Positions 1-28,226 of a stretch of 28,226 nucleotides of DNA are shown piece by piece. The first letter of the stretch is position 1. The number at the start of each line of letters is the position of its first letter. Below the pieces are notes generated by a model. That model made no database searches. It was not told the origin of the DNA and saw only the letters and a list, made by a program, of their open reading frames with translations. The translations under genes were made by a program, and so were the position numbers. Location of the stretch: IMG/VR virus record IMGVR_UViG_3300040751_000177, positions 1 to 28,226 of that record; one strand, 5' to 3'. This DNA comes from a virus.

Positions 1-75
1 TGAGACAAGCGCCAGAGTAATCCCAACCATGCCGTCCTCGTCTTCCCCAGTTTCCTCCCACTCGACGCGGTTCAT
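1..75 (-). CDS. 5' end of a small gene of unknown function, cut by the window edge
   Basis: An ATG at position 75 is followed by 25 open codons that run off the window. The visible residues start MNRVEWEETGEDEDG and are strongly acidic. A strong Shine-Dalgarno (GAGGAGG) lies about 6 bases upstream of the ATG and overlaps the end of the preceding tail-chaperone-like gene, whose stop is at 86-88. The spacing and strand continue the late operon. Too little is visible to assign a family; the strong ribosome binding site is the main support. Confidence 0.6.
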   Translation of the reverse strand, partial: MNRVEWEETGEDEDGMVGITLALVS

Positions 76-85
76 GTAGTCCTCC

Positions 86-484
86 TCAACTGGGTTCACT
101 TGGCCAAACTACATCCTCTAAGCTTAATAACGGACCTTGAATCGTAGATGGCAGATCACGAAGCGCTTGCCGGTAAACCATCCACTCTGAACGCTGGGCC
201 TCGGACAACGGAGAGTCAGCCACGATCCGCCAGTCACAAGCCGCAAGCTTTGCATCACGAAGCACGCGCAGCTCAGCCATGTTCTGCTCATTCGCAGCTT
301 CAGGGTCCGTTTCTCTTGGGATAAGGGACAGCGTGCCAAGGTCCACGGTCCAATCCGGCGGGTACAACTCTTCATCAATCGGCAGAAAACCAATCTCATC
401 AGACACCGGAGGCGCATCTTTGCTGGACTGCTTACGCAGTCCAAGCGCGTGCCCCGTGGTCAGGTCGTACTTGAGATATATCAT
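86..484 (-). CDS. Tail assembly chaperone-like protein (Phage_tail_APC type)
   Basis: 132 aa. The C-terminal half reads RDAKLAACDWRIVADSPLS followed by a conserved-looking W-x-x-YRQALRDLPS stretch (about residues 76-115). This matches what I know of the Phage_tail_APC family: an R-x-x-LL/KL-x-x-x-DW motif, a D-x-P/S-L turn, then W-x-x-YRQ-x-LR-D-I/LP. Such small proteins lie directly after long tail fibre or tip genes and are thought to help fold or attach them. The start is an ATG whose ATGA overlaps the stop of the upstream 1276-aa fibre gene, so the two are translationally coupled and this protein may be the dedicated chaperone of that fibre. The partner assignment is inference from position. 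No membrane segment or signal peptide is present. Confidence 0.72.
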   Translation of the reverse strand: MIYLKYDLTTGHALGLRKQSSKDAPPVSDEIGFLPIDEELYPPDWTVDLGTLSLIPRETDPEAANEQNMAELRVLRDAKLAACDWRIVADSPLSEAQRSEWMVYRQALRDLPSTIQGPLLSLEDVVWPSEPS

Positions 485-3400
485 CGCTGTATACCAAGTA
501 GGATGATGTACGCCTCGTAGAGCGGCGAGTTATATGCGCTCCACTCCATGTAGTACGTGTAGGTACCGGCTGCCTTAGAGCGCCGGATAGCGCCGCCCAT
601 AAAGCCACCCGTGCTAAGAGCGCGAGGCGTACCGCCCATTTGGAAGATGGTAGTAGTATCTTCTTTGATGCGGATGAGCATATCCCCAGCGCCGCTGGAC
701 TGACCTAGGAACCGCACTCCCCAAAGCACGAGCACTTCAGTAGTAAGAGTCAGCGTAATCTGAGGATTAGGCAGACCGTTTAGGTAGGTACGAACCGTTG
801 GCCAAGATGAAGCGATGTACCCGCTATAGGTATCCGCGACCGGCACGATGACCGATTCGCCAGCAAGCTGCAGCGTATCAATCTGCGCGTTACCAATCTT
901 AGCGCCAGTGATCGTAGCATCCAGAATTTTAGCGTTTGTAATTGCTCCATTCTGGATCTTAGCGTTCGTAATCTGCGCGTCTTGAATCTTGGCTGCCGTA
1001 ATCTGCGCGTCTTGAATCTTGGCTGTGGTGATACTTGCGTCAGCAATCTTGCCGTTATCAATCGCTGCCTGGCCAATCTTTGCATTGGCAATAGCGCCGT
1101 TACGAATAAACGCGTCGGTAATATATACGCCAGCGGGCGCTGATACGCCGTTAACAGTTTGCGCAGTAGTCTGCACAATAAAGGGAACGGTAGGCGTGCC
1201 GTTATCCGTTGACGTTTTAAGCAGCGCAAAACGATCAACGTTGACGATAAACTCGCTAAGAATTTGCCCCGAGTCATTCGCCGTGGATGCTAGACCGTAG
1301 CCAGCTACTGCGCCGTTATTATCAATTTTAACTACGTACTTAGCTTCAAGACCGTCGATAGACGTTGCCTGCGTTTGAATAGACGCAGAGTTATTTCCAA
1401 CGGTCGTATTAAGGGTGCTGATATCAGACACAGCAGCACTGAGCGTTGTTCCTTGGGAACTAACCGTGGACGACAGAGTGCTAAGCGCTGACGCCGTTGC
1501 AGCAACACCGGTGGTCGGGTTATTTACCGTGTTTTCTAGGGCAGTTATATCACTGCTATTAGCACTAATACTTGTACCCTGACTGCTAACTGTAGTTGAC
1601 AGGTTAGTAATAGCCGCAGAATTAGCAGCAACACCCGTGCTCGGGTCGTTAACGGTGTTCTCAAGCGAGACAATGTCGCTAGCGTTTACGGCTATGGTAT
1701 TTTCAGCCGTAGTAACACGCGTAGTCAGCGCACTTAAGGCTGTTGAAGTCGTACTAATATCAGTATTAGCTGCTGCTAATCCAGATTGAAGACTGGTTAT
1801 ATTACTGGCGTTAGAAGTAATGCTGCCTTCAGCGGAAGTAACACGAGTATCTAACGCGCTAACAGCGTTAGCGTTAGTCGATATGTTCGTGTTCGCCGTA
1901 GCTAGACCGCTGGTTAAAGACGTAACGCTAGCCGACAGAGATGAAATATCGCTGTCGTTACTTTGGACCGCTGTAGTTAAAGTAGAGAGCCCCGATGCGG
2001 TAGCGGCTACGCCGGTCGAAGGATCATTAACGGTATTTTCTAACGCCGTAATATCCGACGCATTAGTAGTAATAGACCCCTCTGCAGACGTCAGGCGGGT
2101 ATCCAGCCCAGAAACAGCGGTGACCGTAGCCGCAACGCCAGTTGTCGGGTTGTTAACGGTGTTCTCTAGAGCGGTAATGTCCGAAGAATTAGTGCTAATC
2201 GTACCTTCAGCCGTAGTGACGCGAGTGTCCAGCGACGACAAAGCGGTAGCAGTGGCGGCTACCCCTGTCGACGGGTCGTTGACTGTGTTTTCTAAGGCTG
2301 TGATATCTGTTGCGTTGCTCGTTATCGAGCCTTCAGCAGACGTTAGCCGTGTATCGAGCCCACTAACCGCCGTTACGGTAGCAGCTAACCCTGTGGACGG
2401 GTCGTTGACCGAGTTCTCAAGGGCCGTGATATCCGATGCGTTAGTGGTAATTGACCCTTCGGCCGTCGTTACCCGCGTGTCCAGCGACGAAACCGCCGTA
2501 GCCGTAGCTGCAACGCCCGTGGTCGGATCGTTAACGGTATTCTCAAGCGCCGTGATATCGGAGGCGTTGGTCGTAATTGACCCTTCAGCAGCAGTAACAC
2601 GGGTATCCAACCCAGATACCGCCGTTACCGTAGCCGCTAGCCCCGTGGTCGGATCATTTACGGAGTTCTCAAGGGCCGTTATGTCAGAGGCGTTAGTGGT
2701 AATTGAGCCTTCTGCGGTGGTGACTCGGGTATCGAGCGCTGATAAAGCGGTAGCCGTCGCTGCTACCCCCGTAGATGCGTCGTTTACCGTGCTCTCAAGC
2801 GCGGTAATGTCCGATGCATTAGACGTAATTGACCCTTCAGCAGACGTCAGGCGCGTGTCTAAACCGCTGACAGCAGTAACGGTAGCGGCTAACCCCGTAC
2901 TCGGGTCATTTACGGAGTTCTCAAGCGCCGTAATGTCAGAGGCGTTAGTAGTAATCGACCCCTCGGCGGCGGTGACGCGTGTGTCCAAACCGCTGACAGC
3001 AGTAACGGTAGCGGCTAACCCGGTCGATGCATCGTTTACCGTATTTTCCAACGCCGTAATATCGGTTGCGTTGGTGGTAATTGAACCTTCGGCAGTGGTC
3101 ACCCGTGTATCAAGGGACGACAGTGCGCTTGCCGTTGCCGTAACGCCAGTAGACGTATCGTTCACCGTCACTTCCAGCGCTGCGATAGCCTGAGCTGCCG
3201 CAGACGTACTGCTTGAATTGACGTAGTTGATCTGCTGAATGTCAGAAGTGTTGTTACCTACCGCGTCACCAAGGCTAGTGTAGTCGCCGATCAGCTCCCA
3301 GTTACTATTAGACGTAGTCGGCTCAGAGTTGCTGTTAGCCGCAAGAGCCTTCCACAGTTTGTTGTTATGGGTAACAAGATCGTCAATCGCGTAGCTGGTG

Positions 3401-4311
3401 ACACTGTCCCAAGCGTCGATGGCGTTCAGATCATCGATTTGAGCCTGTAGACTGGCAGTAGCGCTGCTAATCGCCGCAGCTCTAGCCGACGCTTCGTTAG
3501 TAATCGCAGTAGCACGTGTCGTCGCTTCGTTAGTAATCGCGGTAGCACGCGCTGTTGCTTCGGCCGTGTCGGCAGCTGCCCGGGCCGCTGCTTCAGTTGA
3601 GATAGCCGTCGCCCGTGCTACTGCTTCCTGGGCGATGCGGTAGTCCACTGACCCAGTAACCGTATCGCTAGCATCAACCAAATCGATGCGCGTAGAAAGC
3701 GCGGCCGTTAGTTCGCTCGCGCTGATTGCTCCCGTCAGCTCGTCAAGGAGCAAGTCTACGTTCGGAGCGGTTTCAGCCAGCGTGCCAGCGGAAGCATTAA
3801 AGGGCCCGGGTACACCGGAAGTCGAAACGTGGCGAATCCAATAGTAGTAGCTCTGACTTTCCCCCGTGGCGTCCACATATGCTAAGCCGGAAGACACACC
3901 AATAAGCTGCGCATCACCAAGGACGTCACTGTCATGGCGCCAGATCTCAGTCAGACTGTGATTACCGTAGCGGGGATAGTCCCAGTACAGCTGAATAAGT
4001 GAATAACCGCCCGTCGCGGTAAACCCCGTAGGCCGAGGCGGAATCGCTTGATCAGCGTCAGGGTTAAAGAAGTCTAAATCTGTGGGGCGATTCGGATTGT
4101 AGGGCCGAGTACGTAGTTCCTCGGCTAGCCCAGACTCAATCAGCTCCCTCAGAGTTATTGCCCGGTCACGCGGGTCCCCCCGGCGGCCAAGACGTACCTC
4201 CAATGCCTCAGAGATGCTTTCAAGATAGGCCCGAAGCGCCGGGGAAACGTCCGACGGCGGCTTAGGAATCCCAGGAATAGTGGTGGGCGTTGGAGTACGT
4301 GGGTTGCTCAT
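481..4311 (-). CDS. gpJ-like straight tail fibre / tip attachment protein with nine 42-aa repeats
   Basis: 1276 aa from the ATG at 4311, which overlaps the upstream stop as ATGA. A GGAGGAG lies about 11 bases upstream; an earlier in-frame start at 4347 is less likely. In order: a Pro-rich N-terminus; a fibronectin-III-like domain (about 90-180); an Ala-rich coiled coil with repeated ATAITNEA-type units (about 228-290); a chitin-binding-like module (about 296-343, Y-x-x-x-D-x-V then LWKALAAN and W-E-L-I-G-D-Y); nine tandem 42-residue repeats (398-775); four to five degenerate repeats; a DUF1983-like segment beginning KYVVKIDNNGAVAGYG (about 989); then a beta-solenoid of 10-residue AxIxxAKIxDA units (about 1066-1147) and a beta-rich tip. 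The second half resembles the end of lambda-type J proteins, which contact the receptor. The N-terminal J hub is absent, so this is a separate fibre chain. The next gene is its likely chaperone. Confidence 0.8.
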   Translation of the reverse strand: MSNPRTPTPTTIPGIPKPPSDVSPALRAYLESISEALEVRLGRRGDPRDRAITLRELIESGLAEELRTRPYNPNRPTDLDFFNPDADQAIPPRPTGFTATGGYSLIQLYWDYPRYGNHSLTEIWRHDSDVLGDAQLIGVSSGLAYVDATGESQSYYYWIRHVSTSGVPGPFNASAGTLAETAPNVDLLLDELTGAISASELTAALSTRIDLVDASDTVTGSVDYRIAQEAVARATAISTEAAARAAADTAEATARATAITNEATTRATAITNEASARAAAISSATASLQAQIDDLNAIDAWDSVTSYAIDDLVTHNNKLWKALAANSNSEPTTSNSNWELIGDYTSLGDAVGNNTSDIQQINYVNSSSTSAAAQAIAALEVTVNDTSTGVTATASALSSLDTRVTTAEGSITTNATDITALENTVNDASTGLAATVTAVSGLDTRVTAAEGSITTNASDITALENSVNDPSTGLAATVTAVSGLDTRLTSAEGSITSNASDITALESTVNDASTGVAATATALSALDTRVTTAEGSITTNASDITALENSVNDPTTGLAATVTAVSGLDTRVTAAEGSITTNASDITALENTVNDPTTGVAATATAVSSLDTRVTTAEGSITTNASDITALENSVNDPSTGLAATVTAVSGLDTRLTSAEGSITSNATDITALENTVNDPSTGVAATATALSSLDTRVTTAEGTISTNSSDITALENTVNNPTTGVAATVTAVSGLDTRLTSAEGSITTNASDITALENTVNDPSTGVAATASGLSTLTTAVQSNDSDISSLSASVTSLTSGLATANTNISTNANAVSALDTRVTSAEGSITSNASNITSLQSGLAAANTDISTTSTALSALTTRVTTAENTIAVNASDIVSLENTVNDPSTGVAANSAAITNLSTTVSSQGTSISANSSDITALENTVNNPTTGVAATASALSTLSSTVSSQGTTLSAAVSDISTLNTTVGNNSASIQTQATSIDGLEAKYVVKIDNNGAVAGYGLASTANDSGQILSEFIVNVDRFALLKTSTDNGTPTVPFIVQTTAQTVNGVSAPAGVYITDAFIRNGAIANAKIGQAAIDNGKIADASITTAKIQDAQITAAKIQDAQITNAKIQNGAITNAKILDATITGAKIGNAQIDTLQLAGESVIVPVADTYSGYIASSWPTVRTYLNGLPNPQITLTLTTEVLVLWGVRFLGQSSGAGDMLIRIKEDTTTIFQMGGTPRALSTGGFMGGAIRRSKAAGTYTYYMEWSAYNSPLYEAYIILLGIQR
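968..1025 (-). repeat. Exact 28-bp direct repeat inside the fibre beta-solenoid
   Basis: Positions 968-995 and 998-1025 are identical over 28 bp with a 30-bp period. On the coding strand each unit encodes one AKIQDAQIT rung of the C-terminal beta-solenoid of the gpJ-like fibre. Neighbouring rungs are more diverged, so this pair is probably the most recent rung duplication. Confidence 0.9.
1987..3120 (-). repeat. Nine tandem 126-bp (42-aa) in-frame repeats
   Basis: Nine consecutive units of exactly 126 bp (1134 bp in all) encode variants of S-x-LDTRVT-x-AEGSITTNA-x-DITALEN-x-VND-x-x-TG-x-AAT-x-TA-x. The period of 42 is six heptads, with hydrophobic spacing fitting a trimeric coiled-coil shaft. 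Amino-acid sequence is well kept while many third positions differ between copies. Some neighbouring copies still share exact DNA, for example 2861-2895 and 2987-3021 (35 bp, 126 apart). Degenerate units continue down to about 1400. Confidence 0.95.
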
Positions 4312-6026
4312 GTGGCCGAAATCTCCTCCATGCTCTGGGCAAGGCAAACCTCGTCGATTTCCACCGCCCCAGACACCTCAACCTCCCACTCCTGGGCGAT
4401 AACGGGGGGCAGCCGCATGATCGGTTCCCGCAGCGTACCGGTGCTTGCACCTGCTGGAGCGGTAACCGTTTGAGTGTATACGTTTGCCGCATACGACAAA
4501 CTGTAGTTCGCAATCAGCGTACCGTCGCCCCAAACTTTCACCGTAACTGGGTAAGCCTGGGCGTGTACGGACACCCAACCCATGCTAACGGGCTTAGGCG
4601 TAACGTACTTTTTGGACTTCCAAGTCAGCGTTCGGTTGGTGCTACTGCCTCGGTACTCTTTGATTTTGTCCGCAACCACCAGATACAGCTTACCGTCCTT
4701 CGGGTTCGAGTAACCTCCGTTGACTTGTCCTGCCGTGGTGAGGCGAGAAATAGCAGTTTCAGCCCCACGAGGGTCATAGACAAAGCCAAGGTGGTCAGAA
4801 CCATCAGTCCAAAAAGCCACGTAAGTATTTTCATGCCTGAATGCTCTGAGACCAGTGGGGTTAAAATCAGCGTTCCACTGCTTAGCGGAAATAAGGCCCT
4901 GAGTAACAACTTCCCCCTGCCCACCAGTAACGGCCACGAGCCCATCAGGCCCTGCGTAGAGCAGATAGCTGCCCATATCGACGACGGATCGTGCATTGAC
5001 GCAAGCCTGAGCAATGTCCATTTGCACAGCAGTCATGGCGCTCGGGTCAGTGCCGGTAACAAAGTACGGTCGTCCGTCGGTCAGCGCTACGATACCGTTG
5101 CTCACGCTTCCGATAGCAACGATGTCTTCTTCCAGCGTAATCCGGTAGTCGATGGGCCAAGCATGAGGCAGGAACGGCTCACTCAGGCATAAGCGATTGC
5201 CAGAGAACCCAGCGAACACACCGTTAGCTACGGCGGTCAGGCCCTGCATAGGCCCATCTGGGTACAAAGACACGTTGTCGTCCGGCGGACCGATCCACGA
5301 TTCACTCGGCAGCACTTCTCCGAGGCCTGCAGAAGGCGTGGTGTCGTCGTAGGAAGTGGTCGTAAACGCTACTTCTGCCAGGAACTGGAACGTGGTGTTA
5401 GTCGAACCGGTGTTTGACCGGTAGATCCGTTTGAGCGCGCCGGTCCCAAAGTTGTAGTTGCCAGACGGATGGTCCCCAGACGGCATGCTGACGGTCACAG
5501 TCTCCGTGTCCGTGCGCTCAACCGCCGTACAAGCGGGGCTAGGAGGGCCTTCCTCCCCAAAAGCCGTCACGAACGTGTACACATAGGACACATCATCGGG
5601 CGTTTGGGTGTCGTCAGCCGTGCCGGTCTTAGAGATCGAAGGCGCGTTAGCTGGGGCGGGAACACCCAGACGAAAGCTGTTAGCCGGGTACCCGGTGCTG
5701 CCTGCAATCATGGACGTAATCGTGCCCATGCGCGGGTAGTCCTGCCCCGTCCAGTACAGGCGCTCGTTAGTGTCGTCGGGAATCGGCCCAGCTACGGCCT
5801 TTACGTCTTCGTCGTCCCACTCCAACCAGTTCGTGTCGCGGTAGTAGTAGATGCTGCGAACAGCACCACTCTGCAGCGTGAACTCGTCTACATCATCGGT
5901 AGTAGGAGCAAGGCGCCCTGATTCAAAATCGATGTTTACAGCGGTCTGAGCAAAGTCGTCAGCTAGGAGGCGGGGGGCGACACCGGGGGCAATGCCGTTG
6001 AAACGGGTCCGCTTGAAGTAGGCCAT
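4308..6026 (-). CDS. Tail nozzle/hub-like structural protein (predicted beta-propeller)
   Basis: 572 aa, ATG at 6026 preceded by GAGGT five bases upstream. The N-terminus (MAYFKRTRFNGIAPGVAPRLL, then F-A-Q-T-A-V-N-I-D-F-x-S-G-R-L-x-P) is typical of tail hub or nozzle proteins that line the podovirus tail channel. The middle is almost all beta, with repeated short blades such as GVFAGFSGNRLCLSEPF, IVALTDGRPYFVTG, LLYAGPDGLVAVTGG and YVAFWTDGSDHLGFVYDP, as in a propeller. A fibronectin-like stretch with EEGPPSPA lies near residues 145-170. The C-terminal part ends in a W-E-V-E-V-S-G element with a late LAQS motif. It could be the functional counterpart of T7 gp12 (794 aa), but in T7 that gene precedes gp13, while here the gene lies far downstream next to the straight fibre. 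The family assignment is from pattern recognition; the role in the tail is inference. Confidence 0.6.
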   Translation of the reverse strand: MAYFKRTRFNGIAPGVAPRLLADDFAQTAVNIDFESGRLAPTTDDVDEFTLQSGAVRSIYYYRDTNWLEWDDEDVKAVAGPIPDDTNERLYWTGQDYPRMGTITSMIAGSTGYPANSFRLGVPAPANAPSISKTGTADDTQTPDDVSYVYTFVTAFGEEGPPSPACTAVERTDTETVTVSMPSGDHPSGNYNFGTGALKRIYRSNTGSTNTTFQFLAEVAFTTTSYDDTTPSAGLGEVLPSESWIGPPDDNVSLYPDGPMQGLTAVANGVFAGFSGNRLCLSEPFLPHAWPIDYRITLEEDIVAIGSVSNGIVALTDGRPYFVTGTDPSAMTAVQMDIAQACVNARSVVDMGSYLLYAGPDGLVAVTGGQGEVVTQGLISAKQWNADFNPTGLRAFRHENTYVAFWTDGSDHLGFVYDPRGAETAISRLTTAGQVNGGYSNPKDGKLYLVVADKIKEYRGSSTNRTLTWKSKKYVTPKPVSMGWVSVHAQAYPVTVKVWGDGTLIANYSLSYAANVYTQTVTAPAGASTGTLREPIMRLPPVIAQEWEVEVSGAVEIDEVCLAQSMEEISAT

Positions 6027-6033
6027 TGGTACC

Positions 6034-6294
6034 TCACTTTAGTAGCAAGGTGACAATCAGCCCGGCCATGCTACATATGATGGTAAACCCGATCATAAAC
6101 ATATGTCGGGACATCGTGTCTAAGCGACCGTCAATGCGCTCTAAGCGATTAAAGATCGTCTTAGAGCGCTCTTCGCACATGGCTTCATGAGCGGTTAGGC
6201 GGTTGATGGCTTCCCAATAGCGGGAATCATCTGATGGATAGTTACTGGATGACATGGCCTTCAAGGGGTTCTTGGGGTTGGTCACCTGGCTCAT
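6034..6294 (-). CDS. Small single-pass membrane protein, XhlA-like layout
   Basis: 86 aa. Residues about 25-60 form an amphipathic or coiled-coil segment (INRLTAHEAMCEERSKTIFN, then RLERIDGRLDTMSRHM). It is followed by one clear transmembrane helix (MFMIGFTIICSMAGLIVTLL) and a single terminal lysine. This resembles haemolysin XhlA-type phage proteins, which accompany holins, though the similarity is one of layout only. I chose the ATG at 6294 because AAGGTGG lies about 6 bases upstream; a TTG at 6297 and an in-frame ATG at 6255 are alternatives. The chosen start overlaps the upstream gene by 53 bases, the 6255 start by only 14. It sits 7 bases before the nozzle-like gene and far from the main holin/lysozyme pair. 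Confidence 0.65.
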   Translation of the reverse strand: MSQVTNPKNPLKAMSSSNYPSDDSRYWEAINRLTAHEAMCEERSKTIFNRLERIDGRLDTMSRHMFMIGFTIICSMAGLIVTLLLK

Positions 6295-6493
6295 CAACTT
6301 CCACCTTGCTCTTAATCATACCGGCTAGGTTAGTCGCCGAAAGCTCGTGAATTACGGCCTGACGGCGGGCGGCAATCATCATGTCCTGAGCTTGGGCATG
6401 CAGTGACAGTAACTCTTTGACTTCATTAGACAAATCCTCAAGAGGGTAAGTCTTATCGCCAATAGTCACAGTCTGCGGCTGCTGATCGTTCAT
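6242..6493 (-). CDS. Small conserved-looking phage protein of unknown function
   Basis: 83 aa from the ATG at 6493, which has an ideal AAAGGAG six bases upstream; a longer in-frame start at 6523 lacks support. The N-terminus TVTIGDKTYPLEDLSNEVKE is of a kind I associate with small proteins of marine and cyanobacterial phages (a TV-x-I-x-G-x-x-Y-x-x-x-x-L-S-x-E pattern). The middle, ELLSLHAQAQDMMIAARRQA, looks helical. The C-terminus is acidic and Pro-rich. No function is assigned. It is the first gene after the candidate promoter at 6529-6556, so it may head a sub-operon with the membrane protein and nozzle/fibre genes downstream. Confidence 0.65.
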   Translation of the reverse strand: MNDQQPQTVTIGDKTYPLEDLSNEVKELLSLHAQAQDMMIAARRQAVIHELSATNLAGMIKSKVEVDEPGDQPQEPLEGHVIQ

Positions 6494-6528
6494 GCTAACT
6501 CCTTTAGTATGGAACTGCTCCACGGACC

Positions 6529-6556
6529 ATTATATTAGCTACGGTGTAGTACGCAA
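6529..6556 (-). promoter_or_regulatory. Candidate sigma70-type promoter
   Basis: On the minus strand TTGCGT (6556-6551), a 16-bp spacer and a perfect TATAAT (6534-6529) lie in the only 72-bp intergenic gap of the window. Initiation near 6522 would leave a leader of about 30 bases carrying the AAAGGAG of the next gene. The -35 matches consensus at only three positions. The call rests on the perfect -10, the spacing and the location. Confidence 0.45.
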
Positions 6557-6565
6557 GGAGCTAAT
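6534..6565. repeat. 7-bp inverted repeat flanking an 18-base spacer in the long gap
   Basis: ATTAGCT (6534-6540) and AGCTAAT (6559-6565) are exact inverted copies. The pair lies directly after the stop of the 155-aa gene and spans the spacer and -35 of the candidate promoter. It could be an operator or a weak stem-loop. No T-run follows on either strand, so it is not a convincing intrinsic terminator. Confidence 0.4.
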
Positions 6566-7033
6566 TTAAGTCAACAGATACCACGCTATGCCAGCGGGGA
6601 TACCAAGACCAAGCACAATAATACCCGCCGCAGTGGTCCAAAATTTGATCTCAGCCTGCTGCTCTAGCTGCTTATGGACCGTGGCTTCTCGTTCGGCTTT
6701 AATCTTGCGCCGCATAGCCACCATCTCGTTCCAGCCGTCTTTACCGTAAGAGTAGAGAACCATCTCGCGGATCTGCTTCTCCTGAGCTTCAAGCTTCTTT
6801 TTGTGTGCGAACATCTCCATGGCCTCTTGTTCGACGGAGGACTTATGGAGGATGCGCCGGAATAAAGGAGGGTTCTCGGCCTGCTTCTTAGCGAAGTTGA
6901 AATCGCTGACAGCGCCGTACCACTTACCCAGTTGGCCAAATACGTCCTCAACTTCCCGGCCCGCGCCGACAAGTTTCTGGACAGTCTTAAAGGCGGTAGT
7001 CGCAGCGGTTACTGCGGTGATGGGATCTATCAT
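6566..7033 (-). CDS. Small phage protein with long helical body and C-terminal membrane anchor
   Basis: 155 aa, starting MIDPITAVTAATTAFKTVQK. I recognise the overall pattern from marine tailed phages: an MIDPITA start, a central NPPLF-x-x-I stretch, then VEQEA and a charged helix ending before a membrane segment. No established function is known to me. Residues 75-130 are strongly charged and helical (KKKLEAQEKQIREMVLYSYG and onward). Residues 131-155 form a transmembrane helix (FWTTAAGIIVLGLGIPAGIA). The ATG at 7033 is preferred over 7042 because GAAGG lies 8-9 bases upstream of it but abuts the other. That GAAGG is the loop of a perfect hairpin (7034-7056). A membrane-anchored helical protein could act in lysis or in the virion; the sequence does not decide. 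Confidence 0.65.
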   Translation of the reverse strand: MIDPITAVTAATTAFKTVQKLVGAGREVEDVFGQLGKWYGAVSDFNFAKKQAENPPLFRRILHKSSVEQEAMEMFAHKKKLEAQEKQIREMVLYSYGKDGWNEMVAMRRKIKAEREATVHKQLEQQAEIKFWTTAAGIIVLGLGIPAGIAWYLLT

Positions 7034-7056
7034 GCCAGTCATCCTTCATGACTGGC
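7034..7056 (-). promoter_or_regulatory. Perfect hairpin presenting the Shine-Dalgarno in its loop, directly before an ATG
   Basis: In the mRNA (minus strand) GCCAGTCAT pairs perfectly with ATGACTGGC, nine base pairs, around a five-base loop GAAGG. The ATG of the 155-aa gene follows the stem with no spacer. The loop is the only plausible ribosome binding site. No U-tract follows, so it is not a terminator. Effect on translation (presentation or repression) is inference. Confidence 0.7.
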
Positions 7057-7071
7057 CTCTTCCTAAGGGGG

Positions 7072-7596
7072 TTAAAGGTAGCGGTAACGGATTAGCGCTA
7101 GGTTAGGATCATCTTCTACGGAACCTACTGTTACTTCGTAGTAGGCCGCTGCGTTTGGCTTGTTAAGATGATAGTCCATGATACTGCTGTCGTTTAGGCA
7201 TGAGATTTTGTACCCCACCACCCCCCAATGCTCCCGGAAATAGTCCCGGCAAAGCTCAATGTAGGGCTGGCTGTATAGCCAGGACTTGGACCCTTCGGCA
7301 TCGGGACCGTAGATCGCCATGACCCAGGTTATGTATCCCTCGTCAAAAGCATCAATCGAGCCAACAGCGATATGGATCGCAACGCCATCTTTGCGCCAGA
7401 GCACGCCCTTGGTTTGCGGCGTGTCGATAATCTCCTGAAACTTCGCTCGAACAGCCTCTCGCTTTTCCTCCTCCGAAGCCGGGCTCCCGAGGAATGCCCA
7501 GTCAAAGGTGCCGCCCTCCATGTACGGAAGGCTCGCGGAGAAAAGCGCGTCAAACTCCGCGCCAGCGACAGAGGTTATCTCCTCGATAGTAATCAT
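7072..7596 (-). CDS. Uncharacterised 174-aa protein, possibly GNAT-like fold
   Basis: 174 aa, start ATG at 7596 overlapping the previous stop as ATGA, so translation is probably coupled. After a helical N-terminus (FDALFSASLPYMEGGTFDW) comes a predicted beta-strand pair (KGVLWRKDGVAIHIAVGSID, GYITWVMAIYGP). Next are a helix (SQPYIELCRDYFREHWGVVG), another strand (YKISCLND) and a final strand (AAYYEVTVG). This beta-beta-alpha-beta order recalls N-acetyltransferase-like folds used as structural or accessory proteins in phages, but I see no clear acetyl-CoA loop (Q/R-x-x-G-x-G/A). It lies among small proteins after the giant fibre. Function unknown. Confidence 0.55.
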   Translation of the reverse strand: MITIEEITSVAGAEFDALFSASLPYMEGGTFDWAFLGSPASEEEKREAVRAKFQEIIDTPQTKGVLWRKDGVAIHIAVGSIDAFDEGYITWVMAIYGPDAEGSKSWLYSQPYIELCRDYFREHWGVVGYKISCLNDSSIMDYHLNKPNAAAYYEVTVGSVEDDPNLALIRYRYL

Positions 7597-7967
7597 GCTG
7601 CCCGGGACACCTCGTAATAGTCGAAGCGGGCGCTCTTCAGGTAGGTCGTGTAGAAGAGCGTGTGCCTCGTATAGGTAAAACTCCCAACCGTTAGCGTGGT
7701 CGCTGAACTGCTAAACCCAGAAGTGATCTGGGTTCCGTTCCAGTACAGACGGTTGGTGTAATCAGGAGCCACCAGCCAGTAAAAGGTCGGCGACGAAGTT
7801 GTTCCACGGATACGCTGCGTTCCGTAAAAGTCCCCGATGCTAATAGCCCCGGATTCAGGAACACCTGCGTCCCGACCGTAATACTCAGACAGGCTGATCG
7901 GGTTGCTCCCGGTGAACTCAGTCTGTATGTCTGAGAGGCTAATGGCCCCTGACGTTTGTAGCGCCAT
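7593..7967 (-). CDS. Small tail/fibre-associated protein with SGAISLSDI repeat motif
   Basis: 124 aa. The N-terminal third carries an internal repeat, SGAISLSDIQTEF, NPISLSEYYG and SGAISIGDFYGTQ. I recognise the GAIS-x-SDI-x-x-EF / ISLSEYY pattern from tail-associated proteins of many aquatic phages, where it recurs at fibre or tip ends. The remainder is beta-rich with many aromatic residues (FYWLVAPDYTNRLYWNG, FTYTRHTLFYTTY) and could be a small carbohydrate-binding or trimer-capping domain. The ATG at 7967 overlaps the previous stop (TAATG) and its own stop overlaps the next start (ATGA), so it is tightly coupled to both neighbours. A structural or accessory role at the tail is inferred. 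Confidence 0.65.
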   Translation of the reverse strand: MALQTSGAISLSDIQTEFTGSNPISLSEYYGRDAGVPESGAISIGDFYGTQRIRGTTSSPTFYWLVAPDYTNRLYWNGTQITSGFSSSATTLTVGSFTYTRHTLFYTTYLKSARFDYYEVSRAA

Positions 7968-8245
7968 TACTCAGCCGGTGCCGAGATCACGCCAGCAGCA
8001 ATCTTCTGCTCAACACCGCGAGCCACTTCGCTAATACGCACCAGAGTGGCATCGGCGTCGTAGTTGCCTTCGGCATCGAAGCAGACGTTCACCTCGCGCT
8101 GATGGGTGATGGTCCCGTCAGTGAAGGTGACGCTGATCGAGCGGGTCGGCATCTCCTGAGAGGTTGCCTCTTCGCCTTCAGCAGCGGGCATTTCGACAGT
8201 ACGAAAGCCGGTGTATTCCTCGTTGAGGGTGTAGGTAACAGCCAT
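7967..8245 (-). CDS. Small protein following the giant fibre; unknown, possible fibre accessory
   Basis: 92 aa, ATG at 8245 one base after the stop of the 2089-aa fibre, with a strong AAGGAG seven bases upstream. Composition is acidic with a beta-strand stretch (TRSISVTFTDGTITHQREVN) and a short helix (ATLVRISEVARGVEQKIAAG). There is no signal peptide, membrane segment or metal motif. The position immediately after a giant fibre is the usual one for a fibre assembly helper, but I recognise no chaperone motif, and the fibre already carries its own C-terminal chaperone. Treat as hypothetical. Confidence 0.6.
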   Translation of the reverse strand: MAVTYTLNEEYTGFRTVEMPAAEGEEATSQEMPTRSISVTFTDGTITHQREVNVCFDAEGNYDADATLVRISEVARGVEQKIAAGVISAPAE

Positions 8246-8246
8246 T

Positions 8247-11200
8247 TTATTTCTCCTTCAGTTGGGCTTTGAGGTCATCGACCTCGGCTTTGAGTTCGCG
8301 GATACTTTCAAGGAGAAGCGCGGTGATGGCGTTGTAGTCCAGCGCTAGAACCCCGCCATCTGCTTCTTTAACGCTCTCAGGCAAGACGGCAGCGCACTCT
8401 TGAGCTATCAATCCTGCGTATCGAGTCTCGGTGTCTTTCTGATCGTTTCGTGTATAGGTGTTCCCGCTAAGCTTCTGCACTTTGCTCAGGGCGTCCGTAA
8501 TAGGTCGGAGGTCCTCTTTAAGCCTGCGGTCGGAGTAGGCAGTGATGTTGCCTCCGGCGGTTATGCTAGAGGCGACTGTCAAAATCCCGCCGGTAGTGAG
8601 GGACATTGCCCCGGCGCTCTTCGCCTGCCCGCTGTAGCCCCACCAGAATCCACGGTCAGAATCGTTGTTCATGCAGAACGTCATGGCATAGTCGTTCAGC
8701 CCGCCATAGGTGACACCTGACTGCATTCCTATACCGTAGGTAGTTCCGCTCCAAACTGAGAACTTAACCTCGGCGTTAGCGCCGGGAGTCCGAACCGTGT
8801 TGAAGGTTGGATTTGACGTAGTGCCTAGGTGTTGACCGTCACAAGTATCAGCATCAAGCCCCGAGCCAGAGCCGTCGTTACCTGTATTCCAGTAGTAGAC
8901 CCAGCTAGACCAGTTCCCACCAGTAACGTTTCTCTGCGCGAGTTTGTTAGCGTTATCTTCCCAGCCCCACGCGATCTGAGTTCCCCAGTAGTTGGTGCTG
9001 TTGCTGTGACGATAGTTATCTGTAAACCACCAAGTCCCACCAGGGCTGTTGGTGATGTTTGCATCATCCCCCTGATGGCGCACGCCTCCCGCAGGAGTGT
9101 TATTAAAGTCTGTGTTGTAGTTGCCAGAAGAGCCTGATCGAGTGATGAAGTTGCTGCCGTTCAGGGCGGTGGCTGTACCGCCATTTGCGGGCGCAGAGCC
9201 TGCTGTATTTGCGTAATTTACAGACAGGGCTGAAGGCTGTTGACCATCAAGCAGGTCCGCATCCAACCCTGAGCCAGAGCCGTCGTTGCCGCTGTTCCAA
9301 GTTTTATATAACGAAACCGGAACCGAGTTTTCTGTTGCTCCGTCAATCGTTATAGTCCAAGGGTCGTATGTATCACTTAAGCTGGTTTGGTAGCCCAGCG
9401 TCATATTATGAACGCGAACGCCTGTATAGGAACCGTTGGCTATGCTTATATACGCCCTGCCGTTTGCATCTCTACCTACTACAATGTCTGGAGTACCTGT
9501 ACCGCTATAAACGCAGGTAGGTGAGTGCCATTGATTCGTTGTGGGATACATATACCCACCAACTACATATGTGTGTACCGTATAGCTACTGTAAACTGAA
9601 ACAGTGACTTGAAACATATGAGCGCTATTTGTATTAAATGGCGCTGTGCACCTAATCCTGCCCGAAGCCCCCGCTGTAGTACCGTATGTTGCTAGTGTTG
9701 CTCCAAATTTTGTGTGGTCTTTACCATCCAGCAGGTCCGCATCAAGCCCCGAACCGGAGCCGTCGTTAAGAGCATGCCAGTACGAGCTTCCCTGGTAAAA
9801 AGCTTGCCCCGTGCCGTTGATTCGGAACTTTTCCCCGCCGTTTCCTAGCAATCGGAATCCGTAGGTCGCTGACGATCCAACGCGCAGGTCGATGCCGTAC
9901 TCATAGGCACTCGAGTTGTATTTATTGACTATCAAACCCCAGTCGTTGTTATTTGTCGCTGTGACGTACAGGGTTCCGTCGTTGGTGCCTTGGGCGGCTC
10001 CTCCATTTATGTTTAGCGGGGCATTGAAGGTCTGCTGGTTCGTCTTATCAGCGAAGAACGAGGACTGATTACCGTCGAGCGTGTCAGCATCTAAGCCCGA
10101 GCCAGAGCCATCAGTCGAGCTAGTCCAAACGGTATCCCAACCGCGGGTTGTGTAGTCGGTAGTGTTGCTGAACTTTCTGTAATAAATACGCCCATTAGAG
10201 CTAAACCCTAGCTGAGAGTTATAGTTTCCTGGGTGCCTGTTGACGGTAATTATTGAATTTGAGTTATCTGATGCTGCAAAAAGCCCCGCAACGCTTGAGC
10301 TGATCTGCCCGGTATACAAGAGCTGATGACTTCCAGGGTGGGAGCCAATATCTCCTCCGTCAGACAAACCCGAAGCCCTATTTACCGTAAGCTGGGAAGG
10401 CTGCAAGCCATCAAGCGTGTCCGCATCAAGACCAGAGCCAGAGCCGTCGTTGGCTGAGTGCCAAGCCGTCCCAGAGCCAATGTATAGAGTGTTCGCAATG
10501 CGGACGTTACTGTCACCGTCAGCAATCGACATGACCTGAGCCGCGCCTGCCCGTCCGGGCGCGTCGTTGTAAAAGCGAGTGCCGTTGTAGCCGTAGTAAC
10601 CACCGATCTTTATTCCGGTGTGGAAACCGATGACCAAATCAGGGAACGGATTAGACCAAGCACCACCCTCTTGATAAAGCCCGTAGCTGACGACCCCGTT
10701 ACCAGAGTTACCACCTTCTCCACTGAATCGTAATACCCCGATTCGGCGATCTTCGCCGTCTTTCCAGAAAGAGGTGTGCTGGTAGCCGTCTAACAGATCA
10801 GCGTCTAATCCCGAACCGGAGCCGTCAGAGCCGCTGTGCCAGATTTCGTCCCAACCGGTCCAAGTGCCCCCATTGTTAGTTCTTGCGTACATCCGGTTGT
10901 CATAGGTGTTGAAGCCCAACTGGCTTGCGTAGTTGTTGTTGTCGGAGTACAGCTTAAGGTGAATGAGGCTCGACCAGTTCGCTGCGCTAGCCCAGCGATT
11001 TGATGCGGCATCGTCGGAGTAGAACCCGCTCTTATCAATTGAGTTCCAGTTAGTGAAGGTGTACTGGTTAGTCCCGCTAGGGTTGCTCCCATAAATAATG
11101 TTTGCCGACTGGATGCCGTCAACTGTATCTGCATCAAGACCTGAGCCGGAACCGTCGTTGGCAGAGTGCCAGATAGGCGAGGTATTCCAGAGGAGAGTAC

Positions 11201-14200
11201 CGCTGGTATTCATCTCAAGGTACTTACCGACTATCCCTGAGATATGGAACGCGATGCCTGTAGAAGTGCTGTCGTAAGACTCAGTGAATAGGGCAGCGGT
11301 AGTGTAGTCCCCTGCGGTCTGGCTCTTGCGGAAATACTGGGTAGCGCCGTTAAAAGTTATGCTGCCAGTAGCTGTATCCCCGGCGTCAGAGCGTAGAAAC
11401 TGAGAGCTGTCAATTCCGTCAACGGTGTCCGCATCCAGACCTGAGCCTGAGCCGTCGTTAGCCTCATTCCATATCTTGTAGTTACCAAAATACGGAGTGG
11501 TTTTAGTGTCTGTAAAATCAGAGATATCTGAAGAGGAAGGCGAAGTGTATACAAGCGTTGCGTGCCCGGTGCCGGAGGCAGGCGTAGCCGTTGTGTAACT
11601 ATGCCCTGACATGATCGCGTAAACACGAAGCGACTTGTAGTAAGCAACGTCAATGTACACGTCGTAATAGTAAGTAGGCTGCCCGGAGTAGTTCCATCCA
11701 GTGGCAGTCGCTCCCGTTACTACTGCTTTGTAACGATTATGATCGTTTCCACCAATGTCCTTGAGTTGTAGATTGACGGCGCCATTCGGGTCTCCTCCGC
11801 CAATGTAGTCTCCCCAAAGATGGTACTCAGCGTAACTAGACTCAAAGCTCTCCTCTACGATCTTTATCCGTATGTTCTGCCAGTCACCCGCCCAATGAGC
11901 CGGCGTTCCGTAGAGTCGCATAATGTGAAAGCGTTTAGCTTGAGCACCGCTTGCAGCTATCCCCGACCAAACCTTCGTAGAAGTGGCGTGCATCAACTCG
12001 TTGTAGTGATAGCCATCAACCGTATCTGCATCAAGACCAGAGCCCGAACCATCGTTCCCAGAGTGCCAGATAGTGTTGCCTTTGTAGTACGGCGCAGTCG
12101 GATTTACTTGGAAAAGCAGTTCGTTGACGGTTCCGTTCGTTTTGTAGAACCGAAAGTCTCCGCCATACTCAACGAGAGAAGTAACGTCTGTCGTCGTAAC
12201 GTCAGCAGCCGCGTTGTTTGGGTGCCCCCTCAGGATCAGCCCGTGATAGTTGTCCACATAGGAAACGCGCCCAAAACCAGCCCCCTGGTTAAAGCGAAGG
12301 GTCCCGGACATGGTGCCGCCGGACAGCGGCAGATAGCTTGCTAGAGAGGATGCAGAGGCATAGTAGGACCCGTGCTGACCGTCGAGCAGGTCGGCGTCGA
12401 GACCCGATCCCGAACCGTCGTTACCTGCGTGCCAGATGTCGGTGCTCGCGCTCATCGACACAGCGTTTCCGGGGGTAGCCCCGGTGTGGCTGAAAATCTT
12501 TGGGGAAGAGGTTTGAAAATCAATAGCGCTCCCGGAGGCGGCGGTCGCTATCCAGCCATTGTTGTAGTAAGCCCCCTTCCCGATGATCGCGTTGTCGCTT
12601 GTAAGATAGAGCCCCCCTGCGTAGTTCCCTACTCGCATTGCCGTTTGATAACCCGACGGAGAGGGCTTGTTAAAGATGTATATCGCAGCAGGGCTCGCTT
12701 CGTCCGCCGCATCGCTCCTTAAGAAAGACGCGGCATGCAGTCCGTCTACCGTGTCTGCGTCAGAGGGATACGGAGGCGGATTCCCTGCGCTGTAGTAGTA
12801 GGACCCATGCTGACCATCAAGAGTGTCTGCATCAAGACCGGAAGTCGCCCCATCCACCGTGATCAGCTTCGCCAGGACATCCGCTGCCGTGTAGGACGAG
12901 ACTGCGAGCTTGGAATCAAGCGCCGCCTGGAGCCCGTCCACGTTGGAGATAACGTGGTTGTGGCTGTCGTCCGCAATGACAATCGCGTTGTAGGTGCCAG
13001 AGACATCACCGCCAAAGGTCGTGCTGGTGGTGAGGGCGGTGGAGGCGTCTTGCTTCAGGCCAATCTGGTTTGAGACCGTGGTGGCAAAGTTCGGGTCATC
13101 GCCTAAAGCTGCTGCAAGCTCGTTGAGCGTGTCCAGCGTTGCCGGGGCGGCATCAACAAGATTAGATACTGCCGTATCCACATAGGTAGTGGTGGCGTAG
13201 CCTTGGGAAGCATGGTTACCCCACCCATACGCCGTGTCCCAGTTGGTTACCTGCGTAGCGGTAATCCCGGAAGCGGCTGACCCTGTCCAGGTGGCGCTAG
13301 CCAGCTTAGAGTCCAATTCAGCCTGCAGGCCATCCACGTTTGAGATCACATGGTTGTGGGAGTCATCCGCCACCACGATAGCGTTGTAGGTGCCGGAAAC
13401 GTCGCCCCCGAAGGTAGTGCTGGTGGTGAGGGCGGTGGCCGCAAGCTGGTACCCGGCGGAAGCGTGATCGCCCCAGCCGTAAGCCGTGTCCCAGTTGGTA
13501 ATGTTAGTTGCGGAGATACCGGCAGCAGCGGATGCGGAGAATACGGGATCTGTCTCGGTGAAAGACGTTAGATAGCCAGCGGAAGCGTGATCGCCCCAGC
13601 CGTAAGCGGTGTCCCAGTTAGCATTGTTGTAGTGGGACAGGTTAGAGACGCTCGTGCTCAGCGACGCAGTCACTGCTTGATTAGAAGCGTTACCGAGGAA
13701 GATGTTACCGTTATTCAGGTTCGGGGTAGCGTTTGCACGCCCTGCGCCCATTACCTCGCCACCGCCATTGGTGGAATCTACGCGAGTGACGGTTCCCAGG
13801 TTCTGGATCAGGTTCCCCTCACCAGTAGGCGCAACGTTCGTGTAACCGCCGCCGACAGCAACGTAGATCGTGTCGCCCTCAGAGAAAGAACTGGTATCGA
13901 CCCCAGAAATACGGCCCATGAGCAGGCCACGGCCTTCGGCTTGATCAGCCAAAGTCTCAAGGAGGACAAAGTGCGCGGGCATAACAGAAGCGTTTGACGC
14001 GTCCGCTGCGACAACCTCAAAAGTCGCAGCGCCAGAGGTACCTGTCTGATGAACCGGGGTACCCTTCGCAAGGGAACCGCCAGACACGTTCTTGACGGTG
14101 ACTTCAACGGTCTCTGCACGAACGTCCGTCAGATCAGAGCCGTCGCCGTCGGTTAGAAGCAGGCTGGGCTTATTTAGGATGTCGCCCCAGTCAGTAACGC

Positions 14201-14516
14201 TGGCTTCGTCAGAAACGTCGTTTAGTAGAATAGCCGAAAGGCGCAGTTCTACCTTGGTCCCAGCAGCAAAGGACGACGCAGTCGTCCCATCCTGCGCACG
14301 GGTCACGGTCACTTCATTAGTGCCCGCGTTGATGGCGGTTACTTTTACGATCTCAATCGTCGGTGAGTTCGTATCCGTGTCAAACGTGAGATAGGTGTAA
14401 TCCCCCGCCCCTAAGGTCGGGAGACCACTTACGCTCAGCAGTTCAATTACGGTATCAGACGAGCTGATCGACGACACCAAGGCCGTAGAAAAGTTATTGC
14501 TAAATTTAACCGCCAT
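8247..14516 (-). CDS. Giant modular tail fibre with C-terminal S74 intramolecular chaperone
   Basis: 2089 aa, among the longest genes here. The N-terminal 140 residues are a beta-rich attachment-type domain. Residues about 280-600 contain three GWG(D/N)HAS repeats and two copies of an FGGDVSGTYNAI / DDSHNHVISNVDGLQA unit. From about residue 695 to 1890, ten DGSGSGLDAD-x-x-DG linkers, most preceded by W-H/N, separate unlike beta modules. At least three modules (about 1142-1224, 1402-1465, 1799-1876) look like pyocin-knob-type domains ending G-x-W-x-x-W. The end is a peptidase S74 chaperone: SDRRLKEDLRPI (Ser1995), YAGLIAQE, VLALDYNAITALL and a terminal coiled coil. In this family the chaperone trimerises the fibre and cleaves itself off before the Ser. 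It is very likely a receptor-binding fibre. Confidence 0.88.
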   Translation of the reverse strand: MAVKFSNNFSTALVSSISSSDTVIELLSVSGLPTLGAGDYTYLTFDTDTNSPTIEIVKVTAINAGTNEVTVTRAQDGTTASSFAAGTKVELRLSAILLNDVSDEASVTDWGDILNKPSLLLTDGDGSDLTDVRAETVEVTVKNVSGGSLAKGTPVHQTGTSGAATFEVVAADASNASVMPAHFVLLETLADQAEGRGLLMGRISGVDTSSFSEGDTIYVAVGGGYTNVAPTGEGNLIQNLGTVTRVDSTNGGGEVMGAGRANATPNLNNGNIFLGNASNQAVTASLSTSVSNLSHYNNANWDTAYGWGDHASAGYLTSFTETDPVFSASAAAGISATNITNWDTAYGWGDHASAGYQLAATALTTSTTFGGDVSGTYNAIVVADDSHNHVISNVDGLQAELDSKLASATWTGSAASGITATQVTNWDTAYGWGNHASQGYATTTYVDTAVSNLVDAAPATLDTLNELAAALGDDPNFATTVSNQIGLKQDASTALTTSTTFGGDVSGTYNAIVIADDSHNHVISNVDGLQAALDSKLAVSSYTAADVLAKLITVDGATSGLDADTLDGQHGSYYYSAGNPPPYPSDADTVDGLHAASFLRSDAADEASPAAIYIFNKPSPSGYQTAMRVGNYAGGLYLTSDNAIIGKGAYYNNGWIATAASGSAIDFQTSSPKIFSHTGATPGNAVSMSASTDIWHAGNDGSGSGLDADLLDGQHGSYYASASSLASYLPLSGGTMSGTLRFNQGAGFGRVSYVDNYHGLILRGHPNNAAADVTTTDVTSLVEYGGDFRFYKTNGTVNELLFQVNPTAPYYKGNTIWHSGNDGSGSGLDADTVDGYHYNELMHATSTKVWSGIAASGAQAKRFHIMRLYGTPAHWAGDWQNIRIKIVEESFESSYAEYHLWGDYIGGGDPNGAVNLQLKDIGGNDHNRYKAVVTGATATGWNYSGQPTYYYDVYIDVAYYKSLRVYAIMSGHSYTTATPASGTGHATLVYTSPSSSDISDFTDTKTTPYFGNYKIWNEANDGSGSGLDADTVDGIDSSQFLRSDAGDTATGSITFNGATQYFRKSQTAGDYTTAALFTESYDSTSTGIAFHISGIVGKYLEMNTSGTLLWNTSPIWHSANDGSGSGLDADTVDGIQSANIIYGSNPSGTNQYTFTNWNSIDKSGFYSDDAASNRWASAANWSSLIHLKLYSDNNNYASQLGFNTYDNRMYARTNNGGTWTGWDEIWHSGSDGSGSGLDADLLDGYQHTSFWKDGEDRRIGVLRFSGEGGNSGNGVVSYGLYQEGGAWSNPFPDLVIGFHTGIKIGGYYGYNGTRFYNDAPGRAGAAQVMSIADGDSNVRIANTLYIGSGTAWHSANDGSGSGLDADTLDGLQPSQLTVNRASGLSDGGDIGSHPGSHQLLYTGQISSSVAGLFAASDNSNSIITVNRHPGNYNSQLGFSSNGRIYYRKFSNTTDYTTRGWDTVWTSSTDGSGSGLDADTLDGNQSSFFADKTNQQTFNAPLNINGGAAQGTNDGTLYVTATNNNDWGLIVNKYNSSAYEYGIDLRVGSSATYGFRLLGNGGEKFRINGTGQAFYQGSSYWHALNDGSGSGLDADLLDGKDHTKFGATLATYGTTAGASGRIRCTAPFNTNSAHMFQVTVSVYSSYTVHTYVVGGYMYPTTNQWHSPTCVYSGTGTPDIVVGRDANGRAYISIANGSYTGVRVHNMTLGYQTSLSDTYDPWTITIDGATENSVPVSLYKTWNSGNDGSGSGLDADLLDGQQPSALSVNYANTAGSAPANGGTATALNGSNFITRSGSSGNYNTDFNNTPAGGVRHQGDDANITNSPGGTWWFTDNYRHSNSTNYWGTQIAWGWEDNANKLAQRNVTGGNWSSWVYYWNTGNDGSGSGLDADTCDGQHLGTTSNPTFNTVRTPGANAEVKFSVWSGTTYGIGMQSGVTYGGLNDYAMTFCMNNDSDRGFWWGYSGQAKSAGAMSLTTGGILTVASSITAGGNITAYSDRRLKEDLRPITDALSKVQKLSGNTYTRNDQKDTETRYAGLIAQECAAVLPESVKEADGGVLALDYNAITALLLESIRELKAEVDDLKAQLKEK
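8838..12430 (-). repeat. Ten dispersed DGSGSGLDAD linker repeats of the giant fibre
   Basis: Ten copies of a short unit encoding DGSGSGLDAD-x-x-DG occur near 8850, 9265, 9745, 10100, 10430, 10810, 11140, 11445, 12030 and 12395, spaced about 300-590 bp. Two shortened variants (SGLDADTLDG and SDADTVDG) lie upstream near 12830 and 12765. The intervening modules are largely unrelated to each other, so the linkers look like joints for module exchange. Confidence 0.9.
12925..13440 (-). repeat. Long direct repeat near the fibre N-terminus
   Basis: Two segments, about 12930-13045 and 13325-13440, encode nearly identical protein (TTSTTFGGDVSGTYNAI then DDSHNHVISNVDGLQAxLDSKL) with synonymous and a few other differences. 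They include a shared exact stretch around the GTGCTGGTGGTGAGGGCGGT string. The unit is a duplicated shaft module of the 2089-aa fibre. Confidence 0.85.
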
Positions 14517-14540
14517 GCTTTAGACCCTAATCAGCGTTTA

Positions 14541-14966
14541 TTAGGATACGGTGATAACCCACGTAATGGTCATCGAATCCGAAGCCCCTTTGTTTATTAC
14601 AGAAAAGGTCGTACGGCACAGCATGTCACCGCTGGAAGCAGCGTTAAACAGGCCAGCTTCCGTAAGAGCGCCCGTACCTTCACCGGGGTCAAAGGTAGCG
14701 ACATAGGTGACCGTGTTGCCAGATACCGTGGTGGACACGAGCAGCTGTCGGTCAAGTTCGGAACCGAGCGCCGTGTCGCCAGCAGCGGGAGAGGTAGAGC
14801 TGCTACCGACGGCCATGTGGCTCATGGCGTTCTTGGAGGTGTCGTACATGCGGCTAGCGACGTAGTTCTTGCCGCTGGTCACCACAAGGTTAGGTACTTC
14901 TTTTACAAGTGCGCCGTTGAGAGCAATCTCCAGGCGACCAGTCATGACAAGATCTTCAGCAAACAT
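14541..14966 (-). CDS. Small tail-fibre-like structural protein
   Basis: 141 aa, ATG at 14966 with GGGAG seven bases upstream. It starts MFAEDLVMTGRLEIALNGAL. The middle has VTSGKNYVASRMYD and MAVGSSSTSPAAGDTALGSE, and the end has the turn GALTEAGLFNA then MLCRTTFSVINKGASDSMTI. I associate the (I/L)TEAGLFNA...ML-x-RTTF-x-x-I-x-K pattern with small phage fibre or tail-tip proteins built of beta-sandwich. It sits between a repeat-rich fibre and the giant fibre, so it may be a joint or cap in the same appendage. No catalytic motif is seen. Confidence 0.68.
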   Translation of the reverse strand: MFAEDLVMTGRLEIALNGALVKEVPNLVVTSGKNYVASRMYDTSKNAMSHMAVGSSSTSPAAGDTALGSELDRQLLVSTTVSGNTVTYVATFDPGEGTGALTEAGLFNAASSGDMLCRTTFSVINKGASDSMTITWVITVS

Positions 14967-14977
14967 GATGGTGCTCC

Positions 14978-16087
14978 CTAGTTATTAAACTGAGCCGAAT
15001 TAAAGGGGCTCGCGTTTAGAGTCGAAGAAGTCCCACTGCGCTTGGCGTAGCTTAGCTCTTCGGCTACGAAGACAGAGTCTGTCTCCCCTTTACCTACCAG
15101 TAAGGTAGAAGTATCTCCTAACGTTGCGCCGTCTGCGAAGTCTTTTGACAGCGCAAAGGCTTGTGTTTCCTGAAGCCCGACAAGGTTGCCCTTGTTGAGG
15201 TGAGCTTCTTTGGTAAAGGAGTCTACTTCGGCCTGATCGTCTAAGACGAACGCATCTGCAAAAGTACGGTTAAACTCCGCTACCCTACTGAACGCCTCCG
15301 AGATAGTAATATCTTCACTTTGAGGCTTATTACTACTAATAGCCGCACTTTCGCTAACGGCTATAAGTTCAGAGTCTACTTTATCAAAAGTTACGGTATT
15401 AGTATCTGTTAAGGTCGGTGCTTCGTCAAAAGAGCGGGTAAAGCTTACTACCTTGGCGAATACATCAGATACGCTGTAATCATTAGCAAACGGCTTGGAT
15501 AAGCTGTTAGCAAGAGCTTCGGAAACAGAGAGCAGCTCATCTAGCGGCTTCGACAGTTCTACGGATCGCGTTTCGTTAATGTAGATCCGATTGAACTCGT
15601 TCTTACCGTAGGTAATGAAGCTGTCGTCCAACGTGACAGACAGCCCGTCGCTGAAGCTCCGTAGGATCTCAAGCAGGATAAACGCTTCGTCTGTTAGGGC
15701 CGGAGCGTCCGCGAGACCTTTATCAACGTTTGTGCTGAGAGTATCTGCGAAGGCGAAGTTGTTGCTGTCAAGCCGCTTGCCGACGTCAGTCGACGCCGCG
15801 TCAGTGAACGATACGAAATTAGCGGTCGGGTCGCGTAGGTAGAGGTTCTTCGTATCAGGGTCGAGCACCACATCCCGCATAAACGGACGTAGATAGTTCG
15901 TCAGCGTGACTAGGTCACGGTAGTCAGTGCTCGTTTGGATCAGCTGATAGGACGGGACCGCAGCGTAGCTGGGCTTACTTATCGTGACCTGCGCCTTTGT
16001 AAACTGAGGCGAGACAATTCGCAGGTTCGGCCTGCCTACGACCGCCTGGAGAGCTAGCCCCCGTTCAACGAATAGGCGAGTAGCCAC
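14978..16087 (-). CDS. Repeat-rich fibre or shaft protein
   Basis: 369 aa. The start is a GTG at 16087 overlapping the previous stop (TAGTG); the first in-frame ATG is about 70 codons on, so GTG is preferred. The N-terminal ~110 residues (MATRLFVERGLALQAVVGRP, then IVSPQFTKAQVTIS) may form an attachment domain. From about residue 85 to 350 there are about a dozen imperfect units of 18-30 residues of the form F-x-D-x-x-x-L-x-D or PLDELLSVSEALANSLSKPF, alternating with K/R-x-F or SK-x-F. Examples are FANDYSVSDVFAK, FDEAPTLTDTN, FADAFVLDD and FADGATLGDTS. The regular acidic/hydrophobic alternation suggests a beta-rich shaft. It is probably part of the tail fibre system with its neighbours; I know no named family for it. 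Confidence 0.7.
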   Translation of the reverse strand: MATRLFVERGLALQAVVGRPNLRIVSPQFTKAQVTISKPSYAAVPSYQLIQTSTDYRDLVTLTNYLRPFMRDVVLDPDTKNLYLRDPTANFVSFTDAASTDVGKRLDSNNFAFADTLSTNVDKGLADAPALTDEAFILLEILRSFSDGLSVTLDDSFITYGKNEFNRIYINETRSVELSKPLDELLSVSEALANSLSKPFANDYSVSDVFAKVVSFTRSFDEAPTLTDTNTVTFDKVDSELIAVSESAAISSNKPQSEDITISEAFSRVAEFNRTFADAFVLDDQAEVDSFTKEAHLNKGNLVGLQETQAFALSKDFADGATLGDTSTLLVGKGETDSVFVAEELSYAKRSGTSSTLNASPFNSAQFNN

Positions 16088-16461
16088 TAATCAAAGTCGC
16101 TCCGGACCTTCAATTTAATAAGGTCGTTGACGGTCTGAATACCACCACTAGCGAAGGTGATCTCAAGCTCCGCTTCAAAGGTGCCGGCCGTATCAAGAGT
16201 TCCCTCTGGGAAGTCCGTGATCACCTTACCGGCCGTGGGATCGCTGATCGTGCAGGTGAGCGTGGACTTGACCGTGGTGCTGCCCAGCGCACGAATACGC
16301 AGCTTGGCTGCAGCCCCCGTCAGATCCACCGGTGCCCAGGTGGCGTCGTCGTTCGGGTCGAGCACCCGGCCAGAGGCCGCCGTATTGCTGTCCTTCAAGG
16401 TGAAGGTCAGTTCGGGAAGAGTGTCCCCGGTAACGAGGTTAAGGGTATCGGAGTACGCCAT
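16087..16461 (-). CDS. BppU-like N-terminal domain protein (baseplate upper / fibre base)
   Basis: 124 aa, ATG at 16461 with AGAGGT eight bases upstream, immediately after the lysozyme stop. The sequence follows the layout of the BppU/DUF2479-type domain: GDTLPELTFTLKDSN, then PVDLTGAAAKLRIRALGS, a G-K-V-I turn and the strand GTFEAELEITFASGGIQTV. In lactococcal phages this domain links receptor-binding proteins to the baseplate. Stand-alone versions are common beside fibre genes in other phages. Its position as first gene of the fibre cluster fits an adaptor role at the base of the appendage. No repeats or membrane segments. Confidence 0.7.
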   Translation of the reverse strand: MAYSDTLNLVTGDTLPELTFTLKDSNTAASGRVLDPNDDATWAPVDLTGAAAKLRIRALGSTTVKSTLTCTISDPTAGKVITDFPEGTLDTAGTFEAELEITFASGGIQTVNDLIKLKVRSDFD

Positions 16462-16464
16462 GGT

Positions 16465-16911
16465 TTATACCTCTTCCCGCCAGTCGCGGCCTTCCCAAAG
16501 AGCCGCTTCTGCCGCTCTGCGTTTTACCAGTCCAGGCAGCTCTTTACCGCCTGCCTTCGTCCAGCGCTTAATCTGAGTAGGTACGTCGCTAAGCGGCCCG
16601 TAATTAACGCGATTAAGAAGGGTAGACTCCTTCAAGTTACCCGGACCTAAATTGTAAACCCACGCTACAAGCGCGTCGAACTGATTCTGCTTGAGGTCGA
16701 TCTCGGTGGCTTCGCGGACATAGCCTTCGAACTCTTCCAGATCTTCGATTAACAAAGCTTCGGCGGCTTCTTGGTCGATGGCATCGCCTTCTTTGACCCC
16801 GAGCGTATGCCCGTAGCCGATGGTCCAGACGCCTGCCGGGCATAAATAAGCCTCAAGCTCGCACCCTTCGAAGTGCTTAATCAGTGCTACGCCTTCTTCG
16901 CTCGTTTTCAT
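16465..16911 (-). CDS. Endolysin, GH24 (T4/P22-type) lysozyme
   Basis: 148 aa, a normal length for the family. The catalytic stretch near the N-terminus reads FEGCELEAYLCPAGVWTIGY followed by GHT. The Glu, eight residues, Cys, five residues, Thr spacing matches the known E-8-D/C-5-T motif of phage lysozymes, with Cys in the usual Asp position as in several lambdoid-type enzymes. The conserved NQFDALVAWVYNLGPG and the C-terminal KGR-like region (LVKRRAAEAALWEGRDW) are present. It cleaves the glycan backbone of peptidoglycan. The ATG at 16911 lies one base after the holin stop, with AGGA upstream inside the holin end. A longer in-frame ATG at 17004 would add a partly hydrophobic 31-residue leader but overlaps holin coding sequence. 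Without that leader there is no export signal, so release would depend on the holin. Confidence 0.95.
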   Translation of the reverse strand: MKTSEEGVALIKHFEGCELEAYLCPAGVWTIGYGHTLGVKEGDAIDQEAAEALLIEDLEEFEGYVREATEIDLKQNQFDALVAWVYNLGPGNLKESTLLNRVNYGPLSDVPTQIKRWTKAGGKELPGLVKRRAAEAALWEGRDWREEV

Positions 16912-16912
16912 A

Positions 16913-17386
16913 TCAGTCCTGCCGTTGGCTGCTGCCGAAATAAAAGGCAATAACCGTGCTAAAAGATCCCGTAATGCTACCAAGTATGAGGTTGATAATG
17001 GCATCGCTGTTTTGATCCGGCGGAAGAACGGTCACTAGGATAATGTATCCGGCGAACAGGCAGCACAGGGCGATGGCCAGGAAGCGAGCGGTCCAGTCCT
17101 TGGAGAAATGCTTACGGGCATCCGCCGTGTCTTGGGTTTGGAGCGCATAGAGGTCTACGTCCAGCTCCTTCATGCGAGCTTCGAAGTCCAGCTCGGCCTT
17201 TTTAATCTCCGTCAGTTGCTCCGGGGTCGCTTTCGCCACGGCTTTTTCGATGGCCTGAGGCGTGTTCTCACACCCAAGAACACCCGCGATAGCTGACGCT
17301 GCGGCGCCTCCCAAGGGGCCACCGAGCGCCGTACCAAGGCTCGGGGCCACTGCTCCGATTACGTTCTTAATGGCGTCGAAGTTCAT
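16913..17386 (-). CDS. Holin, three hydrophobic segments (GTA_holin_3TM-like)
   Basis: 157 aa from the ATG at 17386, preceded by AGGAG; an upstream in-frame ATG at 17452 would run into the preceding gene and has no support. The N-terminus has a Gly/Ala-rich hydrophobic segment (PSLGTALGGPLGGAAASAIA) followed by VLG-C. Then comes a charged helix (TPEQLTEIKKAELDFEARMK and onward) and a DWTARFLA motif leading into a transmembrane helix (IALCCLFAGYIILVTVLPP). The last hydrophobic segment is AIINLILGSITGSFSTVIAF, followed by YFGSSQRQD. This order matches 3-TM holins known from gene-transfer agents and many proteobacterial phages. It forms the inner-membrane lesion that lets the adjacent lysozyme reach the wall. 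The two genes are one base apart, so expression is coupled. Confidence 0.88.
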   Translation of the reverse strand: MNFDAIKNVIGAVAPSLGTALGGPLGGAAASAIAGVLGCENTPQAIEKAVAKATPEQLTEIKKAELDFEARMKELDVDLYALQTQDTADARKHFSKDWTARFLAIALCCLFAGYIILVTVLPPDQNSDAIINLILGSITGSFSTVIAFYFGSSQRQD

Positions 17387-17394
17387 GGCGGCTC

Positions 17395-20300
17395 CTAAAG
17401 CTGGTTGTAAATGGGTAGCAGGCGGTCGCGCAGAGTGCGGTCGATACGCCAACCGTTGGACAGGGCCGTATCGATGGTCTCGGCAGTAGGCCCAAGCAGC
17501 GGCATGAGGGGGCTCTTATCCCACTCAGCGTTCTGGTGCATCATCGCGCCCATGGTAAGGGGGCCCAGGAAGCCAGAGCGGTCGATCACCTCAAAGGCGT
17601 AGGTCGGCCAGTCCATACGGTCCGTACGGAAATAACGGGACTGGGCGTCCACCCCAGGCAGCAGCCACGCTAGACCAAACTTGGCATACTCCCGAAGCTC
17701 CATAGCCAGCATCGCGAGCGGCATTGTAGCGACAGCGGTAAGAGCAAAGATAGATAGAGACCCAGTCAGCTTATCCAGCTGGGTGCCTTCTTCACCCTTG
17801 CGAGCGCGAGCTTCGCGAGCGATACCACCTAAGATGACCTTACCGTAGGCATAGAAGTAGGACTTCAGCTGCCAAATAATCGCCCAGTGTGGGTCAGAGG
17901 CCCACACAGGTCGCTCGGCAGCGTTCGGGCGGAGGATCGACGACTCCACAAAACGCTGGAGCCCCTGCTTCACCTTCTTACCCTCGGGCGTAGAGAACTT
18001 CCTGCCACCGTCCATCCACACCATGACATCTTCTTTCGTCAGCCCCAGCTCTCGCAGGTACCGTTCCGAGCGAGGATTGTCGAACTCGTTACGGGCGTGC
18101 TTCGTGATGAACTGCACTCCCATCCCTGCGGCGAACTCGCGGGAGAAACGGGTGAAGAACTCAAGGCCGATAACCTTGAAGAACTTGTCGGACATCTTAC
18201 GGACCGTCGGGTCCATGTAGTCCTGCTCGGCCTGCGTAACCCACGCATTTGAGACGGTCTCACTAGAGACGACGCCGATGTCTCGCGCGAGCTGTTCGGC
18301 TTCTTGGCGATTTCGGATAGTCGCAGCAATCTGCTTGAAGCCGTCTGCCACCGCAGAAAACTCCTTGGACGCGATGACCGGACCGGCCAGCTCAGGTAGG
18401 GACGCGATGGTGGCGAAGGGTAAGATCGTGACGAACTGGACGAACTGAGCCCAGCTGTTCACCTTCCGCCATAGCGGGCTAAGAGGATTGGCCTGATAAC
18501 CAAGGTAGGTGCCAATGATCTCGCGCGCAACGGCCTGATCTTCGGGGCTAAGTTTCGCCAACTCAGCGTCTAGAATGCTTTTCCCGTCAGCGTCTTTCGT
18601 TGCCTTGTTGAATTCAACGCGCTTAACAACGGAGCGCATGTAGTTAACAAACGCGTCCTGCGGCTCTTGTAGGAACCCTGCTTGCTGCATCACCTCGCGA
18701 GGAATACCGCGCGTAAGCACAATTGACTCTTCAGCACGGGCTGCTGGATCCGTGGGGTCAAAGCTGATAATCGCATTGTCTTCGTTCTGGATAGTGCGAC
18801 TGTAGCGAGCGAGATCATAAACAGCCTTATTCGCACGCTGCCTAGATATACCAGGCTGGTTAGCCATCAAAAGGTCTACAAACTCTTCTATGCGACCTTC
18901 GATTTCAGATAGGTTAAGAGCGACCGGGAAGTAGTCGTCTTGGAACCCGATGTCGGAGTTAGACGGCTCTACGTAGTCCGCGTAGAAGGCCTGTAGGAAC
19001 TCACGGATCTGCTTAGCCTTACCCGTAAGCGTAGCAGTAGCGTCAGAAGTAGCCGCCTGCCTAAACGCCTCTTGGACTTCGGGATCGTCGAACGCCCCGA
19101 TTTCGTCCTCAAATTTGTTCTGCATTTCACGAATTTTGGTTGCTGCCGCCCCAACCATTCCGAGGCGACCAGCACCGCGCTCGTCTTGAGAGCGGACATA
19201 GAACATATCCGCGATCTTTTGTCCGGCGTGCAGACGGAGAACGCCATCAGCCGTACGCACGATCTTCATAAGCGGACGTAGCTTCGGGTTCTTAAGAAGG
19301 TCTTGGAACTTCTTGCGCCAGTGTCTAGCTAGCGCTTCGCCCCCTTCTTCGACGATGACCTCGTTTATAGCCTGCGGCATGGCGCGCAACGTAAACAGGT
19401 CGGCGTCTACCTGCGACCCGTCACGCTTAGCTGCAACCACAGCGTCGAGGTACGTCTCAAAGTCTTGATCCATGCGGCCGATCCGAGCCCGCATGGTTCT
19501 GGACAGCTGCTGGTAGAACCGGCGGAGTTTGTTCGCCAAGCCCTTAAAGTGCCGGTCGACAGCGTTTTTAGCCTGACGCCGTAGATACTGACGGCTTGCC
19601 CAGCGCGCAGTCTGATCGGCGTACCACTCTTCGAAGCCTTGGTCGAACCCGTACTTCTGTACCAGTGCGTCGAAGGTCTGATGCTTACGGAACGCCTGCT
19701 CCAGACGGCTACGAATCGCAGGGTTAGTGAGAGCGTTGTTCTGCTCCTCTTTGAACAGAGAGTGGCCCAACTCATGTGCGAGCACAAACATCGTACGGAC
19801 CGGGTTGCGCCGGCCCTGAGAACCGTCTTTGACGATTACAATCTTCTGCCCTTTCACAAAGATGTGGCGGCCGCCCTTCGTAGGCGCGAATTTCAGCGCT
19901 TGGATGGACTGTGCTACAGCGCTGCGTATCTGTGCATCAGGGAAAAGGATATCCAGCTCAGCGTCAGTCATCTCCGCCAAGGCTTCGAAGGACAGGACCT
20001 GTGGCTCGACCTCTAGCTTCAGGGCATCTAACAGCTCTTGATAAGCTGCTGCGAAATCAAAGTCCTGATTGAGCGCAGGGTCGAGCACCTTTAAACGGGC
20101 CCGCTGTGCAAGGCGCTCTCGCTGCTGCTCAACGGTGGCTCTGGGTGCCGCCGCCGTGGTCTCAGGAGCGGGCGGAGTCTCCTGAATATTCATAGGAGTT
20201 AGCGGAAGATCACCGGTGGTTTGCTCCGCCATGGCGGCCATTTCGCCGCCAGTATCAGCAAGCGCCGTGTCTTCTTGGTCAAAACGCGCGCCTGGGTCGG

Positions 20301-22974
20301 CTGCGCGAAGCTTACTAACCAAATTTTTGAAGTATCGGTCAGACGAGGTTATAGCCGAGCGGTTTAAATACGGGCGGCTAGACCATAGATCGGTCTGTCT
20401 GGCGTACCACTCTTTTAGGCCGCCATCAAAACCGTACCTTCTCACCAGCGCATCGAACGAAGAGTGCCTGCGGAATGCCTGCTCTAGCTGATTCCGAATA
20501 CGCGGGTCTTCTAAAGCAGCGGCCTGCTCTTCCGCGATTAATGCCTGCTGGCGAGGTGCCGCAGTATCGCGGGTGAGATTAAGCACCTGATTCAGAGGGA
20601 TGCTTTGCCCTTCGATAAAGGCGGCAGTGACGTTGGAGTTACGAAGGCGAGCGTAGTTCTGCTGGTCAAGGAGCGACTGCCCATCGACGCGCACGTCGTA
20701 GCCTTCTGCGGCCAGATCACCAAGAATCTCAAACAGTCCTGCTTGAGCAGACTCAAGGCGATTCTGCCCCTCAAAGCGCCCGGTCTGCCGACCTTCCACA
20801 AGTCGCTGCCCCGCGCGAACCAAGTCGACAAGGTTCACGGCGCGAACTTTGCCTTCCGGATCAGTGATTGCAACCCGTGAGTTACGGGCGAAGTTGCTCC
20901 GCGCCGCTTTTTGAATAGACCGGCGGATGAACTCTGGCAGCGGCAGCGATAGCTCTTGTCCACCATCACGCATGCGGAAGAGTTCGTCGAAGTCCTGACG
21001 GACAACTTGATAGCCCTGCTCAGTCGGCTCGACAGTTACAACGCTGTTCGGGTTCTCGCGTTGGATTCGGGCGGCTTCTTTTAGAGTGGCTTCGGTAATG
21101 CTGCCAAAAGCAGGATCGCCCCAATCAACATCCCCGAACACACTAACGTAATCAGCACGCGCTTCTTCGGTGTTGGGGAAGACTTCGTTGGGGTCACGCT
21201 TGCGCCCCCGGTTAGCAACCACAGTGCGTTCGGGTTCAGTTTCCTGTACTCCCACTTGACCGAGCAGTTCATCCAGCTGGCTGAAGGGGCGCTGTCGCCC
21301 AAACTCATCGCCGTTGTCATCAACTTCCATGTCACGGATGTCGGGGCCGGCCTCTCGGCCAGCTCTTTGAGCACGTTCTTCAAGCGCCTTTTCTACCGTA
21401 GTCTGGCGGATAGAGCCGCCGTCTGGCATGAGCCCAGACGCAGTGTTGAACGCTGCTGCCAGGCCATCTTGGGTCGTCACCTCTTCTGATACCACCCCTC
21501 CTTGGCTGTCGAACACCTGTACCACGGTGTCGCCAGGAGAAACAGTATTCTTGGCAGCGCTATAGCCAAGGGCAGTTGCGAGCGACGCGTCGCTTGCTTG
21601 GTCAGCAACGACCTGCTCGACCTGCTGACGATTCGTGGAAACAATCGTCCCACGGCCAGGGATAAACGCAGCATAGGCTAGGTTACCGTCAACAGCGATC
21701 TCAGTAGCTTTACGTTCGCGCGCTCTAAACTGCGGAGTGTTACCTGCCACCCAGACAGAGTTCTTGGTGCTGCTGGGGTCAAGCATCGCACGTAGCTGAG
21801 CGTTAATGTCGGCCTGCGATTCCGGCGTAGTATTGCCGGACATAACGTTGCCAAACTGCTCTTGGTTGATCTGATCGTCCAGCTGCTGGCTCTGAGCACT
21901 GTCTAACAGGCGCCGTGCTTTATCAACTACCGCTGCAGCGGTGTCTATCGGGGCAGAATCGGCGGCAGCAACTACAGCTGAAGCACCCGCCCTACCTGCC
22001 GCCCCGAGCGCCCCGCCGCTAAAGAACCCAGCAAATGCAGCTTCACCAAGGCGCATGGCTGCGTCTTGAGCGGTAAACGTGTCGTCCATAGACGCACGGT
22101 TAACGATGTTCAGGCCTTCTTGCAGCGTTTCAGTCGAGCCTTCAACGGCGGCAGTTCTACCTGCGCTTCTAGCCAGGTCGGCAGCAAACTCGCCAAAAGT
22201 AGTGGCTTCGCCCGCCAGTCTTTCGTTAACCACGTCGCCGAACTGCTTTAGCAGGCTACGAGCAATGACTGATTCAGCTGCGACGCCTATCCCCGCTATA
22301 GGTGCGCCTACCATAAACGCGCGGAAAGCTGCGCCCGCGTCTACTTCTTGCCCCGCTTCAATACCCTCGCGTAGCGCTCCAGCCGACGCTGGTACATATT
22401 CAGCCCCAAAAGCCCCGGCTAACGCTCCGCGTTTCGCGTAGTCGTAAGTTAATTGAGCTAACTGCTGCTCGCTAGGAGTAGCTACGCCCCTAGCAGTGCG
22501 CTCAATAGAGTCTCTTGCAACTCGTTCTGCGGTTTTTTGGGCTACTTTCTTGCCAACAAGCTTGCCGATAAGGCCGCCCACGCCGCCGCCGGCTAAAGAA
22601 GTGGCTACTGAGCTAACAGTCTGGCCCGTAAACTTCCCTACTTGGTCTATAAACCCAGTAACGGTCGGTTCTTCGGTAAACTCCCCAAACGATTGCAGCC
22701 CAGCGACGGCTGCAGCAGCTGCCTCTTCACCCTGTTGAGCCGTACGGATGTTCTCTTGCGCAGCGGCTTCGTCGCCAGTCGCTAAGTTAAAGAGGGCCTT
22801 GAAGTAGTCTATGTCGCTGCCAAGACCTTCTATGCCAGCTGACATCCCTTGAGTAAGGGCCTCGCCAAAGCCAGAAACTGCAGGGGCAGGGACCGGTTCA
22901 GCGTTAGCTCTCGGATCTTCCCCAATGGCTTCTGGGTCTACGCCCAGGAACTCCCTGATAGGATCGTAAGCCAT
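17395..22974 (-). CDS. Giant internal virion/ejection protein with zinc-metallopeptidase motif, in the gp16 position
   Basis: 1859 aa, ATG at 22974 with AGGGG seven bases upstream. N-terminal 350 residues: Gly/Ala-zipper hydrophobic stretches (SSVATSLAGGGVGGLIGKLV near 120; MVGAPIAGIGVAA near 225; FFSGGALGAAGRAG near 320). Middle: charged and variable. Residues 1062-1120: FVLAHELGHSLFKEEQ with H1067, E1068, H1071, then FEEWYADQTARW (E1115/E1116, D1120), a gluzincin-like HExxH...E arrangement. Residues 826-890 repeat the helical region that follows HELGH (1087-1151) but without the zinc motif. C-terminus: long helices, hydrophobic segments (FVQFVTILPFATIASL; SLSIFALTAVATMPLAMLAM) and VWASDPHWAIIWQLKSYFYA, recalling large polyvalent-protein-associated domains. 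In T7 the gene in this place (gp16, 1318 aa) is ejected into the host envelope and carries a transglycosylase; none is evident here. An ejected peptidase is inference. Confidence 0.78.
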   Translation of the reverse strand: MAYDPIREFLGVDPEAIGEDPRANAEPVPAPAVSGFGEALTQGMSAGIEGLGSDIDYFKALFNLATGDEAAAQENIRTAQQGEEAAAAAVAGLQSFGEFTEEPTVTGFIDQVGKFTGQTVSSVATSLAGGGVGGLIGKLVGKKVAQKTAERVARDSIERTARGVATPSEQQLAQLTYDYAKRGALAGAFGAEYVPASAGALREGIEAGQEVDAGAAFRAFMVGAPIAGIGVAAESVIARSLLKQFGDVVNERLAGEATTFGEFAADLARSAGRTAAVEGSTETLQEGLNIVNRASMDDTFTAQDAAMRLGEAAFAGFFSGGALGAAGRAGASAVVAAADSAPIDTAAAVVDKARRLLDSAQSQQLDDQINQEQFGNVMSGNTTPESQADINAQLRAMLDPSSTKNSVWVAGNTPQFRARERKATEIAVDGNLAYAAFIPGRGTIVSTNRQQVEQVVADQASDASLATALGYSAAKNTVSPGDTVVQVFDSQGGVVSEEVTTQDGLAAAFNTASGLMPDGGSIRQTTVEKALEERAQRAGREAGPDIRDMEVDDNGDEFGRQRPFSQLDELLGQVGVQETEPERTVVANRGRKRDPNEVFPNTEEARADYVSVFGDVDWGDPAFGSITEATLKEAARIQRENPNSVVTVEPTEQGYQVVRQDFDELFRMRDGGQELSLPLPEFIRRSIQKAARSNFARNSRVAITDPEGKVRAVNLVDLVRAGQRLVEGRQTGRFEGQNRLESAQAGLFEILGDLAAEGYDVRVDGQSLLDQQNYARLRNSNVTAAFIEGQSIPLNQVLNLTRDTAAPRQQALIAEEQAAALEDPRIRNQLEQAFRRHSSFDALVRRYGFDGGLKEWYARQTDLWSSRPYLNRSAITSSDRYFKNLVSKLRAADPGARFDQEDTALADTGGEMAAMAEQTTGDLPLTPMNIQETPPAPETTAAAPRATVEQQRERLAQRARLKVLDPALNQDFDFAAAYQELLDALKLEVEPQVLSFEALAEMTDAELDILFPDAQIRSAVAQSIQALKFAPTKGGRHIFVKGQKIVIVKDGSQGRRNPVRTMFVLAHELGHSLFKEEQNNALTNPAIRSRLEQAFRKHQTFDALVQKYGFDQGFEEWYADQTARWASRQYLRRQAKNAVDRHFKGLANKLRRFYQQLSRTMRARIGRMDQDFETYLDAVVAAKRDGSQVDADLFTLRAMPQAINEVIVEEGGEALARHWRKKFQDLLKNPKLRPLMKIVRTADGVLRLHAGQKIADMFYVRSQDERGAGRLGMVGAAATKIREMQNKFEDEIGAFDDPEVQEAFRQAATSDATATLTGKAKQIREFLQAFYADYVEPSNSDIGFQDDYFPVALNLSEIEGRIEEFVDLLMANQPGISRQRANKAVYDLARYSRTIQNEDNAIISFDPTDPAARAEESIVLTRGIPREVMQQAGFLQEPQDAFVNYMRSVVKRVEFNKATKDADGKSILDAELAKLSPEDQAVAREIIGTYLGYQANPLSPLWRKVNSWAQFVQFVTILPFATIASLPELAGPVIASKEFSAVADGFKQIAATIRNRQEAEQLARDIGVVSSETVSNAWVTQAEQDYMDPTVRKMSDKFFKVIGLEFFTRFSREFAAGMGVQFITKHARNEFDNPRSERYLRELGLTKEDVMVWMDGGRKFSTPEGKKVKQGLQRFVESSILRPNAAERPVWASDPHWAIIWQLKSYFYAYGKVILGGIAREARARKGEEGTQLDKLTGSLSIFALTAVATMPLAMLAMELREYAKFGLAWLLPGVDAQSRYFRTDRMDWPTYAFEVIDRSGFLGPLTMGAMMHQNAEWDKSPLMPLLGPTAETIDTALSNGWRIDRTLRDRLLPIYNQL
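19522..19716 (-). repeat. Duplicated module, copy B (downstream of HELGH, with EEWYAD)
   Basis: Encodes residues 1087-1151 of the 1859-aa protein, starting IRSRLEQAFRKH and containing FDALVQKYGFD and FEEWYADQTARW. It directly follows the HELGH helix and supplies the candidate third zinc ligand. By hand alignment about 40 of 65 residues match copy A (20305-20499) without gaps. Confidence 0.9.
20305..20499 (-). repeat. Duplicated module, copy A (no zinc motif, Asp changed to Arg)
   Basis: Encodes residues 826-890, starting IRNQLEQAFRRH and containing FDALVRRYGFD and LKEWYARQTDLW. Upstream similarity to copy B extends only over ALIAEEQ-x-x-AL (versus SLFKEEQ-x-x-AL). The HELGH helix itself is missing, and the EEWYAD of copy B is KEWYAR here. 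Confidence 0.9.
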
Positions 22975-22983
22975 TTATAGCCC

Positions 22984-25131
22984 CTAGGTTTTCTTCTTAG
23001 CTTTTTCTTCGTTTCGGCGAACCTGCCGCACAACAGTGTTATAAATAGTGCTATCAAGTTTTTGCAGGTCTGAAGCAAGTAGCCCCTCTTGCAAGCGCTG
23101 ACCGTTATCATCAGTGTAGTAGAACATATACGGGCGCCCGCCTCTTATCTCCATGGTTACGCGGCTAAGGTCAAAGTCAGACGTAGTCGTACGGTCCGCT
23201 ACGTCTCCGAAGCGGAAGAACGATGCAAGAGTTTCGTAGAAACCTCCTTCCTCTTCGGCAGCAAGCGCCCCAACCGTAAGGCTGAGGGCTGAATTTAAAC
23301 CAGCCGAGTACCGATCTTGTTCTTCCTCAGAAGCCGCTTTAGTAGCCTTCATGTTGTACGGGCCCAGCACATCGCGAGCAAACTTCCTAGCTGTTTCAGC
23401 GTTAAGGTTGTCTTCGCTACCGTCAGGGCCGAAGTATAGGTCCTGAACTGCGCTCTGAAACTCAGCTGCCTCGTTAGCAGCGGTATCAATTCGAGTCTGA
23501 AGCGCTACGTCTTGATCCGTACCGTACTCCCGAACCCGTTGCCGAAGCGTCTGCATTCTTACGCCGAGATCCGCTTCGCTAAGGCGGAAACTTTCAGCGT
23601 CTTTGCGGGACATACTGACCGTGCCCGTCTCAAACAGGTTATCGATGGAGGCGGACATGCTCGCCCGTATGGTCGGATCTTTAACGGAGGCGAGCATAAC
23701 GGCGCGGGCGATAGCGCGGTCTTTGATGTTTAAGCGCTTGAGGTCTTCCGGGGTACGGACGCCTGCCTGCTCTAGAGCTTGCCGTGTGCCGCTTACAAGA
23801 GCAGGAGTAACCGCCAGATCACCCGAATCTATCGCCCTTGCCACTTCGTTAGAGCTCATACCTTCGGTTTTCGCTGCAACGCTGTCCGCTTCCTGAGTAG
23901 TCTCTGGAGCGGCGAAAGTTAGCGGGGCCCCACGGTCTTCGAAAGAAGACCGCTGGCGGAACTCGTCCCGCTTTCTAGTCGCCTCGGCTAATCGCCGTTG
24001 CGCAGGCGCACGCATGCGGGGCTGATTGGAGGCTCGGTCAACAGCTTCTTGGGCTTTAGTTACCTCAGCCTCTAGCTGCGCCATGCGTTGCTCTCTGCGA
24101 ACGCGGAGTCTCGGGGCAGCGGTAGAGGTGATAGGCTCGGAGGAAGGCTGTGCCCCGCGCGGCGGGAGCCCGATATCCGATGCGATGCGGTCCGCGATAT
24201 CGGCTCTCTCTTGAGGGGTCTCAGCAGCAGCAAGAGCGTTAAAAGCAGCACGTTGCGCGCTAGGGTCTTCAATGGCGCTCAACAGTTGCCGCTGGTACGA
24301 CAAATCCTCTAGCCTTCTCCCCGCCGCAATTGCGTCTTCGCGCTCTAAGCCTTTTGCATCCTGCTCGATAATGTTCATTTGCGCACGGAACGCGGGCAAA
24401 TCGAACTTAGTCTGGTTAGACAAAACGTTCAATTGATACGCAGTTTCCGCTAGCCCAGCAAGCCGCCCTGGCTCAAACTCAACCACTCGCGAGTCAGGCC
24501 GACTAGACCCATCCTCGGTAACGGCGCCTAGGGAGTCATCTGCGTTTCGCACAGTGACCGCGTACCCCCCGTTTGGTAAAGGCTGGATGCTCTCGGCAAC
24601 GGAACCTTTAGGCAAAGCGCCAGACTGGGTAGCTGTCGCAAGCATAAGGTCAATGTGATCCTGGCTGCCGCTTTCGACCCCCGCACGAAGGGCGTCCCTG
24701 TTAAATTTAGTCGGGTCGTTTGGGTCAAGGATATTGATAGCTAGATAGCCATCGATAATAGAGTCGTTCGTGGTACGCCTAGCAGTAACCTCCGCCGCTT
24801 TGTTAGCCTGCTCCTGCGCAGTATTTGCGAGCTCAGATCCTCGAAGTGTAGCCGCGCGCTGATCAGCGCCTTCGTCATAGGACCTTAGTCGAAAATCGAA
24901 ATCTCTGTCTGCAAGTTGATACTCTTTTGCGCGCAGGTCCAGGGCCCGGTCTTGCTGAGCTAGAGACCGCTCCTGCTGCTGAAAACGCTGCTGCTCTGCT
25001 GAGGCCTGCTGCGCAAGCCGCTGGCGGTCTAGCGCAAGCGCGTCCTGGCGATACTGATTCTCACGCCGTTGCTGCGCGAGAGACTGAACACCTTGAATGC
25101 CCGAGAGCAGGCCACCTGCAAAACCACCCAT
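22984..25131 (-). CDS. Internal virion protein, gp15-like, coiled-coil N-terminus
   Basis: 715 aa, close to the 747 aa of T7 gp15, and in the same order between gp14-like and gp16-like genes. ATG at 25131 with AGGAG six bases upstream. After a short Gly-rich start (MGGFAGGLLSGIQGVQSLAQ) residues about 20-120 are a Gln/Arg-rich coiled coil (RQRLAQQASAEQQRFQQQER and onward). The central part is alpha-helical and charged. A second coiled coil (MAQLEAEVTKAQEAVDRASN) lies near 345-400. The C-terminus ends in a very basic RRNEEKAKKKT. There is no signal peptide, transmembrane helix or enzyme motif. By analogy with T7 it would form the periplasmic tube of the ejectosome with its neighbours; this role is inferred from size, order and composition. 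Confidence 0.72.
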   Translation of the reverse strand: MGGFAGGLLSGIQGVQSLAQQRRENQYRQDALALDRQRLAQQASAEQQRFQQQERSLAQQDRALDLRAKEYQLADRDFDFRLRSYDEGADQRAATLRGSELANTAQEQANKAAEVTARRTTNDSIIDGYLAINILDPNDPTKFNRDALRAGVESGSQDHIDLMLATATQSGALPKGSVAESIQPLPNGGYAVTVRNADDSLGAVTEDGSSRPDSRVVEFEPGRLAGLAETAYQLNVLSNQTKFDLPAFRAQMNIIEQDAKGLEREDAIAAGRRLEDLSYQRQLLSAIEDPSAQRAAFNALAAAETPQERADIADRIASDIGLPPRGAQPSSEPITSTAAPRLRVRREQRMAQLEAEVTKAQEAVDRASNQPRMRAPAQRRLAEATRKRDEFRQRSSFEDRGAPLTFAAPETTQEADSVAAKTEGMSSNEVARAIDSGDLAVTPALVSGTRQALEQAGVRTPEDLKRLNIKDRAIARAVMLASVKDPTIRASMSASIDNLFETGTVSMSRKDAESFRLSEADLGVRMQTLRQRVREYGTDQDVALQTRIDTAANEAAEFQSAVQDLYFGPDGSEDNLNAETARKFARDVLGPYNMKATKAASEEEQDRYSAGLNSALSLTVGALAAEEEGGFYETLASFFRFGDVADRTTTSDFDLSRVTMEIRGGRPYMFYYTDDNGQRLQEGLLASDLQKLDSTIYNTVVRQVRRNEEKAKKKT

Positions 25132-25140
25132 AGCGGTCTC

Positions 25141-25722
25141 CTAGAATGCAAACGCCATGATCGCCATAGCACCTAGCGATCCGAGCGTGGAGTAAGTCTG
25201 GGCCTTGGAAGACGCCTTCGCCTGCGTATACGAGTTTTGCAGGTTACGGAAGTTCTGCGCCGACGCCCCGAGTTGATTCTGAGACGAGCGGTTTACGCCC
25301 TGACCAATGTTGATCAAGTCGGACATGAGCTGCGTATTTGCCTCGCGCTGAGCAAGGCGTGCGTCGTTAACCGACTGGATAGCCCCAAGCGTATTTGCGC
25401 GCTGAAGGCGCAGGTCCCGCTGCTGCAGCTGCGCCGGGGTTAAGTTCGCGCCGTAGCGGGCGGCGTTGCGACTAGCGACGCCTTGGGTCAGCGCAGCCGC
25501 CACCGGCGCGTCCGCACGGGCCTGATCGATGAGGCTCGTATCCGTTTGCGCCTGCTGGATCAGTTGATTTTCAAAGTCCCGGAAGTTCTGGACATAGTCA
25601 AGGTACTCGCCGCGAGTGATCGCGGCGTACGCCTGCTCAGGATCAGAGACCGCCGGCAGGTTCGTGCCTGGAGTTACGTAATTAGTCGCGCCAAGCCGGG
25701 GTTCAATATCACCAATCGCCAT
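25141..25722 (-). CDS. Internal virion protein, gp14-like
   Basis: 193 aa, almost exactly the length of T7 gp14 (196 aa) and followed by gp15-like and gp16-like genes as in T7. The sequence is Gln/Ala/Asn-rich and predicted helical (QNFRDFENQLIQQAQTDTSL, then TPAQLQQRDLRLQRANTLGA). It ends in a short hydrophobic helix (TLGSLGAMAIMAFAF) that could insert in a membrane. T7 gp14 is thought to form the outer-membrane pore of the ejection channel, and the hydrophobic end is compatible. The ATG at 25722 comes three bases after the previous stop, with GGGGG as a modest ribosome binding site. Sequence similarity to gp14 itself is not demonstrated. Confidence 0.68.
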   Translation of the reverse strand: MAIGDIEPRLGATNYVTPGTNLPAVSDPEQAYAAITRGEYLDYVQNFRDFENQLIQQAQTDTSLIDQARADAPVAAALTQGVASRNAARYGANLTPAQLQQRDLRLQRANTLGAIQSVNDARLAQREANTQLMSDLINIGQGVNRSSQNQLGASAQNFRNLQNSYTQAKASSKAQTYSTLGSLGAMAIMAFAF

Positions 25723-25725
25723 AAC

Positions 25726-26367
25726 TTAGCCCCCGAAGAATCCAGAAAACCCAAGGCGGTTTTTGAAACCGGTAACTTTGTTACCCGCAGTATCAACTGG
25801 AGTAAAGAAAGAACCGCGTTCTTTCTGGCCGGTAACGTAGTTCGCCGTGTTGGACTCAGTCCCCATGTTCTCCAGCCCCTGCATCAAGGCTGCACCGGCC
25901 ACCTGCCCTGCAGCAGAGAACTTAGCCTCTGCTACCTGCTGGTTAGCACGAGCACGCTCAAGAGCAGCAGAGGTGCCAAGACGTGCTGCTTCGGCCATGC
26001 CTGTTTGTGCGTCAGCTGCCTGCCCACGAGCGGTACCAAGAACATTGGTGCGCATTTTATTTGTCACATCTTGCGCCCGAATGTTCGCCACGTTGGTCTG
26101 CCCCTGGAGCGCCTGCGAAAGATCGCCTCCACCATCGCCGCGGGCGGCAGCTTGATAGCTAGGGCCGGACAGCGCCTGCATAACATCGGCGTTAGCTCGG
26201 CCACGAAGGCCGCTGGCTACGTCTTCAGTCATGGACTTGTCGCGCATCTCACGGAGCAGTGGGTCGTATTGCTGCTTGAAGTACTCATACTCCGCCATGG
26301 CCACAGACGCGCTGGCCTTATCAGAAGCCGAGGGCTGGTAGTCAGCTTTCTTAGGCTTAGAACTCAT
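25726..26367 (-). CDS. Ala/Gln-rich helical protein of the ejection-protein cluster, unknown
   Basis: 213 aa from the ATG at 26367, which overlaps the previous stop as TAATG; a GTG 39 bases upstream is an unlikely alternative. Low-complexity charged start (MSSKPKKADYQPSASDKASA), then a long helical body (MAEYEYFKQQYDPLLREMRD; ALERARANQQVAEAKFSAAG) rich in Ala, Gln and Gly. The end is FKNRLGFSGFFGG. Nothing catalytic or membrane-spanning is evident. It has no exact T7 counterpart in this position, between gp13-like and gp14-like genes. Its composition resembles the neighbouring internal virion proteins, so it may be an extra inner-core or ejected protein. Confidence 0.62.
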   Translation of the reverse strand: MSSKPKKADYQPSASDKASASVAMAEYEYFKQQYDPLLREMRDKSMTEDVASGLRGRANADVMQALSGPSYQAAARGDGGGDLSQALQGQTNVANIRAQDVTNKMRTNVLGTARGQAADAQTGMAEAARLGTSAALERARANQQVAEAKFSAAGQVAGAALMQGLENMGTESNTANYVTGQKERGSFFTPVDTAGNKVTGFKNRLGFSGFFGG

Positions 26368-26825
26368 TATAGGCGCCTCGAATAAACTATCGTTTCTATG
26401 TCCCACCCAGCGCCGGTCAAATGCTCCTGTAACGCTGGTACACCTGATCTCGTTTCAATCTTGGCGAACCCTGCTTCGCTGGCCGCTCTGATAAAGAAAT
26501 CTTGGTGCTGCTGTACTAAGTTTGTACCCCGCTTTTTGGCCCATGCAAGCCATAAAAAACAGGTTCGTTCTTGTGTAAACGGGTCCGTCTCTCCCGTCAT
26601 CACTACAAAACCCTCATCGGTTATCCAGAGGATGGCCTCTCTACTGATGCAGGCTTTGTATACGTCCTCCGGTACAAATGTCAGATGTGGGTCTTGCTTC
26701 AGTATCTCCTCAACACCTCGTTTTACCCAGGGCCACTCCTCACGGATGTCGCCCATTACGGGTCTAGCCGGACTCCCGTCCGTACCGGTTACGTCGCTTT
26801 GCGACTCCGGAGTAGATTCCGCCAT
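26367..26825 (-). CDS. gp13/GNAT-like phage protein
   Basis: 152 aa if started at the ATG at 26825 (AGGA nine bases upstream). That start overlaps the previous gene by 62 bases; an ATG at 26756 (MGDIREEWPWVKRG) would begin 8 bases after the previous stop but lacks a clear ribosome binding site. The likely domain runs from EEWPWVKRGVEEILKQDPH through REAILWITDEGFVVMTGETD, RTCFLWLAWAKKRGTNLVQQ and FFIRAASEAGFAKIETRSG to GAGWDIETIVY. This beta-beta-alpha-beta-alpha pattern is GNAT-like and lacks an obvious acetyl-CoA loop. Position and length (T7 gp13 is 138 aa) fit the assembly protein that T7 needs for its internal core. Enzymatic activity is not supported. Confidence 0.62.
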   Translation of the reverse strand: MAESTPESQSDVTGTDGSPARPVMGDIREEWPWVKRGVEEILKQDPHLTFVPEDVYKACISREAILWITDEGFVVMTGETDPFTQERTCFLWLAWAKKRGTNLVQQHQDFFIRAASEAGFAKIETRSGVPALQEHLTGAGWDIETIVYSRRL

Positions 26826-27453
26826 ATTTCACCATCCTAGATACGTTCGTGTCTGCGTGACGCCCTCGACGTTCTGCCTCAACGATTCCTTCGTTGAACA
26901 GAGAGCCGTACACCTGCGCCCCTGCGTAATCCGTCCACTCTTTACTGGGCAGCCGAAGCAGCCGGTACAGCGCCCCGTAAATAATCGTCTCACGATAATC
27001 AGACATAAGTTCGTCGTCTGACGACAAGGACGTCTGCGACGGCTTTAGCTGCGCCCGCAAGATGGTGCTGCTGGCGATGGTCTCACCAGGCACCGGCACG
27101 AGATGGAACAAGGACTGAGACACCTTTACGTAGTACTCAGGCGTACCTTCGTAACCAGTTTCGCGCCACCGGGGTTTCCGCTGCTCAAGGAGCTGGGTCG
27201 TGATCGGCTCAATCTCCCGGCCCTTATGCGTGACCCAGAGGATCTTATGCACAACAGACCCGGCGGGCGGCTCTAGGTCATACTCAAACACGTTGGCAAC
27301 AGTAGTCACCGGGTCGAGTTCTGCCTGATAAACCGCTGCTTTCTCACACAGCTCGATAGCCGAGGCCCGGATATTGTTCTCGATCATAGTGTCGGAACAA
27401 CCCGGGACCATCGGGATGATGTCAGGCAGCAAGGCCTCGTAGGGCGTAGCCAT
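26764..27453 (-). CDS. Head-to-tail adaptor / tail tubular A-like protein
   Basis: 229 aa, ATG at 27453 six bases after the previous stop. The N-terminus (PDIIPMVPGCSDTMIENNIR, then ASAIELCEKAAVYQ) and later strands (VFEYDLEPPAG, HKILWVTHKGREIEP, YYVKVSQSLFHLVPVPGE) lead to the helical YRETIIYGALYRLLRLPSKE, ending in a basic tail. The pattern of a short helical start, a beta core and a closing Y-x-x-x-I-x-x-GAL-x-R-L helix is that of small podovirus adaptor proteins joining portal and tail. It follows another adaptor-type gene and precedes the gp13-like gene, the slot of T7 gp11. Subtype is inference. Confidence 0.65.
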   Translation of the reverse strand: MATPYEALLPDIIPMVPGCSDTMIENNIRASAIELCEKAAVYQAELDPVTTVANVFEYDLEPPAGSVVHKILWVTHKGREIEPITTQLLEQRKPRWRETGYEGTPEYYVKVSQSLFHLVPVPGETIASSTILRAQLKPSQTSLSSDDELMSDYRETIIYGALYRLLRLPSKEWTDYAGAQVYGSLFNEGIVEAERRGRHADTNVSRMVKYGGIYSGVAKRRNRYGRESG

Positions 27454-27459
27454 AAGTCT

Positions 27460-28155
27460 TTACCCCGTTGCCATTTGCCGAGGTAGCATACCGGGCACAT
27501 TGGGGGTGGTTAGCGCATCAACTTGACCCTTACCAGTGATCGACGTAGTGAAGATCTGGAAATGGGAAGCCGCACGCTGGTTGTTACCCGCGTAATCCGC
27601 GTCCTTCATGTAAGCCATGTAGAGGACGTAGTTCATCACGGCGTTGGCGTAGATATCAGGGATATCTAGGTTATCGCCCTGGCCCACCGTAGACGGGTTA
27701 GCCGAGTAGATGATCTCTAGATATGCATCGCCGGAGATGCCGGGGTACACGTAGAAGTTACGCGGGTTCTGCTCATCGTAGATGTAATGTTTGACGATGT
27801 CCGTATGCGCCGCGTCCCCGCTAACAAGAGGGTCATGCCAGTCAGGAGTCTGAGCATCCAGAACCTCCCGCTGTACAAGGCGAACAGAGCGCTTGCCCGT
27901 ACCTCCGGAAGCCGCCGACATGTTGCGCACGGCGCGAAGCAGGCGATTACCATCGCTAGGGATGTCCTGCTTGGTCCCGGCGGCGAGCGTAATGGTGGTG
28001 TTTTTAGCGGAAGCGTCGGGCTTTAGGAGAGCAATCTCACGCTGGGCATCGTTAATCCAGAGCACGAGTTCGCCAACAACCGGCCAGCGGACGCCAGTAG
28101 TGTCTTGGAGAGTGGTTTGAACGCGGTCAATCACGCTCTGAACTGAGACTGCCAT
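27460..28155 (-). CDS. Phage adaptor protein (DUF6682-like)
   Basis: 231 aa, ATG at 28155 with AGAGGT five bases upstream, nine bases after the end of the preceding gene. The N-terminus VIDRVQTTLQDTTGVRWPVV followed by GELVLWINDAQREIALLKPD is characteristic of DUF6682-type head-to-tail adaptor proteins. Next come LAAGTKQDIPSDGNRLLRAVR, the strand NFYVYPGISGDAYLEIIYSA and the closing helix IYANAVMNYVLYMAYMKDAD with a Y-A-G-N tail. The protein would sit between portal and tail. Lying between the upstream (possibly capsid) gene and a second adaptor-like gene, it marks the head/tail boundary of the late operon. Confidence 0.78.
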   Translation of the reverse strand: MAVSVQSVIDRVQTTLQDTTGVRWPVVGELVLWINDAQREIALLKPDASAKNTTITLAAGTKQDIPSDGNRLLRAVRNMSAASGGTGKRSVRLVQREVLDAQTPDWHDPLVSGDAAHTDIVKHYIYDEQNPRNFYVYPGISGDAYLEIIYSANPSTVGQGDNLDIPDIYANAVMNYVLYMAYMKDADYAGNNQRAASHFQIFTTSITGKGQVDALTTPNVPGMLPRQMATG

Positions 28156-28164
28156 AATCTACCT

Positions 28165-28226
28165 CTACGAGTTGAGGAATGCCTCCCAGCCTTTCTCTCG
28201 CTCCTCCGTCCGCACTGTGCGCCCGG
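28165..28226 (-). CDS. 3' end of an upstream phage gene (possibly capsid), cut by the window edge
   Basis: One minus-strand frame is open from the window edge for 19 codons and ends TAG at 28165-28167. The residues end TEEREKGWEAFLNS, a charged helical tail typical of a true C-terminus. The stop lies nine bases before the adaptor start, the spacing used elsewhere in this operon. T7-like order would put the major capsid protein here, but the fragment cannot confirm that. Confidence 0.5.
   Translation of the reverse strand, partial: GRTVRTEEREKGWEAFLNS

Follow-up and report, generated by a model that had tools for sequence, protein, structure and literature searches.

Does the largest ejection-type protein of a podovirus carry a zinc peptidase, and what would such an enzyme do in a protein that is probably injected by the virus into its bacterial host? 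We addressed these questions for IMG/VR record IMGVR_UViG_3300040751_000177, of which a stretch of 28,226 nucleotides (the window) was analyzed. This stretch encodes an 1859-residue protein in which a gluzincin-type active site had been proposed from the sequence alone.

A giant gene in an ejection-type gene order

The giant gene is preceded by genes for two SU10-type adaptor proteins and for proteins of 226, 193 and 715 residues, and is followed by the gene for a phage lysozyme, the sole recognized peptidoglycan enzyme in the window (Table 1). In T7, gp14, gp15 and gp16 are a small, a mid-size and a giant protein, and the 193-, 715- and 1859-residue proteins match this order; gp52, gp51 and gp50 of N4 are likewise small, mid-size and giant. 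The sequence-only reading had placed the giant protein at the T7 gp16 position. Gene order and size agree, since both proteins are giant and stand after small and mid-size ejection genes, but searches of family libraries did not connect the sequence to T7 gp16.

Two further observations concern other virion genes. The SU10 adaptor family is matched by two adjoining genes (26764-28155, minus strand; 229 and 231 residues), the second far more strongly. Downstream of the tail-fiber gene, a 572-residue protein (4308-6026, minus strand) matches phrog_511, labeled "internal virion protein", at positions 319-859 only. This second candidate internal protein overlaps, at its end, the start of a neighboring 1288-residue ORF.

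Table 1. Giant gene, its predicted parts and its neighbors, in window coordinates
Feature	Position	Strand	Evidence or remark
Giant ejection-type (polyvalent) protein, 1859 aa	17395..22974	minus	phrog_30152 and phrog_6958 (virion structural proteins) matched by the C-terminal half
Conserved C-terminal region, residues 1240-1859	17398..19257	minus	common to LUZ24 gp50, tf_51, KPP25 and phiA008
FEEWYAD, residues 1114-1120; E1116 predicted as third zinc ligand, D1120 as supporting residue	19615..19635	minus	conservation
HELGH, residues 1067-1071; H1067 and H1071 predicted to bind zinc, E1068 to act as general base	19762..19776	minus	conservation
Predicted zincin-like metallopeptidase domain, residues 970-1150	19525..20067	minus	M78/DUF6782 matches among relatives; AlphaFold2 pLDDT 90; BFVD Foldseek E 9e-5
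Hypervariable segment just ahead of the peptidase, residues 800-955	20110..20577	minus	mean top-residue frequency 0.10
Decayed partial second domain copy, residues 815-891	20302..20532	minus	58% identical to the real domain
715-aa protein, T7 gp15 position	22984..25131	minus	matches no family
193-aa protein, T7 gp14 position	25141..25722	minus	phrog_8003 (virion structural protein), weak match
Phage lysozyme (endolysin), adjoins giant gene	16465..17004	minus	PF00959, E 1.6e-46

Active-site residues are near-invariant among relatives

Translation of the 1859-residue ORF confirmed that HELGH occupies residues 1067-1071 and that the acidic motif lies 44-45 residues past H1071, as first described. 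Any HExxH arose in 0.4% of 20,000 composition shuffles, and HExxH with an ExxxD no more than 90 residues downstream in 0.17%. These rates make a chance origin of the motif unlikely even before conservation is counted, and conservation is the stronger evidence.

A first search returned 9 relatives. An alignment-based search, which relied on two patterns, FEEW[YF]AD among them, supplied the best 80 of 213. In the first set of 60 non-redundant sequences, partly selected through that pattern, E1068 and W1117 are present in all 60, and H1067, H1071 and D1120 in 59 each. Because the earlier search had used FEEW[YF]AD as a pattern, we repeated it with the C-terminal domain alone, taking the best 80 of 351 and the best 80 of 419 relatives independently of the motif. 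Among the 79 non-redundant domains of this second set that align to the model, H1067, E1068, G1070 and E1116 are invariant (79/79), H1071 occurs in 78 of them and D1120 in 77. The active-site positions rank among the most conserved in a domain that otherwise varies widely, and free variation of the His and Glu residues was not seen. The third ligand had been given as E1115 or E1116. The invariance of E1116 makes it the likely ligand, whereas E1115 is not a likely one, and in the sequence E1116 and D1120 form a gluzincin-like ExxxD pattern.

Departures from the consensus are few. HExxH or HExxxH stands upstream of the C-terminal domain in all of 86 long-enough non-redundant relatives except two: L233, whose sequence ends before the motif, and L219, a natural variant whose HELGE lacks the second zinc-ligand His in an otherwise intact site. 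In the alignment of the first set, an ordinary FEEW.AD comes after HExxxH in L063 and L076 (L062 seems to duplicate L063 nearly completely), and L035 and L055 have EEWFSD at the usual spacing. The sole relative from a cellular genome lies on a Motiliproteus coralliicola contig, within a phage-like gene set. A tblastn search of isolated phages with the peptidase domain alone gave no match. Elsewhere in the relatives, HEFRH is conserved in an upstream protein of 386-407 residues (L003:3283-4440, L005, L007 and others); it is probably unrelated to the peptidase function.

The giant protein also contains a second, decayed piece of the domain. Residues 815-891 repeat residues 1074-1150, with no HExxH and with KEWYAR in place of EEWYAD. 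Among 82 sequences scanned, this copy was seen only in this phage and in a 100% identical record, L001. L002 (90% identical overall) and L003 (81%) are closely related but do not have it, and for this reason the copy, which is partial, tandem and non-catalytic, looks recent.

The predicted fold is zincin-like

AlphaFold2 modeled residues 955-1240 from 57 sequences with a pLDDT of 81.6, and residues 970-1150 from 54 sequences with a pLDDT of 90.0. The elements of the model run helix, strand, helices, strand, strand, HExxH helix, short helices, Glu helix, which is the order of a zincin core, and the small core of an N-terminal helix and three strands is as in the metallopeptidases (MPTases) of polyvalent proteins. 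As in zincins and M78/IrrE, HExxH sits on one helix and FEEWYAD on a later one, with a strand pair ahead; from this topology we infer that the two motifs would meet around one site.

Foldseek comparison of the model with BFVD gave three significant matches (E 9e-5 to 3e-4, probability 1.00), all to giant phage proteins that carry no descriptive name. Weaker matches include proteins named "large polyvalent protein", "ART-PolyVal", IrrE, SprT and WLM, and those at ranks 4 and 6, named polyvalent, have E values of 0.008 and 0.08. No match to the PDB was significant; the zinc peptidases 4l7a, BlaR1 and MATCAP top that list. A sequence search of solved structures matched metzincins only over short stretches around HExxH (best E 0.004), and we discounted these matches.

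Peptidase_M78 is matched by 40 of 58 relatives (best 1.6e-7) and DUF6782 by 11 of 58. The window domain itself scores 19.2 bits against Pfam M78/IrrE (PF06114), under the gathering cut-off of 22; sequence points weakly to this family. Peptidase M78 (IrrE-ImmA) has the same element order and an AHELGH...ExxAD pattern, but its protein context differs. A "tail lysozyme" label (phrog_27932) on two relatives had no Pfam backing and was rejected.

The zincin-like MPTases of phage and plasmid polyvalent proteins, which include an HExxxH form, the N4 virion RNA polymerase (vRNAP) and P1 DdrB, have been described in 12 clades, with self-processing or host targets proposed for them (Iyer et al., 2017; PMC5512222); gp16 and ejection proteins are not mentioned by name in that text. 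Like these domains, the window domain has HExxH, a Glu carried by the conserved helix that follows, and a small three-strand core within a giant phage protein. The relatives of the window protein share with them varied enzymatic partner domains and HExxxH variants (L063, L076, L203, L206). Residues 970-1150 are thus very probably a zincin-like, gluzincin-type metallopeptidase of the polyvalent-protein kind, as predicted from sequence and model, in a podovirus ejection protein. The proposed zinc site is well supported by the conservation of its catalytic residues and by the predicted fold.

A nearly fixed peptidase slot among variable neighbors

By sequence, the nearest relatives of the giant protein are LUZ24 gp50 and the large proteins of KPP25 and phiA008. 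The large virion proteins of these phages and tf_51 have a C-terminal domain homologous to that of the window protein, and those of LUZ24, KPP25 and tf_51 are annotated as particle or structural proteins. Aeromonas phage phiA008 carries HELGH...FDEWFAD, and KPP25 a divergent HESMH at the same spacing, 620 residues from the C-terminal RPxxxxRP motif. By contrast, LUZ24 gp50 (1055 residues) and tf_51 (1021 residues) are without the peptidase and have no HExxH.

Across relatives, the distance from HExxH to RPxxxxRP is nearly fixed (median 622, range 603-885), and RPxxxxRP lies 178 ± 6 residues from the protein end, while the N-terminal part varies from 929 to 1534. The hypervariable region before the peptidase includes a stretch rich in Pro, Glu, Ser, Thr and Gln (residues 900-960). 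In L203 and L206 this slot carries HExxxH-type motifs (HEAFAH/HEAIAH), and the motif downstream of them differs as well; it is probably occupied there by another zincin type.

The upstream extras of relatives include SNase or SNase-like domains (phiA008, Motiliproteus, L203), HhH in L066 and FtsK-gamma in one other; no named partner domain was recognized in the window protein itself. In L203, L084 and L110 the SNase-like nuclease domain lies at the N-terminus of the giant protein, apparently as cargo. The giant protein of L211 has a cpYpsA/SLOG domain at residues 917-1047 (E 1.3e-27), close to the peptidase, and matches NADAR weakly in the same neighborhood. A weak phrog_2206 match in the Motiliproteus prophage-like protein recurs in only 2 of 41 relatives and was set aside. 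Because the peptidase stays put while its neighbors change, it looks like machinery and not cargo.

Processing of the ejection machinery is the favored role

On the whole, we lean toward a zinc-dependent peptidase that processes the ejection machinery and is part of the largest ejection protein in a podovirus related to LUZ24 and KPP25; for self-processing as such, the chances appear about even. H1067, H1071 and E1116 would bind zinc and E1068 would activate water. The substrate would then be the giant protein itself or another protein of the ejection set. Cleavage could fall inside the head, on the way into the cell or soon after arrival there, and would part the C-terminal ejection region from the upstream cargo. 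We prefer self-processing over a host target mainly because the domain is constant in place while its neighbors vary. The near-absolute conservation of catalytic residues in relatives chosen without the motif also argues for it, as does P1 DdrB, which carries such a domain and is cleaved before packaging (PMC5512222).

Other evidence argues against self-processing. The N4 vRNAP, which contains a comparable HExxH domain, goes into the virion uncut (PMC5512222). The lack of HExxH in LUZ24 gp50 and tf_51 indicates that the C-terminal part can work without the peptidase. The hypervariable segment before the domain holds no conserved candidate cut site, and the lost ligand of L219 and the non-significant PDB matches also count against the favored reading. 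We found no experimental test of such zincin domains in the literature.

The N4 protein offers a parallel in layout: its C1 domain, which contains HExxH, precedes a large C-terminal domain, and the protein is the giant that comes last in a small-medium-giant ejection set (PMC12633501, PMC5512222). Its third-ligand context differs (NEFMAW versus EEWYAD in the window), and its polymerase module is absent from the window protein. Profile-profile comparison by hhalign with the N- and C-terminal regions of N4 vRNAP was negative, the N-terminus doing no better than a reversed control. The preprint on the N4 structure (PMC12633501) notes the HExxH motif and assigns no function, and a review of ejection proteins (PMC8954989) contains neither "protease" nor "peptidase". 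Because the N4 vRNAP is packaged uncut and its MPTase-containing region is nevertheless needed for encapsidation (PMC5512222), the domain might be a structural zinc module that has lost peptidase activity and is kept for folding, packaging or refolding on ejection. The invariance of E1068, a predicted catalytic base dispensable for zinc binding, makes this quite improbable.

An injected effector, delivered into the host to cleave a host protein such as a defense or regulatory factor, would fit the proposal that polyvalent proteins are early effectors, a role that Iyer et al. allow (PMC5512222), and the SNase and cpYpsA/SLOG domains of relatives are effector-like. We consider it unlikely, since cargo varies among relatives and yet the peptidase is almost never lost and keeps its C-terminal distance.

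T7 gp16 has an N-terminal lytic transglycosylase. None was evident in the window protein on first reading, and this holds: the protein has no such Pfam match, and no SLT domain occurs in 15 longer related contigs, which are fragments. This absence would suit a peptidase that cuts the cell wall in its place, the different solution to the T7 enzyme first envisaged. That idea did not fare well. No peptidoglycan-peptidase family is matched, the domain lies mid-protein and not N-terminally, LUZ24-type relatives are without it, and zincin and lysozyme can co-occur in published polyvalent proteins (PMC5512222), which counts against replacement; a wall-cutting role is therefore very unlikely.

Returning to self-processing, a broader reading may be offered tentatively. 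Within a large group of podovirus ejection proteins, the zincin slot at a near-fixed distance from the C-terminal domain might be a core element and almost obligatory. A different zincin type could refill it, and it would act as a self-releasing switch, setting variable cargo loose from the ejection apparatus in the course of infection; we regard this as possible but doubtful.

Implications for ejection proteins

The kind of domain is already known, and this ejection-protein group is a well-populated instance of it. Zincin domains in giant proteins injected from virions were described in 2017, and in the literature we found no answer as to what they do, even for N4. The group supplies hundreds of relatives in which the domain is nearly always in one slot while the cargo changes, and it includes the isolates phiA008 and KPP25.
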